This document shows positions 1-64,000 of a stretch of 64,000 nucleotides of DNA, piece by piece; the stretch's first letter is position 1, and each line of letters opens with the position of its first letter. Under the pieces are notes generated by a model that did not search any database, was not told the DNA's origin, and worked only from the letters and a program-made list of their open reading frames with translations. The stretch is from the NCBI GenBank assembly GCA_011605725.1, contig JAAOZP010000017.1, positions 186,001 to 250,000 on the forward strand, given 5' to 3'. The stretch is from Nitrososphaerota archaeon (GTDB lineage Archaea > Thermoproteota > EX4484-205 > JAAOZP01). The translations under genes and the position numbers were made by a program.

Positions 1-286
1 GTTGTTCAAGCAGATTCTTGTCAGAATGATAGACTAGTGTGACGACTGGTTTTCTAAGTAAGCCGCCGCTGGACAGCTTAACCTGCTCCAGAACGTTCAG
101 TGGTATTTCAAGCCTGATGACTGTCCTCCTGTTCCTTCTGCCGACGTATTCCTCGAAAAAAATCCTGTGAGTTGTTAAAACCAGCATGCCTTTCAAAGGT
201 GCTTCTAAGAACGTTGAGCCTCCGATGAACCTTGCAGGCCCCTCGTAAACAAGGCTTTCACCCGTCGGAAGCTTCCTTTCAGACAC
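1..286 (-). CDS. Partial PH/GRAM-like domain protein, cut by the left edge
   Basis: An open frame of 95 codons runs from a GTG at 286 off the left edge. The GTG is preceded by a purine-rich GAGGTGGTGGAG, a good ribosome site, and a stop lies in frame five to seven codons further up, so the start is well supported. The peptide has alternating beta-strand character, with the phrases SLVYEGPARF, GMLVLTTHRIFFEE and RTVIRLEIPL. The 'VLTTHRIFF' pattern is typical of GRAM and bacterial PH-like domains, which bind lipids or other proteins. The C-terminus is not seen, so the full architecture and function are unknown. It is divergent from the gene at 428. Confidence 0.6.
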   Translation of the reverse strand, partial: MSERKLPTGESLVYEGPARFIGGSTFLEAPLKGMLVLTTHRIFFEEYVGRRNRRTVIRLEIPLNVLEQVKLSSGGLLRKPVVTLVYHSDKNLLEQ

Positions 287-427
287 TCCTCCACCACCTC
301 GTTCCTAATCCTTTCAGCTTTAAACGCTAGAAGTAGGTTTTAACTTTTTAGCTAGACGTTTTAAACCTGGAGAAACCCTGAGTAAAAACATATCTATATC
401 CGGTGTGTAGCTTAACTAGGAGTAGTC

Positions 428-1000
428 TTGTCAGAAAGTGGGGAGGAAGAGACCCAGAGGCTGGCAGACCTGAAGAAATACTTAGCCGGGAAAAAAGCCG
501 AGCTTGAGGAGGAGCTTGAAAAACTAGACGGCTTGATGCAGATCGTGGATGATCTTCTAGCTTCTAAGAGCTTTAAAACAGGGGCTGAGATGATGAAGAA
601 GGCTGAAGCTGAATCTGTTGTTCAAAAAATTGAGCTCACGTATAAGAATACTAAGGTTGGAGAAATAGAGGTCTACCAGACTTACGCCAAGGTTATTCCG
701 CTGCCGGAGCTTAAGCTTAACACGGCAGTCTCTCCGTTTGAAGCCTTCCTGGTTAGAAAGGTTCTGGAGCCTATGAGGGAGAGGGATGTGGAACGGGCTG
801 CTAAAAACGAGCTTAGACCTGACCAAATGTTCTCCTATGACATTCTGGAGGAAAACGGTTTGTTGAAAGCAATTATCCTCCGGAATTTTAGGGATAAGAT
901 AAGGTTGAAGGAGCTGGCGAACTCGATCTCGTGGACGTTTTTCAGAATGGCTGAGAAGGAGCAGCGGGTTGCAGGCTCTCCCGGAGAAAGCGGACAGTAA
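428..1000 (+). CDS. Conserved-looking hypothetical protein with N-terminal coiled coil
   Basis: A 190-residue soluble protein starting at TTG, with AGGAG about seven bases before it. Residues 1-45 are highly charged and rich in Leu/Glu/Lys, as in a coiled coil. The middle part (about 70-110) looks like beta strands (IELTYKNTKVGEIEVYQTY), and the C-terminal third is helical, with a Phe/Arg-rich stretch resembling a nucleic-acid or partner-binding surface. No catalytic motif is visible. I do not recognise the family; the balanced composition and good start say it is a real gene. A TATA-like box (ACATATCTATAT) lies around 387-398. Confidence 0.7.
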   Translation: MSESGEEETQRLADLKKYLAGKKAELEEELEKLDGLMQIVDDLLASKSFKTGAEMMKKAEAESVVQKIELTYKNTKVGEIEVYQTYAKVIPLPELKLNTAVSPFEAFLVRKVLEPMRERDVERAAKNELRPDQMFSYDILEENGLLKAIILRNFRDKIRLKELANSISWTFFRMAEKEQRVAGSPGESGQ

Positions 1001-1031
1001 AGCCTGATTTCGAATGAGGGAACCATTCACC

Positions 1032-1664
1032 CTAGTGTGAGCCTAATTCCATTCTTCTTACTTCACCGTTTGGACGCGTCTCCTCGAAAACGACCGCTTC
1101 GAACCTGTAGACCCTGGTTTTCTCGTCAAGCCAGCAGCCAGGTGGCAAGCCTGCTTTAACACAAGTGTAGGATAGAAAGGTTTCTGGATCCCAGTTCTCC
1201 TCAACAGCAACCTGAGGTAGGAGAAGGCCCCTGTTAAAGCCGCGTTCAACGATAAGCCCATCCCTACCTATTTTAACCTCCTTCAGAAGCATCCTCCTGT
1301 CTTTAACGTCTAAAAGTCGCGGAGGAGTTAAAACGCTCACATCTATAACGATCATGCTCATTTCTTCAAGCGACACAGGCGGGAACCGCGGGTCCTCAAC
1401 CGCTGCAGCCACAGCAGCCTCTATCAACGCTTCCACCAAGGGTTTAACAGGCTCTGGGAAGCCTATGCAGCCCCTGAGCTCTTTACTTTCCGACCCCTCT
1501 GGGCCTATGAGCCTGTTAAGGGTGACGAAGACCCCGCAAGGCTCGTAGAAAACATCTTTCAGGTCAGCTGGGGGGCTTAAAATTTTTTCATCCCTTAGAT
1601 ATGTCTCCACGGCTTTCCTCGCAATCTTGACTAGCAGCCTACCGTCCTCCAGAGACAGTTCCAT
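1032..1664 (-). CDS. AMMECR1 family protein
   Basis: A 210-residue protein with the family hallmark LRGCIGFPEP at about residues 63-72, followed by the conserved pattern of an Ala-rich helix and DPRFPPVSLEEM. Length fits archaeal AMMECR1 proteins. These are almost universal in archaea and eukaryotes. Structure suggests an enzyme or a binding protein with a conserved Cys, but the molecular role is not established. In some archaea the domain is encoded beside, or fused to, MEMO-like or radical-SAM proteins; no such neighbour is seen here. It converges with the 190-residue gene to its left. Confidence 0.9.
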   Translation of the reverse strand: MELSLEDGRLLVKIARKAVETYLRDEKILSPPADLKDVFYEPCGVFVTLNRLIGPEGSESKELRGCIGFPEPVKPLVEALIEAAVAAAVEDPRFPPVSLEEMSMIVIDVSVLTPPRLLDVKDRRMLLKEVKIGRDGLIVERGFNRGLLLPQVAVEENWDPETFLSYTCVKAGLPPGCWLDEKTRVYRFEAVVFEETRPNGEVRRMELGSH

Positions 1665-1709
1665 CAGAATAATGTTTCAAAAGACTGTTAAAAGGATTAT
1701 GGATAGGCT

Positions 1710-2825
1710 TCACGGCCTATCTTTAAGAGAATCCTTGTTAAAGATGAAGACCCTTATGAAGCCGGATAAGAGTATTGTAAACCAGAGCGGAGAGTAAACG
1801 AAGTATAGAAAGGCGAATCTGGCCAAGTTGAACCTGAACCCCATTTCTCTCGCAATCCTGTAGTAAAATATTGAGAAGAACGCGAAAGCAGCTATTAGCG
1901 CTATCAACGTTTTGGTGAAGAGAAGCAGTATTTTGACAAAAAGCCCGTATGAAAATATTGTTGCAAAAGGCAGAAGACCAGAGTATAGTGAGGAGAACGT
2001 GAGCAGCCCAACCCATATGAGCCTGTCCTCTAGAAGAGTATTCAGGAAGAACGTTATCGTGAAGGAGGCTAGTGAAGGAAGTACTAGGAATAACAGTAAC
2101 AGTATTAACGATGGCTCTTCCCTAATTATTTTTAAAAGCGTGCGCCAATTCTCCTTAACCCAGACAGCAGCACCTATGCCCCATCTTACACGCTGCTTAA
2201 ACCACTCTCTCCAGCCTGATGGAGCATAGTTTATCACGCTGGGATTCTTCAGGAAGCCGAAGCGTAGCCCAGTCACATAACTTCTAATACCGAGGTCGAA
2301 GTCATCCGGTATCTTAGGCCTGAAGCCCCCTATTTTCTCGTAAGCCGACCTCCATATTGCGAAGGCTGCACCGTTTAAACCAAGGCATCTTCCAGTTCTA
2401 CTTGCGAGAAGCATGCTTCCATAGTTGAAAGACATGAATTCATAGTTCACCGTCTGAGCCAGCAGCCCTTCCCCCTCCACAGTTTTCATGAACTCCCCGA
2501 TCTCAAACCCCTTCATCGACTCCACAGCCCTAGAAAGAAAGCCTTCGCCAGTTATACACACGTCGTCATCCAGAAATATGAGAAGCTCTCCCGACGACTG
2601 TCTAAAAGCCTCTATAAGGGCACTCACCCTTCCCTCCCTACTTTGACGGAAAATAGTTTTCACAGGCTGATGCCTAAGCCTCTCAGCAACCTCTGGAGAC
2701 GGGGCGTCTACAACAACCAGCACCTCCTTGTTACGGTAATCGTCTTCAGCAAGCTTGTTAACAAGCTCAACGAGCCGTGGAGAGCCTTTGAACGACGGGA
2801 TTATCACTGATACTTTCACGTTCAT
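1710..2825 (-). CDS. Membrane-anchored family 2 glycosyltransferase
   Basis: A 371-residue protein with a GT-A fold N-terminus (KVSVIIPSFKG at the start). It has an Asp-rich nucleotide-sugar/metal motif FLDDDV at about 85-89, a DDFDLG acceptor/base motif near 195 and QRVRW near 212, the Q-x-x-R-W signature of processive or polymer-forming GT2 enzymes. From about residue 235 on there are four or so hydrophobic membrane segments. It probably transfers sugars from nucleotide donors to a lipid carrier or cell-surface glycan at the cytoplasmic membrane. Substrate cannot be read from sequence. It is a single gene, tail to tail with none, and its start ATG is followed upstream by a long non-coding gap. 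Confidence 0.88.
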   Translation of the reverse strand: MNVKVSVIIPSFKGSPRLVELVNKLAEDDYRNKEVLVVVDAPSPEVAERLRHQPVKTIFRQSREGRVSALIEAFRQSSGELLIFLDDDVCITGEGFLSRAVESMKGFEIGEFMKTVEGEGLLAQTVNYEFMSFNYGSMLLASRTGRCLGLNGAAFAIWRSAYEKIGGFRPKIPDDFDLGIRSYVTGLRFGFLKNPSVINYAPSGWREWFKQRVRWGIGAAVWVKENWRTLLKIIREEPSLILLLLFLVLPSLASFTITFFLNTLLEDRLIWVGLLTFSSLYSGLLPFATIFSYGLFVKILLLFTKTLIALIAAFAFFSIFYYRIAREMGFRFNLARFAFLYFVYSPLWFTILLSGFIRVFIFNKDSLKDRP

Positions 2826-3153
2826 CTTCCGACACTGCTTTAGGCTTTAACCAACTTGAAAAAGGTATTAAAAGTTTTAACCACTATTTTAGAAGCGCTC
2901 TCCCCATTTTTGAAACTCCTGATGCATGGGGTAATCCTCGAGCGCTCCCCATGAAAAATGTTTAGCGAATCCCCTTTCTTAAACCCATTCTTTCCATCCG
3001 AATAAAGTCGGCTGATCTTTTCCATGACAATAGAGCAATGCTTGTAAATAGCCGTATCTTAATGAAGCCCTGTCTCGCGCGCTATGCGCATAAAAATACT
3101 CAGAAAAAGTTAAAACCTCTTTCCCAGGGATTTTACGGAAAAGGTGAACGGGA
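2826..3153. other. Intergenic region between glycosyltransferase and PFK
   Basis: The 328 bases separate two divergent genes and hold no convincing gene; a 61-codon leftward frame here has weak composition. It contains a GCGCGC site at 3077-3082 and an A/T-rich stretch (AGTTAAAACC, about 3107-3116) that could be the TATA element for the phosphofructokinase gene. Confidence 0.6.
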
Positions 3154-4179
3154 ATGAGAATAGGAGTATTGACAGGGGGAGGAGACGCACCAGGGTTAAA
3201 CGCAGTAATACGTGCTGTTTTGAAGCGTGCTGAGCATTACGGTTTCGAGGTTATCGGTATTAAGTACGGCTGGGCTGGGCTGCTGAACATGGATACTGTA
3301 CCGTTGAAATATAGCGATGTTGAGGATAAGATTGGCGAGGCTGGAACCGTGATTAAAACCTCCAGAACGAATCCTGCGAAGGACGAGGCTACGATGAATA
3401 AATGCGTAGAGAACTTTAGGAAGCTTGGTCTTGATGCTTTAATCGCCATCGGCGGCGACGATACTCTTACCGCTGCGAGGAAGCTTCACGAAGCCGGTTT
3501 GAAAGTAGTTGGTGTTCCAAAGACTATTGACAACGATCTCAAAGGTACAGATTACACTTTCGGCTTCGACACGGCGGTTAATGCCGCTATGCATGCTATC
3601 GAGTCTTTGAAGACTACCGCTAGATCGCATGACAGAGTAATGGTTGTCGAGATTATGGGTAGGCACGCGGGCTGGATAGCACTCTACTCTGGACTCGCCG
3701 CCGGAGCCGACTTAATTCTGATTCCTGAGGAGCCCTTCAAGATAAGCGACGTGGTGGAGTTTGTCAAGAGGAAAAAGCCTGAGAAGGGTAGTTTAACCAT
3801 TGTTGTTGCAGAAGGTGCCTTAATCGAGGATTATAAGGGTCCGATAACGAAGGATGTTAAGGTTGACCAGTATGGCCACGTGTATCTAGGCGGCATAGGA
3901 GAGTTTCTAGCTAAAGAGATTGAGAAGGCCACTGGCTTCGAGACTAGGGCAGTCGTCCCAGCACACATTATAAGAGGGATGTCTCCAACAGCTTTCGACA
4001 GGGTTCTAGCCACGAGGCTCGGATATGCTGCCGTGGAACTTGTAAGGCAAGGTGTTTTCGGGAAAATGGTCGGGTTAAGAGGAACCGAGATTGTGAGCAT
4101 AGACCTCTCCGAAGCCGTTGCGGAAACAAAGCTTGTCGACAAGTCCCTGATAGAGCTTAAGAATGCACTGACGTCTTAA
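3154..4179 (+). CDS. pfp: Phosphofructokinase, PfkA family, pyrophosphate-dependent type
   Basis: A 341-residue member of the PfkA family that phosphorylates fructose 6-phosphate in glycolysis. The N-terminus has the GGGDAPGLN nucleotide/PPi loop (residues 8-16). The donor-specificity positions read GGDDT (100-104) and PKTIDND (122-128): Asp103 and Lys123 stand where ATP enzymes have Gly, the known signature of PPi-linked enzymes. Asp126 is the catalytic base, and MGRHAGWIAL is the substrate loop. The length matches the Thermoproteus tenax PPi-PFK (about 337 residues). A PPi enzyme works in both directions. AGGTG precedes the ATG by about eight bases. Family is certain; donor is inferred from two residues. 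Confidence 0.92.
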   Translation: MRIGVLTGGGDAPGLNAVIRAVLKRAEHYGFEVIGIKYGWAGLLNMDTVPLKYSDVEDKIGEAGTVIKTSRTNPAKDEATMNKCVENFRKLGLDALIAIGGDDTLTAARKLHEAGLKVVGVPKTIDNDLKGTDYTFGFDTAVNAAMHAIESLKTTARSHDRVMVVEIMGRHAGWIALYSGLAAGADLILIPEEPFKISDVVEFVKRKKPEKGSLTIVVAEGALIEDYKGPITKDVKVDQYGHVYLGGIGEFLAKEIEKATGFETRAVVPAHIIRGMSPTAFDRVLATRLGYAAVELVRQGVFGKMVGLRGTEIVSIDLSEAVAETKLVDKSLIELKNALTS

Positions 4180-4531
4180 GGCTTCTACTGGAAATCATTG
4201 GGCGTGTTTCTGGGGGAAAATCGAATAAGTTGAACGAAAAACACGTAGAACCGGGGGTTCACATCCGGCCGCTTACGATGAGACTCAGTAGCCTTAGTTA
4301 GCGCGCGAGCATTGGAATGTTCGTTTAAAGCTGGTGAGTCTCAATGATTTCGGAGAGGTCTATGCTGGAATCACGCTAAAAAAGATAGTGCGCGCTTAAT
4401 ACTGACCTACGGTCAGGAAGACGGTCAGGAAGTTGAGAAGCAACACGGCGCATCAGCGCGCTGAGGCAAATGCTTGGAGGGAACAAAGTAAAGCTTAATA
4501 ATTTGTTAATCTTAACTTATTGTTAAGATAA
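4180..4531. other. Structured intergenic region upstream of the first MNT/HEPN operon
   Basis: I see no gene in these 352 bases, but there is much order. A perfect 9-base inverted repeat TGAGACTCA (4279-4287) / TGAGTCTCA (4335-4343) is present. So is a hairpin CTGACC-TAC-GGTCAG (4402-4416), and an exact tandem 12-mer ACGGTCAGGAAG at 4409-4420 and 4421-4432, whose second copy can compete for the same stem. GCGCGC occurs at 4301, 4390 and 4456. The right end holds the TATA-like AGCTTAATAA (about 4493-4502) and an operator palindrome. Confidence 0.6.
4509..4529. promoter_or_regulatory. Operator-like perfect palindrome at the MNT/HEPN promoter
   Basis: ATCTTAAC-TTATT-GTTAAGAT is a perfect 8+8 inverted repeat with a 5-base spacer. 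It ends two bases before the TTG start and lies just downstream of a TATA-like box (about 4493-4502), where a bound dimer would block transcription. The next gene encodes a winged-helix domain fused to the antitoxin, so autoregulation is the simple inference. Confidence 0.6.
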
Positions 4532-5272
4532 TTGTGGCTGCCTGCTTGGCTTGGAGAGGTTTATTCGAGGCTTTTCCTAGAGTTTGGAGTAGAATTGTTC
4601 ACGCATAGGGATGCTTTAGAGCATCTAGAAATGGATGAAAACAGGGTTTCAGTAGCTTTAAGCAGGCTTCACAAGAACAGGGTTCTACTGGTTTTCGACG
4701 AGGGTAGACCCAGGCGGTACAGGCTTCTCGACCCAAATGGCTTCATACTGCTCGCCTCAGGGGCCGTGAGGAACCTGGACAGAGTTCCACAGGAGAGGTA
4801 TGTTAAGTTGTTGTGTGACTTTTTCCAGGTTCTTTCACGCTTCCTAAGGCTGACATCCTTAGCTGTATACGGCTCTGTCGCCCGTGGGACAGCTGGAGAG
4901 AACAGCGACATAGACCTGCTTATTGTTTCAAACGATTTCTCCGGAAGTATTGGGAGGAGGATTGAAATGCTCTTTAGACTGGAGGAGAAGATTGTAGACG
5001 AGTTGGCATGGCTTAGGAGGCACGGCGTCTACACTGGTTTCAGCTTCTACCCTCTGACTGAAGAAGAGGCCTCCGGGAGGCCTTTGCTCTTCCTCGACAT
5101 GACTGAGGACGCTGTCATACTTTACGATAAGGATAGGTTTCTTGAAAGGGTGTTGACGGAGTTTAAAGCTGAGCTGCTCAGACTCGGTGCCAAGAGGGTT
5201 TTCCTCGATAAGGAGAACTGGTACTGGGATCTAAAACCCGGCTATAGGTTTGGGGAGAAGATAATGGTTTGA
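4532..5272 (+). CDS. HTH-fused MNT nucleotidyltransferase (antitoxin of a HEPN/MNT pair)
   Basis: A 246-residue protein with an N-terminal winged helix-turn-helix (about 15-75; the phrase RVSVALSRLHKNRVLLVF reads as recognition helix plus wing). A minimal nucleotidyltransferase domain follows at about 105-200. Its catalytic motif is YGSVARGTAGENSDIDLLIV, the G-S-x-x-R-G ... D-x-D pattern. In HEPN/MNT modules the MNT protein neutralises the HEPN RNase, in known cases by adding AMP to it. The start is TTG, directly after an operator-like palindrome, with no Shine-Dalgarno, so the mRNA is probably leaderless. The end overlaps the next start by four bases, which ties the two proteins together. 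Confidence 0.85.
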   Translation: MWLPAWLGEVYSRLFLEFGVELFTHRDALEHLEMDENRVSVALSRLHKNRVLLVFDEGRPRRYRLLDPNGFILLASGAVRNLDRVPQERYVKLLCDFFQVLSRFLRLTSLAVYGSVARGTAGENSDIDLLIVSNDFSGSIGRRIEMLFRLEEKIVDELAWLRRHGVYTGFSFYPLTEEEASGRPLLFLDMTEDAVILYDKDRFLERVLTEFKAELLRLGAKRVFLDKENWYWDLKPGYRFGEKIMV

Positions 5273-5694
5273 GGCTCGTCAAGATTGCTCAATCATACTT
5301 GAAGCAGGCTGAGGCTAGACTCAGTGATGCTGAAGACGCTTACAGAGAGGGGAATCATCCTTATGCTGTGAGGCTGAGCCAAGAGTGTGTCGAGCTTTCT
5401 CTTAAAGCAGTGCTTAAGGCGGTTGGCATAGAGTACCCGAAGGTGCATGATGTTTCAGACGTCCTTCTAAGTGTTAAACAGAGATTTCCAGAATGGTTTC
5501 AAAGAGAGTTGAACCATCTTTCCGAATCCTCAAAGATTCTGGTTAAGAAGAGGGAGTTGAGCTTCTACGGCGGTGAGGAAGCGTTTCTCTCTCCGGATGA
5601 AGTAATAGGTAAGGATGATGCTAAGGATGCTGTTGAGAGGGCTGGGAAGGCTTTCACCCTTTGCAGGAAACTGGTTAAGGAGCTTGAAGACTAG
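5269..5694 (+). CDS. HEPN-domain protein (toxin partner)
   Basis: A 141-residue helical protein typical of HEPN partners of MNT nucleotidyltransferases. The core phrase AVRLSQECVELSLKAVLKAV (about 33-52) and the following YPKVHDVSD are conserved in this group. Known active HEPN toxins carry an R-x4-6-H motif and cut RNA; I cannot place that motif with confidence here, so activity is inferred from the pairing. The TTG start overlaps the stop of the MNT gene (TTGA), an arrangement that suggests coupled translation. A second pair at 57905-59105 has a clearly related HEPN protein. Confidence 0.85.
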   Translation: MRLVKIAQSYLKQAEARLSDAEDAYREGNHPYAVRLSQECVELSLKAVLKAVGIEYPKVHDVSDVLLSVKQRFPEWFQRELNHLSESSKILVKKRELSFYGGEEAFLSPDEVIGKDDAKDAVERAGKAFTLCRKLVKELED

Positions 5695-5794
5695 GGGGTG
5701 TTCGAAAAGCTTTATCGCCGAACCATATAGAACGCGGACCTACAGCAATTGCTTGTAGCTGTTAATTTCATAAATAACTTTAATCGCGCGCCTT

Positions 5795-7057
5795 TTAATC
5801 CTGGTTTACCAACGGCTTCCAATAGAAGTTTCTCTCGTTGAAAGAAGCGTCAAGCTTAATCTCCCCCAGCTTAACAGTATCGAAGCCTGTTGCTAACGGT
5901 GTTTTCACGGTCACCTCGCTGCTGCTTAGAGACTCTATTATGCCCACTCCAATAATTCTGCCCTCTCTCCCCAAGCCGACTAGAAGCCCCTTCTCCCATC
6001 CCTCTCCCAGCACGATGACCCTTTTACCACCCAAGTTAAGCATGACAGGCTCCTCAACATCATCCCTAATCCTTACGTAAAGCATACCCATGTAAAGCTT
6101 GGCTTCCAATGCTTCGAAGCCGAGCTTCCTCAGCTCCTCAGGTGCTTGAGCAGGCTCGCCTTTCAAGAAGGGATGGTTCAGGAAAACAGTTTCGCTCAAA
6201 AGCTTCTTAACCAGCCTGGGTCTTGCGAAATGCCTCCTATAATTCATTATCCTGATTGTTCTCCTATGCATTCTGCTCCTCCTCTTCACGTACCTAGACT
6301 TCTCAACCTGAATCACTCTAGTGCCTGGGTCAACACTCCTGGTGAACACCAAGGCTTTCTCCCCCTCGAGTAAAGATAACACGAAGCTTGGTTTAACGGC
6401 ACGGATAAGCTCTGCTTTAAAACTTAGGCCTTTCGAGTCAACCCAGCCATCAGTGTTTAAAACTATTTTCCCAATCCCCCTTTCCGTAAGCCTTCTTAAC
6501 ACCGTGGCGACAGCTTCCTCCAATTCTTTAACCCCGGATTCCGGAGCCGTGAAGCCTACGAACTCTATGACCTCAGGCCTAACCTGACTCAAGTCACTTA
6601 AACCCTTGTTCACTACCCCACCACTAACCGTGCCGGGTATTCCGAGATCATTCTGCCCAGGGTCGGAATCGACGATTCCAACTTCCCCCTGGAAGTTAAG
6701 ATAGTAGTTAACCAAGAAGGTCGCTAGACTCGTCTTACCAGAGTCAGCCTCGCCGACAACCATCACGACACCCCTCTCCTCAACAGCAGTCTTCGCAGCG
6801 GCTTCAAGCCAGCTACCAGGTATTGTGGAACCGTCTACCACGCGGTAGTTGTTACCTTCAACAATGAGGCTGGCTTCAGACTGCTCAGCGTAGAAAGGCG
6901 TCCGCCTGAAGCCTCTTACCTTCACCCAGCTGCCCTCTGCAAACACGGCTCCCATCACGTTAACCATGCCACTGACCACTTGCACTGTAGCCGGCCCGTC
7001 TACCAGGAGAGTTTTCCCCACTCGGAGAAGGATTCTCTGTCTCACAGTTTTTTCCAC
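5795..7057 (-). CDS. Clp1/Grc3-family polynucleotide 5'-kinase
   Basis: A 420-residue protein with a P-loop GEADSGKTS at about 102-110, then the family-typical IVDSDPGQNDLGIPGTVS at about 128-145, which corresponds to the Walker B and substrate region of Clp1-type kinases. The N-terminal 95 residues and the C-terminal 120 form beta-rich domains, as in the eukaryotic proteins. Archaeal homologues phosphorylate the 5'-OH of RNA and DNA and are linked to RNA processing or repair. Length fits the family. It is divergent from the SHMT gene; the promoter region between them is only about 100 bases. Confidence 0.88.
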   Translation of the reverse strand: MEKTVRQRILLRVGKTLLVDGPATVQVVSGMVNVMGAVFAEGSWVKVRGFRRTPFYAEQSEASLIVEGNNYRVVDGSTIPGSWLEAAAKTAVEERGVVMVVGEADSGKTSLATFLVNYYLNFQGEVGIVDSDPGQNDLGIPGTVSGGVVNKGLSDLSQVRPEVIEFVGFTAPESGVKELEEAVATVLRRLTERGIGKIVLNTDGWVDSKGLSFKAELIRAVKPSFVLSLLEGEKALVFTRSVDPGTRVIQVEKSRYVKRRSRMHRRTIRIMNYRRHFARPRLVKKLLSETVFLNHPFLKGEPAQAPEELRKLGFEALEAKLYMGMLYVRIRDDVEEPVMLNLGGKRVIVLGEGWEKGLLVGLGREGRIIGVGIIESLSSSEVTVKTPLATGFDTVKLGEIKLDASFNERNFYWKPLVNQD

Positions 7058-7120
7058 CCTTCCAGCGTTTTAACCGTTGAGGATGATTATTTATGTTTAA
7101 ACACGGGAAGACCATGAGAA

Positions 7121-7131
7121 ACTTTTTAAAG
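7121..7131 (+). promoter_or_regulatory. TATA-like box of the SHMT gene
   Basis: ACTTTTTAAAG lies about 30 bases before the TTG start at 7157. There is no Shine-Dalgarno between them, so this looks like an archaeal promoter for a leaderless transcript. Position only; not tested. Confidence 0.5.
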
Positions 7132-7156
7132 ACCTTTTTGCCTCAAGCCCAAGTAA

Positions 7157-8410
7157 TTGTCGGAGAAAAGCCTTGCGGAAGAAGTCTTCGAAATAGTTAG
7201 GGAACACCATGCTTTCAGAAGCTGCTCGCTGAACCTTATCGCAAGTGAAAACATTACGAGTAGGGAGGTTAGGAGGCTTTTAACCTGCGACATGGGGCAT
7301 AGGTATGCAGTAGGATTTCTTTACGAAAGAATGTACAGGGGCTGCGAATACATAGATAAGCTTGAAGAGCTAACTCATTTCCTAGCTAGGAAACTCTTCA
7401 GGGTTGAGCATGTCAACACGTTGCCGGTTTCAGGAACTGTTGCAAACATCGTTGCCATAGGTGCTTTCACAAGGCCCGGAGACACCATGATGGGGTTGAG
7501 CGTGATGGACGGGGGCCACAGCAGTTTCAGAGAGGTTTCAAGGTATCACGGGGTAAGCATGGTTCCAATCCCGTTCAACGCTGAAGAGTATAATATTGAT
7601 GTCGACCAGACTAGGAAAATGATTGCAAAAGTTATGCCGAAAATGGTTATGCTCGGAGCATCTGAACTCCTGTTCCCACAGCCGGTTAAAGAGATTTCTG
7701 AGACTGCTTCAAACGTCGGCGCGACTGTTGTCTACGATGCTGCTCACGTCTTAGGCCTGGTGGCAGGAGGCTGCTTCCAAGACCCGTTGAGAGAGGGCGC
7801 GGAAGTCGTGACGGGAAGTACCCATAAAACCTTCTTCGGCCCGCAGGGAGGCATAATTCTCTGTAAAAGGCAGCATGGTGAAAACATAGACAGGGTTGCT
7901 CTAAGCATGATAAACAACCATCACATAAACAGGGTTGCAGCACTAGCGTACACGCTTGCAGAGTTCCTTGCTTTCGGGCAGGAATATTCTAGAATGGTTG
8001 TGAGCAATGCTCAAGCCCTTGCCGAATCGCTCTACAACAACGGGATTAACGTGATATGTGCAGACAAGGGTTTCACCAGGTCGCATCAAGTAATATTCAG
8101 AGTTGAAGAGGGCACCGCCCTAGAGGTTTCTAAAAGCCTTGAGAAGGCTAACATAATAACGAGCATGACTCCTCTTCCAACAGACAAGTCTGAAGCAATG
8201 GCGAGCGGCATAAGGCTTGGAGTGCAGGAGGTTACGCGGCTTGGAATGGGTAGGGACGAGATGTCTCTCATCGGAAGCTTAATAGCAAGGGTTGTGAAAT
8301 CCCCGGATTCAACAAGCGATGTTAAAGAGGAGGTTAAGGATCTGGTGGGCAGGTTCAGAAGCATCCATTATACTTTCAGCGACAACGAGCCAGCTTACGA
8401 GTGGGATTAG
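7157..8410 (+). CDS. glyA: Serine hydroxymethyltransferase-like PLP enzyme, divergent
   Basis: A 417-residue fold-type I PLP enzyme of the SHMT family. SLNLIASENITS (24-35) matches the SHMT N-terminus, GDTMMGLSVMDGGHSSF replaces the usual glycine-rich stretch, DAAHVLGLVAGG carries the PLP-binding Asp, and GSTHKTFFGPQGG has the Schiff-base lysine at about 224. It would interconvert serine and glycine with a folate or methanopterin C1 carrier. The region around residues 40-65 (MGHRYAVGFLYERMYRG) differs from the usual tetrahydrofolate-enzyme pattern, so the pterin or even the amino acid substrate may differ; an aldolase role is possible. The TTG start sits 31 bases after a TATA-like box. Confidence 0.82.
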   Translation: MSEKSLAEEVFEIVREHHAFRSCSLNLIASENITSREVRRLLTCDMGHRYAVGFLYERMYRGCEYIDKLEELTHFLARKLFRVEHVNTLPVSGTVANIVAIGAFTRPGDTMMGLSVMDGGHSSFREVSRYHGVSMVPIPFNAEEYNIDVDQTRKMIAKVMPKMVMLGASELLFPQPVKEISETASNVGATVVYDAAHVLGLVAGGCFQDPLREGAEVVTGSTHKTFFGPQGGIILCKRQHGENIDRVALSMINNHHINRVAALAYTLAEFLAFGQEYSRMVVSNAQALAESLYNNGINVICADKGFTRSHQVIFRVEEGTALEVSKSLEKANIITSMTPLPTDKSEAMASGIRLGVQEVTRLGMGRDEMSLIGSLIARVVKSPDSTSDVKEEVKDLVGRFRSIHYTFSDNEPAYEWD

Positions 8411-8475
8411 GAAGAAACTTCACACGGGTCTGCATAGTTAAAACAAGTCTCGTAGGCAGAATTCTTTGTTAAGCC

Positions 8476-9693
8476 TCAGGCTTTTTTCGCAACAGGCTTT
8501 AACCCGACGAGCGTAACAGTTAAGCCGGCGGCTGTTAACAGTGCAGTCACCGGAAGCACAGACAAGTATGTTCCAGTAACGTCTCTGAGAAACCCAGACA
8601 TGAACGTGCCTACTATTGCTCCGGCTCCGTAGGCTGTGAACACGAGGCCATAGTTTTCCGAGTAGTATTTGCTGCCGAAAAATATTTTCGTTATTGTCGG
8701 GGCCATCGCCAGCCATCCGCCTAGGTTTAGCCAAAGCATGCTGAAGAACACTAGGTATACTAACGGGTTTCCCTCTCCAAATAAGTATAGGACGATTGCT
8801 GAGGCGAAAACCATTGTGAAAGACAGTAGAGCACTCCTCCTGGGGCCAAGCCTATCGGTGACCACTCCGAACACTGGTCTTCCGACACCGTTGAAAACTG
8901 AGAACAACGATATTGAGAACGCTGTCAAAGTGGTGTCAAGCCTAGCAACCTCGATTCCGAATGGCGAGGCTATTCCAACAGCCATCAGACCAGACATGCA
9001 GCCGACCATGTATGAGAACCATAAGGCGTAGAAGCTTTTGGTTCGAACCATCTGGCTCATCCTTAGGTCTCCGCCTGACTGGGTGCTGAAGGTCTGCGTG
9101 GAGCCAGTGGCTGAGGAAGCATACTCTTTCGACGGGAATCTCAGAGGCAGGGAGAGAACAGTTAGAAGCACTAGGAAAGCAGACCCAGAGTAAAGGAAGG
9201 CTTGCAGAGGCCCTACTGTTTTTATGAGGCTGGTGAGGACAGGAGCCATTAATAAGCTGGAAAGCCCGAAGCCCATTACAGTTAAACCTATGGCTAGGCC
9301 GCTTCTCCTGGGGAACCATGCTGCGGTTACTGCTATTGGGCAGCCGTAGACAATCCCGACGCCCGCCCCGCCAACCACCCCGTAGAGCACTGTCAGAACC
9401 TCTATGTTTGGTGAAAACCCTGCGCCAATCCATCCGGCGGCTACTAGAATGCTCCCTAGGAGGCTTGTTTTCCTCGGCCCCCATTTACGGATTAAACTGC
9501 CTGCAACAGCCATCATTACCGCGAAAACAGCTAGGAAAACCATGAACGGTAAACCACTTTGTGTAGCACTGATCTTCCAAAGGTCTTCCAAGGGTTTCCT
9601 GAAGACGCTGAAAGAATAGATTGCTCCAAGACACAGGTTCACTAGAAACCCGGTGGCAACTAGGAACCATCCTGCTTTCTCCGAACTACCCAT
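8476..9693 (-). CDS. MFS transporter, oxalate/formate antiporter (OFA)-like
   Basis: A 405-residue integral membrane protein with twelve hydrophobic segments in two six-helix halves and a central hydrophilic loop near residues 190-215. The N-terminus (GFLVNLCLGAIYSFSVF followed by R-K-P-L) and TDRLGPRRS in the second half are typical of the OFA branch of the major facilitator superfamily, which carries small monocarboxylates or dicarboxylates. The gene is co-directional with and 31 bases downstream of acetyl-CoA synthetase, so uptake of acetate or a related acid is a reasonable guess. Substrate is not provable from sequence. Confidence 0.85.
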   Translation of the reverse strand: MGSSEKAGWFLVATGFLVNLCLGAIYSFSVFRKPLEDLWKISATQSGLPFMVFLAVFAVMMAVAGSLIRKWGPRKTSLLGSILVAAGWIGAGFSPNIEVLTVLYGVVGGAGVGIVYGCPIAVTAAWFPRRSGLAIGLTVMGFGLSSLLMAPVLTSLIKTVGPLQAFLYSGSAFLVLLTVLSLPLRFPSKEYASSATGSTQTFSTQSGGDLRMSQMVRTKSFYALWFSYMVGCMSGLMAVGIASPFGIEVARLDTTLTAFSISLFSVFNGVGRPVFGVVTDRLGPRRSALLSFTMVFASAIVLYLFGEGNPLVYLVFFSMLWLNLGGWLAMAPTITKIFFGSKYYSENYGLVFTAYGAGAIVGTFMSGFLRDVTGTYLSVLPVTALLTAAGLTVTLVGLKPVAKKA

Positions 9694-9724
9694 TTATTCT
9701 CTTCCCCTTCCAGATGGATACCTA

Positions 9725-11761
9725 CTATTTTCTCGCCTGAAGAGCCTCCTGTATCATCCTGTATGCTTCCGCAGCCTCTTTCACAGCAGTATCGTCCTCC
9801 AACGTTGTGACGTCTCCCAAAGGCCTGTTGGAGACCACGGCTCTCAGAAGCCTCCTCATTATCTTGCCACTCCTAGTTTTAGGAACAGTGTTGATGAAGA
9901 CTATGATCGCGTCTGAAGCGACTAGAGGCCCTATGGTTGTTCTCAAGTGCATTTTCAACTCTTTCTCAAGCTCAGGTGTGCCAGTATAACCATGCTTAAG
10001 AACAGTGAATATCATCGGAACCTCTCCCTTCAGTTCATCAGGCTTCCCGACGCATGCGGCTTCTGAAACAGCCGGGTGCATAACCATCGCCGACTCAACC
10101 TCAGCCGTCCCTATCCTGTGGCCGGCAACCTTAATGACGTCGTCAGCCCTGCCGAGAATCCAGAAATACCCGTCAGGATCCTTAACAGCGTAGTCACCAG
10201 TCCAGAAGCATCCTTCCCACCTCTTCCAGTATACCTCGACATACCTGTTCGGATCCTTGTAGAGCGTCATGAGCATACCCGGCCAAGGCGTCTTTAAAAC
10301 GAAGTAGCCCCTTACGCCAGGAGGACACGGGTTTCCATCCTCATCTATAACGTCTGCCTTCACCCCTGGAATCGTGTACCCGTTTGTCCCTGGTTTGAGC
10401 GGGAATATTCTTCCAAGCCCAGGGAAGTGGCCTGTAAGTATGTGCCCGGTTTCGGTCATCCACCAAGTGCTGGAGCAGACCACATTACTTTTACAAACCT
10501 TCATGAAGAGCCATCTGAAGGCTTCTGGGTTTATCGGTTCTCCGACAGTATGCACAATCCTGAGAGTTGACAAGTCGTGCTTACTCACATACTCCTCCGG
10601 GAACCTCATCAGCATCCTAACGGCGGTTGGAGCAGTGTAGAAAATAGTTACCCCGTAACGCTCAATTATGCTCCACCATCTGTCTGGAGCCGGGTAGTCT
10701 GGAGCACCTTCATACATAAGGGTTGTGGCTCCAACCATTAGAGGCCCGTAAACTATGTAGGAGTGTCCAGTTACCCAGCCTATGTCGGCAGTACACCAGT
10801 AGATATCGTCATCCTTAACGTCGAAAATCATTTTCATCGTCGCATACAGGCCGACGGCGTAGCCGCCAACTGGTGACTGAGTACCCTTAGGAGCTCCAGT
10901 CGTACCGGAAGTATAGAGAACGTAGGAGAAGTCGTCAGACGGGCAGGGCACTGTCTCAACGCTAGCGTTCTCAGGAACATCTGCGATCAACTCATGGTGC
11001 CAAACATCCCTCTTACTGTCAAAAGGAATATCCGTCCTATCCGTCCTCCTGACGACGACAACCTTCTCAATCCGGTAGCCCCTGCTCTCAAGTATTTTTA
11101 CAGCCTCATCCACAATCTCCTTCAGCTTCACTATCTTCCCCCTCCTGTAGAGGCCGTCTGCAGTAACTATTATTCTTGAGCCAGCCGCCTCCACCCTGTC
11201 GGCCACGGCGACAGCGCTGAACCCGCTGTAGACTATGCTATGTTTCACACCTATCCTTTGAACAGCAAGCATGTATAACGGGAGCTCCGGGATCATTGGC
11301 AGGTAGAAGGTTAATACTTCCCCCTTGTTCACGTTCAGCTTCCGCCGGAGGGCGAGGGCAATCTTGTTAGAAACCCTGTAAAGGTCGTAGTATGTGAATT
11401 TCCTGACTTCCCTAGGGGCTCCAGTGGCCTCGTCAACAGGCTCACCCTCCCATATTAAGGCAAGCTTGTTCTTCCTACCGCTTTGAATCTGCCAATCAGT
11501 ACAAAGATAGGCTAGGTTCGTCTCCCCTCCTACGAACCACCTGTAGAACGGCGGGTTACTGTCGTCAAGAACCCTGTCCCACTTTTTCATCCAGGGCAGC
11601 TGCTCAGCCCACTTGCTCCACCATTTTTCAATAGCCGTCTTATCCTTAACCGTCTCCTCGTGGAAGCTTTTAAAATCCTCAGGGTCCCAAACCCTGTCTT
11701 TCCAGGAAGGTGGAACTATGTACTCTTTAAACTCTCTGTAGATTTCTGGTTTTTCTCCCAT
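9725..11761 (-). CDS. acs: Acetyl-CoA synthetase (AMP-forming)
   Basis: A 678-residue adenylate-forming enzyme: acetate + ATP + CoA to acetyl-CoA. It has the AMP-binding motif YTSGTTGAPKGT, the substrate-pocket segment WWMTETGH, FWTGDYAVKDPDGYFW with the conserved Asp, and TRSGKIMRR near the C-terminus with the catalytic, acetylatable lysine. The length is right for Acs. The frame extends 22 codons further up to 11827, but I chose the ATG at 11761. It has GAGG in front, aligns with the usual Acs N-terminus (YREFKEYIV), and TATA-like stretches (TTTAAAAAG, GTTTTAAATC) fall inside the longer version. An MFS carrier gene follows in the same direction. Confidence 0.92.
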   Translation of the reverse strand: MGEKPEIYREFKEYIVPPSWKDRVWDPEDFKSFHEETVKDKTAIEKWWSKWAEQLPWMKKWDRVLDDSNPPFYRWFVGGETNLAYLCTDWQIQSGRKNKLALIWEGEPVDEATGAPREVRKFTYYDLYRVSNKIALALRRKLNVNKGEVLTFYLPMIPELPLYMLAVQRIGVKHSIVYSGFSAVAVADRVEAAGSRIIVTADGLYRRGKIVKLKEIVDEAVKILESRGYRIEKVVVVRRTDRTDIPFDSKRDVWHHELIADVPENASVETVPCPSDDFSYVLYTSGTTGAPKGTQSPVGGYAVGLYATMKMIFDVKDDDIYWCTADIGWVTGHSYIVYGPLMVGATTLMYEGAPDYPAPDRWWSIIERYGVTIFYTAPTAVRMLMRFPEEYVSKHDLSTLRIVHTVGEPINPEAFRWLFMKVCKSNVVCSSTWWMTETGHILTGHFPGLGRIFPLKPGTNGYTIPGVKADVIDEDGNPCPPGVRGYFVLKTPWPGMLMTLYKDPNRYVEVYWKRWEGCFWTGDYAVKDPDGYFWILGRADDVIKVAGHRIGTAEVESAMVMHPAVSEAACVGKPDELKGEVPMIFTVLKHGYTGTPELEKELKMHLRTTIGPLVASDAIIVFINTVPKTRSGKIMRRLLRAVVSNRPLGDVTTLEDDTAVKEAAEAYRMIQEALQARK

Positions 11762-11983
11762 GTTTCCTCGGCTCACACGATTTAAAACGACGCTTTTTAA
11801 ATGTTTCCCGTCGAAAAACTGGAACAAACCTTGGAATAAACCTGCACGGATAGGGTTTGCTTCCCCGGTTTCCCGCTTTCCGGCCGGAATAATGCTTTAA
11901 GAAGGAGCATGCTGTTTTCCAGCATTCCACAGGGAAGAAGGAAGAGCTTAAAAAGACCGTAGACGTTTCTCAAGAGATGCAGA

Positions 11984-13198
11984 ATGGCTTTAAGGTTCAA
12001 GACGATTGATGATTTCGACTTCAACGGGAAAACCGTTATCCTGAGGGTTGACATAAACTCTCCATTGGACCCTCAAACGCTGGAGATAATCGACGACTCC
12101 AGGATAAGGGAGCATTCTGAAACCATAAGGGAGCTCCTCCGTAGGAACGCGAAGGTTGTGATTCTCGGCCACCAAGGTAGGAAGGGTGATCCTGATTACA
12201 CTGATTTAAGCAGGCATTACAGAGCCATGTTAAAGTATGTTCCAAACCTAAAATACGTGAATGACATCATAGGGTTGAACGCTGTTAAAACTATAAAGGA
12301 GCTGAAACCCGGCGAAGCTGTTTTGCTGGAAAACGTTAGGACGCTGGACGAGGAGACTGAGACGAAGACCGCTGAGGAGCATGCCAAGGGAATGCTGGTT
12401 TCAACACTAGCACCGCTGGCAGACATCTTCGTTAACGATGCTTTCTCAGCATCGCACAGGGCTCATGCTTCAGTAATAGGGTTCACAGCAGTACTTCCAT
12501 CAGCAGCCGGCAGGGTTATGGAGAGAGAGTTGAGGGCTCTAGAGAAGGTTGTCGACAATCCTTCTAAACCGTGTCTTTATGTTCTAGGGGGAGCTAAGGC
12601 AAAGGAGACTTTTAAAGTGATTGAAAACGTTCTTGACAAGGGTATTGCCGACAAGGTTCTGCTGGGAGGAATGATAGCGCAAGTATTCCATGAGGCTGCT
12701 GGCTTCAGGCTTGGCACCATTAACTCTAAGTTAATAGAGGAGAAGGGTCTTGGCAAGTTCCGGGAGACAGCTTCAAAAATCTTAGGCAAACATTCTCAAA
12801 ACATAATGCTTCCGTATGATTACGCTGTCGACGTTAACGGAGAGAGGGTTGAATACATGGTTTCCCAACTGCCAGTTGAACACCTGTTGAAGGACATAGG
12901 AACCGAGACGATAAGGGTTTTCTCAAGAGAATTGCAGAAAGCCAGCACAATCGTCTTCAACGGTCCCGTCGGAGTATTCGAGGAAGATGCTTTCGCGAAA
13001 GGCACTTTAGAGCTGTATAGGGCAGCGGCTTCTTCAAAGGCTTTCACCGTCGTGGGTGGAGGCCACTCGATATCAGCGCTTGAAAAAGCTGGAGTATACG
13101 ATAAGATTGGTTTCGTAAGCACTGCTGGAGGAGCCTTAATAAGCTACTTATCCGGAGAGAAGCTTCCCGGGGTTGAAGCATTGAAGACTCAGCAATAG
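11984..13198 (+). CDS. pgk: Phosphoglycerate kinase, archaeal type
   Basis: A 404-residue glycolytic and gluconeogenic enzyme that transfers phosphate between 1,3-bisphosphoglycerate and ADP. VILRVDINSPLDP (about 18-30) is the N-domain substrate motif, VNDAFSASHRAHASV and LGGAKAKE are family signatures, FNGPVGVFE binds nucleotide and VGGGHS(I) lies at the C-domain loop (typical G-G-G-D/H-S). The N-terminus and length fit archaeal PGKs. A TATA-like CTTAAAAAG at about 11947-11955 is 30 bases before the ATG, with no Shine-Dalgarno. Together with the PPi-type PFK it indicates an Embden-Meyerhof type route. Confidence 0.93.
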   Translation: MALRFKTIDDFDFNGKTVILRVDINSPLDPQTLEIIDDSRIREHSETIRELLRRNAKVVILGHQGRKGDPDYTDLSRHYRAMLKYVPNLKYVNDIIGLNAVKTIKELKPGEAVLLENVRTLDEETETKTAEEHAKGMLVSTLAPLADIFVNDAFSASHRAHASVIGFTAVLPSAAGRVMERELRALEKVVDNPSKPCLYVLGGAKAKETFKVIENVLDKGIADKVLLGGMIAQVFHEAAGFRLGTINSKLIEEKGLGKFRETASKILGKHSQNIMLPYDYAVDVNGERVEYMVSQLPVEHLLKDIGTETIRVFSRELQKASTIVFNGPVGVFEEDAFAKGTLELYRAAASSKAFTVVGGGHSISALEKAGVYDKIGFVSTAGGALISYLSGEKLPGVEALKTQQ

Positions 13199-13302
13199 CC
13201 TAGTTGACCACCCGTTTTTTTAAAAAGTAGCGCGCGACAAAACGATTCTCAAGATTCGGAAAACCGTTTCGAAGGCTTAAGCATCCCTGTGAATGTTTAT
13301 TG

Positions 13303-13995
13303 CTACACGCTGCCTCTGGCAACCCTTGCTGTGCAGTAGCCATTGAAAGCTATTTTGTAGACAAGTATGGAGACGGTTTTGTTCCCTATTCTTTCAACAC
13401 CCCCCATAGTTATCCTAAGCAGCTTGAATCTTGAAAGCACATCGTCAAGCTCCTTCTCCTTCCTCGGCCTGAGGGAGCTGAATGCTTTCACAAGTATTTC
13501 AACAGCCTCCTTCACGTTCTTCCTCTGGGCTTCAATAGGGTCCTCCCTTCCTTCGAAGAGGAAGGATAGGGCATCCATAGCTTCAACCGCACGCTTAAGG
13601 TTGAGACAGAGGCCTGCGAGAATAATCAGTCTAGAGGCTTCTTCAACGCTTACTGAAGCTATGTTTTTAACCAGCTCCCCCATAAGCTGGTTATGCTTGG
13701 AGTTCAGCATAGCTATATTGCTGGACTGACTGCTACCAAGCCCGTCAGTAACCAACCCTATCCCCATGAGTATCTCGTTAATCTGGTTGAAGTAGTTCTC
13801 ATAAGCCTCTCCAGTAGCTTCTTCAAAAATCTTGGATAGGGAAGGCAGAATAAGATCTGGCTTCTCCTCAAGGCTTCTCGAAGGCCCTCTTTGCAGGAAC
13901 GGGGCTCTAGTCAGGTATGGGCCTGGGGGCGGCTTATAGTCTAGGCAGCATCCTCCAACGTACTCGAGAAGAGTGCATCCGTTCCTGGGGCATAC
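13303..13995 (-). CDS. Frameshifted C-terminal half of the Fe-S protein encoded at 13941-14546
   Basis: This frame is open from 13995 to the stop at 13303 (230 codons). The only ATG/GTG/TTG in its first third is the ATG at 13767, yet the preceding 70-odd codons read like protein, for example EYVGGCCLDYKPPPGPYL and then RAPFLQRGPSRSLEEK. It overlaps the end of the upstream Fe-S gene in the -1 frame. One extra C in the CCCC run at about 13988-13991 would join the two into one protein of about 430 residues. The remaining part is helical and ends in a beta-like segment. I do not recognise the family. Either an indel (error or mutation) or a programmed shift explains it. Confidence 0.6.
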   Translation of the reverse strand, partial: VCPRNGCTLLEYVGGCCLDYKPPPGPYLTRAPFLQRGPSRSLEEKPDLILPSLSKIFEEATGEAYENYFNQINEILMGIGLVTDGLGSSQSSNIAMLNSKHNQLMGELVKNIASVSVEEASRLIILAGLCLNLKRAVEAMDALSFLFEGREDPIEAQRKNVKEAVEILVKAFSSLRPRKEKELDDVLSRFKLLRITMGGVERIGNKTVSILVYKIAFNGYCTARVARGSV

Positions 13996-14546
13996 TCAGC
14001 CTTGCGGAGCAAGTCTACTGCGCCCCAGAGAACCTTGTATAGAATGGATACTAGCTCCCTCTCCTCCGTCCTCTTTTCTCCAATGTTTACAGCTATCCTC
14101 CCGCCAGTTGTTACGAGGAACCTCAGGTTTCCGAAGAAAGTGTCAATAACCTCAATATTATCACCGTTAATCCGCTCAGGCTTCCACAGCAGGCTGATAA
14201 GAAGCCGGGAAGTATCGTAATCCAGGAATCTTGTTGGAAGTTTCTCGCAGCGCTCCTCAAAGTAGTTGGGGTGCGCATACTTAGTCTTGAACCCTGGGAC
14301 TGTAATTATTGAAGGAGAGGAGTGAACGACTCCCTTCCTAAGCATCTCCTCTATCCTACTTCTGTTTTCAGAGTATCCTTCGCGCTGCAGTATTGGGCAG
14401 TCTGTTAAACTGTTGACTCCAAGCAGGAGCCTACGCGCAAACGTGGCGCATGTAGCATTGCCGCAAAGCCCACAGTCGTAGCCCGGCATCATTCTTCTAA
14501 ATCCCGCGAAACCGTACGCAGCCATCTGCTTATTCTCTTTAGACAC
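13941..14546 (-). CDS. 4Fe-4S domain protein (N-terminal half of a probable longer protein)
   Basis: A 201-codon frame starting at GTG (14546; an ATG at 14525 is also possible). Residues 25-50 contain DCGLCGNATCATFARRLL followed by DCPIL, the C-x2-C-x4-C...C pattern of the Fe-S domain in corrinoid Fe-S proteins and RnfB-like proteins, which binds a [4Fe-4S] cluster. The rest has the phrase NYFEERCEKLPTRFLDYDTSRL and a beta-rich part. The frame ends at 13941, but an open frame continues in the -1 register, so the true product may be longer. The role is unknown; electron transfer to a methyl- or CO-metabolising partner is only a guess. Confidence 0.75.
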   Translation of the reverse strand: MSKENKQMAAYGFAGFRRMMPGYDCGLCGNATCATFARRLLLGVNSLTDCPILQREGYSENRSRIEEMLRKGVVHSSPSIITVPGFKTKYAHPNYFEERCEKLPTRFLDYDTSRLLISLLWKPERINGDNIEVIDTFFGNLRFLVTTGGRIAVNIGEKRTEERELVSILYKVLWGAVDLLRKAEYAPGTDALFSSTLEDAA

Positions 14547-14575
14547 TGATTAAATAGTCTTTCCCCTTGATCCGT

Positions 14576-15751
14576 CTAAGCCTCTTTGGAAGCCTGTTTT
14601 TCAACTGTTTTCCCAACGTATGCCTCTCTTACTTCAGCGATTCTTTCCCCAACGATCCTAGCCTCCTCAACAGTGTTGAAAACCGTTGGGGATAGTCTCA
14701 GAACCTCCCTTCCACCCGTCTTACTGAGGATCAGCGGGCTGTCGAAGCTGCCGGATTCGGCGAGAATATGAAACTGGTCTTCCAGAATAGTTTGAAGAAG
14801 GCTTGAAGGAACCTGTTCGAGAATCAGCGAGAGTATCCCTGTCCTAAGCTCCTTTAAAGCAGCCTGGTAAAAAGTTATCCCCTCCCCCGCTGCAGTATTC
14901 ACAATTTCTTCAGCAAGGCTTTTCTCATGGCTTAAAATTTCTTCGAGGCCAAGCCTGTTAAGATACTCTAAGGCAGCTGCCAACGCTACGACGCCGATGC
15001 AGTTTTCCTTCTCAGCCTGTTTCACGGCGAAAAAGGCCTGGGTCTTCTCCACCCTGCTACGCCTCTCCTCTGAAACATAAAGTATGCTTAGCCCCTCTAT
15101 GCTGAACATGTTCCCAGACTTGAAAAAGGCATAGTCGACACCAATCATAGGAGGATTAAGCCGGATTCTTTGCGCAGAGTAAGTAGCATCCAGAATGGTT
15201 AGCACACCCTTCTCCTTTAAAACCGGTATTATCTTGTCTATCTGAAGCATTGTTCCAGTTGCTCCAGAAACATGAGTCAACAGGGCTGCTTTAACACTCT
15301 TCCCTGCTAACGCTCCCTTAAGCCTTTCTTCAAAACCTTCTTCCTCGAGATCCAGAACCTCAAGCCTCCCTCTCATTGTTTCAACATACTCCTTAAGGAG
15401 GTTTAAAAACCCGCCTTGAGCATTTGAAGAGACTAGGAAAACCTCGTTTTTCTTGAAATCCATGCTTTGAAGAATCAGCAGGAGGCTTTGCAGGATGCTG
15501 GAAGTGAAGATTATACTTTCCTCCCCCACTCCGAAATGCTTGAAAATCCTTCCACGAGCCTCCTCGTAGATTTCAAGAGCCCTGTGGGAAGAAGTATTCT
15601 CAAGCCCGGGTCTACTCTTAACCTCATTGTAGTAAGCAATTATTTTCTCTAAAACCGGGATAGGTATTCCTGTGGAGTCAGCATTATTCATAAAAATATA
15701 CTCTCCAGCAATACTCGGAAAATCCTCCCTTACCTTCTGAGGATCCAACAT
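14576..15751 (-). CDS. Class V aminotransferase-like protein lacking the PLP lysine
   Basis: A 391-residue protein with the full SufS/IscS-like layout: a start like VREDFPSIAGEYIFMNNADS (compare the usual YLDNAA), LLTHVSGATGTMLQID, then LDATYSAQRI with Asp188 and VDYAFFKSGNMFSIEG. In cysteine desulfurases the last segment reads SGHK with the Schiff-base lysine; here the lysine position is Asn214, with a lysine three residues earlier. The usual His that stacks on PLP is also missing (SSNAQGG). It is probably not a normal cysteine desulfurase; it could be a regulatory or binding protein, or use a different lysine. It sits head to tail with the Fe-S gene, 29 bases apart. Confidence 0.8.
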   Translation of the reverse strand: MLDPQKVREDFPSIAGEYIFMNNADSTGIPIPVLEKIIAYYNEVKSRPGLENTSSHRALEIYEEARGRIFKHFGVGEESIIFTSSILQSLLLILQSMDFKKNEVFLVSSNAQGGFLNLLKEYVETMRGRLEVLDLEEEGFEERLKGALAGKSVKAALLTHVSGATGTMLQIDKIIPVLKEKGVLTILDATYSAQRIRLNPPMIGVDYAFFKSGNMFSIEGLSILYVSEERRSRVEKTQAFFAVKQAEKENCIGVVALAAALEYLNRLGLEEILSHEKSLAEEIVNTAAGEGITFYQAALKELRTGILSLILEQVPSSLLQTILEDQFHILAESGSFDSPLILSKTGGREVLRLSPTVFNTVEEARIVGERIAEVREAYVGKTVEKQASKEA

Positions 15752-15985
15752 ACGGCTTTTAACACTCAGCTAGTCTGGTTAAAGCATCTTTTAAAGCTTA
15801 CAGCGGGCCTTGGGAAGCGTGGGGAAAGCAAACCATCCGTGCTTGAAGAAGTGGACAGACTTTTCGCAACCAGGCTGCTAACTATTAAAAAGCCAGGAGG
15901 GATTCACGGAATCAGGAAACAGCTTGCTGTCAAGCGGCTGCTGCGTTAAGCTTATAATATTTCTCTCCGGGATTCAGAAGGACCG

Positions 15986-16909
15986 TTGAGCCGGGAGCAT
16001 ACGGGAGAACATGTGTTAATGGGCTGTTTGCAAAGAATCAAGGGAAGCTTAAGGGTGAGGAAGGTTGAGTTTTCAGAGGGCGCTGGTTCAGTAATCGTTG
16101 AAGTCGACTCGCTGAGTTTCAATGAGCTTGCTGAAGCTCAGGTTATGGCGAACAGGGTGATCGCTGAAGGGAAAAACGTTAAGGAGCATTTCTTCGATTC
16201 GCTTGAAGATGCTCAGAAGGCTTTTCCAAGCCTCCGGGCACACGAGGAACGCATCAAGGGCCGTGTGCGAGTTGTCGAGATAGATGGGTTCGATTATTCA
16301 GCATGCACTGGCGAGCATGTTCGTAACACTAGAGAATGCGGAATGATTCTGGTTACACATGTTTCTAAAAGCGGTGGCGAGTATAGACTGGATTTCGAAA
16401 TCGGCGAGAAAGCCCTTGAGACTGCTGTGAGACTCAGCACCCTCTGCCTATCCGTCTCCTCAATACTTGGCTCACCGATTAAAAACCTTGAGAAGACGGT
16501 TCTGAACATGAGGATGGAGAACGAGGATATTCGAAAAAGGCTTTCAGCAACAACTGAGCAACTGGTCTGCAACACTCTTTCAAAAACTGTTCTGGGCGAG
16601 GTTGAGTTTCACAAGGGCCTGTTGAAAGGCGTGGACTTAAGGACAGTTATGAAGACTGTTGGCGAACTCATTGACAGAAGCCGATCCGTCTACGTTATAG
16701 GTGTTGAATGGCCCGGGGCGTGCAGCATTCTCGTAGGCAGCAGCGATGAAAGGGTTAAGGCAGCTGAACTGATCAGAGAAGTCTGCAAGGCTTTCAACGG
16801 CAAGGGGGGTGGAGACGAGAAGATAGCAGTAGGCTCACTTCCATGCGACACTTACCCTAGGGCTTTTGAAGAGGCGGAGGAAAAAGTTTTAAGGCTTTTA
16901 AGCAGCTAG
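15986..16909 (+). CDS. AlaX-like alanyl-tRNA editing protein with DHHA1 domain
   Basis: A 307-residue protein built like the editing half of alanyl-tRNA synthetase. Zinc ligands are HTGEH (His5, His9) and CTGEH (Cys107, His111). The C-terminal part (from about 200) is a DHHA1 domain ending with GKGGGDEKIAVGSL, the glycine-rich signature. Such proteins hydrolyse Ser-tRNA(Ala) or Gly-tRNA(Ala). The protein starts right at the zinc motif and lacks the N-terminal beta-barrel domain of AlaX-M/L types. The 234 bases before it hold only a weak 40-50 codon frame without a good start. The start is TTG. Confidence 0.82.
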   Translation: MSREHTGEHVLMGCLQRIKGSLRVRKVEFSEGAGSVIVEVDSLSFNELAEAQVMANRVIAEGKNVKEHFFDSLEDAQKAFPSLRAHEERIKGRVRVVEIDGFDYSACTGEHVRNTRECGMILVTHVSKSGGEYRLDFEIGEKALETAVRLSTLCLSVSSILGSPIKNLEKTVLNMRMENEDIRKRLSATTEQLVCNTLSKTVLGEVEFHKGLLKGVDLRTVMKTVGELIDRSRSVYVIGVEWPGACSILVGSSDERVKAAELIREVCKAFNGKGGGDEKIAVGSLPCDTYPRAFEEAEEKVLRLLSS

Positions 16910-16947
16910 ACTGCTTACCCCTAATTACCCGCATCCTCACCTAGAGC

Positions 16948-18102
16948 CTACTTCACAACCACCCTTGAAGAAAGCCCAATGCTCCTGCTGACTACGGAAT
17001 CCAGGTCAATCTGTCTTTCAAGCTTCTCTACAATTTCCAGCTTAGCTCTAGTCTCAGGATGTCTAGCAATAATGCTGCAACAATCCTTATACGGCTTTAT
17101 TGAAAGCTCGTACGTGCCTATTTTCTTAGCAACGTTTACAATCTCCTCCTTGTCGAAGGCTATGAGCGGTCTGAAAACAGGTATTCTAAGACCCCTGCTA
17201 GCTGCAACAATGTTTTCAAGCGTTTGAGACGCTACTTGAGCAAGGCTTTCACCGGTAACAAGGGCTTTAGCGCCTTCAGCCTCAGCAATCCTCTCCGCAA
17301 CCTTAAACATGAACCTCCTGAAGAGGATTAAGTCATACTTAGCAGGAACGTTAACCGTCGCTATTTGAAACTCGTAAGAAGGTGTGAAGGTTACCGTGGT
17401 TTCGCCGGAGTAGGGCAGCAGTTTCCTAACTATCTCCATTATCTTAGAGTTCTCCGCCTCAGCATTATCGTGGAAAGGATGGAAATGCAGATAGCTGACT
17501 CTGCAACCCCTTTTCATCATCAAGTATGAGGCGATTGGAGAATCTATTCCTCCGGAAAGAAGCGAGAGAACTCTGCCTGAAGACCCGACGGGAAGCCCCC
17601 CTAAACCTCTTTTCTTCTCGGTGAACACGTATGCCTCCTTGCTTAAGACTTCAACATATATTTTCTTAGAAGGGTTTTTGAGGGAAACACTCACTCCGAG
17701 TTTCTCGACAAGCATTCTCCCCAGAATCCTGCTTAGCTCGAGAGAGGTTGCTGGAAAACTCTTGTCAGCCCTCTTAACCTCAACCTTAATCGGCTCACCC
17801 GGCTTAACAACCTGTGAAGCTTCCTCAACCACAGTTCTCCCTATTGATTCAACATTTGGCTCAGCAATGGTTGCGAAAGTAAACCATGATATTCCGAAAA
17901 CCTTCATGAGGCCTTCCTCAACCCTCTGGAGGTCAGCTCCGTTCAACGGTAAAACCAGCCTACCCTGAATCCTTCTAACCTTTGAGTCAACTATGCCGCT
18001 TAATAGGCGCCTAACGTTCTCGGCAAGCATTTTCTCGAAGAAAGGCCTGTTTCGACCTTTCAAACCTATTTCAGAGTAGTGGATTACGCAGACCCTTCCC
18101 AT
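16948..18102 (-). CDS. thiI: tRNA 4-thiouridine synthase ThiI
   Basis: A 384-residue protein with an N-terminal ferredoxin-like plus THUMP domain (about 1-170) for tRNA binding and a PP-loop ATPase domain with SLLSGGIDSPIASYLM at about 180-195. It adenylates U8 of tRNA for sulfur insertion; ThiI also serves thiamine thiazole synthesis in some organisms. There is no rhodanese extension, as is usual for archaeal ThiI, so sulfur may come directly from sulfide or another carrier. Conserved cysteines near the C-terminus (KDCCSIIARHPETRA) probably take part. The neighbouring aminotransferase-like protein is unlikely to be its desulfurase because it lacks the lysine. Confidence 0.92.
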   Translation of the reverse strand: MGRVCVIHYSEIGLKGRNRPFFEKMLAENVRRLLSGIVDSKVRRIQGRLVLPLNGADLQRVEEGLMKVFGISWFTFATIAEPNVESIGRTVVEEASQVVKPGEPIKVEVKRADKSFPATSLELSRILGRMLVEKLGVSVSLKNPSKKIYVEVLSKEAYVFTEKKRGLGGLPVGSSGRVLSLLSGGIDSPIASYLMMKRGCRVSYLHFHPFHDNAEAENSKIMEIVRKLLPYSGETTVTFTPSYEFQIATVNVPAKYDLILFRRFMFKVAERIAEAEGAKALVTGESLAQVASQTLENIVAASRGLRIPVFRPLIAFDKEEIVNVAKKIGTYELSIKPYKDCCSIIARHPETRAKLEIVEKLERQIDLDSVVSRSIGLSSRVVVK

Positions 18103-18175
18103 CTGTTTGCGAAACGATTCTCCAGATTTAAGGATTGCAACCTACACCTGCCTACAGCATGGGAATCATGATGAT

Positions 18176-18406
18176 CTAGTCGCAGAGCAGTGTCATCGTC
18201 CTTAAAACACCCTTGACACGCCTTATCTCCGACACTACTTTGTCAAGCTGCTTAATATCGTTAACCTCTATCCTAACTATAAGGTCGTATTCACCGTAAA
18301 CAGTGTCTACATCCGTCACGTTAGCCATGCTTCTTATGGTTTCCTCAACATTCCTCTCTAAACCTACTTCGCAAACTATCAGCAGATACGCCTTAAGCAT
18401 CACCAC
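18176..18406 (-). CDS. Stand-alone AsnC/Lrp ligand-binding (RAM) domain
   Basis: A 76-residue protein consisting only of the AsnC-type effector domain: MVMLKAYLLIVCEVGLERNV, then the strand-helix-strand order with VYGEYDLIVRIEV and a C-terminal VKGVLRTMTLLCD. There is no DNA-binding helix-turn-helix. Such stand-alone RAM domains form ring-shaped oligomers that bind amino acids, and they can pair with full regulators. Two further copies, more closely related to each other, are at 21005 and 21287. The target is unknown. Confidence 0.85.
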   Translation of the reverse strand: MVMLKAYLLIVCEVGLERNVEETIRSMANVTDVDTVYGEYDLIVRIEVNDIKQLDKVVSEIRRVKGVLRTMTLLCD

Positions 18407-18489
18407 CTATTTAATGAAACTGTTTTTAAAGTTTAAGCCGTGTAAACATAAAACATATATAACTGTGCTTAGGGGAGAACCGCAAAATA

Positions 18490-18675
18490 ATGATCAGGGC
18501 TCAACTCGACCTGTCGGTTTTCTTCCTCTTCTACATGATTGCAATATTCCTAAGTTTCCTTGCTTTTCTGATAAGCGCATTCCTGAGACATAGGAGGGAA
18601 ACTAGAAGGCTCAGGGAGAAGTTTAAAAGACTCAGGGAGAAGCCTGAGCAACCATGGTTTGAGGAAACAGACTAG
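18490..18675 (+). CDS. Small single-span membrane protein
   Basis: A 61-residue protein. Residues 8-31 form one hydrophobic helix (LSVFFLFYMIAIFLSFLAFL), followed by a very basic, Arg-rich amphipathic helix with a repeated RLREKFKRLREKP and an acidic tail. Its N-terminus is probably outside or in the membrane with the basic part in the cytoplasm. The ATG lies about 30 bases after an AT-rich box (ACATATATAAC). It is divergent from the AsnC-domain gene and its stop overlaps the converging gene by four bases. Function is unknown. Confidence 0.65.
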   Translation: MIRAQLDLSVFFLFYMIAIFLSFLAFLISAFLRHRRETRRLREKFKRLREKPEQPWFEETD

Positions 18676-19058
18676 AACTTGTTTAAATCCACAGGGACAA
18701 GCATCAGGTTAAGCTCAAAAGGCTTCTCGCTAAGCCTCAGCCCCATTATCTTCAGATTTTTCCCATCCCAGCTAAGTCTGAAGCCCTCGATTCTACAGGG
18801 AAGCTCCTCTGTTACGCTTAGAACACCTGGCCCACTGTCTTCTAAAACGAGCATTTTAACCGTCGCCTCGCCTTTAAGCGTTGAAATGGAAAGCCTGAAA
18901 CCTTCCCGGGTCTTCTTCAAGCCTATTTTCAAAACGTTACCTGGGATACTTACCTCAACATAACCCGGCTCCAGGTTTTTCAGGAGAAGCACATTCTCCT
19001 CCTCCAAGTAGACGCAGCTAAGCCTGTTCAAGACTCTTTTAGAAAAAAGGATGTGCAA
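18672..19058 (-). CDS. Hypothetical protein
   Basis: A 128-residue protein, mostly predicted beta strands (YVEVSIPGNVLKIGLKK, ATVKMLVLEDSGPGVLSV), with no cysteine cluster, signal peptide or membrane segment. I do not recognise it. The start ATG faces a TATA-free, short divergent spacer to the phosphodiesterase gene at 19094, so the two may share a promoter region. It converges with the small membrane protein gene, overlapping by four bases. Confidence 0.6.
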   Translation of the reverse strand: MHILFSKRVLNRLSCVYLEEENVLLLKNLEPGYVEVSIPGNVLKIGLKKTREGFRLSISTLKGEATVKMLVLEDSGPGVLSVTEELPCRIEGFRLSWDGKNLKIMGLRLSEKPFELNLMLVPVDLNKF

Positions 19059-19093
19059 GATAAGCGTTTATAGAGGGGGTTCTTATTCATCCC

Positions 19094-20383
19094 ATGCAAA
19101 CTGTCTGGGAGAAAGTGGTTGAAGAGCTTCAGCTGAGAAGAATATCCGACTGCTTGTTCATTCCAAGGTATGATGGCTTCTCCCTTCCAAACCTTTCAAA
19201 CAGCCTCATGAAACTTATGGGTGTTAAACCATCCGGGAGAACGCTTAGAAACGACGTCTTAACAGGCTTCAAAAACCCGGGTAAGATTGCTCTAGTAGTC
19301 ATGGATGCCATGGGACTTAACATGTTTGAAAAGGCTTCTGACACGCTTAAACATTTTCTAAACAGCTTTTTTACGAGGAGAGGAATACCCGTTAACGCTT
19401 TAACATCCGTCTTTCCAACGACGACGTCGGCTGCGTTGACAAGCCTCAACACTGGGTTAAGCCCTCAGGAGCACGGCGTCGTTGCTTACACGCTCTTCAT
19501 GAAGGAACTGGGCTCAATGGTTAACATGATTTCCCTAAGCCCTGTCAACGATGAAAGGAGGAACAGGGTTTTCGAACTTGGCATGGATGCTGGTAAAATA
19601 CTTGGCGTAAAGGTTCTGACAGAGAAGCTTGCTGAAGCAGGTGTTGAACCTAAAACCATAATCAGGTACGGTATCCGTAACAGTGGTCTTTCAACACTGC
19701 TCTATAAGGGTTCAGGAATAACACCTGCGTTAACCAGCGTGGATTTCGCGATAAACCTTGTTAAACAAGTTAACGAGAGGCGCACAGGCTTCATAATAGC
19801 TTACTGGGATAGTTTCGACGGACAGTCTCATTACTACGGGCCTTTCAGCACTGAGGCTGAACTCGAGCTGCTAAACACTTTCAGTGTTCTCAGGGAAGCC
19901 CTTAAAAGGGTTAAGCCTGAAGCCGCTAGGGAAACACTCCTCATAGTGACTTCCGACCATGGTCAGTCAAGGGTTAGAGACGATAAGTCAATCAGGCTCG
20001 ACAGTTTAAACTGGCTTAAGGATTCTCTCGTAATGCCTCCAGCCGGCGAGTCTAGAGCAGCCTACCTGTATCTTAAGAAGAATGTTGAAGGGTTTGAGAA
20101 AACGTTTCTCAGGAGGATTGGCGGAAACATCTCCCTGTTTAAATCGAGAAAGCTGCTGGAGAAAGGGGTTTTCGGAACAGGCGAGGTTAAGCCCTGCGTG
20201 GTGGACAGGATTGGAGACTATGCTGCGCTTTCTAAGGATGATAGCAGACTCGTTTTCCACTATGATTTGAAGGAAAGAATGGAGCCGGAGTTCGTAAGGG
20301 CGGGGGCACACGGTTCGCTGACGCTGGATGAGCTTTTAGTACCGTTCGTCGCATGCAGGCTTTCAAGCCTTTTAGAGCATTAG
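19094..20383 (+). CDS. Alkaline phosphatase superfamily phosphodiesterase
   Basis: A 429-residue protein of the type I phosphodiesterase/nucleotide pyrophosphatase group. KIALVVMDAMGLNMF (about 73-87) carries the first metal Asp, VFPTTTSAALTSLNTG the nucleophile Thr and TSDHGQSRV the late Asp-His metal ligands, with a His near the end (GAHGSLTLDELLVP). There is no signal peptide, so it probably acts in the cytoplasm. The substrate may be a nucleotide, phosphonate or sugar phosphate ester; sequence does not decide. The gene stands alone between divergent and convergent neighbours. Confidence 0.85.
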   Translation: MQTVWEKVVEELQLRRISDCLFIPRYDGFSLPNLSNSLMKLMGVKPSGRTLRNDVLTGFKNPGKIALVVMDAMGLNMFEKASDTLKHFLNSFFTRRGIPVNALTSVFPTTTSAALTSLNTGLSPQEHGVVAYTLFMKELGSMVNMISLSPVNDERRNRVFELGMDAGKILGVKVLTEKLAEAGVEPKTIIRYGIRNSGLSTLLYKGSGITPALTSVDFAINLVKQVNERRTGFIIAYWDSFDGQSHYYGPFSTEAELELLNTFSVLREALKRVKPEAARETLLIVTSDHGQSRVRDDKSIRLDSLNWLKDSLVMPPAGESRAAYLYLKKNVEGFEKTFLRRIGGNISLFKSRKLLEKGVFGTGEVKPCVVDRIGDYAALSKDDSRLVFHYDLKERMEPEFVRAGAHGSLTLDELLVPFVACRLSSLLEH

Positions 20384-20506
20384 AAACATCCTTCTAGCTG
20401 TGGAACAGGCTGAAGAACATTTGAAAAGATTACAAAACACGCTGGCTGGTTTAGAGGTTTGATCCACCGGTTTTCAACAGTTAAGAAGGTTTATTAAATG
20501 TGCTCC

Positions 20507-20920
20507 TTAATACCTCCTCCTTGGACCACGGTTAAACCTTCTCGCGCCGTAGTAGCTCCCTGAAACCTCTTTCTCAGACATGTTGTTTGAAGTGTCAACG
20601 CTTTCTATCTGAGCATCACTCTTCTCTATGGAACCATACTTGCCCACGTTCAGCCTTAGAGTTCTCTGGTAAACCGTTACATAGCCGTTTTTAATCATTA
20701 TAACATCCTCCGGCTTAACCAAATCGATATTCTCATTCCAGAGTGTAAGCAGTATTGTTCCTGTTTCGTCGCCGATTTTTGCTTCTGCAACCCTGTTCGT
20801 AGAGCCTCCGTACCTAGATGCTACTTCCCTCGTTTCAGAGAGGGAGAGCACCTTGGCGAGAAGGTTTACGTGTTTAGAGTCGGTGTTAAGGTCTTTAACC
20901 TTAACAAGCTGCTCCGCCAC
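20507..20920 (-). CDS. Single-stranded DNA-binding protein (single OB fold)
   Basis: A 137-residue protein with one OB fold of the RPA/archaeal SSB type (about 5-110: VKVKDLNTDSKHVNLLAKVL, then AKIGDETGTILLTLWNENID). It has a short flexible tail rich in Gly, Arg and Tyr (YYGARRFNRGPRRRY). It coats single-stranded DNA in replication and repair. The single-OB, tailed architecture is like the SSBs of Thermoproteota rather than the multi-OB RPA of most euryarchaea, although the tail here is basic and not acidic. The start is GTG. Confidence 0.88.
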   Translation of the reverse strand: MAEQLVKVKDLNTDSKHVNLLAKVLSLSETREVASRYGGSTNRVAEAKIGDETGTILLTLWNENIDLVKPEDVIMIKNGYVTVYQRTLRLNVGKYGSIEKSDAQIESVDTSNNMSEKEVSGSYYGARRFNRGPRRRY

Positions 20921-21004
20921 TTCTTCTCATCTCCATGAACTTTTTATCAAGGCTGTATTTAACCTTTCCCCCGGAGAAAAGCTTATCTGAGTCGCACACT
21001 ATTA

Positions 21005-21247
21005 ATGAACATCATGGAGGCAATAATACTCGTAAAGGTTTCAAGCAGTTTCCAGGGTAATGTTGAGAAGGTTCTTCAAATAAAAGGGGTGAAAAAGGTT
21101 TACGAGCTGACGGGAGACATAGACCTGCTGGTTGAGGTTGAAACCCCGTCTGAAACAGATCTTAGGAGAATAGTTGACGAAATCCTTAGCGTCAAAGGCG
21201 TGGAGTCAACGGACACGCGCATAGTTCTATCACACATTGTCAAGTAG
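21005..21247 (+). CDS. Stand-alone AsnC/Lrp ligand-binding domain
   Basis: An 80-residue RAM-only protein: MEAIILVKVSSSFQGNVEKV, KGVKKVYELTGDIDLLVEV and KGVESTDTRIVLSHIVK. No DNA-binding part. It is followed 39 bases later by a second, similar gene, and both contain the same 30-base DNA stretch (21104-21133 and 21383-21412) encoding ELTGDIDLLV. A tandem duplication is likely. The start ATG follows no clear Shine-Dalgarno. Confidence 0.85.
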   Translation: MNIMEAIILVKVSSSFQGNVEKVLQIKGVKKVYELTGDIDLLVEVETPSETDLRRIVDEILSVKGVESTDTRIVLSHIVK

Positions 21248-21286
21248 GAAAAACATATATGCCGGTTTTCCGGGTGAGTCTCAGGA

Positions 21287-21538
21287 ATGCAGGCTTTCGT
21301 GCTTGCTAAGGTGGGCAAGGCTTTCAACAGGGATAAGGTTATGGAGGAGCTTCTCAGCATTGAGGAGGTTAGGGAGGTTATGGAGCTGACGGGAGACATA
21401 GACCTGCTGGTTAGGGTGGATGTGCTGGATGTTGAGAGGCTTATGAAGACGGTTTTAAAAATAAGGAGCGTAGAGTCGATCGTTACAACAGACACCCGCG
21501 TAGTGCTCTCGGTTGAGCGCGCAGCCGTCCCTCGTTAG
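21287..21538 (+). CDS. Stand-alone AsnC/Lrp ligand-binding domain, second tandem copy
   Basis: An 83-residue RAM-only protein that begins MQAFVLAKVGKAFNRDKVMEE. It shares the ELTGDIDLLVRVDV core and IVTTDTRVVLS end with its upstream neighbour, and also resembles the copy at 18176. A TATA-like AAACATATATGCC sits at about 21250-21262, so it may have its own promoter rather than being co-transcribed. The two could form hetero-oligomeric rings; effector and partners are unknown. Confidence 0.85.
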   Translation: MQAFVLAKVGKAFNRDKVMEELLSIEEVREVMELTGDIDLLVRVDVLDVERLMKTVLKIRSVESIVTTDTRVVLSVERAAVPR

Positions 21539-21637
21539 CACGCGTTGAAAACAATGGAGAGACACGGCCTAGTTGCCGGATCGCACGTGAAGAACTTAGA
21601 TACTGGTGTTTACGGTTTTAAAGGTGGTGAAGCTTAA

Positions 21638-22330
21638 ATGATTGAAGCAGTACTACTGGACATGGATGGTACGCTTATAGAGTTCAACTATAACTATGTT
21701 TCGGCGAGAAGACTAATCATAGCTAAACTGGTAGAGATGGGTGTTGAAGAAAGCATTCTTTCAGAGTCTAAACCGGCCCCGGTAAACGTGGAGGATGCAG
21801 TCATGTTCATGCGGAGGAAAGGGTTTAGCGAGGAAGAGCTGAGGATTCTCAGGAGGAAGGCTTACGAGGTGGTGGAGCCGATGGAGCTTGAAGCCGCCAG
21901 CAACCCGGTTTTAAGGAAAGGGGTTTCCGACCTCCTGTCATGGCTTATGGATAACGGGGTGAAGACAGCCGTCTGCACGAACAACTGTAGCACAGCCTGT
22001 GAAATCGTTCTTCGCAAAACTCGTTTAAAAAGATTCTTCACACACGTGTTAACAAGGGATGATGTCGAGAGGCTTAAGCCTTTTCCAGACATTATTATTA
22101 AGGCTTGTGAGAAGCTATGTGTTCCGCCTGAGAAAACGGTTTACGTTGGAGACTCCCCGATAGACATTACAGCAGCCAGGAGCGCAAGGGTTAAGCCGAT
22201 AGGAATAGTTTCCAGTCTCTGCAACGCTGAGAAGCTTAAGAATGCTGGTGCAGAGCTTGTGGTTTCAAGCATGGACGAGCTTAAGGAACAGTTAAAAAGA
22301 ATCATCCGTGTAAGCCCTTTGGAAAGATAG
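21638..22330 (+). CDS. HAD-family phosphatase
   Basis: A 230-residue haloacid dehalogenase-like hydrolase. LLDMDGTLIEF (about 6-16) has the nucleophile and acid Asp pair, VCTNNC the motif II Thr, KPFPDIII the motif III Lys and VGDSPIDITAARSA the motif IV acidic pair. The alpha-helical cap after motif I fits the phosphoglycolate phosphatase/beta-phosphoglucomutase type. The precise substrate is unknown. A strong AAAGGTGGTG precedes the ATG by seven bases, an unusually clear ribosome site for this window. Confidence 0.88.
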   Translation: MIEAVLLDMDGTLIEFNYNYVSARRLIIAKLVEMGVEESILSESKPAPVNVEDAVMFMRRKGFSEEELRILRRKAYEVVEPMELEAASNPVLRKGVSDLLSWLMDNGVKTAVCTNNCSTACEIVLRKTRLKRFFTHVLTRDDVERLKPFPDIIIKACEKLCVPPEKTVYVGDSPIDITAARSARVKPIGIVSSLCNAEKLKNAGAELVVSSMDELKEQLKRIIRVSPLER

Positions 22331-22438
22331 GGGGTTCTAACAGTTTTGAGGGATGCTGGCATCAAGCGCATGCTACAGCCCCTAACCAGGCAGGACTGGA
22401 TGTTAGCGGCTCAGCTTAGCAGGATGTCGAATCTAGGT

Positions 22439-22452
22439 AAAAATATATATAC
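22439..22452 (+). promoter_or_regulatory. TATA box of the inositol-phosphate synthase gene
   Basis: AAAAATATATATAC is a strong archaeal TATA-like element about 25-30 bases before the ATG at 22473, with no Shine-Dalgarno in between. It predicts a leaderless or nearly leaderless transcript. Confidence 0.5.
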
Positions 22453-22472
22453 TGATAAAACATGCGCTACGC

Positions 22473-23528
22473 ATGGCAGGCAAGCGAATAAGGGTGGCAA
22501 TCATAGGAGTTGGAAACTGCGCTTCCGCAACCGTTCAAGGCATATACTACTATTCTTCAAACCCTGGGGGAGAAGGGTTGTGGCACCCCGTGGTTGGGGG
22601 TTACAGGGTTAGCGACATCCAGATCGTTGCAGCCTTAGACATAGATGGGAGGAAAACCGGTAAAGATGTTTCCGAGGCGATTTTCTCAGAGCCCAATGTT
22701 TTCGAGAAACGCTTAACCATGCCTAAGACCGGGGTCATAGTGGAGAAGGGGCTGCTCGAGGACGAGTTAAACCCTTACCTAGCATCAACCGTTAAACCCG
22801 TGAAACAAGACAGGGAGAAAATCGTCGAATATTTCCGTAAGAACCGTGTCGAAATAGCTGTAAACATGATTTCCAGTGGTCTCGACAAGTCTTCACTCGC
22901 TTATGCTGAGGCTGCGCGTGAGGCTGGGGCAAGCTTCATAAACGCTACTCCGACGAGCATCGCTACAAACCGTCTAATAATTGAAGAATTCGAAAACAAG
23001 GGGCTCATAGTGGTTGGAGACGATCTTATGAGCCAGCTTGGGGGAACAGCTTTACACAGGGGGCTTGTGGCCTTTCTCAAGTCTAGAGGGCTCAAGCCTG
23101 TTAAAAGCTATCAGCTTGACGTTGGAGGCGGGTTGGAGACGTTGAACACGATGCATGAGGACCTTAGGGATTTCAAGAAGCAGGTTAAAACATCCTCCAT
23201 AATTGAAGAGGCTGAGGAGGGCTGGGAGGTTGTTTCCGGAACAACTGATTACGTTGACTTCCTAGGGAACAACAGGGTTACTTATCTCCAGTTTATCGCA
23301 AAAGGCTTCATGGAGGGTGGCTTCACTATAAACGTGAACATGAGGTCTAACGACGGTTTTAACGCTGGAAACATGATACTCGATGTTGTGAGGGCTGTCG
23401 CCAAGGCTATGGATGATGGGCTCAGGGGAAATGTCCGCGAGATCTCTAACTACGGTTTCAAGAAAACGCTGGAGAAGAAAAAGCTTTTCGAAGCCACCGC
23501 CGTATTCCAATCTAAATATTGCGGCTGA
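22473..23528 (+). CDS. ino1: myo-Inositol-1-phosphate synthase
   Basis: A 351-residue NAD-dependent enzyme that converts glucose 6-phosphate to inositol 1-phosphate. It opens with the Rossmann motif RVAIIGVGNCASATVQG (about 6-22). VNMISSGLD and GDDLMSQLGGTALHR are conserved family segments, and DFLGNNRVTYLQFIAKGF and NVNMRSNDGFNAGNM belong to the catalytic half. Length matches the archaeal/actinobacterial short form. The product feeds archaeal phosphatidylinositol-type lipids and, in hyperthermophiles, the solute di-myo-inositol phosphate; the partner genes are not in the window. Confidence 0.93.
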   Translation: MAGKRIRVAIIGVGNCASATVQGIYYYSSNPGGEGLWHPVVGGYRVSDIQIVAALDIDGRKTGKDVSEAIFSEPNVFEKRLTMPKTGVIVEKGLLEDELNPYLASTVKPVKQDREKIVEYFRKNRVEIAVNMISSGLDKSSLAYAEAAREAGASFINATPTSIATNRLIIEEFENKGLIVVGDDLMSQLGGTALHRGLVAFLKSRGLKPVKSYQLDVGGGLETLNTMHEDLRDFKKQVKTSSIIEEAEEGWEVVSGTTDYVDFLGNNRVTYLQFIAKGFMEGGFTINVNMRSNDGFNAGNMILDVVRAVAKAMDDGLRGNVREISNYGFKKTLEKKKLFEATAVFQSKYCG

Positions 23529-23807
23529 CTAATCCTTCTCCCCTATAAGCCTCAGGTCTATAGATTTCTCTCCGAGTCTAAGGATCTCTATTCCAATTAT
23601 TTTCAGGCTTATTTTAAGCCCCTTAGCGCGAATCCTCATTCTCTTCGGTTTTGACGGCGAAACCTCCCTAGCCTCTTTCAGGAAAATGTTGAGCGGTATG
23701 AGCTCACCACCCCATTCCACTGCTTTAGTTGGAGACTTGTCCCCGACTTCCAGGAGCCTGAGCGTCAGCTCAACCTCGTACTCTCCCCCAGCCCATCTTT
23801 TAAACAT
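23529..23807 (-). CDS. Small hypothetical protein
   Basis: A 92-residue basic protein when started at the ATG at 23807; a TTG three codons earlier (23816) is possible. It contains two beta-like repeats with the parallel phrases KRMRIRAKGLKISLKIIGIE and LRLGEKSIDLRLIGEKD. No known motif. It overlaps the end of the GIY-YIG gene by eight bases and is likely co-transcribed with it. Its stop touches the end of the converging inositol-phosphate synthase gene. Confidence 0.55.
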   Translation of the reverse strand: MFKRWAGGEYEVELTLRLLEVGDKSPTKAVEWGGELIPLNIFLKEAREVSPSKPKRMRIRAKGLKISLKIIGIEILRLGEKSIDLRLIGEKD

Positions 23808-24285
23808 GCTTTTCAAGTTTAGACAGGCTTATTAAAGCCTCTCGGCTTAAAACCCTATAGCTTAAGCTGTTCCTCCTCATAGTAAGCACTATTCCTCTAA
23901 CAGTTTCTCTTAAGCCCCTGCGGGAAAACAAGAGGTGTGAGAAATCACTGGGCAAGTCGGTTGCACCAAAACCCTTAACCATTTTAACAAGGCCTGAAGA
24001 GGAAAGGATGCGTGTAAGCCTCGACTCCCCGTTTACGAGAGGAGTATAGATCACGCTTACAATCCTGACGCTCCTAAGCCTCGTCAAATAGTCTATGTGC
24101 CACCTCGCCTTCTTATCCCTCCTCAAGTGTCTCAAAACCCTTTTCTCGAAGCCTCCCGGCCCCATTGCAGAACCCACGTAAACATAGCAGCCGCGGGGAA
24201 GCCTGACCCGTGGAAGGGAGCCAGGTTTAAACCAGACGTTTCTCCGAATTGAAATGACGAGAATGTAGGAACCCTTCAAAAACAC
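23800..24285 (-). CDS. GIY-YIG-like nuclease domain protein (DUF123 type)
   Basis: A 161-residue protein of the archaeal DUF123 group. It has [14 protein letters not shown] at the start, then [22 protein letters not shown] with the GIY-YIG-like Y-V-Y-V-G core, and [16 protein letters not shown], the conserved K-x-x-R-W-H-I-D-Y segment. Relatives occur alone or fused to endonuclease III and are suspected to be DNA-acting nucleases. The catalytic chemistry has not been shown for most members. It forms an operon with the small downstream gene. Confidence 0.85.
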
Positions 24286-24330
24286 ACACCTGGATCAGAA
24301 TGCTTAAGAAACTCTGGACTACTGAGAAAA

Positions 24331-24846
24331 GTGTTGTTGAACGAGAGGAACGAGCCCCTGCTCGACCCTGAGAGGCTTAGAATGATTGAGGTTGCTTCAA
24401 ACCCGCATAGGATGAGGATAATGATGGAACTGCTTAACAAAGAGGGCACGGCGGCGTCGCTCTCTAAAACCCTTGGGTATTCTAGGCAGCTTGTAGACCA
24501 CCATCTGGAGACTTTGGAGAAAAGCGGGCTCGTGTTTAAAAGGAAGATTGGAAACGTAGAGGTGTATAGTGCTACGGAGAGCGCGAAGACAATAGTTTCG
24601 GAGATACTTAAGATGCACTCTGAAATAGGAAGGGCTGAGAAAGGCGAGACGGCTGTGAAGGCTGAGAAGCATAAAGCAGGTTTAAAACCCATTAGGCTCA
24701 TTCCAATGGCTGTAGGAGCATCCATAGTGCTCGTAGCATCCGCTGAAGCGATCCGCGTAGGAAAATACACTTATATTCTCGGAGGAATATTGCTGGGCAT
24801 TCTTCTCTACTTCGCGTCTTCAAGGCTCATCCGGCTTCTAGAATAG
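24331..24846 (+). CDS. ArsR-like winged-helix regulator with C-terminal membrane anchor
   Basis: A 171-residue protein. Residues 15-90 are an ArsR/MarR-type winged helix ([38 protein letters not shown] as the recognition helix, then the [15 protein letters not shown] wing). A charged linker follows, then two hydrophobic segments at about 120-138 and 145-165. It would hold a DNA-binding head at the membrane, a layout known in several archaea. The signal sensed is unknown. The start is GTG at 24331. The 3' end overlaps the converging IPK gene by 20 bases. Confidence 0.82.
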
Positions 24847-25621
24847 TGCATTCGAAACCAGCCTCATCCTTAACCATAAGGCTTAAAGCTTCCGGCCGGG
24901 TTAAGTTCCCAATAATCACTCTAACACCTTTTTCAGCAGCATACAGCCCCTCCTCGATCTTCTTGCAGATTCCCCCAGTCACGTCGCCAGGTCTAAGCGA
25001 TGCTGCGAAACCCCGTATCGTTCTCCTATTCAACCGGCGGATTAGGCTTGCATCAGGGTTAAGCCTAGGGTCGCTAGTGAAAACCCCGTCGACATCAGTC
25101 CCGTATATGAGCTTGACGGCGCCTAGTCTAACGGCGAGAAAAGAGGCCAACTGGTCTCCCGAGACTATCGTGAATCTTTTCTCAGAAGAATCCATAGCGA
25201 TATCTCCAGGAATTAACGGTACGAGACCCAGGCTCAGCATCATTCTAAGCGGCCTGGTGAAAAAGCTTTCTATCCTACCTGATGAACAGGTTAAGCAGCT
25301 TACAGGAGTAACCGGTACTGCTGGAACCCCGTGTGAAGCTAGGCTCGCAAGTATCAGCTGAGTCAGCTCGTTCATACTGAGCTTAACCCTTGATAACCCT
25401 ATGAGCTGGTTTGGCTCAAGATAACCCTCGTCAACACGATGCTCGGATGCAACAACATGCCCGTATGAGCCACCGCCGTGAACCAGAATAAAGCTGTAAT
25501 CCCGGAGTAATCCTGAAACCTGTTTTGAAACCTGCTCTATCACAAGAGTGTTAGGTTTGAAAGGCTCATCCTTCCTAGTTACCACGCTTCCCCCTAGCTT
25601 GACAACGATTAGAGGCTTCAT
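24827..25621 (-). CDS. ipk: Isopentenyl phosphate kinase
   Basis: A 264-residue amino acid kinase-fold enzyme. [15 protein letters not shown] (about 6-20) binds the nucleotide phosphates, [14 protein letters not shown] (about 45-58) contains the His that defines IPK, and [14 protein letters not shown] and [14 protein letters not shown] are in the nucleotide domain. It makes isopentenyl diphosphate from isopentenyl phosphate in the archaeal mevalonate pathway. Its start lies three bases after the stop of the GGPP synthase gene, so product and consumer of the pathway are co-expressed. Confidence 0.93.
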
Positions 25622-25624
25622 TTT

Positions 25625-26650
25625 TCACTTGTTCCTATAAACCACGTAGTCGGCAAGCTCGAACAGAAGCCTCTTAGCCTCCGAATCCGGAAGCATGCTC
25701 AGCATTGATTTAGCCTTCTCGGAGAAAAGCCAAGCCTCTTTCACAGCATTCTCCTTGACGCCGGTTCGAGCCAGAATGCTTAAAGCCTCCTCCAAATCCT
25801 CCTGAGAAACCTGTTTACCTCTTAAAACACTCAGGAAAAACCTTTTGCTCTCACCATCCATTCTCTCAAGCCCTCTGAGGATCAGCATGTTGCCAAGCTT
25901 ATGCTCCAAAACGTCTTTCCCAACTTGCTTACCCGTTTCAACAGTTGAACCGAACAGGTCTAGAAGGTCGTCGACGATTTGGAAAGATATGCCGAGGTTT
26001 AAGCCGAACCCTCTGAACGCTTCCACAATATTCTCGCTTGCACCAGCCTCCACAGCACCCATCATCGCGCTCGCCTCGTAAAGAGAAGAAGTCTTATGGA
26101 TAATCATATTCAAATAGTCGTCGAAACCAATGTTCATCCTTCTATGTTCAGCAACATAAGGATCGTCTTCCCTACCGACCTGCTCGAAGAGAACGTCCAG
26201 ACGCTCACCTTCAACGAGCCTCATCACATAATAGTCGACGATGGAGAGCAGTCTGACAGCATTCCTAGACTTGAGCAGGAGCTCTGAAACAACCTCCCTA
26301 TAATGGACAGCAGCGAGAAGAGCCATTGTTAAACCATATTTTTTCCAGAGAGTCGGCCTATTTCTCCTAACCTCACCGTGGTCTATGATATCGTCTATTA
26401 TCAGAGTATAGTTGTGAATGAGCTCTACGGCCGCGGCAGCGTTTAAAGCGTTTTCAGAATTCCCGCCGGCTGCTTCACAGGACAGTATTAACACTGCCGG
26501 CCTAATCCTCTTTCCACCTGCCTTCACAGGGTAAAGCAACACTTCTTGAAACTCGGGTGAAGCGTTCTCCGAAAGCGCGTCGTAAATCACTGGTTCAACA
26601 CTCCTAGCTATCTCGTCAAGCGCCTCAGGAAGCCCTTTATCCTTCTTCAA
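25625..26650 (-). CDS. Polyprenyl (geranylgeranyl) diphosphate synthase
   Basis: A 341-residue trans-prenyltransferase. GGKRIRPAVLIL is the allylic-substrate motif, LIIDDIIDHGEVRRNRPT the first Asp-rich motif, KTSSLYEAS and FQIVDDLLDLFG the second. The residues just before the first Asp-rich motif (ELIHNYTLIIDD) have bulky Tyr and Thr, consistent with a C15-C20 product. This makes the isoprenoid chains of archaeal ether lipids. A 40-residue insert after the first motif (RLLSIVDYYVMRLVEGERLD) is longer than usual. The start is TTG, and IPK follows immediately. Confidence 0.9.
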   Translation of the reverse strand: MKKDKGLPEALDEIARSVEPVIYDALSENASPEFQEVLLYPVKAGGKRIRPAVLILSCEAAGGNSENALNAAAAVELIHNYTLIIDDIIDHGEVRRNRPTLWKKYGLTMALLAAVHYREVVSELLLKSRNAVRLLSIVDYYVMRLVEGERLDVLFEQVGREDDPYVAEHRRMNIGFDDYLNMIIHKTSSLYEASAMMGAVEAGASENIVEAFRGFGLNLGISFQIVDDLLDLFGSTVETGKQVGKDVLEHKLGNMLILRGLERMDGESKRFFLSVLRGKQVSQEDLEEALSILARTGVKENAVKEAWLFSEKAKSMLSMLPDSEAKRLLFELADYVVYRNK

Positions 26651-26776
26651 CCTGTTAATTCAACACTGAAACATGTTTAAAAACTCTTGGACACGTGCGT
26701 CACCGCCCAAGAATGTTTAAAAATTAGGCGACTAGAATGCTGGAATGGGGTGCTAAAAAATGCGGGTTTCTCGCAG

Positions 26777-28327
26777 CTAGGCTTCAAGCTTCTTAAGCTC
26801 CATGAAATCCTCCTTGAGAGCCCCGTAGAGGCTCTTATAGATTTTATAGAGCTGCCTGTATTTTGAAGCAGCCTCCTGAACAGGCTTAATCGTCTCGCTG
26901 CTCGCCAACCATTCACGTATAACCTCGTAACCCTTAAGGGTCCCTGTTCCCACTCCTGCGAGCAGAGCATCACCGTAGGGTGCGCCTATGCTTGAAGCCA
27001 GATATTCCACATCCCTGTCTAAAACATCCGTTATTATTCTTCTCCAGACTCTCGACCTTGCCCCACCATTGACGAGTATAGCCCTCTTCAGAGGAATCCC
27101 TGTTTCCACGGCTGTTTCAACACAGTATCTTATGGCGTAAGCTATGCCCTCCAGAACAGCCCTATACATGTGAGCCTTAGTATGTTTCAGCGTTAAGCCG
27201 AAGAAAACACCCCTGACATACTCGTCCCACCAGGGCGCTCTTTCGCCGACCATCATGTGTGGAAGGAATATCAGCCCGTCTGAACCGGTTGAGATTTTCT
27301 CAGCCTCCATGTCCAGGATACTGTAGGCGCTTAAGCCAGTCTCTTTCGCAAGCATGTTTTCAACGGCTCCAAGATTGTCCCTGAACCACCTGATCGCATA
27401 GCCAGCAGTTATGATTCCTGCGAAAGAATAGAACTTCCTGTCGTCATACGCAACATGAGAATAGTTTATCAGCTTCGGGGAGAACCTGGGCTCATCCTGG
27501 ATGAAACCGTTGCACACGGATGTGCCAAGCATCATCGCAAGATCCCCGTCTCCAAGAGCCCCGACGCCGAGCGCAGACATCGGCGCGTCTATGCCTCCGG
27601 CGCAGACGGGCGTTCCTTTTGCGAGACCGCTTAGCTCAGCGCCCTCTGAAGAAACCTCGCCGACAACATCCTTAGACATGCTTATCTTCTCCGGGAAAAA
27701 GCTTCTAGGTATGCCCAGGTCGCTCATCAATTCTTCAGCGAACCTTCTCTCCTTAGGGTTGAAAATCCCACCGTAGTTGCCTATTGAAGAATAGTCCACC
27801 GATATTTCTCCAGTAAGCCTGTAAACGCAGTACGCGTTGGGAGTAACCAGCTGGTGGATCCTGCTCCAAACATGCGGCTCATTCCTCTTTATCCAGAGCA
27901 TCTTAGTGTATCCATAGTATGGGTCTATAGTGTTGCAGGTTTCTTTGAAAACTCTCTCCTCCCCTATGTTCTCCCTGACCCATCTACACTCCTCAGTCGC
28001 CCTCCTGTCAGCCCATATTAAGCATGGTCTAAGGGGCTTCATCTCCTTGTCGCAGGGAATACCAGACCCGCCGTAGAGGCTGCTTATGCAGTAGCCAGCT
28101 ATGTCACGCGGATCAATCATCGCCTTCTTTAAAACGTCTTTAATAGTCTGGCATACTGCTTGAAACCATACGTCTGGCCACTGTTCAGCCCAGCCTGTTC
28201 TAAGAGTTATTACGCCGTACTCGGCGGTTGAGCTCGCAACCTCCCTGCCCTCCGCGTCTACAAGAATCGTCTTGGTAGCAGAAGTCCCTATATCCGTACC
28301 GAGAAGGAGTCCTCCCAATCCTGACAC
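26777..28327 (-). CDS. FGGY-family carbohydrate kinase, xylulokinase-like
   Basis: A 516-residue sugar kinase. GTDIGTSATKTILVD near the N-terminus is the first phosphate-binding motif, GGIDAPMSALGVG the mid-protein signature and VNGGARSRVWRRIITDVLD the adenosine segment. FGGY kinases phosphorylate xylulose, ribulose, glycerol or similar. WADRRATEECRWVRENIG resembles xylulokinases. The isomerase gene lies just upstream in the same direction (78 bases), so a ketose made by that enzyme is the probable substrate. The start is GTG; the frame does not extend further up without losing the motif position. Confidence 0.88.
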   Translation of the reverse strand: MSGLGGLLLGTDIGTSATKTILVDAEGREVASSTAEYGVITLRTGWAEQWPDVWFQAVCQTIKDVLKKAMIDPRDIAGYCISSLYGGSGIPCDKEMKPLRPCLIWADRRATEECRWVRENIGEERVFKETCNTIDPYYGYTKMLWIKRNEPHVWSRIHQLVTPNAYCVYRLTGEISVDYSSIGNYGGIFNPKERRFAEELMSDLGIPRSFFPEKISMSKDVVGEVSSEGAELSGLAKGTPVCAGGIDAPMSALGVGALGDGDLAMMLGTSVCNGFIQDEPRFSPKLINYSHVAYDDRKFYSFAGIITAGYAIRWFRDNLGAVENMLAKETGLSAYSILDMEAEKISTGSDGLIFLPHMMVGERAPWWDEYVRGVFFGLTLKHTKAHMYRAVLEGIAYAIRYCVETAVETGIPLKRAILVNGGARSRVWRRIITDVLDRDVEYLASSIGAPYGDALLAGVGTGTLKGYEVIREWLASSETIKPVQEAASKYRQLYKIYKSLYGALKEDFMELKKLEA

Positions 28328-28405
28328 CCTGATTAGAACGCGGCAACAATTTTTAAATTTACCGCGTGAAAAAACGCGAAGGGCAAGCGGGACCTTGCTT
28401 CTGCT

Positions 28406-29536
28406 TCAACCCTTAATGATAATTTTCTTCACGAAGTCTATTGTTTCAGCCTGATCTCCTTTTTCCCTAATCTTCTCAAACTCCTCTCTCCTACTGTATA
28501 TCAGCAGAGCTTTCTTCGCAAGGTTTGCGAAAATCTCTTTTGAAAGATACATGGCTTTCACAGGATCCATCCTGTACGTGAACTGATCCTCGCCGAACCA
28601 GCCTTCGTAACCCGTGTCGACCGCAGCATATATGAAGTCAACCATTCTCCAGATGTCACCTGTGCCAGCAATCCTGTCCTCATCATTACTGTGCAGCTTC
28701 GCCGTGTTAATGTGGAAGTTGACCAGCGGCACTCCGAGCTTCTTCAAAGCATACACCGTCGCAGCCGGCTCTACACCATACATCTGCTCATGACCATAAT
28801 CTATGCATACGCCCATGTTCCTCCCCCCACTCCTCTCGTTAACCGTCTTCGCAACTAGTGCTGCCAGATGGGTTGTAGGAATAACCATGTTGCCTTCCCT
28901 GGGCTCATGAAGCTTAGCCTCTATGCCGAACACGAGGCCCGCCTTCTTAGCCTCCCTGTTTATCATTTCACAGCCCTCTATGAAGAGCTCCAGCTGCCTC
29001 CCGTAGTTCACTTCAAAATTATAGTCCCAGCCATCTGAACCGGGCCAAAGCGCGACGCTGCCACACCCGATCTCCCTGGCTATCTCAACAGCCTGAAAAG
29101 CTATTTGAAGAGCATCCTCCCTTATACTCTTAGACGGGTTTGTAATGCCGCCGAGCTTCCACTTAGGGTCTGTCCAAAGATTAATATTCATATTCGTAGG
29201 GGTTAAACCCAGCTTCTCAAGCTCAGCCTTAACCATGCTTATAACACTCTCATCCCTCCTATAGCTTGAATCTATGAAGAGCACGTCGTGGAGCTCAACC
29301 CCCTTTATCCCAGCCTGCTTAACCCTTCTAAGCTGAGAGATAATGTCGCTCTTGAACTCAGGATTGTCACTATTGTACCCTCTGGTGGCAAACCTATCCA
29401 AGAAGTCTCCAGCAGCCCAGTGTCCAGCTGCAAACCTTATTCCAAAGTCTTCGAAAAACCTGTCAACAGCCTCACCCTCGAGATACCCGGCGTACTCAGC
29501 CTCGAGCTTTCTAAACACCTCCCTACTCGTCTTCAT
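28406..29536 (-). CDS. Xylose isomerase-like TIM-barrel sugar isomerase
   Basis: A 376-residue protein of the xylose isomerase superfamily. Metal and catalytic segments are LVFGIEAKLHEPR (Glu, Lys), GVCIDYGHEQM (Asp, His), VNFHINTAKLHSNDEDRI (His, Asp pair) and GEDQFTYRMDP. The frame runs on to 29635, but I chose the ATG at 29536: the extra codons lie across a TATA-like box (29557-29570) and a neighbouring pseudogene. It probably interconverts an aldose and a ketose and hands it to the FGGY kinase next door. D-xylose/D-xylulose is one option; the specificity is not clear from sequence. Confidence 0.83.
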   Translation of the reverse strand: MKTSREVFRKLEAEYAGYLEGEAVDRFFEDFGIRFAAGHWAAGDFLDRFATRGYNSDNPEFKSDIISQLRRVKQAGIKGVELHDVLFIDSSYRRDESVISMVKAELEKLGLTPTNMNINLWTDPKWKLGGITNPSKSIREDALQIAFQAVEIAREIGCGSVALWPGSDGWDYNFEVNYGRQLELFIEGCEMINREAKKAGLVFGIEAKLHEPREGNMVIPTTHLAALVAKTVNERSGGRNMGVCIDYGHEQMYGVEPAATVYALKKLGVPLVNFHINTAKLHSNDEDRIAGTGDIWRMVDFIYAAVDTGYEGWFGEDQFTYRMDPVKAMYLSKEIFANLAKKALLIYSRREEFEKIREKGDQAETIDFVKKIIIKG

Positions 29537-29556
29537 TTGACTCGGAAACGTTTGGA

Positions 29557-29570
29557 AACTAAATAAAGTT
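29557..29570 (-). promoter_or_regulatory. TATA-like box of the isomerase gene
   Basis: Read on the minus strand, AACTTTATTTAGTT lies about 26 bases before the ATG at 29536, with no ribosome site between. The same TATTTAG core is found in the degraded duplicate at 30030-30040, which supports its role as a promoter. Confidence 0.5.
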
Positions 29571-29603
29571 TTTCCCCAGCCTTGTGGCTTCACATGCATA
29601 TTT

Positions 29604-29895
29604 TTATGCGAGGGGGAATTCTTCATCACCCTCATAATTAAACAGGTCTACACTATCCTCAAAGGGTTCCTCAACCACCTCCTTGACCGTCGCTTGCTCC
29701 AGATAATTCTTTTTAGTAAAATCGATGAACTCGACTACACGGCCATCCCCACCCTCAACCGGAAACCTACGTAATCCTCCACACTCCTAGCTTGAAACCC
29801 CTTTAACCCGAGGGATTCAGCAGCCTAAGCGGGAAAAGCCTGTAGCCCACATCCTGCACCTTCTCCCCCTTTATCACAACCCTCTTCTTAAGCAA
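29604..29895 (-). pseudogene. Acylphosphatase pseudogene with two frameshifts
   Basis: Three consecutive reading frames of the minus strand together encode an acylphosphatase-like protein. From a TTG at 29895 comes KKRVVIKGEKVQDVGYRLF, the V-x-G-x-V-Q-x-V-G-(F/Y)-R signature, ending at a stop at 29805. Then LKGFQARSVEDYVGFRLRVG follows in the -1 frame up to about 29750. Then DGRVVEFIDFTKKNYLEQA and a further part run to a stop at 29604, again shifted by -1. Two single-base losses near 29808 and 29749 explain it. Acylphosphatases cleave carboxyl-phosphate bonds; this copy cannot make a normal protein. Confidence 0.7.
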
Positions 29896-29969
29896 TCTTT
29901 TTCAAAAGGATTGCATCCAACAGTGTTTTAAGCACATATTTTAATGGAAAGAAACATAGCGCGCTTACT

Positions 29970-30060
29970 AGCCTCGAGCCTCCTAAAAACTTCCCTACAC
30001 GTCTCCACTCGTTTTTCGACAAGGCTTAAGCTAAATAGGGTTTCCCCCGACTTATAGTTT
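29970..30060 (-). pseudogene. Truncated duplicate of the isomerase gene start and promoter
   Basis: The minus strand from 30008 reads VETCREVFRRLEA, which matches MKTSREVFRKLEA at the start of the isomerase gene at 9 of 13 positions. The DNA resemblance (for example AGCCTCGAG...CCCTAC.CGTCT) continues through the start codon into the promoter (TATTTAG). The match stops after 13 codons on the gene side. The start codon is now GTG and no coding continues, so this is a relic left by a duplication or recombination. Confidence 0.55.
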
Positions 30061-30338
30061 CACGCACATCCTCCTTGTCAGCAATCCTCCTTCAGCGCGC
30101 GCTATTAGCAGTAGAATCTCGAATACTGGGTTTGGAGCATCATGGCTTATCGAGAATTGGAGATAAACCCCTCGCGTAGACAGTCTTGAGGTTTAACGGG
30201 CGCTGGGAACTGCTGGACTCTGAATAGGTTTATGAAGCCTGCTGGCGAGATTGCTTCAGCATATTCTCCAGGCTGATGCGCAGGCCTTCCCCATCTTTGC
30301 CTCTACAAGTTTAAAAACCGTTCCCTAAAACCCTTCCC
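30061..30338. other. Non-coding end of the 800-base pseudogene region
   Basis: This is the right part of the long gap between the isomerase (29536) and the HAD gene (30339). I see no gene. It holds GCGCGCGC at 30095-30102 and a promoter-like AGTTTAAAAACC at about 30308-30319, some 25 bases before the HAD start. Confidence 0.5.
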
Positions 30339-30998
30339 ATGCCTGTAAGGGTCAGGGCAGTGCTGTTCGACTTAGACGGGACCCTGGTGGACACCTTTGA
30401 AGCATTCCACATCATGGTTAACGATATTTTAAGAAGGTTCAACAAGCCTGAGAGAAGCTTCAACGAGAACGCTAGGCTTGTGGGAAAAACTTCTAGAGCA
30501 ATAGCTGAAACGATCACTAGGGAAGCAGGGTTAAAAACAAACCTTGAAGAACTCTCTACGATGATGGTTAGAGAATGGATTTACACTTACATGCCTAAGT
30601 ACGGCAGGCTTTACCCTGATGCTCTCGAAACCCTTAGAGAGTTAAGTAGGAGGAGCTATCTGCTTGGAGTGGTTTCTAACACTAGTAGCGAAGAGCTGCC
30701 GAACTACTTGAACACCTTTAAAATAGGATGTTTCTTCAAAGTGACGGTATCTGCAGGAGATGCTGAGAAACCGAAGCCCTCGCCTGAACCGGTTCTGAAA
30801 GCGGTTGGAAAGCTGAACGTGAACCCGGAGGAGACTGTGATGGTTGGAGACAGGCCGGAGGACGTGGAATCAGGAAGGGCTGCAGGCACATATACAGTGG
30901 CGGTGTTAAGAGGCGTTAGGCCGAGGGTTGAACTGGAAGCAGCCAAGCCACACTTCATAGTGGACACGCTATCCGAGATACTTTCAATACTCATGTAG
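30339..30998 (+). CDS. HAD-family phosphatase, phosphoglycolate phosphatase-like
   Basis: A 219-residue HAD hydrolase. LFDLDGTLVDTFEAF is motif I, GVVSNTSSEEL motif II, KPKPSPEPVLKA motif III with the Lys and VGDRPEDVESGRAAG motif IV. The four-helix cap and length match phosphoglycolate/pyrophosphate-type phosphatases (subclass IA). It would remove phosphate from a small metabolite. The start ATG lies about 25 bases after a TATA-like box, with no Shine-Dalgarno. Confidence 0.87.
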   Translation: MPVRVRAVLFDLDGTLVDTFEAFHIMVNDILRRFNKPERSFNENARLVGKTSRAIAETITREAGLKTNLEELSTMMVREWIYTYMPKYGRLYPDALETLRELSRRSYLLGVVSNTSSEELPNYLNTFKIGCFFKVTVSAGDAEKPKPSPEPVLKAVGKLNVNPEETVMVGDRPEDVESGRAAGTYTVAVLRGVRPRVELEAAKPHFIVDTLSEILSILM

Positions 30999-31138
30999 CC
31001 TAGCCGGAGGATTAAGCCCGAATAAAACTCGTTTTAGAGCGGATTCCCCTGAAAAATTCGATAGCACGTGTTAAAACATGATGCGTGCTAGAAAGGGTAT
31101 GCTTAAATACCTTTCTAAAGATTCCTCCTCATAGAGTG

Positions 31139-31849
31139 ATGAACAATTTAAAAAAAGGCTTCCTCGAGCTGCTCGACAAGGATAAGGAGTTTCGCTACAC
31201 TGTGGCAGGCTACTTAGGATTGTCTGAGATTTTGAAGAGGCTGGACAGGCTGGAGGAGGGTCAGAACAAGCTGTGGGAAGGCCAGAACAGGCTTTGGGAG
31301 AACCAGAACAGGCTTTGGGAGGAGGTTAAAGCCCTTAGAGAGGGCCAGGAGAAGCTGTGGGAGGAAGTTAAGAGTTTGAGAGAAGGCCAGAACAGGCTTT
31401 GGGAGAACCAGAACAGGCTTTGGGAGGAGGTTAGGGAACTGCGTGCAACTCAGAACAGGCTTGCAACAACCCTAGACAGGCTAACGATTTCTGTTGAAGA
31501 GGAAGCGTTGGATGTAATTAGGCACAGGCTGAAGAACGAGCTTGGGCTGGACGTAGAGCTGAGAAGAATCTTCGTTGGCGAAAGGGAGATAAACGTTTAC
31601 GGTGTCTCAGCCGACACGTGCGTCATAGGCGAGGCGACGGTGAGGCTTGGAACAGGGCTGATACAGGAGCTTGAGGATAAGATAGAGGCCTTAAAAAGGA
31701 TGAGGCCGGAGTTGATAAAGCCGAGAATAATAAAGGTAATCTACACGGACTATGCTTCCCCAAGCGCGCTTGAACTGGCAAAGAAACAAGACGTATGGGT
31801 CCTAAACTGGAGGAGTGACTTCACACCCAGAAGAATAATTCAAGCCTAA
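31139..31849 (+). CDS. Coiled-coil PD-(D/E)XK nuclease-like protein (DUF3782 type)
   Basis: A 236-residue protein. Residues 35-125 form a long coiled coil built from repeats of the type NRLWENQNRLWEEV and LREGQ. The C-terminal 110 residues (VDVIRHRL, VYGVSADTCVIGEATVRLGT, PRIIKVIYTDYASPSALELA) match the restriction-like fold of the archaeal DUF3782 group, in which a Glu-x-Lys-like pair would be catalytic; here the strand reads GEATVR, so activity is uncertain. The frame begins at 31085, but the ATG at 31139 follows a TATA-like TTAAATAC by about 30 bases and is preferred. Function is unknown. Confidence 0.75.
   Translation: MNNLKKGFLELLDKDKEFRYTVAGYLGLSEILKRLDRLEEGQNKLWEGQNRLWENQNRLWEEVKALREGQEKLWEEVKSLREGQNRLWENQNRLWEEVRELRATQNRLATTLDRLTISVEEEALDVIRHRLKNELGLDVELRRIFVGEREINVYGVSADTCVIGEATVRLGTGLIQELEDKIEALKRMRPELIKPRIIKVIYTDYASPSALELAKKQDVWVLNWRSDFTPRRIIQA
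31277..31433 (+). repeat. Exact 52-base direct repeat inside the coiled-coil gene
   Basis: Positions 31277-31328 and 31382-31433 are identical over 52 bases and 105 bases (35 codons) apart. Both encode GQNRLWENQNRLWEEV and neighbours. DNA identity without silent changes points to recent duplication or recombination and allows copy-number change by slippage. Confidence 0.85.
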
Positions 31850-31946
31850 AACCTGTAGGAGCTGTTTAAAAGAAAAAGCGTATTAACAGGCTCACCGTAA
31901 GCTCAGCATGTGCAATAACAGGGGGACTGCTGGTTATATGCTGGCA

Positions 31947-34900
31947 TCACGGCTCCCGATAAACTGGTGCGACACTAGTTATTGACGGTGCAAACTTGTT
32001 CAGAAACATCCTGTAATACATCAAGCATTCTTCAACAGCACTTTTAACAGAACTGCTAACCGTGCGCTTGTAAATGTCTCCGCCGACGATCACTTTGAAT
32101 TCCTGGGAGAGAATGAGCGTGCTGCCCGAATATATCTCGATAACACCATTCCTAACTATGGGCCTACTGGCCACGTTAAGGCTTGCAACACCCTTAGTGT
32201 TGGCTGCAGCACTGGCCAAGATGTTTCCAGCTTCATCCTTGAGGCGGACAGTCCAACCGGGTGTGAGCCCAGTCACGTTCACAAACCTTGGGTCAGCATC
32301 TGCGGAAGCTATGAAGTCGTCGAAAAACGCTGAAAGATAATTTTTATCCCTAGTCTCATCGTATATGCTGAACCCAACCCGGCTAACCTGCAGCGTGTTA
32401 TTGGTCCCGCTTAAAGTGCTCACCTGCGTGCCCCCGCTGCTGTAAACAGTCAGCCTCATCGCACCCGTGTTAACGTTACGGCTTCCGAGGAATAAGAACC
32501 AAGTGTTATCGGTCAAGCCTCCTAAGTTTCCAGTCCGAGCTACATTGGTCCATCTAGGCGGCGAGCCGGCGTAGCACCATATCCCCAGCCGCCTGTTTCC
32601 TGTGTCACGGTAGAACTCCAGCGTGTAGAAACCATTATCGGAATTGATCATCGTCAAGCCGGCGTGTTGATTCCTGTCCGTAGTGCTGAACAGTTCTTTC
32701 GAAAACACGTATATCGTTGTTGCCTCGGGCGGCGTATTGTTCGTGAAGTATGCGACGTGCGCGCCGCCCCAGCTTCCAGAAGGCGCGTTGGCGGAAACCT
32801 GTATGTAGCCGGAGGGGTTCCAGCTCCAGTTTCCCGTGTTTGTGGCGAGCCTCCCGGAGGAGAACGGGTCTGTGGAGAAGTCGTCGTAGATGAAAGCACT
32901 CCTCTTTGCTAGCACAAGCTCCCCTCCCACGGTGCCCTGCGGGTTTTCAACCGTGCGGAAGGGTAATGCATTCCGGTCAGTGCCGTTATACCATAGGCTG
33001 GCGTTGATAAACGGGGTAGCCGCTATCCCGCCCTCCGTTAGGAAACCAGCCACTTTAAACTGTATTTTGTTCGCAGGATCAGTGTCGTATGGCGTGGTAG
33101 ATGCCCTACTCCAGAAAATAGCGTCATACTCCATCACCCGCCTCTGGTAGTCAGCTGTTGTCCAGACCCACAGCTGGTCCCTTCTCACTCCCCCTATGAA
33201 GTAGCTCCGGAGCTCGTCGATGAAGTCTTCAGAGGCAAAGATCGCCATGCCCGCGTACTCGTTGTAAAGCACAGTCCAGTTACCGTATGCTTGCGCAGAC
33301 GGAATGTTAGCCGGGCTGTTGTTCCTATCCCTATGCATTATGTTCCTAACGTTGGAGTAGGTTCCGTTAACTATACTCGGGTTCTTGACGGAGGTTGCGA
33401 AAGACCCCCATTTGACTCTCAGCGGGCTTCCAGCATCTGTTTCAGTCCCGCCTATCATACCCATCAGAGACAAGTAGGGGTAATCCATGCGGACGCTTCT
33501 AAGCCACGTCGCGTTTGCAACGTAAAGGAAGTATGAAACGTTGTATGGAATGTAGAGGATGGTTTCGTAGTGCATCTCGTCGTAGCTGACAGGCCCCTCC
33601 GGAGGCCTCTCCTGAGTCCTGTTAGACTTTCTGAAAGCAACCAGTCTAACCGGGGCCTCGGCAACAAGGACGCCACCCTTATCCTGCGGCCTTGGAAGTA
33701 TCATCCAGTCGTCAGCCGGAATCTTCCTCGGGAACCACCATCCCCCGCTGGGCATCCGGTAAACATCGTAGCCAAGCAGGACGTACTCCACATGAGTCCC
33801 GCTCCTAGGGTCTTGGATGCTTATCGACCAGTCTACCCAGTAGCTCGTAGGGCTTGCCAGGAGAGTCAACACGTATTTACCGTTGTCCACTGTGGCGAAA
33901 GCCCCGCTCAACGTCATGTGTAGACGGTACTCCGGCTCCCTGACGTCAGCGTCCTCAAGCCAGGTCAATAAAACCTTTTGAAGGCTGCATCCCGGCGGAT
34001 AGTTCAGCTCGAAAACCAGCTTAGACCCGTTCATAATCCTCTTCCTCCACTCTAGGAACTTGTCGCTGTTCGGCCAGAGATACCTGTCGTCCCAGACCTC
34101 GGTCTGGTAAGGCACCTCGTAGAAAGCAGGGTCGCTAGGCCAGTTTCTAGTCGCCATCACCCTGACCTGCTTAACGGGGGGAAGGGGGATCGGAGGATTG
34201 TTCTCAGGCGATGAAAGCCTAGTGTTATACCAGTACATCGTCCCGTTGGGCAGGAGTTCAAACACGTATGTCTCCTTAACTTTAGACGGGTCTCCAGTGT
34301 AGAACGGCTCAACAGCGTTCGCCTGTATAGCGTACTCTATCCCGGCGTAGGTGTAGGACTCGACGATTATCCCCCTGTTGTCCTGAACCCTGACCAGGAT
34401 GAACTGGTAGTAGCCGGGTTGATGCGGCTGGTTGCCCTGCTGACCCTCCCATCTCCAGAAGAGCCTCACGCTGGTGTTGCTGGGATCGTAGAATCGGGGT
34501 GTGATGCTGATAGTGTAGTTGCCGCCACCGTTGTAAGTCAGCGTCATCTCGTTTACGGAAACCCTTCTCCAGCAGTACACGCCAGGTGGTACAGTTGGGT
34601 CGAACAAGTATATTTCGAAGTTCCCAGCCCTCAGGTCGCTAACGGGGATACTGTTCTCCCTGAGAACGATCACGTTCAACTCTAGGATCCCATCCTTCTC
34701 CCTGGGGATTACTGAGGTTATCGTGAGGTTTAGCAGAAGGATGTGTGCGGCCCTCCACCCGACTACTCCCCGGTAGGTAGCGTCTACGCTTATCTCAGCA
34801 CCTATGGCTGAAATACTGTTAGGCCTGTACCAGAAAAGCTTGAAAAGCCTGTCCTCCAGCCTTCTCTCAGGATAGTTGAAAACATAGTTTCTCGGCTTAT

Positions 34901-35306
34901 CCGGCTCCCCATCCCGAGTAAGATTGTAGATCGTAAGCGTCATGCCCCTAGCACTCTGCACCGGCTCATCTATCAGCCTTGTCTCAATATGCAGGCCTTT
35001 ACCCGCGTAGGCAGCCTGCGTCGAGATAAGCCAGTATGAGAAAGTCAGGTTAGCAATCCTCCTTGGAACATCCATTTCAGCAGTAAGATTGTATTTCGCG
35101 GTCGCGTTAGCAAGAATCCTTGTAAGCACCCTTCTGAAATCAGAGTCTATGTTCATAACTATCTCCCTGCTCGGATTATAGTCGAAGAACAGGTGCTGGA
35201 TTGAGGTTGAGTATATTATTGTCGAGACTAGGAGGATAATCGTTATGAGAGTGATGCTCATCACAAGCATTATCTGGCCCCTGTCCCAGTCTAAGCGCTT
35301 AATCAT
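31947..35306 (-). CDS. Giant pilin-like surface protein with lectin-like domain
   Basis: A 1,119-residue protein. After 10 or so residues comes DRGQIMLVMSITLITIILLV, a class III (pilin) signal with the hydrophobic helix; cleavage after Gly is expected. The rest is extracellular, rich in Asn-x-Ser/Thr sites, Tyr, Trp and Pro. Residues about 800-990 (FIYDDFSTDPFSSGRLATNT, GLTMINSDNGFYTLEFYRD) look like a LamG/concanavalin-type sugar-binding domain, followed by a small beta domain near 1,000-1,060. I chose the ATG at 35306, with AGGAGGTGG seven bases before it, rather than the ORF's first codon 45 bases earlier. It is the last and largest gene of the pilus operon, likely an adhesin. Confidence 0.8.
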   Translation of the reverse strand: MIKRLDWDRGQIMLVMSITLITIILLVSTIIYSTSIQHLFFDYNPSREIVMNIDSDFRRVLTRILANATAKYNLTAEMDVPRRIANLTFSYWLISTQAAYAGKGLHIETRLIDEPVQSARGMTLTIYNLTRDGEPDKPRNYVFNYPERRLEDRLFKLFWYRPNSISAIGAEISVDATYRGVVGWRAAHILLLNLTITSVIPREKDGILELNVIVLRENSIPVSDLRAGNFEIYLFDPTVPPGVYCWRRVSVNEMTLTYNGGGNYTISITPRFYDPSNTSVRLFWRWEGQQGNQPHQPGYYQFILVRVQDNRGIIVESYTYAGIEYAIQANAVEPFYTGDPSKVKETYVFELLPNGTMYWYNTRLSSPENNPPIPLPPVKQVRVMATRNWPSDPAFYEVPYQTEVWDDRYLWPNSDKFLEWRKRIMNGSKLVFELNYPPGCSLQKVLLTWLEDADVREPEYRLHMTLSGAFATVDNGKYVLTLLASPTSYWVDWSISIQDPRSGTHVEYVLLGYDVYRMPSGGWWFPRKIPADDWMILPRPQDKGGVLVAEAPVRLVAFRKSNRTQERPPEGPVSYDEMHYETILYIPYNVSYFLYVANATWLRSVRMDYPYLSLMGMIGGTETDAGSPLRVKWGSFATSVKNPSIVNGTYSNVRNIMHRDRNNSPANIPSAQAYGNWTVLYNEYAGMAIFASEDFIDELRSYFIGGVRRDQLWVWTTADYQRRVMEYDAIFWSRASTTPYDTDPANKIQFKVAGFLTEGGIAATPFINASLWYNGTDRNALPFRTVENPQGTVGGELVLAKRSAFIYDDFSTDPFSSGRLATNTGNWSWNPSGYIQVSANAPSGSWGGAHVAYFTNNTPPEATTIYVFSKELFSTTDRNQHAGLTMINSDNGFYTLEFYRDTGNRRLGIWCYAGSPPRWTNVARTGNLGGLTDNTWFLFLGSRNVNTGAMRLTVYSSGGTQVSTLSGTNNTLQVSRVGFSIYDETRDKNYLSAFFDDFIASADADPRFVNVTGLTPGWTVRLKDEAGNILASAAANTKGVASLNVASRPIVRNGVIEIYSGSTLILSQEFKVIVGGDIYKRTVSSSVKSAVEECLMYYRMFLNKFAPSITSVAPVYREP

Positions 35307-35308
35307 AC

Positions 35309-35776
35309 TCACCACCTCCTGGCGAGCTCCAGGCGAATCTTCAAAACCCATCTCCTCCTAGTTGTGTAAGTTATTTCAGCTCCGGCAGCCTCCTTCGAAA
35401 GCCTGAAGTCCTCGGGCGAAGCGTTGGAAACACTGCCCAGCGACTCCTCTTCAACAATATCTCCCTTCTTACTCATGTTGCAGACAGTCATGTTGTAGAG
35501 AGTGTTTGCGGGAAGGAGGGCGTTCAGCATGTTCTTCATCAAGCCCTCCCAGCCGGGCCTTACCCATGTTGAGTTGAAGACAACCTCGTCGAAAACCTCC
35601 TTGTCGGCGAGGCTCATGAGGAAGTCGTAACAGTATTTTTCAAGCTCATCCCTAGCCTTAGCACTATACGGGTCCGGTGTCCTCGTCAGGTTTATCATGC
35701 TCCACATCGCCACCGCTATTATCCCGCTTGCCAGAAGCGCTTCAACGATTCTCATCTGACCCCTGCTGTCCATCAT
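35309..35776 (-). CDS. Pilin-like protein of the type IV pilus operon
   Basis: A 155-residue protein starting MMDSRGQMRIVEALLASG, a class III signal with the charged n-region, Gly at the cleavage site and a hydrophobic helix of about 20 residues. The mature part is small, with one probable disulfide pair (Cys at about 48 and 99) and two Asn-x-Ser/Thr sites. It is likely a minor pilin. Its stop is two bases before the ATG of the giant protein, and its start overlaps the preceding gene by four bases, so the genes are coupled. Confidence 0.75.
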   Translation of the reverse strand: MMDSRGQMRIVEALLASGIIAVAMWSMINLTRTPDPYSAKARDELEKYCYDFLMSLADKEVFDEVVFNSTWVRPGWEGLMKNMLNALLPANTLYNMTVCNMSKKGDIVEEESLGSVSNASPEDFRLSKEAAGAEITYTTRRRWVLKIRLELARRW

Positions 35777-36963
35777 TCAGCCCACCTCCAAACCCTTATT
35801 TCGAAAACATAGTGGAAGGAGCCTATTTTAACCATCCTTTTCAAGACGCTAGTCTTAATGTTTCCCGAGGCCATTCCAGTCTGGCATATCGTTACGGATG
35901 GCGGCCTGTAGAAGGTGGCTACGTAGTATTTACCCCTATACTTGACAGGCATTATCATGAAGGCAACGTCCTCGTCAATCGTGCTCGTAATCCTGTAGAC
36001 ACGGTAGTTCTTAGAGCCCTTGTTTATAACCAGGCCGCTCTCACCGTTAGTCTCGTTTCTGAAAGTGCTTAGGTAAACGTAGTACGGCGGGTTGGCTAGG
36101 GCAGTCTGGTTCCTCAAGTGTCTGGCAGCCGGTATCTCCAGAGAACCCTCTATGCTTAAAATAAGGTAGTCGTCAACCGTTGTCCCGTTCAGAATATCCG
36201 TCTCGCCGAGCATGGATGAGTTAACAGCCCTAATCCCGAAGTAGTCCGCGTAAACTATGAGGGCTGAAAAACTCTTCTGAATATTCTTAACCCCTGTTTC
36301 AGCATCTCTTAAAAGGTCTGTGAAATCCAAGCTGGCTCTACCATCGATTCTCACAGGACTCGTCTTGAAAACGTAGTCGACGTAGCACACATCCTGACCC
36401 TGATCCCTATCAATAATCATGAAGACGTATACCCCGGTTAAGTTAGCGCTTACCGCCGGCCTCCCCTCGTAAGTCTTAACCGTAACCTCAACCATGCTGG
36501 GGACCTGAACACCACCTTTAAAATTATAGTAGCCCACGACGCTCGCCGTCAGGTTTAAAGCAGGAGTAATCCTTATGCTGAAGCCATACTTGTTTTCAAG
36601 CCCCAGCAGCCTGGCTACGGTCCAGGCATCTATCTGAACAGTCTCCGGAAGCTGGCCCCCACCAATGTTTATCATCCTGAGAACCTTATCCATGTCAAGC
36701 ACATATGGCTCGCCCCCTGCCTTCTGAAGCCCGAATGAGAGAAGCTGACTGCTATCTTGAATTTTAAGAATATCCCCCCAGTCCTCAGGAATACCGGTGC
36801 TTAGAAGAACCTTATCCATAATGGCTTGAGCAACCTCCTCCAGCTGGTGCTCCCTCGCAGTCGTGAAGGAGAGATAGGCTGTTGGAATAATGTACCCCAT
36901 GAAGGTTACGAGTATGAGTAGGAGGATGAAGAATGCGAACATGTTGTCGATGGTGACGTGCAT
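35773..36963 (-). CDS. Membrane-anchored secreted protein of the pilus operon
   Basis: A 396-residue protein with one N-terminal hydrophobic helix (MFAFFILLLILVTFMGYIIP) and a large external part, which contains several Asn-x-Ser/Thr sites and three cysteines. It has the pilin-like topology, but the start lacks a clear Arg/Lys-Gly cleavage site, so it may stay anchored. No known domain. The gene overlaps its downstream neighbour and lies three bases from the upstream one, so it belongs to the pilus operon, perhaps as a minor pilin-like or assembly factor. Confidence 0.72.
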   Translation of the reverse strand: MHVTIDNMFAFFILLLILVTFMGYIIPTAYLSFTTAREHQLEEVAQAIMDKVLLSTGIPEDWGDILKIQDSSQLLSFGLQKAGGEPYVLDMDKVLRMINIGGGQLPETVQIDAWTVARLLGLENKYGFSIRITPALNLTASVVGYYNFKGGVQVPSMVEVTVKTYEGRPAVSANLTGVYVFMIIDRDQGQDVCYVDYVFKTSPVRIDGRASLDFTDLLRDAETGVKNIQKSFSALIVYADYFGIRAVNSSMLGETDILNGTTVDDYLILSIEGSLEIPAARHLRNQTALANPPYYVYLSTFRNETNGESGLVINKGSKNYRVYRITSTIDEDVAFMIMPVKYRGKYYVATFYRPPSVTICQTGMASGNIKTSVLKRMVKIGSFHYVFEIRVWRWAE

Positions 36964-36966
36964 CAG

Positions 36967-37500
36967 TCAACCACCCCCCTTGTTCACGAGCCTTCCAAGC
37001 CCAACCACTATGGCTCCGTCAACCCTCCTAGCCCACACCACGGGGTCGCTAACACCGGAGTGGAGAACACCCGTATAGTTTACAAGGTGGGAGCCGACTT
37101 GAAAAACACCGTCCCCGGTTTCAACAGTCACGTCGACACCCGGGTCCTTCCAAAGCGGTGAGGAAACGTTTATCGCCCTGTTCTCCTCCAGGTAGGCGAC
37201 TAGAAACCAAACCCCGTCAACCTGTTTAAACTCCATCGCGTATCCGTGTCCAGACAGCGAAACCGGGAGGCTGATTGGCTTGTAAAGATCAACGTTGCTC
37301 CTGGCCCTTTGACACATCACGTATAGCCCAGCAACCTCGTAAGCAACCTGATTAGCAACCTCGCCAAGCCTCACTCTAAGGGAGTCGATGGAAACCCAGC
37401 GGTACACCATTGAAAACATTAGTAGAAATATGAAGAGAACAGCGTATAGGGCTGTTGTCAGAATTACTGTTTCAAAAGGTGTTGAAGGCATTCTTCTCAC
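36967..37500 (-). CDS. Small anchored pilin-like protein of the pilus operon
   Basis: A 177-residue protein with a hydrophobic segment at 10-33 (TVILTTALYAVLFIFLLMFS) and an extracellular beta-rich remainder ending in a glycine-rich tail. The charged MRRMPSTPFE before the helix resembles a pilin leader, but without the usual Gly. There is no known domain. It overlaps the preceding gene by four bases and precedes the 396-residue protein by three, both on the same strand. Confidence 0.72.
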   Translation of the reverse strand: MRRMPSTPFETVILTTALYAVLFIFLLMFSMVYRWVSIDSLRVRLGEVANQVAYEVAGLYVMCQRARSNVDLYKPISLPVSLSGHGYAMEFKQVDGVWFLVAYLEENRAINVSSPLWKDPGVDVTVETGDGVFQVGSHLVNYTGVLHSGVSDPVVWARRVDGAIVVGLGRLVNKGGG

Positions 37501-38309
37501 CTGATGGATATCTCGACCTCAACAATGTTCAGAAAGACCAGTGTCCCGTTACCACCCTGGTCTGTAGAATACTCGTTGAAGTATGCTCCTCTTTCAACAG
37601 TTATCGTGATGCGCGTTGAATCGATAAGCTGTATAACCCTGCTCGTCACGTTCACAACCCTTGCGGAAACATCGTAAACATTGCTCCCGCTGAAAGTCCC
37701 CGGGACAATCCTGACATAGGTTATTTCAACCACGTTAAGAGGATCCCAGTTAACCCCGTCCCTCGTAGCGTTGACGATGCCTGACGGAACAACCCTAACC
37801 CGGCCGAAATCCATTATGACCCAGGCTCCCTGCTCACGCTTCAAGTACACCCATCCCAGGGGAGCAGGGTTCTCCGGGCTGACTATCAGGCATTCCGCCG
37901 GCATAAGGGTTTGAACACCCTTTAAAACCTGGAAGTCGAGCGAAGAAACTCCTCCACCACCCCTGAACCTTACGAGGGTAACGTTGTCCTCGAAAACGGT
38001 TTCACCTTCAACCTTTATCCTCAGCTTTTCAGCACCAGGTGTCACGGCAAGCCCGCCGCTGCTTACAGCGAACCTCGTGTAGGCTGCTGAACCCTTAGCG
38101 AGGCTTAAACCCTCAATCATCTGAGCTAGGCTGATCATGCTCGCCTTACCGTTTTCAAACTCCGTGGCCTGAGCCTGCATGGAGAGGTTAAGCTGGGCGA
38201 AGAAAACCCCGGCGACGATCATGCCGAGCGTCACAGTAACCAGCATAACCGTTGCCACAACCTCTGAAACACCCTTCCCGTCAAGCCTAGTCTTAGCCAA
38301 TTTTTCCAC
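37497..38309 (-). CDS. Pilin/archaellin-like protein
   Basis: A 270-residue protein. GKGVSEVVATVMLVTVTLG near the start is a classical archaeal class III leader: Lys-Gly, then Val-Ser-x-Val and a hydrophobic helix. The family of such N-terminal pilin domains (DUF1628-like) is typical for archaeal pilins. The mature part has several Asn-x-Ser/Thr sites and no cysteines. It starts inside the end of the membrane platform gene (17-base overlap), which couples the two. Confidence 0.82.
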   Translation of the reverse strand: MEKLAKTRLDGKGVSEVVATVMLVTVTLGMIVAGVFFAQLNLSMQAQATEFENGKASMISLAQMIEGLSLAKGSAAYTRFAVSSGGLAVTPGAEKLRIKVEGETVFEDNVTLVRFRGGGGVSSLDFQVLKGVQTLMPAECLIVSPENPAPLGWVYLKREQGAWVIMDFGRVRVVPSGIVNATRDGVNWDPLNVVEITYVRIVPGTFSGSNVYDVSARVVNVTSRVIQLIDSTRITITVERGAYFNEYSTDQGGNGTLVFLNIVEVEISIR

Positions 38310-40098
38310 CGCCAGTCGGCACTGGGGCGAAGGAGTAGTATGGTGCTAGCACTATCGTCGCCAGGGTGAAGATGAGGAGCATCAGGGCGTGGAAGAAGCC
38401 TGAAGAAGTCTCTCCGTACGCGATCTTGCCGCCGACTAGACCCATCATGTACACGTGGATTATGACCGGCGGGAGGAGGAGCTGCACAAGGTCTCCGAAA
38501 GCCATTGAGCGTCCAGCCATTAGAAGCATGGACCTGAAGAACGTTAAGAGGGCTATGACTGTTACGACCAGCACACCAGTACCTATGTAGGGTATCATGA
38601 GAAGCGGCTTGAGCTCAGACCTTTTCTCCTTCTCCATGAGTATTATAGACTCGTTGAACCTGGCTAAGGTTTCAAGAGTCTCGGGAGTACCTCCACCAAC
38701 CTCGATAGCGTCGAGAAGCAGGAACATGCTTATCTTCGTAAGCCATGACCTAACCTTCTTGGAGAAAGTCCTATATATTTCAGCATGGCTTATCCCCCAC
38801 GAGATCTGCGTAGCCATAGTCTTAATATGTTTCGAAAGATTGCCGTAGTTCCTCTCCGACAGGGAGATTATGCATTTCTCAGGGCTCAGCCCAGACTTCC
38901 TTATCTCAACAAGATCCCTCAGGAAGCCTGCGAAACCAGTGTCCATACCCCTCTCCTTGAAATTAATGTACATCCTGTAGGCAACCGCTGGGAGTGAAGC
39001 GATGGAAAGAGCAAGAATTAGCCCTATTGAGGGCTCGTAGCCACGTTCAAGGCCGAGATAGTTGTTAAGCCAAGTTATGAAGCCGCTTAGAAAGTTGAAA
39101 GGCGGGATCTCTTTTAAACCTGGAGCAAGGAAGGAGACGCAGAACCCAGGTATCAGCAGAGCCATTATGGGCGTAGCTGTAGCGGCGAAAACAATGTAGG
39201 GAGAATTGTCCTCCATCGGGTATTTCGGCTGAACAACATCTATGAGCCAGAGGAACAGGATGGAGAAGAAGGGTAGGAAAGCATAGCTGAACAGTATGAA
39301 GGACATTATGTTTCCGAATATTCCTCCCCCGGCTCCGGCTACAAGCTCCCCTATCGACATTTGGACAGCGTAAATAGTGTATATGCCTAGCAGGAGGAGT
39401 ATTGCGAAAACTATGTAGACCTCCATGAGCTGCCCAAGCCTCCCGCCTATAAGCTTAAGGTTTTCAAGCCTCTCCTGGAAGAGAAGCTCAGTCCTACGGA
39501 GAAGATAGTGGACAACGTCCCCACCAGTCTTAAGCGTTGAAGCATATCCCAGGAGGAGCTCCCTGAACTCCTTGGAGGGAAGCTTCTTACCAATCTCCTC
39601 CAACGCTGTAACAGGATCGTAGCCAAGACCCCTAACCATGATGTCTAGAAGCTTAGCAGTTTCGGAGAAAGTTGGGAGAAGAGGGACGCGTGAAAGCCTC
39701 ATTATGCTGACGTAGGGAGAGATTCCTCCTGTCGACATTACTGCAGTATAGGCAGCAGCATACGGAACCTCTGAGGAAAGCGAGGCCTTAATGCTTGAAA
39801 TCTTCATCCTGGGCCAAGCGACTCCGAGGAGGAAGACGATGACCGGGAGGCAGAGGAGAAGCACAGGGATAAGGTAGAGCTCGAAACCAATGTTCACAAC
39901 AATCAGGCTGTAGCTGACGATCAGTATGCTTGACAACGCTACTGAGACGATTGCTGTTATGAGCGTCGCCAAGAGCACTATCGAGCCGTAGGCCCTCGGG
40001 TATATTCTTATGCCTGAGGCCTCAAGGTCTCCACACATCTTTGCAACCCTGTCTCCAAGCGGGCCGAAGAGCCATGCGGCGAAGCTCGATATGGACAA
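38293..40098 (-). CDS. Type IV pilus platform membrane protein (TadC/ArlJ family)
   Basis: A 601-residue membrane protein with two copies of the type II secretion F domain, each rich in charged residues and followed by membrane segments. Typical phrases are PYVSIMRLSRVPLLPTFSE with RGLGYDP in the first half and EVGGGTPETLETLARF in the second. About nine hydrophobic segments are seen. It is the platform on which the ATPase assembles pilins. The start is TTG, with a TATA-like GAATATAAG at about 40123-40131. It is the first gene of the leftward pilus operon and faces the rightward pilin gene. Confidence 0.88.
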   Translation of the reverse strand: MSISSFAAWLFGPLGDRVAKMCGDLEASGIRIYPRAYGSIVLLATLITAIVSVALSSILIVSYSLIVVNIGFELYLIPVLLLCLPVIVFLLGVAWPRMKISSIKASLSSEVPYAAAYTAVMSTGGISPYVSIMRLSRVPLLPTFSETAKLLDIMVRGLGYDPVTALEEIGKKLPSKEFRELLLGYASTLKTGGDVVHYLLRRTELLFQERLENLKLIGGRLGQLMEVYIVFAILLLLGIYTIYAVQMSIGELVAGAGGGIFGNIMSFILFSYAFLPFFSILFLWLIDVVQPKYPMEDNSPYIVFAATATPIMALLIPGFCVSFLAPGLKEIPPFNFLSGFITWLNNYLGLERGYEPSIGLILALSIASLPAVAYRMYINFKERGMDTGFAGFLRDLVEIRKSGLSPEKCIISLSERNYGNLSKHIKTMATQISWGISHAEIYRTFSKKVRSWLTKISMFLLLDAIEVGGGTPETLETLARFNESIILMEKEKRSELKPLLMIPYIGTGVLVVTVIALLTFFRSMLLMAGRSMAFGDLVQLLLPPVIIHVYMMGLVGGKIAYGETSSGFFHALMLLIFTLATIVLAPYYSFAPVPTGGGKIG

Positions 40099-40419
40099 GA
40101 CTAAGTATAATCTTTGAAGTGTTTCTTATATTCTTTTTCCCCGTATTCATATAAGGACATGCATGTCGGAAACACGACAACCGGTGTTTCGCTCTAGTGA
40201 CGAAAATCGCACTCCGTCAATCTAGAGTATGAAGACGAGTCTTTTAAACAAGTGCTTTTCAGAAGAGTTTTACAGTTCAATATTGTTCAATATTGTTCAA
40301 AACGGTTCAGCAAGGTTTAGGGAACCTGTTCTTCGAGAGCTGTAAGTCGGTTTTTAACGTTAAAAAAATTTAAATACTATCTTTAATACAGGTTTAATAC
40401 GGAAAGAGGTGAAACAGGC
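40099..40419. other. Divergent regulatory region of the pilus locus
   Basis: No gene in 321 bases. It holds promoters for both arms (GAATATAAG on the left arm, AATTTAAATACT at about 40366-40377 for the right arm), an inverted repeat TGTCG-GAAACA-CGACA (40164-40179) and a phased direct repeat at 40275-40319. Confidence 0.7.
40275..40319 (+). repeat. Five 10-base-phased GTTCA/GTTTA elements, probable regulator site
   Basis: GTTCA begins at 40275, 40285, 40295 and 40305, and the variant GTTTA at 40315; the spacing is exactly 10 bases each time. The first three copies are followed by AATATT, AATATT and AAACG. One helical turn per repeat places all on one DNA face, as in cooperative operators. 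The array lies about 100 bases before the pilin start and 175 before the platform gene start. Confidence 0.75.
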
Positions 40420-40911
40420 ATGAAAATGCTTAACGACAGGAGGGGCGTAAGCCCAGTGATAACGACAGTAATCATCGTCGCAGTAGGCATAACCATCGCG
40501 ATAGCGGTAGCACTATGGATGACAGGCCTAGTGGGAGCATTCATGGGGTATGAGAAGGTTGAGATTAGAAGCTGCTTCGCAGCGCCATATGGAACTAATG
40601 GGTGGAACATATCCATTACTTATTTAAACACTGGATCGACACCTGCCAAGGTAGATAATGTTTTCATTAATGACGTTCCATACAATAGCTGGACTGGCGG
40701 GACCATATCCTTGAAGTGGGCTGAAGAGGGAGGCTCAACAGGCACTACTCTTCCTGCACCTGCGAATATAGGTAAAAGCGTGAATCTTGCCATAACTATA
40801 TCTGCACCTGTTACATTCGGCAACCAGAAGCTAGTGAGCGGTGTCACGGTTACAATTAAGCTTCACTCGACAGGTGGCAAGGAATACTATACTAGTGTAG
40901 TCCTTCCTTAA
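40420..40911 (+). CDS. Type IV pilin, probable major subunit
   Basis: A 163-residue protein: RRGVSPVITTVIIVAVGITI is a textbook archaeal class III signal followed by a 20-residue hydrophobic helix. The mature part has Cys, Gly/Thr/Ser-rich beta segments and ends in YYTSVVLP. It belongs with the archaeal DUF1628-type pilins. GAGGTG precedes the ATG by about eight bases, an unusually good ribosome site in this genome and a sign of high expression. A TATA-like box is at 40366-40377. It lies alone in front of the ATPase gene. Confidence 0.88.
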   Translation: MKMLNDRRGVSPVITTVIIVAVGITIAIAVALWMTGLVGAFMGYEKVEIRSCFAAPYGTNGWNISITYLNTGSTPAKVDNVFINDVPYNSWTGGTISLKWAEEGGSTGTTLPAPANIGKSVNLAITISAPVTFGNQKLVSGVTVTIKLHSTGGKEYYTSVVLP

Positions 40912-41083
40912 GATAGCCCCTCTCCCCCCATCCCTCTTTTTCTCACGTTCTTAAGCCGGTGGCCTAGTATTGAATGTTAAAACCGGGTTGGTTTGGAGCA
41001 TTCCGGACTCCCTATTAGGCGGTTTGGAAACAGTATTGTTTAACAAACTTTATAAAACTCTTCCCGCTTCGAATCATCGTCAA

Positions 41084-42736
41084 ATGGGTTCTGCGAAGAC
41101 TGAGGAGAAGAAGGATAATCCTGCTGTCGCAGAGGCTAAGGTTGAGCCTAAGCCTGTGGCGGTTGAGAAGAAGGAGGAGAAGCCTAAGCCTGTGAAGGAG
41201 GAGAAGAAAAAGAAGAAGGAGGAAGAGAAGGAATTAGTTGAATACGTTTTCGAGCCCGTGCCTGTTAACGCTAAGCCTATAGACGAGTACTGGATTGAAG
41301 AGCCTTTCGTAAGAATCCTGATAGTTCCAATCCCGGGCAGGGGTGGTGAGAAAGGATACTTCGTAGACGAGGTTTCTCTCGACAAGACTGAGAGGAGTGC
41401 TTTCAATAGGCTTAAGGATATTCTGAGCAGGGAGCTTAAGCCTCCTGAAGACATGTCTGTGGAGGCGAGGAGCTACGTTATGGAGGAGGCTCGAAGACTG
41501 ATGAAGAAGTATAGGAGCATACTGGGCTCCCTGAACGAGGAGTCCATGAGGAAGGTTGAATACTATATTAGGAGGGATCTTATAGGCTACGGGCCGATAA
41601 ACCCGATCGTGGAGGATAAGAATGTTGAAGACATTTCTTGCGACGGTATTGATAAGCCTGTTTACGTTTGGCACAGGAGGTATGAGAGCCTCCCTTCAAA
41701 CCTGAGGATCGTCGACAAGGGTTATTTCAACGACTTCATTATTAAGCTGGCGCACTTCGCTGGGAAGCATATTAGCGCAGCATTCCCAATCGTGGACGCG
41801 ATGCTCCCTGGGAGGCATAGGCTTGCAGCAACCTATGGGGACGAGGTTTCAACGTTCGGCTCAACCTTCACGATAAGGAAGTTCAGGGAGGAGCCTTTCA
41901 GCATCATCGACCTGATTAAGCTCGGCACGCTAAGCCCCTCTTTAGCAGCTTACTTCTGGTTCATTCTTGACAATAGGCTTACCGTCATGGTTATAGGCGG
42001 CACGGGCGCGGGTAAAACGTCTTTCCTAAACGCTTTAACAAACCTTTTCAAACCAGGGTTGAAGATCGTCACCGTCGAGGAGACTGCTGAGCTGAACATT
42101 CCGCATGACAACTGGGTCCAGTTCGTAACCAGGGAGAGCTACGGCCTCGGAACCTCTAAGATAGGAGAGATAACGATGTACGACCTGGTCAAGACCTCTT
42201 TAAGATATAGGCCTGACTACCTTATCGTCGGAGAGATCAGGGGTGCTGAAGCCTTCGTCTTGTTCCAAGCCATGGCGACGGGTCACGGTGGCCTTAGCAC
42301 TGTTCACGCTGAGAACATTGACTACGCTATTAAAAGGATGACCAGTCCGCCTATGAACATCGCAGAGTCATACATTCCGCTTATGAACGTCGCCTGCCTC
42401 ATCGAGAGGGTTGTCCTGCCTAAGAAGGCTGGAGTACCGTTTGGAAGAAGAGTTAGGCACGTCTGGGAGCTTGACCCCGAGGGGAACAGGATTACGATTG
42501 CACACTGGGACCCGATGGAGGATGTTCACGAGGTTGACTTCAGCAGGTCGGTGCATCTTCCCAATGTGTGCAGGAAGATAGGCATGCCTCCGGACTGGTA
42601 TGTTAGGGAGCTGCAGGTTAGGGAGAGCGTTATAAGGTGGATGATGGATAACAACGTGACGCATTTCAGGGATGTTGCGAGGGTTGTGACGGAGTTCCAT
42701 GTTAAGAGGGCTGAAGTGCTTTCAAGACTAAGGTGA
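41084..42736 (+). CDS. Type IV pilus/archaellum assembly ATPase
   Basis: A 550-residue secretion ATPase. Residues 1-55 are a very charged Lys/Glu/Pro linker; then comes the N-domain. The ATPase core has Walker A VIGGTGAGKTSFLNAL, an Asp box and ETAEL, Walker B YLIVGEIRGAEAFVLFQAMA, and the His box GHGGLSTVHAE. It powers pilin insertion by the platform protein. The frame extends 38 codons further (40970), but an AACTTTATAAAAC promoter at about 41044-41056 lies within that part and the ATG at 41084 is about 30 bases later. The peptidase gene follows after one base. Confidence 0.9.
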   Translation: MGSAKTEEKKDNPAVAEAKVEPKPVAVEKKEEKPKPVKEEKKKKKEEEKELVEYVFEPVPVNAKPIDEYWIEEPFVRILIVPIPGRGGEKGYFVDEVSLDKTERSAFNRLKDILSRELKPPEDMSVEARSYVMEEARRLMKKYRSILGSLNEESMRKVEYYIRRDLIGYGPINPIVEDKNVEDISCDGIDKPVYVWHRRYESLPSNLRIVDKGYFNDFIIKLAHFAGKHISAAFPIVDAMLPGRHRLAATYGDEVSTFGSTFTIRKFREEPFSIIDLIKLGTLSPSLAAYFWFILDNRLTVMVIGGTGAGKTSFLNALTNLFKPGLKIVTVEETAELNIPHDNWVQFVTRESYGLGTSKIGEITMYDLVKTSLRYRPDYLIVGEIRGAEAFVLFQAMATGHGGLSTVHAENIDYAIKRMTSPPMNIAESYIPLMNVACLIERVVLPKKAGVPFGRRVRHVWELDPEGNRITIAHWDPMEDVHEVDFSRSVHLPNVCRKIGMPPDWYVRELQVRESVIRWMMDNNVTHFRDVARVVTEFHVKRAEVLSRLR

Positions 42737-42737
42737 A

Positions 42738-43508
42738 TTGTCCTACTGGCTCTGGCTGGAGAATGCTCGCAACATAGTCTCCATAATACTCCTCTCCATA
42801 GCCTCGATCCAGGATGTTAAGAGCAGGGAGATAGATGACCGTGTATGGATCGTCTTCACAGCCTCAGCCCTACTCATAAATATTCTAAGTGTTTTAAACG
42901 GCTCCGTCGAGCCTTTCTGGTGGATTGTTTTCGCAGGCCTTCAGTCAGGCCTCTTCCTCCTCCTGTATTACGGCGGTGTCTATGGGGGTGCTGACGCAAA
43001 GGCCCTTATGTGTCTAAGCCTAATGTACCCTTCCTCCCCAACGGGTTTCCTGACTGACCTGAGCATGGCGAGGCTTCCCGTCGCCTTCTCAACGATGAAC
43101 AACGCCCTATTGTTGACAACCCTATACCTCCCTTTAAACCTGTTTTGGAACCTCCACGTTAAGCTTAAAGGGGTTGAGCTTTTCAAAGGCTTGGGGAAGG
43201 AAAGCGTGTTGCGGAGGATTGCAGCCCTCCTCCTTCTCAGGAAGGTTAGGTTTTCACAGTACCGTGCTGAGAACACTAGGTTCGTTCTCGCCGAGAGGAG
43301 GAGCAGGAGCGGGCTTAGGAGGATAGTCTTCGCGAGGAGGCTGGACGAGGATAAGGCTGAACAGTCTTTCGACGAGGATGAGCATGTTTTCACAAGCTTC
43401 CTCATGCCCCTGCAAACCCTGATACTTCTCGGCCTTGTTGCAAGGCTCTTCTACGGCGATATTCTGCTCTCGCTCTCGCTCCTAGCCGCCAGCCGCCTAG
43501 CAGGGTAA
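42738..43508 (+). CDS. Prepilin peptidase, A24 family
   Basis: A 256-residue membrane aspartyl protease. The two catalytic Asp segments are SIQDVKSREIDD (about 22-33) and YGGVYGGADAKALM (about 78-91), the GxGD-type motif in the archaeal variant GGAD. Seven or so hydrophobic segments surround them, with a long charged cytoplasmic loop near 180-215. It cleaves the class III leaders of the pilins encoded here. The TTG start directly follows the ATPase stop. A second, degenerate relative is at 46453. Confidence 0.85.
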   Translation: MSYWLWLENARNIVSIILLSIASIQDVKSREIDDRVWIVFTASALLINILSVLNGSVEPFWWIVFAGLQSGLFLLLYYGGVYGGADAKALMCLSLMYPSSPTGFLTDLSMARLPVAFSTMNNALLLTTLYLPLNLFWNLHVKLKGVELFKGLGKESVLRRIAALLLLRKVRFSQYRAENTRFVLAERRSRSGLRRIVFARRLDEDKAEQSFDEDEHVFTSFLMPLQTLILLGLVARLFYGDILLSLSLLAASRLAG

Positions 43509-43544
43509 CCCGGTTTTTGAAAAGCATAAAAGCTTCGCCTACTG

Positions 43545-44156
43545 GTGGAACCCCTGTTGAGGGTCTTCGCCTGCTCCGATATTCATCTGCGGCTTAAACT
43601 TTTAGAGGAGACTTTGAAGACCTCGAGAGATGCTGACTTAGCTGTGTGCCTCGGCGACCTCACAGTCTACGGCAAGGGTTTAGACGCTGCCCTGGAGAGG
43701 CTCAGGGCTTTAAACGAGCATGTTTTCACAATACCTGGGAACAATGAGAATCCTGAGGAGCTTAGGGAGAAGGCTTCCGCAATGGGTATTGTTTTCCTCC
43801 ACGGTGGGAAAACTGTTTTCAAAGGCTTCACGCTGGCGGGCGTAGGCGGGAGTCTCCCAACACCCTTCAACACCCCGTTTGAAATCAGCGAGCAAGAGTT
43901 TAAAAGGATCCTCTCAGGCTTCAAGGGGCTGAGCAGCCTCATCCTGCTTTCGCACACTCCTCCCTTCAACACGTCGCTAGACCTTACTTCAACACGTGAG
44001 CACATAGGCTCCGCCGAGGTTAGAAGATTCATAGAGGAGGAGTCTCCGCTAGCATGCTTATGCGGCCATGTTCACGAGAGAGCAGGCCTGTCTGAAAAAA
44101 TCGGGGGCACGCTCGTCATCAACCCTGGGCCCAGGGGGATGGTGATAGAGCTATGA
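43545..44156 (+). CDS. Metallophosphoesterase
   Basis: A 203-residue calcineurin-like phosphoesterase. The metal motifs are in order: CSDIHLRLK (Asp, His), VCLGDLTVYG (Gly-Asp), PGNNENPEE (Gly-Asn), LSHTPPFN (His) and CGHVHERAG (Gly-His-x-His). It hydrolyses a phosphoester or nucleotide. The start is uncertain between GTG at 43545 and TTG at 43557; GGTGG lies in front of the latter. The end overlaps the next start by four bases (ATGA), so it is coupled to the THEP1-like NTPase. Confidence 0.88.
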   Translation: MEPLLRVFACSDIHLRLKLLEETLKTSRDADLAVCLGDLTVYGKGLDAALERLRALNEHVFTIPGNNENPEELREKASAMGIVFLHGGKTVFKGFTLAGVGGSLPTPFNTPFEISEQEFKRILSGFKGLSSLILLSHTPPFNTSLDLTSTREHIGSAEVRRFIEEESPLACLCGHVHERAGLSEKIGGTLVINPGPRGMVIEL

Positions 44157-44686
44157 GGATCCTTGTGACGGGTAGGCCTGGGATAGGTAAGACGACGGTT
44201 GTCTCAAAGCTCGCCAAGATGCTGAAGGATAGGAGTGTGAAAGTAGGCGGCATGATAACCTACGAAATCAGGGAGAAGGAGGTTAGAACAGGCTTCCTTG
44301 TTGAGGATTTGAAAACCGGCTTGAAAGGGCTTATGGCTAGCGTCAACTACAGCTCCGGCCCGAGGGTTGGAAGGTATTTCGTCAGCCTGGCGGAGATTGA
44401 GAGAGTCGGTGTCAAGGCTATACGGGATGCTGTCGAGAATGCTGAGGTGGTTATCATCGACGAGATAGGCCCTATGGAGCTCTACTCAGAACCATTCCGG
44501 AAAGCAGTCTCCGAGGCTTTCTCCTCAGGCAAGAGTATTGTCGCAACAATCCATGAGAAGGCTTCTCAACATTCTTTCTGCAGAACTATTCTTTCAGCCA
44601 GCGGTGTTTCAACCTTCGTCGTTACTTTTGGAAACAGGGATCTGCTTCCAAAAATCATCCTCGACAAACTGCTACCTTCCTCTTAA
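44153..44686 (+). CDS. THEP1-family nucleoside-triphosphatase
   Basis: A 177-residue P-loop NTPase. Walker A is VTGRPGIGKTTVVSKL (about 5-20), the Walker B-type strand VVIIDEIGPMELYS (about 102-115), and the family motif VRTGFLVEDL lies between. THEP1 hydrolyses ATP, GTP and other NTPs; the human relative is a cancer-linked NTPase, and the cellular role in archaea is open. It is translated in an operon with the upstream phosphoesterase, which suggests a common pathway in nucleotide or phosphate metabolism. Confidence 0.88.
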   Translation: MRILVTGRPGIGKTTVVSKLAKMLKDRSVKVGGMITYEIREKEVRTGFLVEDLKTGLKGLMASVNYSSGPRVGRYFVSLAEIERVGVKAIRDAVENAEVVIIDEIGPMELYSEPFRKAVSEAFSSGKSIVATIHEKASQHSFCRTILSASGVSTFVVTFGNRDLLPKIILDKLLPSS

Positions 44687-44720
44687 AAGAGTGTTTAACG
44701 AATAGTTAATAATGTTCTGC

Positions 44721-44760
44721 TGGTTTAAACACGGATTCTCAGCCTCAGAATGGTTTAAAC
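44721..44760 (+). repeat. TGGTTTAAAC direct repeat, 30 bases apart
   Basis: The exact 10-mer TGGTTTAAAC occurs at 44721-44730 and 44751-44760, one on the same helical face as the other (three turns). It contains the palindrome GTTTAAAC and lies about 120-160 bases before the peroxiredoxin start, possibly a regulator site. The word also occurs elsewhere in the window, so chance is possible. Confidence 0.4.
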
Positions 44761-44879
44761 TCTGAAAGCAGCGCTGGGAATAAGCATAGAGCAACCGTTT
44801 CAAGCATGCTCCGGAAAGGCTTGCGGAGGCTTCTTCCAACCTAAAAGTTTAAAACTGTTAGCCTGTAGGTTTTTCAAGA

Positions 44880-45485
44880 ATGGTTCTGATCGGTGAGCCG
44901 GCTCCTGATTTCGAAGCTCAAACCACAAGGGGCAGGTTCAGGCTTTCCGAGCTTAAAGGCAGATGGGTTCTCATCCTGACGCATCCGTCAAGCTTCAACC
45001 CTGTTTGCACGACTGAGATGATTGCTTTGTCCCAGAGGATTGACGACTTTAGGAAGACTGGGGTCGAGGTTTTCTCAATATGCCCGGAGAGCCTTATGAG
45101 CGTAATATCCTGGGTTAGGGATGTTGAGGAGAAGTATGGGTTGAAAATAATGTTTCCAGTTGCAGCCGATCCCGATCGGAAAACTATTGGTCTCTACGGG
45201 GCTACGGATGCTAAGGGAGGCGTTGCTAGAAGCGTTTTCCTAATAGACCCGGAGGGAGTTGTAAGGCTTACAGCCCAGTATCCTGTTGAAGTCGGGAGGA
45301 ACGTGAAGGAGCTTGCCAGGGCTACTAGGGCTGTTCAAACCTCTGTTAAGTCGAGCCTCCTTGCTCCTGCGAACTGGGAGCCTGGTGAGCCGATGATTAT
45401 CCCCCCACCGTCCACCGTAGAGGAGGCTGACAAGAGGGTTAAGGATGGGGCTGAACGCTGGTATATTCAGAGGAAACAGGTTTAG
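44880..45485 (+). CDS. Peroxiredoxin, 1-Cys Prx6-like
   Basis: A 201-residue thiol peroxidase. The active-site segment is THPSSFNPVCTTEMIALSQR with the peroxidatic Cys43 and the conserved Pro and Thr around it. The early PAPDFEAQTTRGRFRLSELKG is the family start, and VDPEGVVRLTAQYPVEVGRN belongs to the C-terminal part. The length is shorter than archaeal enzymes with extra C-terminal cysteines (about 240-250), so a 1-Cys mechanism is likely. It protects against peroxides. The end overlaps the converging agmatinase gene by four bases. Confidence 0.9.
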   Translation: MVLIGEPAPDFEAQTTRGRFRLSELKGRWVLILTHPSSFNPVCTTEMIALSQRIDDFRKTGVEVFSICPESLMSVISWVRDVEEKYGLKIMFPVAADPDRKTIGLYGATDAKGGVARSVFLIDPEGVVRLTAQYPVEVGRNVKELARATRAVQTSVKSSLLAPANWEPGEPMIIPPPSTVEEADKRVKDGAERWYIQRKQV

Positions 45486-46366
45486 ACGAGCCTCTTTCTT
45501 CTAGCGGTGTTCGAAATAGTTTCGAACAATATTCTGACTGCTGCCGCTGCTGAGGCGCTTCCAGGGTCGAGCAGGGGGTTAAGCTCAACAAGGTCGAGCC
45601 CTACAAGCTTTTCGTTCACCGTGTTCTCCAGAAGGCTGAGAAGAATGCTGGTTGATACTCCACATGCCTCTGGATTAGCTACTCCAGGAGCGTAGGCAGG
45701 GTCTAGAACGTCAAGGTCTATGCTAACATAGGTGCTTCCCGCTTTATCAACAATGCTTCTCAGCATCACGCATGCTTCCTCAGGATTCCTGAGGATCTGT
45801 TTCGATGAAACGAAGGTTTCGCCGCTCGCGTACTCAACCTCCTCTCTGCAGGCTGCCCTGACGCCGACGTGCACGACTCTGCAAACCTCCTCCCTCACTC
45901 TTCTCATGACTGTAGCGTGGCTAACCTTAACATGCTCAGGATACTCATTCCTATAGTCGAAGTGAGCGTCGAAAGATATTATTGTCTCCGGCGTAAGGCC
46001 TCTCGCAGCCCCAAGGGTTATTGTGTGCTCTCCCCCGAGAAGAACAGGAGTCTTAGAGTCAGCATTGATCTCCCTGCATACTTTCTCAACCCTTTTCAAA
46101 ACCTCGTCGACGTTGAACGTTACTGAAACATCCCCCAGGTCTGAAACCCTAACATTCTCGAAGTCAACACTGTTTCCAAGGCTGATGGTTTCAGCCTCAG
46201 CTGAGAAATGCCTTATGCTGGCGGGCCCGAATCTTGAACCCGGCCTGAAGCTCGTCGTCCCGTCGAAAGGCACCCCTACGATGGCGAACCAGGACTCCTC
46301 ATAGCTATGCTTAATCCCGGAGAAGAAATACGGGTTTTCAACCAAGTATAGCTTAGCCTCGTCCAA
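45482..46366 (-). CDS. speB: Agmatinase (arginase/ureohydrolase family)
   Basis: A 294-residue ureohydrolase. Manganese ligands lie in LLGGEHTITLG, ISFDAHFDYRNEYP and VSIDLDVLDPAYAPGV; DLVELNPLLDPG is the final family motif. Agmatinase turns agmatine into putrescine and urea. The gene for pyruvoyl-dependent arginine decarboxylase (47157), which makes agmatine, is about 800 bases away, supporting agmatine rather than arginine as substrate. Start is at the ATG (46366). Confidence 0.9.
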   Translation of the reverse strand: MDEAKLYLVENPYFFSGIKHSYEESWFAIVGVPFDGTTSFRPGSRFGPASIRHFSAEAETISLGNSVDFENVRVSDLGDVSVTFNVDEVLKRVEKVCREINADSKTPVLLGGEHTITLGAARGLTPETIISFDAHFDYRNEYPEHVKVSHATVMRRVREEVCRVVHVGVRAACREEVEYASGETFVSSKQILRNPEEACVMLRSIVDKAGSTYVSIDLDVLDPAYAPGVANPEACGVSTSILLSLLENTVNEKLVGLDLVELNPLLDPGSASAAAAVRILFETISNTARRKRLV

Positions 46367-46452
46367 GCCTGTTTGCAGAAGAACTTGAAATAGATAAAGG
46401 TTCCTCCGCGTGGAGGCTTAAAAGCCTTTACAGCGTTTTAAACAGGTGGAGA

Positions 46453-47109
46453 ATGGATTTAAACCAGTTTCTACAAGCATTCGCATGCTTTAAGACGGTT
46501 CTTGAAATACTTCTGCTCTGCCCAGCTGTTTTCCAAGACCTGGAGAATAGGGAGCTTGACGCCTCCGCGTGGCTCCCAATCCTCTTGCTAGGGGTTTCAG
46601 CCTTAACCCTTGAGCTAGCCTCAAACATGCTCCTAGAAACTGTTTTAAAGACTGTTCAAACCCTGAGCCTCCTAGGATTGCTGCTTCTCCTAGGTCTCTA
46701 CGGGCCTGGGGACGCGTTGATACTGGTAGGCATATGCCTAACCCATGTTTCAACAACTAGCCCCCTGCTGCAAGGCAGCCTCCTGAGGTTTTCCAACCCT
46801 GATTTCAGCCTGACTGTTCTTTTGAACGCTGAAATCCTGTCTTCAGCAACTGTTGCTTCAAACCTTTTCCACAACCTGCGCTCAGGAGCCTGGAGCTCCT
46901 CCCAACCTGGAGAGCCTTTTAGAAGGAGGGTTTCTCGTATGCTGCTGCTCAGGGCTGTGGGTGAGGAGGAATCGTCTCGAAAAAAGCTTGCCCAGAGTAC
47001 TCTTAGCAGGAAAGTATTCGTTAAAAAGACTGTTCCCCTAACTTTTTTCATCCTTATAAGTTACGGGGTGACGCTTCTCTTCGGAAGCCTCGTTCCACTC
47101 CCAGCGTAG
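46453..47109 (+). CDS. A24-type prepilin peptidase-like membrane protein
   Basis: A 218-residue membrane protein with about five hydrophobic segments. FQDLENRELDASAW (about 28-41) and LYGPGDALILVGICL (about 80-94) have the spacing and context of the two catalytic Asp motifs of A24 peptidases, the latter a clean GxGD. The rest is shorter and more divergent than in the peptidase at 42738. It may process other class III proteins (for example archaellins) or act on a different group. The gene is alone between agmatinase and arginine decarboxylase genes. Confidence 0.65.
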   Translation: MDLNQFLQAFACFKTVLEILLLCPAVFQDLENRELDASAWLPILLLGVSALTLELASNMLLETVLKTVQTLSLLGLLLLLGLYGPGDALILVGICLTHVSTTSPLLQGSLLRFSNPDFSLTVLLNAEILSSATVASNLFHNLRSGAWSSSQPGEPFRRRVSRMLLLRAVGEEESSRKKLAQSTLSRKVFVKKTVPLTFFILISYGVTLLFGSLVPLPA

Positions 47110-47156
47110 GCTGAAAGCCTTCAAGCGCTCCGAAGCATTGGAAACACTGCTTCCTG

Positions 47157-47714
47157 CTAAGGTATGAATACTGCTGCCGCGACGACTGTTGTCCACATAC
47201 CGTCCTTGTTTCCCACTGCGGACTGGGTTATGCTCATCGTCTTAACCCTGCGGCCACTTATCTTCCATATTTCTTTCTGTTCATCCCAGCTCTTATCTAT
47301 GTCGAACGGAACACCGAGCGTGGAGGCAAGCATGAAGGCTGCAAGATCCTCAGCGTAGTCTCCAGCCTTCTTCTCAGTCTGGCCGAAGGAATGGTGCTCA
47401 CTCAAATAGCCGTAGCTCTCGTCGTCGAGAGGCTTAGCCATGCCTATTGAAGCCGCTATGAGCCTGTTAGGCTCGTTCGTCTCATTCTTAGCCAGCACTA
47501 CGAAGATTATCTGTCCAGGCTTAAGCTTGCTTAACCCCTCCTCTCTGCTTATCACTTTGCATCCAGGCGGTATTATGCTTGAAATCGGAACAAGGTTGAA
47601 CTGGGCTATGCCAGCATCCCTAAGAGCTATTTCGAAGGATGCGAGCCTCTCCCTGTGCACGCCCACCCCCTTCGTGAAGAATACTTCCCTCGGCACGAAA
47701 CCAAATCCTTCCAT
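47157..47714 (-). CDS. pdaD: Pyruvoyl-dependent arginine decarboxylase
   Basis: A 185-residue proenzyme. The self-cleavage site is VPISSIIPPGC, with Ser45-Ser46; Ser46 becomes the pyruvoyl group that replaces PLP. FVVLAKNETNEP and the C-terminal DEQKEIWKISGRRV resemble the family's glutamate and C-terminal parts. It makes agmatine from arginine. With agmatinase it completes the arginine-to-putrescine route. Many Thermoproteota use a different (AdoMetDC-derived) arginine decarboxylase, so this type is of interest for placing the organism. Confidence 0.92.
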   Translation of the reverse strand: MEGFGFVPREVFFTKGVGVHRERLASFEIALRDAGIAQFNLVPISSIIPPGCKVISREEGLSKLKPGQIIFVVLAKNETNEPNRLIAASIGMAKPLDDESYGYLSEHHSFGQTEKKAGDYAEDLAAFMLASTLGVPFDIDKSWDEQKEIWKISGRRVKTMSITQSAVGNKDGMWTTVVAAAVFIP

Positions 47715-47842
47715 TCTCTAACTATTGGAAAAGGAGGTGTGAGAAAGGTTTAAGATAAAGTTTTCTCTTCACGTGTAAGCCGTGAGAGGCACTGGTCTAC
47801 TGCGTCTAGGAGTCGGCCACTGAACAACCGGGCGGCGTCCCG

Positions 47843-48532
47843 TTGGAAGTGTTGCTTAAAATGGTTGACAGCATGGTGGAAACCGGGAGGTTCGACCTCC
47901 ACGTACACACTTTCTTCTCTAGGGACTCGCTCCTAGACCCGAGGCTGCTGCCCAAGGTGGCTGCTTCAAGAGGACTCGCCGGCTTGGCTGTGACTGACCA
48001 TAATTTTTTCGGAGCTCACAGGATGCTGGAGTCAAGCAGCCTCATAGTTGTACCAGGAATGGAGATAAGGACTAGCGCTGGGGATATAATAGTCCTCTTC
48101 ATACAGGAGCCGGTTCTGTCCAGAGATCCTCTCGAGGTTTATGAACTGGTTAAGAAGCAGGACGGCATACTGATTGCGGCGCATCCTTTCGGCTTCCCGA
48201 GGCTTAGCAGTATGATTGAGGAGTTTACACGGCTTCTAGACGGTGTTGAAGTGGTTAACTCCAGAAACCTTTTCAGAAGGCAGAACCAGAAGGCGCTTGA
48301 GCTTGCCAGGAGGCTTGGAAAGGCTGAGACAGGAGGGAGTGACGCTCACACTTTATACGAAGTCGGTAAAGCATATACTCTTGCAGCTGCTTCCAGCCTT
48401 GAGGAACTGCGTGCAGCGATTAGAAGCAGGATGACGAAGGGTTCAGGAGGCTTAAGCATCCCCCTGGTGCACTTGGCAAGCTTTTCAGCAAGCATTGTTC
48501 ATAAGCTAGCCCGCCGGCCTCCATTTTTCTAA
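47843..48532 (+). CDS. PHP-domain metal-dependent phosphoesterase
   Basis: A 229-residue protein with the four PHP motifs: DLHVHTFFSRDS (about 18-29), VTDHNFFGAH (DHN, about 50-57), AAHPFG (His) and GGSDAHTLYEVG (Asp-His). PHP proteins bind two or three metals and cleave phosphoesters, as histidinol phosphatases or polymerase-linked nucleases do; this short stand-alone form is of unknown substrate. The start is TTG at 47843, with in-frame ATGs at 47861 and 47873 as alternatives. Its C-terminus (VHKLARRPPFF) is unusually basic. Confidence 0.82.
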   Translation: MEVLLKMVDSMVETGRFDLHVHTFFSRDSLLDPRLLPKVAASRGLAGLAVTDHNFFGAHRMLESSSLIVVPGMEIRTSAGDIIVLFIQEPVLSRDPLEVYELVKKQDGILIAAHPFGFPRLSSMIEEFTRLLDGVEVVNSRNLFRRQNQKALELARRLGKAETGGSDAHTLYEVGKAYTLAAASSLEELRAAIRSRMTKGSGGLSIPLVHLASFSASIVHKLARRPPFF

Positions 48533-48625
48533 TCGTCGCTCAACATGTTTGGCGAATACTGGTTTAAACACGTAGGGCTCAGCATCAACATTATAATCGA
48601 AACTGTTGAAGCGTTTTAAGTTTTG

Positions 48626-48638
48626 AAAAATAAAAAAA
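48626..48638 (-). terminator. Poly-T terminator behind the lysine-rich microgene
   Basis: On the minus strand the microgene stop at 48662 is followed about 24-36 bases later by TTTTTTT-A-TTTTT (48638-48626). Archaeal RNA polymerase stops at such T runs without a hairpin. Position fits a short monocistronic transcript. Confidence 0.5.
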
Positions 48639-48661
48639 GGAGGAGGGGTTTAAAAGTGCGG

Positions 48662-48718
48662 TCAACACTTCTTAGTCTTCTTAGCCTTCTTCTTAGTTGC
48701 CTTCTTCTTAGCAGCCAT
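48662..48718 (-). CDS. Lysine-rich 18-residue microprotein
   Basis: An 18-codon open frame that reads MAAKKKATKKKAKKTKKC: eleven Lys, a Lys-Lys-Lys/Ala-Thr rhythm and a C-terminal Cys. Codons are only AAG for Lys, as in strongly expressed genes. A TATA-like AAAAAGTTTAAGTG lies about 45 bases upstream on the minus strand, and a poly-T stretch follows about 25 bases after the stop. It resembles histone-tail or chromatin-compacting basic peptides. A non-coding explanation (short simple repeat) is possible, but start, stop, promoter and terminator all fit. Confidence 0.5.
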   Translation of the reverse strand: MAAKKKATKKKAKKTKKC

Positions 48719-48787
48719 CTTCAAGAAGAAGTTATGCAAGCATACACTTAAACTTTTTGTTTTTTAACTTTTTAACCAGCTATTGAT

Positions 48788-49954
48788 TCAGCCGACTAGG
48801 CTGTCAAAGGTTTCTAGAAACTCTCCTTCCAATCCGACAGGTATCACTCCTGAAGCTGCAACACTGTGACCATCTCCAAACCCTCCGTGCCCAGCGCATG
48901 CTTCAGGAAGAATCCTCGATAATGGTGGCTTAACACCCTCCTCTATCATCTTTCTCAGTCTTAAAGGTGCTCTCGCAGACACTTTAACATAGTCTTTACG
49001 AAGCAGACCGTAGCCAGGTATTTCCCTCGGGATCCTCATGAAGCCAATCAAGTATTTACTGTCGTCAACAATCCTCTGATAGCTTAAGAAGGATGTGAAG
49101 CTTCCAAGAACTTTACTGCCCATTCCTTTGAAAAAACCTCCGGAGTCGAACCATTGCAGGCTCCTCTTCTCCCCCAGCCCCTTCCTGATTATCGTGGCTA
49201 GAAGAGCCTTGTTAGCCCTCCTCCTCTCCTCCTCAAGTTTCTCCGAGAAGCTAAGAACCTCCTGGTTGAAGCCCTTTAAACAGGCTTCAAGAGCCTTCTC
49301 CACACCCCCCTTGTAATATCCTACTGAGGCCAGTATAGTGAGGATCTGGGAGGCATTAACCCTTGAAAGGCCGAAGCCCTCGGCAACTATCTTGAAGTCT
49401 CTTCCCGACTGTTTCACAACACCCTCCTTCAAAGAATCTTCAAAGGCGATCTTGTTGAGGCCAGCTGCTTCCCCGGGTATTTCAACCGAGCCTATCACAG
49501 CCAGATGGGAAAGCCTGCTCAGGCTCCTATCAGCCATCTTGGCGAAAAGATAGGCGACTGTTGAGGCTGAAGCGTCTCTCTCACCAAGATAGCCGTAGAG
49601 CTCAGGATTCAGGTTTAGAACATTGTTTTTCCGGGAAGGCTTAGTATCGTGGTGGTCTAGGATAACCGCCAAGCATTCTTTCCCAATATTCTCCTCTATC
49701 TTCTCAACATGCGCTGAGCCGATGTCGGTGAAAACTGCCACAGGATACTTGGAGAGGGTTTCCACCAGGACCTCTGGGAAAAGCTTGTCTAGGCAGAGGG
49801 TGTTAATGTTGAAACCCATTTTCTCAAGAGCTGTTTTAACTATCGCCGCTGAGCAAACCCCATCGGCCTCGTCATGATGAATTAAAACAGCCTCACCCAC
49901 CCTGCGCCTAAGCTCTTCAACAGCCTTCACAAGGCTTGCTTCAAACTGTTCCAA
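48788..49954 (-). CDS. DHH/DHHA1 family phosphoesterase (RecJ-like)
   Basis: A 388-residue protein. IHHDEADGVCSAAIVKTAL (about 24-42) corresponds to the DHH N-terminal metal motif, VAVFTDIGSAH to the second Asp, and AVILDHHDTKPS is the DHH motif itself. The C-terminal GHGGFGDGHSVAASGVIP is the DHHA1 substrate-binding motif. Archaeal members act as exonucleases (GAN/RecJ-like) or oligonucleotide/cyclic-dinucleotide phosphodiesterases. Length is closer to the small archaeal DHH proteins than to RecJ. No partner gene (GINS or MCM) lies nearby. Confidence 0.88.
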   Translation of the reverse strand: MEQFEASLVKAVEELRRRVGEAVLIHHDEADGVCSAAIVKTALEKMGFNINTLCLDKLFPEVLVETLSKYPVAVFTDIGSAHVEKIEENIGKECLAVILDHHDTKPSRKNNVLNLNPELYGYLGERDASASTVAYLFAKMADRSLSRLSHLAVIGSVEIPGEAAGLNKIAFEDSLKEGVVKQSGRDFKIVAEGFGLSRVNASQILTILASVGYYKGGVEKALEACLKGFNQEVLSFSEKLEEERRRANKALLATIIRKGLGEKRSLQWFDSGGFFKGMGSKVLGSFTSFLSYQRIVDDSKYLIGFMRIPREIPGYGLLRKDYVKVSARAPLRLRKMIEEGVKPPLSRILPEACAGHGGFGDGHSVAASGVIPVGLEGEFLETFDSLVG

Positions 49955-50350
49955 GCCTGTTTATTGATGAACAGAAGGAGGAAATAAATGTTAGAAACGA
50001 GTATGACACCCTACAACCGAGGCTTGAAAGCTCCTATTCATCGTTCCAGCGGCTCACCCTGCCTGGTTAAGGGCTGTGTTAAACAAGCTTTGCTGTACCC
50101 GTATACTCATGGTCAGGCTTTATCATTTTGGTTACATGATTATGGTCTAGTTACAGGAGTAGTTGCAGCGCGGACATTTAGCTACGTCAAGAACCAGTAG
50201 GCGTGCAGAAATTTTACAACACGCGCTACATCATTTATCGTGAGCATGCTAAAGCAATTAATCGTTTAAGACAAGCTTGAGAAAATCAAGGCTCGCCCCG
50301 GGTGGGGAAACAGATATAAGCATACGCATAGAGCTTTTCACTGAGGATTC
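49955..50350. other. Intergenic region between DHH protein and HtrA genes
   Basis: Both genes point away from these 396 bases. A 70-codon rightward frame (49988-50200) starts ATG-like but has poor composition, no known motif and no ribosome site, so I do not annotate it. CAGATATAAGC at about 50310-50320 is the likely TATA element of the HtrA gene, about 35 bases before its TTG. Confidence 0.6.
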
Positions 50351-51292
50351 TTGCTGAGCGAGGATATCGTTAAGGCTGTTGAAAAAGTTAAGCCAAGCAT
50401 TGTTAACGTGAGCACTGTTAAAATGGTTTACGAGTTTTTCTTCTACGCTTTCCCTGTTCACGGCGTTGGCTCAGGCATAGTTGTCGACGAGGACGGGCTT
50501 TTCCTCACGAACCATCATGTGATAAGGGGCTCAGAACGTATTCAAGCATCCTTCTACGACGGGCTTATGGCGGAGGGCAGGGTTGTGGGTGTTGACCCGA
50601 GTCTGGACATAGCCTTGGTCAAAGTTGACGACGTGAGCCTTAAGCCCGCTGAACTAGGAGATTCGGACACGCTTAGAGTTGGCGAGATAGTTATCGCGGT
50701 GGGGAACCCGCTGGGGCTCGCCGGCGAGCCGACTGTAACCATGGGTGTTGTAAGCGCTTTAGACAGGCAGATAGTTTCGAGAGAACTTTTCTTCCCGGAG
50801 CTTATTCAGACGGATGCTGCGATAAATCCTGGGAACAGCGGTGGCCCCCTGGTCAACCTTAAGGGAGAGGTTGTAGCAGTTAATACTGCAGTAATACCCT
50901 TCGCCCAAGGCATAAGCTTCGCAATACCGATAAGCTCCGTAAAGCCTCTGGTGGAGTCTTTCAAGAAGTATGGCAGGATTGTTAAGCCTTGGCTTGGAGT
51001 CAAGTCGATAGATGTTAACAGGCAGATTGCAACCTATTACTCGCTCGGTGTTGACTATGGGGCGCTCGTCGTAGAGGTTTCTCCGAAGAGCCCTGCTGAG
51101 AGAGCTGGCCTAAGACCCGGGGATGTTGTCACGATGATAGACGGCAAGCCTGTTAAAAGCTCAGCTTCCCTAGTGAAGGAGCTTAGGAGGAAATCTGTCG
51201 GCCAGAGGATAGAGCTCCTTATCTACAGGGGTTACAGCAGGTATGTTGCTTCACCGGTTCTCGAGGAAGCCAGGTTTCAAACTCTTGGCTAA
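50351..51292 (+). CDS. HtrA/DegP-type serine protease
   Basis: A 313-residue protein with a trypsin-like domain and one C-terminal PDZ domain. The triad is His56 (TNHHVIRG), Asp86 (PSLDIALVKVD) and Ser163 (NPGNSGGPLVN). The PDZ domain (about 210-300) includes KSPAERAGLRPGDVVTMIDG. No signal peptide or membrane segment precedes the protease domain, so it is probably cytoplasmic, unlike bacterial DegP. It degrades or holds damaged proteins. The start is TTG; the gene stands alone. Confidence 0.9.
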   Translation: MLSEDIVKAVEKVKPSIVNVSTVKMVYEFFFYAFPVHGVGSGIVVDEDGLFLTNHHVIRGSERIQASFYDGLMAEGRVVGVDPSLDIALVKVDDVSLKPAELGDSDTLRVGEIVIAVGNPLGLAGEPTVTMGVVSALDRQIVSRELFFPELIQTDAAINPGNSGGPLVNLKGEVVAVNTAVIPFAQGISFAIPISSVKPLVESFKKYGRIVKPWLGVKSIDVNRQIATYYSLGVDYGALVVEVSPKSPAERAGLRPGDVVTMIDGKPVKSSASLVKELRRKSVGQRIELLIYRGYSRYVASPVLEEARFQTLG

Positions 51293-51307
51293 AACTTACC
51301 TAAGCAT

Positions 51308-51796
51308 CTACCTGGAGGCAAGCTCCTGCACGAGGATCTGAACAGCCTTCTTGCTAAGCTCCCTAGCAGCCTGGTCGAGAGTAACGTATTTTAAAGCATC
51401 CTTCGGACAGTATTCGACGCACATCGGGTAACCATGTTTCTCACAGTAATCGCAGACTACGACCTTTCTCTTGTCGAGGTGCATCCTTACAACGCCGAAG
51501 GGGCATGTTTCAACACACCAGCCACACCCGTTACACTTGTTCTCATCCACAACTATGACTCCGTTAGGCTTCTGGGTTAAAGCGTCTCTCGGACATGCTT
51601 TAACACACAGAGGATCCTCGCATTTCCTGCAAGTTACAGCAAGATTCAGGAAGGGCTCTATTCTGACAACCCTTATCCTGGACTTCTTAATGTTGAGGAC
51701 GCCCTCGCTTGCAAAAGAGCACACGTATTCACATATCCTGCACCCGTTGCACCTGTCAGGGTCGCAAACAATTATCTTCCTAAGCCTCGACTCCAA
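51308..51796 (-). CDS. Four-cluster ferredoxin, AOR-associated
   Basis: A 162-residue protein with four Cys clusters: CNGCRICEYVCSF, CRKCEDPLCVKACP, CNGCGWCVETCPFG and CDYCEKHGYPMCVEYCP. It is like the DMSO-reductase-type iron-sulfur subunits and the ferredoxins found beside AORs, where it would take electrons from the tungsten enzyme. It starts at a TTG inside the end of the AOR gene (17-base overlap), so AOR and ferredoxin are translated from one message. Confidence 0.9.
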   Translation of the reverse strand: MESRLRKIIVCDPDRCNGCRICEYVCSFASEGVLNIKKSRIRVVRIEPFLNLAVTCRKCEDPLCVKACPRDALTQKPNGVIVVDENKCNGCGWCVETCPFGVVRMHLDKRKVVVCDYCEKHGYPMCVEYCPKDALKYVTLDQAARELSKKAVQILVQELASR

Positions 51797-53630
51797 CCTC
51801 TTCCGCCTCCCTGGATAAGCCGAGCTCTAAAAGCTTGCGTTTCAACGGTATTCCATCCCTGCTCCAGCCCCTGCACTCGTAGTAACTGTCTAAAGCCTCC
51901 TCATACTCCTCCCTTTTTATAACCGCCCCCTTGACAACGTCGTCTGGCAACGGGTCTTCAAAAGCCCTTGGAGGAGGATAGTCATCCTTCCTAGTTACGC
52001 CGCACTTAACGTTGAAGCATCTCGCAACGTTATGTATTCTCTCACCCGCCCTCACTATCTGCTCGCCAGTCATGCTTAAGCCTGTTACAAGCGTGTAGAG
52101 CTTCGCAAGCTCATCCATGGATTGGAATATTCCTCTGGTGAACTTGCATATTATCAGGGAGTCTATCACAGCATACTGGTTTTCACCATCGTAAACTATC
52201 TTCCCCCTGCTCTTATCAAGCCTAAGCCTGTCAACCTTGCCTTTAACATCAACCTGGTATGAGCCCGACCTAAGATAGTCCGCACCCCTGTTGGAGACGG
52301 CGAAGCCCAGGGTTGAGGTTTGGAGAGACCTTAACTCGTACGCTGCCCACTCCAAACCCTTACAATGAACAGCGAACCTTTCAGAACCCTTCCCGACTAT
52401 TTGAGAAGCCCTCCTAACCCCCTCGCTGAGAAGTTTTCCAAGCCTACCCTCCTTGAGACACATTCTTCTTAGAGCCTCAAGCAGAGCCTCGTTACTGCCG
52501 AACCTGAGCTCAACACCGTCAGTATCCTCCTTCGTCAGAATACCCTTCTCGAAGCACTCCATAGCCCATCCCACTACGTTGCCCGCGGAAATCGTGTCGA
52601 CACCAAGCGTGTCGCAAATCTCAACAGCCTTGGTTATAGCGTCTAGGCTACGGATGCCACAGTTAGGCCCAAGAAGCGCCAGGCTCTCGTAGTCTACGCT
52701 TGAAACCGTGCCAGCGTAATCCTCCCTAGCCTGGTTAACATGGTCGCAAGCTATGGGGCATCCTGCGCACGCAATAATCTTCTTAACATGCGTCTTAAGC
52801 ATCATCTCGCCGGAGACTTCCTCAGCATACTCGAACGTACCCTTCTGGAAATTGTACGATGGTAGGCATCCCAGCTTGTTATGCACAAGAATGTTTGCAG
52901 GCGTCCCATACACCCTGTACTTCTCCGTCGCAGGCCCCTGGCAGCGCTCGTTCAACTCAGCTATGAACCTTACAAGACCCTGCGGGTCCGCGACCTCAAC
53001 ATCCCTAGTTCCTCTTACTGCGACAGCCTTAAGGTTTTTAGAGCCCATTACCGCGCCTAGGCCGCATCTACCTACCTGCCTGTTCCTCTCGTTCGTAATG
53101 TTCGCAAGCCTAACCATCCTTTCTCCAGCCGGACCTATTGAAGCTACTGTGAAAGACTCGTCTCCAAGCTCCTCCTTAATCATCTCTTCAGTCTCCCAGG
53201 TTGTCCTACCCCAGATGCTTGAAGCGTTTCTAAGCTCAACATTGTCATCGTCAATCATAAGGTAGACTGGTTTCTCAGACCTGCCTGTGAATACAACACC
53301 ATCCCAGCCTGCACTCTTAAACTCTGACGCGAAAAGGCCGGAGGAGATTCCGAAGCCGAAGATGCCTGTTAAAGGTGATTTCGCGAAAACAGCATACTTG
53401 TTGCCGGCTGTCGAGATGGTTCCTGCCAGCGGACCTGTCCACCAGATTAAAACGTTCTCCGGCGATAAAGGATCAACCTGCGCAGGGTTTGGAAGCATGT
53501 CATACAGGGTTCTAGCTCCAAACCCGTAGCCGCCTATGTAGTTTAGAGCCATTTGCTCCTCGATCTTCCCCACAGACGTCTTGCCGCGTGTCAAGTCAAC
53601 CATCAAGTATTTCCCAGCGTAGCCCTTCAA
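51780..53630 (-). CDS. Aldehyde:ferredoxin oxidoreductase (tungsten enzyme)
   Basis: A 616-residue AOR-family protein. GYAGKYLMVDLTRG opens the pterin domain; FGARTLYDMLPNPAQVDPLS and NKYAVFAKSPLTGIFGFGIS are family segments, ITNERNRQVGRCGLGAVMGSKN is a conserved loop, and CAGCPIACDH with a later Cys (CFNVKCGV) ligates the [4Fe-4S] cluster. It oxidises aldehydes to acids with reduction of ferredoxin. The exact substrate (AOR, GAPOR, WOR4/5 types) is not evident. Start is TTG, two bases after the MoaD-like stop. Confidence 0.92.
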   Translation of the reverse strand: MKGYAGKYLMVDLTRGKTSVGKIEEQMALNYIGGYGFGARTLYDMLPNPAQVDPLSPENVLIWWTGPLAGTISTAGNKYAVFAKSPLTGIFGFGISSGLFASEFKSAGWDGVVFTGRSEKPVYLMIDDDNVELRNASSIWGRTTWETEEMIKEELGDESFTVASIGPAGERMVRLANITNERNRQVGRCGLGAVMGSKNLKAVAVRGTRDVEVADPQGLVRFIAELNERCQGPATEKYRVYGTPANILVHNKLGCLPSYNFQKGTFEYAEEVSGEMMLKTHVKKIIACAGCPIACDHVNQAREDYAGTVSSVDYESLALLGPNCGIRSLDAITKAVEICDTLGVDTISAGNVVGWAMECFEKGILTKEDTDGVELRFGSNEALLEALRRMCLKEGRLGKLLSEGVRRASQIVGKGSERFAVHCKGLEWAAYELRSLQTSTLGFAVSNRGADYLRSGSYQVDVKGKVDRLRLDKSRGKIVYDGENQYAVIDSLIICKFTRGIFQSMDELAKLYTLVTGLSMTGEQIVRAGERIHNVARCFNVKCGVTRKDDYPPPRAFEDPLPDDVVKGAVIKREEYEEALDSYYECRGWSRDGIPLKRKLLELGLSREAEEVGVEA

Positions 53631-53632
53631 CC

Positions 53633-53926
53633 CTATCCTCCTCCAGCTACCGATGGGGCTAGAACAATCCTGTCGCCAGGGTTAACACGGTGCTCGCTGA
53701 CCCTGTTAAGGTCCACAACCCTCCCGTTAACTATTATCAGGGATGATTCCTCCATAGGCTTGCCGTCAGCCCCTATGAACTCTGAGCGTAAATCAGTGTT
53801 CGCGACCCTGCTGAGCTCCTCAAGGATCTCCAGCAGGCTGGCGCCGGGTTTCACACTGATCCTCATACTCCTCCTATTGAAGATTTCACGGAACCTTCCC
53901 ACCAGCTCCAGCTCCACCTCGTTCAC
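53633..53926 (-). CDS. MoaD/ThiS-like sulfur-carrier protein
   Basis: A 97-residue ubiquitin-fold protein ending in SVAGGG, the Gly-Gly tail that forms a thiocarboxylate. The middle part (LLEILEELSRVANTDL, INGRVVDLNRVSEHRVNPGDRIVLAPSVAGGG in short pieces) matches MoaD. It supplies the dithiolene sulfurs for the molybdo/tungstopterin of the AOR encoded two bases downstream. An operon-specific MoaD beside AOR is known in several archaea. Confidence 0.9.
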   Translation of the reverse strand: MNEVELELVGRFREIFNRRSMRISVKPGASLLEILEELSRVANTDLRSEFIGADGKPMEESSLIIVNGRVVDLNRVSEHRVNPGDRIVLAPSVAGGG

Positions 53927-54036
53927 GGCAGGTTAGAATGCCTTCAAGCATAATATAAGATTTTTCTAAGGTTTCCACACGCCCCCTAGGCATGGTAAAA
54001 GTTTTTCTACTGCTTTACTAGGTTTCCCCAGGTTAA

Positions 54037-54858
54037 TTGGCGACGAGGCTGGTTGAGAACGCTACGCTGCTGACTGTTGAGAAGCGTTTCTACACTGATT
54101 ATGTTCAACTAGTCCTCGACAGGAGCAGGTGTGTTTTCTGCGACGTCTGCATAAAGGTGTGCCCCAAGAGTGCGATTAGGCTTGCGAGGAAGGAAGACGG
54201 TTCGCTAACCCTTAAAATAGGGGAGGAGTGTAGCCTATGCGGCGCGTGCGAACCGTTCTGTCCGACTGGAGCGATAACAATAATGGTTAACGGTAAGCGT
54301 GTTAACCCTCTGGTCTCCTCAGGAGGATTCCCACTTCCTCTGCCTAAGATAAGGGTGGACCAGGCGAGATGCAGGATCGACTGTTTCGAGTGCTTCAAAG
54401 CCTGTCCCACCGGGGCTTTAAAAATAGACTCTGCACACAACGTTAAGGTTGACGAGGAAAAGTGTTTAAGATGCCCATGGTGTGAAGACGTTTGCCCCGA
54501 GAAAGCGATAAAAGTAAACCCATTGTTTGAGGGAACAGTCTTCATAGATGAGTCTAAATGCGACGAGAAGTGTGACGCCTGTGTTGAAACCTGTCCGACT
54601 AAAGCCATCGCTAAAACAGGTGGAAGAATAAGCATCAACCCTAGGTATTGCATACTATGCAACGCCTGTATCCATCTGGATGTCTGCAGGAACCATGCGA
54701 TAACCGTAGTCAGGCGGAGAGTCCTGCACGGGAAGGGTTTCTCAGCAGTCTGGGTTAACGCTGTCGAGAATCTCCTGAGTGGAAAAACCTTGGCGAGAGA
54801 GCTGGATTCTGAAGGCTACCGGAGGATAAGGAGGCTTATTGAGGAGGCGAGGCTCTGA
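54037..54858 (+). CDS. Six-cluster polyferredoxin-like protein
   Basis: A 273-residue protein with six Cys motifs: CVFCDVCIKVCP, CSLCGACEPFCP, CRIDCFECFKACP, CLRCPWCEDVCP, CDEKCDACVETCP and CILCNACIHLDVC. This suits up to six [4Fe-4S] clusters, a wire for electrons. It is followed by the HdrA-like gene with a one-base start/stop overlap (TGATG), so both act together. It is divergent from the AOR operon with only about 110 bases between. The start is TTG. Confidence 0.88.
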   Translation: MATRLVENATLLTVEKRFYTDYVQLVLDRSRCVFCDVCIKVCPKSAIRLARKEDGSLTLKIGEECSLCGACEPFCPTGAITIMVNGKRVNPLVSSGGFPLPLPKIRVDQARCRIDCFECFKACPTGALKIDSAHNVKVDEEKCLRCPWCEDVCPEKAIKVNPLFEGTVFIDESKCDEKCDACVETCPTKAIAKTGGRISINPRYCILCNACIHLDVCRNHAITVVRRRVLHGKGFSAVWVNAVENLLSGKTLARELDSEGYRRIRRLIEEARL

Positions 54859-57293
54859 TGAGCGGGGAGCCGAGAATAGGAGTATTCGTGTGCCACTGCG
54901 GGAAGAACATAGCTGGCACTGTAGACGTCGCGAAGGTTGCCGAGTACGCTAAGACTCTTCCAAACGTCGTTTACTCCACCCATAATCTTTACACGTGTTC
55001 AGAAGCTGGACAAGCTGAGGTAAAGAGGATAATTAAGGAATACGGGCTTAACAGGGTTGTCGTAGCAGCCTGCAGCCCGAAGATGCATGAGCCGACTTTC
55101 AGAGCATGCGTCTCAGAAGCAGGTTTAAACCCTTACCTATTCGAAATGGCTAACATAAGGGAGCATTGCTCCTGGGTTCACATGAGCGACCCTGAGGGCG
55201 CCACTAGGAAGGCTATCGACCTTGTCAAAATGGCTGTTGCTAAAGCACGGTTGCTTGAGCCTCTTGAGCCGATAATCGTCCCAGTTGAGAAAACGCTGCT
55301 CGTCATAGGCGGGGGAATAGCTGGAATGAGAACAGCACTAGACGTAGCGGACTCAGGGTACAACGTGATACTCGTCGAGAAGTCTCCGAGACTGGGAGGC
55401 AAGACAGCGATGCTGGGGAAAACTTTTCCAAAAGTGGATTGCACATCCTGCTTGGTAAACGAAATGATAAGCAGAGTATTGACACATCCGAGGATAAGGG
55501 TTTTAACGCTTTCTGAAGTCGCCAGCGTAGACGGCTACGTTGGAAACTTCATCGTCACGGTGAAAAGATCCCCGTCGAAAGTCTCTGTAGAGTGCACAGG
55601 ATGCGGGAAATGTGTTGAAGCATGCCCCGTAGAGGTTGAGGAAGAGTTTACACGCGGCCTCTCAAAAAGAAAAGCAATATATCTTGTTGAGAAAACCTGG
55701 AGGAATGCTGGTTGCGAATACGGGTATGAGAAGGTAGTCCACATACCGGGACTAGTGGGAAGCCCGATGACAGCCCTGGTTGACGTGAAAAACTGCAGTA
55801 AATGCGGGAAATGTGTTGAAACATGCCCAGTCAAAGCAATAGACCTTGAGGCACCAGGATTACAGGAAACATTCAAAGTCGGCGCGATAGTAATAGCGAC
55901 AGGATTCGACCTTTTCAACCCTGGGAGAAAACCGGAGTATGGCTACGGAAGACTGAGAAATGTCTTGTCAAGCATGGAGTTCGAGAAAATGCTAACACCA
56001 GACGGGCCGACGAAAGGAGAAGCAGTAAGGCCCTCAGACGGGAAGCCGGTTGGGAAAATAGCGTTTATACAGTGCGTGGGCTGCAGGGATGAACAGACAA
56101 ACATCTACTGCTCAAGAATATGCTGCATGATAACCCTTAAGCAAGCGCTCCTCCTGAAGAGGAAAAACCCTGATGCTGAAGTAACCGTGTACTATATTGA
56201 TGTTAGAGCAGGCGGGAAAGAGTATGAAAGAATATTCAGAATGGCGAGGGAGAAAGGAGTGAGGTTCATCAGGGGCAGGCCCAGCAGAGTCGAGGAGGAA
56301 AACGGGATGCTGAAGATACGTGCAGAGGACACTCTGAGCGGAGAGAGAATAGAGGAGCAGTATGACCTCGTAGTCCTAGCGATAGGAATGCAGCCCTCGG
56401 AAGGCACGGATAGGCTTGGAGAAATACTTAGAGTGCCAAGGGACCAGTATGGCTTTTTCATGGAGGCACATATCAAGCTTAAACCGGTTGAAACAGTCGT
56501 AAACGGCATATTTCTAGCGGGATCGTGCGCAGGACCGACAGACATACCCATGACGGTAGCCAGGGGGCATGCGGCAGCTTCGAAAACACTAATGCTTTTC
56601 TCAAAAGACTTCATGGAGCTTGAGCCGATAACAAGCTACGTGGACCCGTTGAAATGCAAAGGATGCCTAGCGTGCACAAAAATGTGCCCGTTTCAAGCGT
56701 TGAAACCGGTGGAAACCGAAGGTAGGAGAACAATACAGGTCACTCAGTCGATGTGCGCTGGATGCGGAACATGCACAGCAGGCTGCCCCTTCGGAGCCTT
56801 AAACCAATACCACTTTACAGATGAGCAGATATTTGCACAAATCGATGCAGCCCTTGAGGAAAACCCGAGGGAAAAAATCATAAGTTTCAATTGTAATTGG
56901 TGTTCATACGCTGGCGCGGATATGGCTGGAGTCTCAAGATTCGAATACCCGTCGAGCGTGAGGATAATCAGAGTGATGTGCTCGGGTAGAGTCAGCGAGA
57001 AAATGATTCTGAGGGCGTTCGAGAAGGGGGCGGGAATGGTTCTAGTAGCACCGTGTCACCCTGCTGACTGTCACTACATAAGCGGCAACGAGTGGGCCCG
57101 TAGAAGGGTTGAGTCGCTTAAGAAGAGGCTTGGCAAGATGGGTATTAATCCTGAGAGGCTTTGGTTCGTCTATGTTTCCGCCGCAGAGGGCAATGTTTAC
57201 CAGAACACGATTATTAAAATGAATGAATATTTGCAGAAGCTTAAGAACGGCGAGGTAAGCTGGGGCGTTGAAGAGGCTAAGGCAGTAGCCTAG
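54858..57293 (+). CDS. HdrA-like flavoprotein fused to an MvhD domain
   Basis: An 811-residue protein. After the N-terminal CHCGKNIAGTVDV comes the FAD fold LLVIGGGIAGMRTALDVADS (about 150-170). Ferredoxin motifs are CTGCGKCVEACP, CSKCGKCVETCP and, near 600, CKGCLACTKMCP and CAGCGTCTAGCPFG. CVGCRDEQTNIYCSRICCM is the HdrA signature. The last 130 residues (SFNCNWCSYAGADMAGVSR, CSGRV, APCHPADCHYISGNEWARRR) are the [2Fe-2S] MvhD/FlpD domain, normally a separate hydrogenase subunit. HdrA bifurcates electrons at FAD; the fusion gives it its own electron entry. No HdrB or HdrC gene is seen. Confidence 0.9.
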   Translation: MSGEPRIGVFVCHCGKNIAGTVDVAKVAEYAKTLPNVVYSTHNLYTCSEAGQAEVKRIIKEYGLNRVVVAACSPKMHEPTFRACVSEAGLNPYLFEMANIREHCSWVHMSDPEGATRKAIDLVKMAVAKARLLEPLEPIIVPVEKTLLVIGGGIAGMRTALDVADSGYNVILVEKSPRLGGKTAMLGKTFPKVDCTSCLVNEMISRVLTHPRIRVLTLSEVASVDGYVGNFIVTVKRSPSKVSVECTGCGKCVEACPVEVEEEFTRGLSKRKAIYLVEKTWRNAGCEYGYEKVVHIPGLVGSPMTALVDVKNCSKCGKCVETCPVKAIDLEAPGLQETFKVGAIVIATGFDLFNPGRKPEYGYGRLRNVLSSMEFEKMLTPDGPTKGEAVRPSDGKPVGKIAFIQCVGCRDEQTNIYCSRICCMITLKQALLLKRKNPDAEVTVYYIDVRAGGKEYERIFRMAREKGVRFIRGRPSRVEEENGMLKIRAEDTLSGERIEEQYDLVVLAIGMQPSEGTDRLGEILRVPRDQYGFFMEAHIKLKPVETVVNGIFLAGSCAGPTDIPMTVARGHAAASKTLMLFSKDFMELEPITSYVDPLKCKGCLACTKMCPFQALKPVETEGRRTIQVTQSMCAGCGTCTAGCPFGALNQYHFTDEQIFAQIDAALEENPREKIISFNCNWCSYAGADMAGVSRFEYPSSVRIIRVMCSGRVSEKMILRAFEKGAGMVLVAPCHPADCHYISGNEWARRRVESLKKRLGKMGINPERLWFVYVSAAEGNVYQNTIIKMNEYLQKLKNGEVSWGVEEAKAVA

Positions 57294-57904
57294 TTAGAAC
57301 AGGCTCCTTTTTAACTGCATGCACCATATTGCTGTCAGCTTCCTGTTTTACCAACAATATCTTTATGAAGCCCCTTATACTCTTTCTTTAAACTTCGTCA
57401 TGTAGTTTTCGTGCACCCGAGACTGCTTCAACCCCCCTTCTTTATTTCCTCGAACTTCCTGTCTTCATCCATGTTTCCAGAGTAAAACGAGGAAACGAAA
57501 CACGTTTTCCAGTGACGGCTCATCTTGCTTATCAATACTCCTCCTGTTTTCAAATCGTTAAGCATCGATGCCTTCTAGCGTGCTGCCAATGTTCTTAGCC
57601 CACCTTTATTCCTGCATAGATCCCCCTTCCATGAACCATATTTTCTCCGTTAGCGCGCTTCCTCCCCATCATTCACTAAGGCGAGCAGGCTAAATACCTA
57701 TTGGCGAGTAAGCGAAGAATTTACGCCAGCTTAAAAAATTCCTACAGAAAGAATTTACCGTGCTAAAATAACTTTTTAACCCTCTGGCGGGCATTTTCAT
57801 ACCTGCTCATGCGTCTCTGAGCCAGCTTTAATGCTGACGCCCCCCCCCCAAAAAAGATATAAAAAAGTAAACTTTAAATATAATTTAGGATACTAGAATT
57901 TGAA
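57294..57904. other. Intergenic region upstream of the second MNT/HEPN pair
   Basis: No intact gene in 611 bases. The minus strand at 57523-57375 carries a short ATG-started frame, MSRHWKTCFVSSFYSGNMDE, which could continue after a frameshift as KQSRVHENYMTKFKERV; this may be the remains of a gene. Other features are GCGCGC at 57653-57658, a run of ten C followed by six A at 57840-57855, and the TATA-like ACTTTAAATATAATT at about 57872-57886 in front of the MNT gene. Confidence 0.6.
57840..57855. repeat. Homopolymer tract of ten C followed by six A
   Basis: Ten C (57840-57849) then six A (57850-57855) lie about 50 bases before the MNT start and just upstream of its TATA box. Such tracts change length by slippage and also cause sequencing error. 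Confidence 0.9.
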
Positions 57905-58666
57905 ATGTACGACGAATTATCGCTCAGAATAATGCTGTTTTTAAGGAGGAGGAAAACAGCGAGGTTCAAGGATCTTAAGACGGTCGTCAGCAACCCTAGG
58001 ACGCTCACGATAAAGCTGAAAAAGCTTAAGCATCTGGGGCTTGTAAAGTCTGAAAATGGGACGTATGAGCTGACTTCTAAAGGCCTTGAGGCAAGCAGGG
58101 TTCTTGAAGATTTACATAGGATTCTTTCCTCTTCTGAACCAGTGATTAGGAACGTGGAGAGAATACCTCACCACTACTATGCTCCTGTGATAAGAAGGTA
58201 TTGTGAACTGTTGATGGGCCTGTTAGGGGAAAGGCTTCTTAGCATAATGCTTTTCGGCTCTGTCGCCAGAGGAGACTGGAAAAGGGAGAGTGATATAGAT
58301 ATTCTTATAGTGGCTGAGGGCTGGGAGGATAAGCCTGCTTGGGTTAGGATTGAAGAGCTTAGAAGGGCTAAGGAAGCCCTGGAGGAAAGCCTGGAGTATT
58401 CAGAGGCTTTAGGAGCCGGCTACTTTCCGATTATTCAAAACTACGCGCTTAGCGTTGAGGAGGCTAAAGGGTTTAACAGAATATTCTTAGACGCGGTGGT
58501 CGACGGCATAATTCTTTACGATAAGAACGGGTTTCTAACAGGAGTGCTTCAATCTTTAAGGAAAAGACTTGAAAAAATGGGTTCAGTAAGGGTTACGCTT
58601 CCAGATAAAAAGTTCTACTGGGTTCTGAAGGATGTGAAGGCGGGGGAGGTAATAACGCTTGGATAG
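57905..58666 (+). CDS. HTH-fused MNT nucleotidyltransferase, second pair
   Basis: A 253-residue protein. The N-terminal winged helix (about 1-65: ELSLRIMLFLRRRKTARFKD, TIKLKKLKHLGLVKSENGTY) is of the HxlR/ArsR kind, different in sequence from that of the pair at 4532. The nucleotidyltransferase motif is LFGSVARGDWKRESDIDILI (about 117-136). It ends with a short beta domain containing KKFYWVLKDVKAGEVI, matching the end of the first copy (ENWYWDLKPGYRFGEKI). Antitoxin and probable autorepressor. An 8-base overlap joins it to the HEPN gene. Confidence 0.85.
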   Translation: MYDELSLRIMLFLRRRKTARFKDLKTVVSNPRTLTIKLKKLKHLGLVKSENGTYELTSKGLEASRVLEDLHRILSSSEPVIRNVERIPHHYYAPVIRRYCELLMGLLGERLLSIMLFGSVARGDWKRESDIDILIVAEGWEDKPAWVRIEELRRAKEALEESLEYSEALGAGYFPIIQNYALSVEEAKGFNRIFLDAVVDGIILYDKNGFLTGVLQSLRKRLEKMGSVRVTLPDKKFYWVLKDVKAGEVITLG

Positions 58667-59105
58667 CACTACAAACATAGATCTTGCTGCGTCAGCCATA
58701 AGAAGGAGCGCGCGATGGTTGAGAAGCGCCTTAAGGGCTCTGGAGGACGAGAGGTGGGATGACGTCGTCTACTCTTCACAGATGGCTGTTGAACAAGCGT
58801 CTAAAGCAGTGTTGATAGCGCTTGGAATAGAGTATCCTAGGGAGCATGATGTTAGCGCTGTCTTCAAGCGGATCTCAAGAATAGAGAATGTTCCAGAATG
58901 GTTCTCATCCATTGTTCCTGAGCTTGCTGACAATATTTCTGAACTGGCTGAGTTAAGAGGGTTAGCCGGCTACGGTTATGAGAAGGGTTTAGACGCTGAT
59001 TATTTTAAAGGCTATGCGCCAAAGGCGTATGAAATGGCTGTGAAACATTATGAGGCTTGTGCCAAATTTCTCTCTGAGGTTTACGGTATAGATGTGAAAA
59101 AGTGA
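58659..59105 (+). CDS. HEPN-domain protein, second pair
   Basis: A 148-residue helical protein. YSSQMAVEQASKAVLIALG then YPREHDVSAVFKRI is the HEPN core, close to the protein at 5269 (QECVELSLKAVLKAVG, YPKVHDVSDVL). The probable catalytic R-x4-6-H-type residues lie in this segment, but I cannot fix them. Starts with TTG inside the MNT gene. As a pair these are a predicted toxin-antitoxin module acting on RNA. Confidence 0.85.
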   Translation: MDSTTNIDLAASAIRRSARWLRSALRALEDERWDDVVYSSQMAVEQASKAVLIALGIEYPREHDVSAVFKRISRIENVPEWFSSIVPELADNISELAELRGLAGYGYEKGLDADYFKGYAPKAYEMAVKHYEACAKFLSEVYGIDVKK

Positions 59106-59127
59106 TCCTCATTCTTACAGCTCCTGA

Positions 59128-59406
59128 TTACTTTAGGCAAATGAAGCGCGCTTTATCCTCAGATGTGGTTTCAAGGTCTGAGCCTATGTAGACGACCCTC
59201 CTCTCATGGTCTTTAGAGAACACGGCTGCTGGCGTATTCTCGATAATGCTTAAGCCCTCTGGTGGTTTTCCCCATAATGCGATGGTTTCACTCCAGTCCC
59301 TTAGTTTTAACCCTGCATGCTCTGAAACCGTCTTCAGACTCGTACATGGATAGCGCGCGAGGAACTCCCAGTCCACCGGTATGTCTATGTCAGCGCGGGC
59401 ACTCAT
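59128..59406 (-). CDS. Hypothetical protein behind a long hairpin
   Basis: A 92-residue protein: MSARADIDIPVDWEFLARYP, then a mixed alpha/beta part with DHERRVVYIGSDLETT. No family is recognised. It converges with the HEPN gene (22 bases between the stops) and has a strong hairpin directly before the ATG. Two GCGCGC sites fall within it, a word otherwise mostly found in intergenic DNA here, so I keep moderate doubt about whether it is a true gene. Confidence 0.45.
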   Translation of the reverse strand: MSARADIDIPVDWEFLARYPCTSLKTVSEHAGLKLRDWSETIALWGKPPEGLSIIENTPAAVFSKDHERRVVYIGSDLETTSEDKARFICLK

Positions 59407-59409
59407 GCG

Positions 59410-59446
59410 GTTTAGCAGCGAACCTTAGGGTTCGCGCGCGCTAAAC
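59410..59446. promoter_or_regulatory. Long imperfect hairpin in the leader of the 92-residue gene
   Basis: The outer arms GTTTAGC (59410-59416) and GCTAAAC (59440-59446) and the inner arms GCGAACC (59418-59424) and GGTTCGC (59429-59435) pair perfectly around a TTAG loop. Only A on one side and GCGC on the other break the stem. It ends three bases before the ATG of the leftward gene, so it could act in the mRNA or as a dimer-binding operator. Confidence 0.6.
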
Positions 59447-59602
59447 AGTTTTAGGATTCACAAGTAAAGAAGCTTTAGCCAAGTGTTTGATTCACAGCCG
59501 ATTGCTTCAACGAATCACATCTACGCTACGACAGTAGTCTCAACACGGTTGATTAAGATGTCTCTAAAGATATAAATCCCGTTTCATCCTAGGAATGCCG
59601 AA

Positions 59603-60847
59603 TTGTCCGAGGATGGTTTCTGGGGCTTGGATCTGGATTCAATCGTGAAAGAACATGGGACCCCGACATACGTTGTGAACCTTGATCTGGTTGAGAAGAA
59701 TTTTGAAGCTCTTTCCAGCACGGTTCGACGGATCTACAGTAGGTTCAAGATTTTCTACGCGGTTAAGGCAAACCCTTTGATAACTATACTGAAGCTCGTT
59801 AGAGAGCTGGGAGGCGGAGCTGAAGTGGTTTCCATGGGTGAGCTTGAGGCTTCCAGGAGAGCAGGCTTAAATGGTGGGGAAGTATTGTTTAACGGGCCTG
59901 GTAAGACTGAGGTGGAGATTGAGGCTGCAATAGGCTTCGGAGTCTACTCGGTAAACGTTGAATCTGTTGAAGAGCTTATGACGGTGAGGAAGGCGGCTGA
60001 ACGGCTCAGGGTTAAGGCTAGAGTGGGGTTCAGGGTTAACCCCGGTGTAAAAGCTGCTACTCACAAGTATCTTGCGCTGGGCTTCCAGGGAAGCAAGTTC
60101 GGGCTTGACGCCAAGTCTTACAGGGCAGCGTTGCATGAAGCCAAAAGAACCAGAAGGTTTTTGCCAATGGGGGTTCAGATGCATGTTGGGTCGCAGGTTT
60201 TCAGGGAGTCTGATTTCCAGAAAGGGTTCCTCAACTTATTGAGGTTTGTGAACGTGTTTAAATCGGTTCTAGGCTTTCCCCCGGAGTTCATCGATATTGG
60301 AGGCGGAATAGGGCTTAACTATGAGACTGGAGACACTTCCATCTCCCTAAACCGTTTTTCCAGAGCCCTGTCTAAACTAGTCAACAATCCCGATTGGCCG
60401 GATGGAACAACCCTAGTAATGGAGCCCGGCAGGGCTCTCGTTGGGAATGCTGGAATCCTGTTGACAAGGGTTCTTTACGTTAAAGAGTCTAACGGTAGGC
60501 TGTGGGCTATTGTCGACGCCGGGATGAACGACTTCATGAGGACCGCGCTATACGGTGTTAAGCATAGGGTTGTAAGCCTCACGCCTAGACGGGGCAGGCC
60601 TGTCAAATACGCGTTAGGAGGCCCAGTGTGCGAGTCCAGTGATGTTTTCGGCGAGTATGTTCTGCCCCCGTTGAAGAAGGGCGACCTGTTGGCTCTGCTG
60701 GATGTTGGAGCATACGGGTGCTCAATGTCCAGCAATTATAATGGACGGCCTAGGCCTCCAACCCTTGTTTCAAGGTTAGGCAGGGTCCACGTGGCTGAGA
60801 GGCGTGAAACCATAGATGATATTTTAAGAAGGCAGGCAGTCGGCTAA
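59603..60847 (+). CDS. lysA: Diaminopimelate decarboxylase-like PLP enzyme
   Basis: A 414-residue fold-type III decarboxylase. The PLP lysine is in RFKIFYAVKANP (Lys55). GVQMHVGSQVF, FIDIGGGIGLNYE and LVMEPGRALVGNAG form the barrel, and GPVCESSDVFGEYVLPP has the Cys/Asp pair from the second subunit that reads the substrate. It resembles LysA (meso-diaminopimelate to lysine), but carboxynorspermidine-type relatives are hard to exclude without neighbours; none of the other lysine genes is nearby. The start is TTG. Confidence 0.85.
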   Translation: MSEDGFWGLDLDSIVKEHGTPTYVVNLDLVEKNFEALSSTVRRIYSRFKIFYAVKANPLITILKLVRELGGGAEVVSMGELEASRRAGLNGGEVLFNGPGKTEVEIEAAIGFGVYSVNVESVEELMTVRKAAERLRVKARVGFRVNPGVKAATHKYLALGFQGSKFGLDAKSYRAALHEAKRTRRFLPMGVQMHVGSQVFRESDFQKGFLNLLRFVNVFKSVLGFPPEFIDIGGGIGLNYETGDTSISLNRFSRALSKLVNNPDWPDGTTLVMEPGRALVGNAGILLTRVLYVKESNGRLWAIVDAGMNDFMRTALYGVKHRVVSLTPRRGRPVKYALGGPVCESSDVFGEYVLPPLKKGDLLALLDVGAYGCSMSSNYNGRPRPPTLVSRLGRVHVAERRETIDDILRRQAVG

Positions 60848-61042
60848 GCCTGAATGAAAACCATGCGGTTCCGACAGATGTTTAAGAAGAACCGGCTTAA
60901 TGCGATATGGATACTTAATGGTTATGCTGCAATCCAGTGCTTGCAATTCAAGTACGAACACGCCAATGTCATGAGTCAGCAAATGGTTAAAGGAATTTCT
61001 GAATCTAAAACATGAGATTTAACCACGCTGCTCTAGTTTGGC

Positions 61043-62380
61043 TTACTTGCTTGCGATCGTTACGCTTCGGAACTTGAGGGAGGGCGCTGAAACACCGTAG
61101 TCGTGCCTCGTATCTTTACCAATCATCTCTAAACCTTCTTTAAACATCTCGTAGAAATTGCCTGAGACAACCCCGTTCTTCACAGGCTTAGCTATCTCTC
61201 CGTTCTCAACCATGTAAGCATGGGTTATCGTAGCGTTCAAGTGCCCGCTCACAGGGTTAGACATCCATTCTCCTATCGTGCTCATCACTAGGACACCATT
61301 CTCAGTCTCCTCGAGGAGTTCTTCGAAGGTTGCGTCCCCGGGTTTAAGGTGGAGATGATGCGGGGAAGGTCTCGGAGCTGTGGAGAAGCCTCTGGACGCG
61401 TTCCCCGTGGATTCCCTCCCCTCCCTGTTTGCAGTGTAAGTATCGTAGAGAAAAGTTTCTAAAACACCCTTACCCACTATGGTCAGGTTCCTCGTAGGAT
61501 GGCCCTCGTCGTCGAAAGGCTTTGAGCCAAGCGTGTTCACACTGGCACCCAGGTCTTCAACAGTAACGTTGTCCGACATTATTTCTAAACCTATCTTACC
61601 GGCGAGGGGCGACCTGCCCTCCTGAACGTTCAAAGCTGAAACAGCTGGGTTAAGCATGACGGGCAGCAGCGAGTCTGAAACCCTGTTAAGCGTTATAACC
61701 CCATACTTCCCGTTGGGTATTGCGCCTGCTTTAACGAACTCCCTTGCTCTCGAACCTGCTTCAACACCCGTCTTCCAAGGCTCAAGCTTCCTGTAGCTTC
61801 TAGCTATGCTGTAATCCGAGTAGGTGCCTACTTCCCCAGCCTCGTCAACCCTTGCCTCCACATCTAGGAACGCCAGGGTCTCCCTTCTTTCAACCGGCCC
61901 CCCGTAAGTATTCGCGTAAATCACCTCCAAGGCTCTAGACGTGAGAAACCCGCGTACAGGCTTCGCTTCCCTACAACCCTCTTTAACAGCGTCCAAGAGT
62001 CCCCTAGCAATCGGCAGCAGGTCCTCCGGAGTAGCCTCGGCAGTAGCCTTGTCAAATGTTTCTCCAACTTCCCTCACACTGATATTCCCGTTCATCCTTA
62101 CCCATCTTGGGTCCGGAGGAGAAACCCTTGCTATTGAAACAGCAGAATTCACAGCGCTCTCAATACCCGTGTCGCTCACATCCTGAGTGCCGACGACGGC
62201 TGTAGACTTTCCAATGGCAACTCTGATCCCGAAGGATTTCAGCCTAACGGTCTTCGAAGCCTCCACTTCCCCAGCGAGGGTTAACGATGTTTCAGCCGTG
62301 TTAAGGAGATAGGCCTCGGCCTCGGAGGCGCCTAGTTCAACAGCCCTCTTAACCGCTTTCTCAACATCCATTTCAACCAC
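61043..62380 (-). CDS. tldE: TldE/PmbA-type metalloprotease subunit
   Basis: A 445-residue protein of the TldD/PmbA family. It lacks the HExxxH zinc motif and so is the non-catalytic partner. Conserved segments are LNRVSDSLLPVMLNPAVSA, SGHLNATITHAYMVENGEI and the C-terminal FYEMFKEGLEMIGKDTRHDY. TldD and TldE form a hetero-oligomer that degrades unfolded or short peptides and matures microcins in bacteria. It starts at a GTG inside the end of tldD, an 8-base overlap, so the pair is coupled. Confidence 0.9.
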   Translation of the reverse strand: MVEMDVEKAVKRAVELGASEAEAYLLNTAETSLTLAGEVEASKTVRLKSFGIRVAIGKSTAVVGTQDVSDTGIESAVNSAVSIARVSPPDPRWVRMNGNISVREVGETFDKATAEATPEDLLPIARGLLDAVKEGCREAKPVRGFLTSRALEVIYANTYGGPVERRETLAFLDVEARVDEAGEVGTYSDYSIARSYRKLEPWKTGVEAGSRAREFVKAGAIPNGKYGVITLNRVSDSLLPVMLNPAVSALNVQEGRSPLAGKIGLEIMSDNVTVEDLGASVNTLGSKPFDDEGHPTRNLTIVGKGVLETFLYDTYTANREGRESTGNASRGFSTAPRPSPHHLHLKPGDATFEELLEETENGVLVMSTIGEWMSNPVSGHLNATITHAYMVENGEIAKPVKNGVVSGNFYEMFKEGLEMIGKDTRHDYGVSAPSLKFRSVTIASK

Positions 62381-63770
62381 CCCCGACGATGAGCTCCCTA
62401 ATCATCACATGAGGCCCTCCATCCCCAACTCTGGCGAGCTGATTATCCTTGCCACAGCCGCCGAAGGCTGAAGTAGTTATCTTAAGGTCTTTCCCAACAG
62501 CCTCCACCCCTTTGAGCGTTTCAAGTATTGAGCCGGATATGACCACGCCCCTGACAAGTTCCGCAAGCTCCCCGTTCCTTATCATTCTTGAAGGCCCCGC
62601 GGAGAAAGTGAAGGTTCCGGAGGCTGTGTCAACCTGGCCTCCCGTAGCACCCCTTCCAACGATGTATATCCCTTCTCCAGCCTCTTCAACAATCTCCTCA
62701 AAGCCATGGTCCTTAGGCATCATGAAGAAGTTTGTCTGCCTCACAATCGGGAAGTGAGTAAAGTCCTGCGCCCTACTGTTACCTGAAACCGGAAGTTTAA
62801 GAATACCGGCTGTCTCCCTACCGGTCATGAAGGATTTTAAAACTCCTTCTTCAACAGCCAAAACCCTCGTCTTAATGCTACCCTCGTCGTCGAACGGGAC
62901 GAAGTACCCTCCCTCAGCAAGACCATCGTCAACTATCGTGACCAGGGGTGAAGCAATCTCGCCTCCAAGCTTACCGGATAGTATTGAGTCTCCTGAGGAA
63001 ACCAGGTCTCCCTCGCACGCGTGTCCAAAAGCCTCGTGAAGTATCAGGCCGACCATCTCCGGGTCAGCCACAGCCTTAAGCCTGCCGGACGGGGGCAGTG
63101 GTGCTTTAACAGCCTCCTTAGCCAGCCTGCTGACACTTGCTGAGAACTGATTCCAATCCTTGCCCTCTATGAACTCCCAGCCGGCTACAGCAGACTCCTG
63201 GTCACTAACCCTCTCCATCGCCCCGGCTTCGAAAGCCACGCTCATATGCGCGAAACCCAGCAGTGATGATTCATATTCCAAGTCTACCCCGTCGCTCGTA
63301 GCAATGTACCTCCAGTCACGCTGGATGCCGAGCCTTGTAACAGCCGACTTTATTCCATCCAAGCCCAGCCCAGCCTTATTAACATCCATGGTGAGGCTGA
63401 CCTTAGTCCCGTCGGAAACATCCTCAGGCTTTTTCCTCCAGGCTGATTTGAAAACACCTTTGCAGGCTTCTCTTTCACCCAGCTTCTCTACGCGTCTAGA
63501 GGCTTTAGCCGCGGATATGGCTTTCTCAACAGCCTCCCTAACGCTTTCACGGTTAAGAACGTTCGTCGAAGAGAAGCCGAACCTATTGCCGTAAAAAACC
63601 CTGATGCCCAACCCAGCTGAGAAAGTTTTAGAAAACTCCTTAAGAATCCCGTTGTCAACCGTGATCAACTCGTAGCTTGCCCGTTGCGCCCTGGCTTCAA
63701 CATAGGTCGCGCCCAATTCCTCTGCTGTGCTCAACCCATATGCTGCCAGCTCCTTCAACATTGCAACCAT
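62373..63770 (-). CDS. tldD: TldD-type zinc protease subunit
   Basis: A 465-residue protein. GLILHEAFGHACEGDLV carries the HExxxH zinc motif (about residues 250-260), with a later Cys and His (SGNSRAQDFTHFPIVRQTNFF) as family landmarks. It is the catalytic half of the TldD/TldE protease. The frame reaches 63809, but the ATG at 63770 is preferred because a TATA-like CTTAATACC lies about 30 bases upstream of it and no ribosome site is visible. It is the first gene of the pair. Confidence 0.9.
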   Translation of the reverse strand: MVAMLKELAAYGLSTAEELGATYVEARAQRASYELITVDNGILKEFSKTFSAGLGIRVFYGNRFGFSSTNVLNRESVREAVEKAISAAKASRRVEKLGEREACKGVFKSAWRKKPEDVSDGTKVSLTMDVNKAGLGLDGIKSAVTRLGIQRDWRYIATSDGVDLEYESSLLGFAHMSVAFEAGAMERVSDQESAVAGWEFIEGKDWNQFSASVSRLAKEAVKAPLPPSGRLKAVADPEMVGLILHEAFGHACEGDLVSSGDSILSGKLGGEIASPLVTIVDDGLAEGGYFVPFDDEGSIKTRVLAVEEGVLKSFMTGRETAGILKLPVSGNSRAQDFTHFPIVRQTNFFMMPKDHGFEEIVEEAGEGIYIVGRGATGGQVDTASGTFTFSAGPSRMIRNGELAELVRGVVISGSILETLKGVEAVGKDLKITTSAFGGCGKDNQLARVGDGGPHVMIRELIVGGG

Positions 63771-63907
63771 CGTGAAAAAACGGTTAAACAGGGTATTAAG
63801 TCTTCCCATGGGCAGCCTGCATCATACTTAGAGTATCTGGACGCGGAGGTTTTAAATGGGAAATAGTTTATATCTGGTCTTCGCATTAAATGTGGCAGTG
63901 TTGAGCG

Positions 63908-64000
63908 TTGGCCGGCGTCACGTCTGACACTCCTGTTTCAGAATTAAGGCAGACGGGTGTGGAGAAGGGTTTCAGTTTTTCCTCAATACTTAAGTCTCGT
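63908..64000 (+). CDS. Probable gene start, cut by the right edge
   Basis: A TTG at 63908 opens a frame of 31 codons to the edge (MAGVTSDTPVSELRQTGVEK then GFSFSSILKSR). TTTATATCT at about 63869-63877 is about 30 bases upstream, a probable TATA box. Composition is protein-like; no family can be read from so short a part. It is divergent from tldD. Confidence 0.4.
   Translation, partial: MAGVTSDTPVSELRQTGVEKGFSFSSILKSR

Follow-up and report, generated by a model that had tools for sequence, protein, structure and literature searches.

A large pilin-type protein with a predicted lectin-fold module in a type IV pilus locus of a hot-spring archaeon

How archaeal pili recognize surfaces is, to our knowledge, little understood. 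In bacteria, PilC of S. sanguinis is a modular minor pilin that has an Ig-like and a lectin module and binds glycans (PMC9934059), and a "cut and paste" use of modular pilins has been described (PMC10191384). For archaea, Makarova 2016 (PMC4858521) reports large proteins with DUF2341 in type IV pilus loci, which are proposed to be pilus-tip adhesins, and, in the pili of Desulfurococcales and Thermoproteales, a TACK-type ATPase and TadC accompanied by a number of additional pilin-like components and by large secreted proteins. The survey could not trace where these minor pilin sets come from, and the part of it that was available gives no account of modular heads or of grafting. That archaeal pilus loci can encode large adhesin-like proteins was therefore already known, and the statement in an earlier, sequence-only reading of the DNA studied here that known archaeal pili use small subunits was too strong, given the large adhesin or minor-pilin candidates reported in that survey. 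The protein that we describe, which carries an inserted lectin-fold module, is a variant of these; a literature search found no archaeal pilus lectin.

The locus lies in a window of 64,000 nucleotides (the whole stretch of DNA that was analysed) from a hot-spring archaeon with a Brockarchaeota genome, in an archaeal assembly of 2.23 Mb that is 93% complete. Its genes encode a platform protein, an ATPase, a prepilin peptidase, a probable major pilin and five linked pilin-like proteins, which we call p270, p177, p396, p155 and BIG. The closest named relatives of BIG are found in Candidatus Brockarchaeota MAGs, at 75% identity. The features of the locus, in coordinates of the window, are as follows.

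31947-35306, minus strand: BIG, a modular pilin-type protein of 1,119 aa, last gene of the cassette, with a single N-terminal hydrophobic segment
35277-35306, minus strand: class III leader of BIG, residues 1-10 (MIKRLDWDRG^Q), a motif kept in relatives differing fivefold in length
34437-35276, minus strand: N-terminal, pilin-type region of BIG, up to about residue 290, common to all relatives (BIGN profile; partly confident model of a relative)
32985-34292, minus strand: MID domain of BIG, about residues 339-774, common to BIG of several families
32052-32966, minus strand: predicted lectin-fold module of BIG, residues 781-1085, a concanavalin-like sandwich and a small beta domain
31950-32051, minus strand: conserved C-terminal tail of BIG (LMYYRMF...PSI..V..Y), which adjoins the core directly in module-free relatives
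35309-35776, minus strand: p155, pilin-like minor subunit (RG^QMRIVEA), with a weak match to DUF7288
35773-36963, minus strand: p396, membrane-anchored cassette protein
36967-37500, minus strand: p177, membrane-anchored cassette protein; two genomes from a different family have the lectin-fold module on it
37497-38309, minus strand: p270, pilin-like minor subunit (KG^VSEVV)
38293-40098, minus strand: platform protein of the TadC/ArlJ/UpsF type, with two T2SSF domains
40420-40911, plus strand: probable major pilin (RRG^VSPVITTVI), UpsA-like, single copy in the genome
40970-42736, plus strand: pilus assembly ATPase
42738-43508, plus strand: prepilin peptidase A24, FlaK/PibD type
46453-47109, plus strand: second A24 peptidase, beyond the locus proper (31947-43508)

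On the minus strand the order is platform, p270, p177, p396, p155 and BIG, and the plus strand carries the 163-aa pilin, the ATPase and the A24 peptidase. Neighbours among the six minus-strand genes overlap by 4 or 17 bases or have 2-3 bases between them, an arrangement as in one transcription unit.

These genes lie where the sequence-only reading had placed a complete type IV pilus locus, and Pfam confirmed the platform (T2SSF twice, E 1.9e-21), the ATPase (T2SSE, E 1.8e-35) and the prepilin peptidase (A24, E 3.7e-11). The strong ribosome site that it had assigned to the pilin is present, as GAGGTGA close upstream of the ATG of the 163-aa protein. It was also right that other pilin-like or anchored proteins are encoded here but counted three of them, whereas four (p270, p177, p396 and p155) lie between the platform and BIG. 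A class III signal is present in the major pilin, in p270, in p155 and in the BIG family; p177 and p396 have no canonical class III cleavage motif. With its platform, T2SSE ATPase, A24 peptidase and class III pilin signals, the locus appears by its genes to encode an archaeal type IV pilus. Its platform, pilin and ATPase match UpsF (3.8e-22), UpsA (2.1e-5) and BasE (5.2e-70) of NCBIfam, that is, components from among the UpsF/UpsA, Aap and Bas pili of Sulfolobales, with scores so far under the curated cut-offs that the locus is not the UpsF/UpsA, Aap or Bas system itself. The genome has a single platform gene, one copy of the 163-aa pilin, two A24 peptidases (both inside the window) and three T2SSE matches, of which only that of the ATPase in the pilus locus is strong. 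Thus, to the extent that an assembly 93% complete reveals, if a pilus machine handles BIG it is the machine of this locus.

BIG, which starts at the ATG at 35306, consists of four regions: the N-terminal part, the MID domain of 435 residues, the module and the short tail. Its one hydrophobic segment (about residues 8-31) stands at the N-terminus behind DRG^QIML, and it has no C-terminal anchor. The class III pilin signal that had been noticed earlier in this protein is well conserved: the motif [KR]G^Q is found by a strict pattern in 33 of 44 BIG relatives, most others having xGQ, and the pilin leader is retained over a range of lengths from 245 to 1,314 aa. The MID domain is common to BIG of several other families, and one further family has part of it only. 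In a model of a module-free relative, MID was poorly predicted (pLDDT 48.7) and partial confidence was confined to residues 1-300, where a helix (10-41) is followed by helices and then beta strands; Foldseek matches of the core (MID) model to antibodies and complement proteins were set aside as meaningless. Searches with full BIG gave no significant match in Pfam, NCBIfam, PHROGs or PDB sequences, the match to GH43_C2 of Pfam (E 0.15) being under significance. PilY1 family domains were absent from BIG in Pfam, NCBIfam and PHROGs, as was DUF2341 in Pfam. Families of haloarchaeal pili were matched below threshold, namely DUF7288 (E 0.23) and DUF7289 (E 0.018) in the window and DUF7261 (E 3.5e-4) in a relative; DUF7261 had no match in the window's own genome. 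Reasoning from Glu5 for tip pilins was set aside as uninformative in archaea.

Concanavalin-like folds usually serve for binding outside the cell and are frequently found without sugar binding. A model of the module, built from ten relatives, is all-beta (pLDDT 78, pTM 0.80) and had 282 PDB matches at E<=0.001 in Foldseek; the predicted fold is a concanavalin-like beta-sandwich, in keeping with the LamG/concanavalin-like C-terminal region that the earlier reading had proposed. Among the matches at E ~1e-6 to 1e-5 were soybean agglutinin, other legume lectins, GH43 xylosidases (in this case the C-terminal domain, which has a concanavalin-like fold) and thrombospondin, and LNS-type domains were matched as well. 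The TM-scores of these matches, normalised by the query, reached only 0.33-0.40, as the model covers two domains.

The module is present in same-genus relatives (76%, 76%, 76% and 49% identity over the full length, and one fragment). In the sister family, which is the nearest family having BIG, two genomes encode a BIG of 768-775 aa that has no module and keeps the same core and the last ~30 residues, the tail. Local alignments of the tail scored 56 and 60 as against shuffle maxima of 40 and 37, with 0 of 5,000 shuffles scoring as high. Since core and tail are the same in these module-free proteins, the module is best seen as an insertion: the ancestor of the window's genus would have acquired it between core and tail, unless the relatives have lost it. 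We disregarded a contrast in length within the genus (376 and 935 aa in G247 and G390), as the short protein stops at a contig edge (L105).

The cassette is widespread in the phylum. The p396 profile was found in 106 of 398 genomes and 56 of 163 genera, and the order platform-p270-p177-p396-p155-BIG was seen again in some 35 loci inspected across the phylum, in many of which the ATPase precedes it; the proposed link between the large protein and the pilus operon is thus upheld in relatives. For genes away from contig edges, the coefficient of variation in length was small for the platform (0.06), p270 (0.05) and p396 (0.15) and large for p155 (0.54), p177 (0.65) and BIG (0.46), some lengths being affected by breaks in MAGs and by split genes such as the BIG of L113, which is in two pieces. 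The shortest relatives of BIG, at ~245-290 aa, are of ordinary pilin size. At the other extreme is the counterpart of BIG by position in genome G046, a protein of 1,314 aa that ends in Ig-like repeats and DUF2341 (E 6.5e-23). BIG of the window and the DUF2341 proteins are both large and encoded in archaeal pilus loci, the former without DUF2341, and the G046 protein ties the two together. Because most cassettes lack the lectin-fold module, BIG must have a base function other than lectin binding alone.

The module profile was found in 52 of the 398 genomes of the phylum. On pilus cassettes three settings of the module are seen: BIG in the window's genus, the last cassette gene in family f6 (two genomes, L037 and L147), and p177 in family f28 (also two genomes, L110 and L117). 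In the f28 genomes p177 is 760-761 aa long and its own sequence is followed by a stretch reading like Ig-type repeats and then by the module, while BIG is short (274-279 aa) and has no MID; in related cassettes p177 is ~170 aa long and BIG is mostly long. AU tests rejected a single clade for each pairing, with p values of 0.022 (own genus and f6), 1.4e-5 (own genus and p177) and 0.012 (f6 and p177). Resting on sequence trees, these results indicate that the same module was grafted onto the cassette at least three times independently, onto two kinds of subunit. Related genomes show heads being fitted, swapped and shifted between subunits, in the way that bacteria make specific adhesins of their pili. 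The module also occurs in other proteins with a pilin-like start and in secreted proteins beside S26 signal peptidases, and hence moves among surface proteins; indeed, the module in BIG is most closely related to that of two S26-linked proteins of the window's genus (L033 and L034; support 100/99). The clusters with S26 peptidases could not be identified by sequence as TasA-like filaments, and we make no claim that their small proteins are TasA or bundling pilins, for which there was no PDB match. A wider picture, which we put forward tentatively, is that type IV pili of Thermoproteota have at their tip a conserved complex of five subunits with a slot for interchangeable heads, that the duty of head can pass from BIG to p177, and that the same heads serve secreted, possibly donor-strand-type filaments, so that the phylum would share a repertoire of swappable adhesins. 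That the module is an insertion, that relatives have large pilins without it, and that it roams among surface proteins had all been missed by the sequence-only reading.

By analogy with the bacterial proteins, we think it rather probable that BIG is a modular minor pilin that belongs with p270, p177, p396 and p155, probably in a pilus-tip complex, and shows an adhesive, probably glycan-binding head. It has features of such a pilin, namely a class III leader, a single N-terminal helix and a grafted foreign domain. The A24 peptidase probably cleaves the leader, after which the N-terminal helix would be assembled by the genome's single pilus machine together with the four other proteins. The small complex so formed would most likely sit at the end of a filament built from the 163-residue pilin, displaying the ectodomain (MID and the concanavalin-fold module) as the head. 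PilC and PilB of S. sanguinis (T4aP) likewise have adhesive domains grafted on a class III pilin moiety and are encoded with other minor pilins, and PilC shares with BIG a lectin-type beta-sandwich, its glycan binding having been measured (PMC9934059) whereas the fold of BIG is predicted. BIG differs from them in being much larger, in its archaeal platform and ATPase, and in belonging to an archaeal cassette of five subunits whose heads vary and move between subunits; no sequence relation to PilC/PilB was found or is expected. The tip complex of T4aP and T2SS, PilHIJK/GspHIJK with PilC/PilY1, is likewise a small set of minor pilins with an adhesive head at the tip, as we propose for the cassette, although PilY1 is a separate non-pilin protein and the head in the window is covalently part of the pilin BIG. 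The minor pilin sets of Desulfurococcales and Thermoproteales, to judge by their description, are possibly the same kind of cassette. BIG further suggests that archaea, independently of bacteria, put minor pilins to the cut-and-paste use known there, and its module-free relatives are natural built-in controls for the module.

BIG might instead be a membrane-anchored adhesin that uses a pilin-type leader, cut or uncut, and stays in the envelope rather than entering the filament. Its very large size would fit, as would the resemblance of p177 and p396 to anchored proteins without the leader consensus, and Makarova 2016 (PMC4858521) locates S-layer-like proteins and adhesins next to archaeal pili with incorporation unproven. 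Yet the leader motif is strongly conserved, BIG is the last gene of a pilin cassette across families and its shortest relatives are no larger than ordinary pilins, which together make an envelope adhesin unlikely. We regard as more doubtful still, indeed as quite improbable, a pseudopilus that primes or drives secretion in the manner of a type II system, with BIG as a GspK-like cap whose module docks or binds substrates such as secreted glycoside hydrolases. Type II secretion loci have the gene order gspG-K, and the row of five linked pilin-like genes, in which the largest comes last, does resemble it; the host lineage, too, has been described as a polysaccharide degrader (PMC8065059). However, the major pilin of the locus is UpsA-like and typical of archaea, genes specific to secretion were not found, and the predicted fold is of a kind used mostly for binding outside the cell.

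A doubt of another sort concerns the module, which may be a structural or protein-binding domain (for contacts in biofilms or with partner cells, for example) and no lectin, a reading that is compatible with BIG as a minor pilin and that seems to us possible rather than probable. The thrombospondin and LNS-type domains among the fold matches point this way, as does the presence of the module in secreted clusters linked to S26, which may be matrix filaments, but legume lectins and the C-domains of GH43 xylosidases were matched equally well.

If BIG is a minor pilin with a glycan-binding head, the likeliest ligand would be a plant or microbial polysaccharide, given that the lineage uses xylose. 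A capacity for xylan degradation has been described in Brockarchaeota, in an account that does not mention pili (PMC8065059), and together with the genes that adjoin the locus this makes a polysaccharide ligand plausible. These genes, of the XylA and XylB types (26777-29635), lie directly beside the locus, and genes of the same types flank BIG in two related genomes as well.

The genome holds only two A24 prepilin peptidase genes, the one within the pilus locus and a second that lies 3 kb away from it. Two further features of the window border the locus: a pair of sugar genes, which immediately adjoin it, and a gene for a coiled-coil protein, which adjoins the end of the gene for BIG, the 1,119-residue modular pilin-type protein.

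46453-47109, forward strand: second A24 prepilin peptidase, 218 aa
26777-29635, reverse strand: xylulokinase-like (FGGY) and xylose-isomerase-like genes
31085-31849, forward strand: coiled-coil protein with direct repeats (EGQNKLWEGQNRLWENQNRLWEE)

At two loci of related genomes (L026 and L027) BIG is flanked by the same xylulokinase-like and xylose-isomerase-like genes, and a gene that by appearance encodes an alpha-L-fucosidase is also close by. Genes resembling that for the coiled-coil protein are found nearby at L024 and L040.

BIG itself varies among relatives. At L113 (5387-7854) it is split into two adjacent open frames of 466 and 375 aa, which jointly span the MID domain; the split is a frameshift or an assembly error. 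At two other loci the cassette has a shortened BIG and also a fusion of p177, Ig-like repeats and the lectin-fold module:

L110, 3816-6098: p177 fusion
L117, 9122-11407: p177 fusion

Members of the p396 family (for example, window 35773-36963) begin with MHxxxE/DY, directly followed by a membrane helix, and p177 has a kindred N-terminus (MPxPVxSHxIGT). Judged by sequence, the p396-family N-termini look as if they were those of a pilin without its leader, and that of p177 appears similar.

The lectin-fold module also occurs outside BIG. At L033, L034, L035, L036, L158 and L163 a protein bearing it is clustered with S26-like signal peptidases and small secreted proteins; a search for PDB sequence matches to these clusters found none, and they possibly represent donor-strand filaments of the bundling-pilus type. 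In family f28 a second type of pilus-like locus occurs (L150, L154, L156 and L157), with platform-like genes of about 290-300 aa and pilins, in which the module ends a pilin-leader protein.
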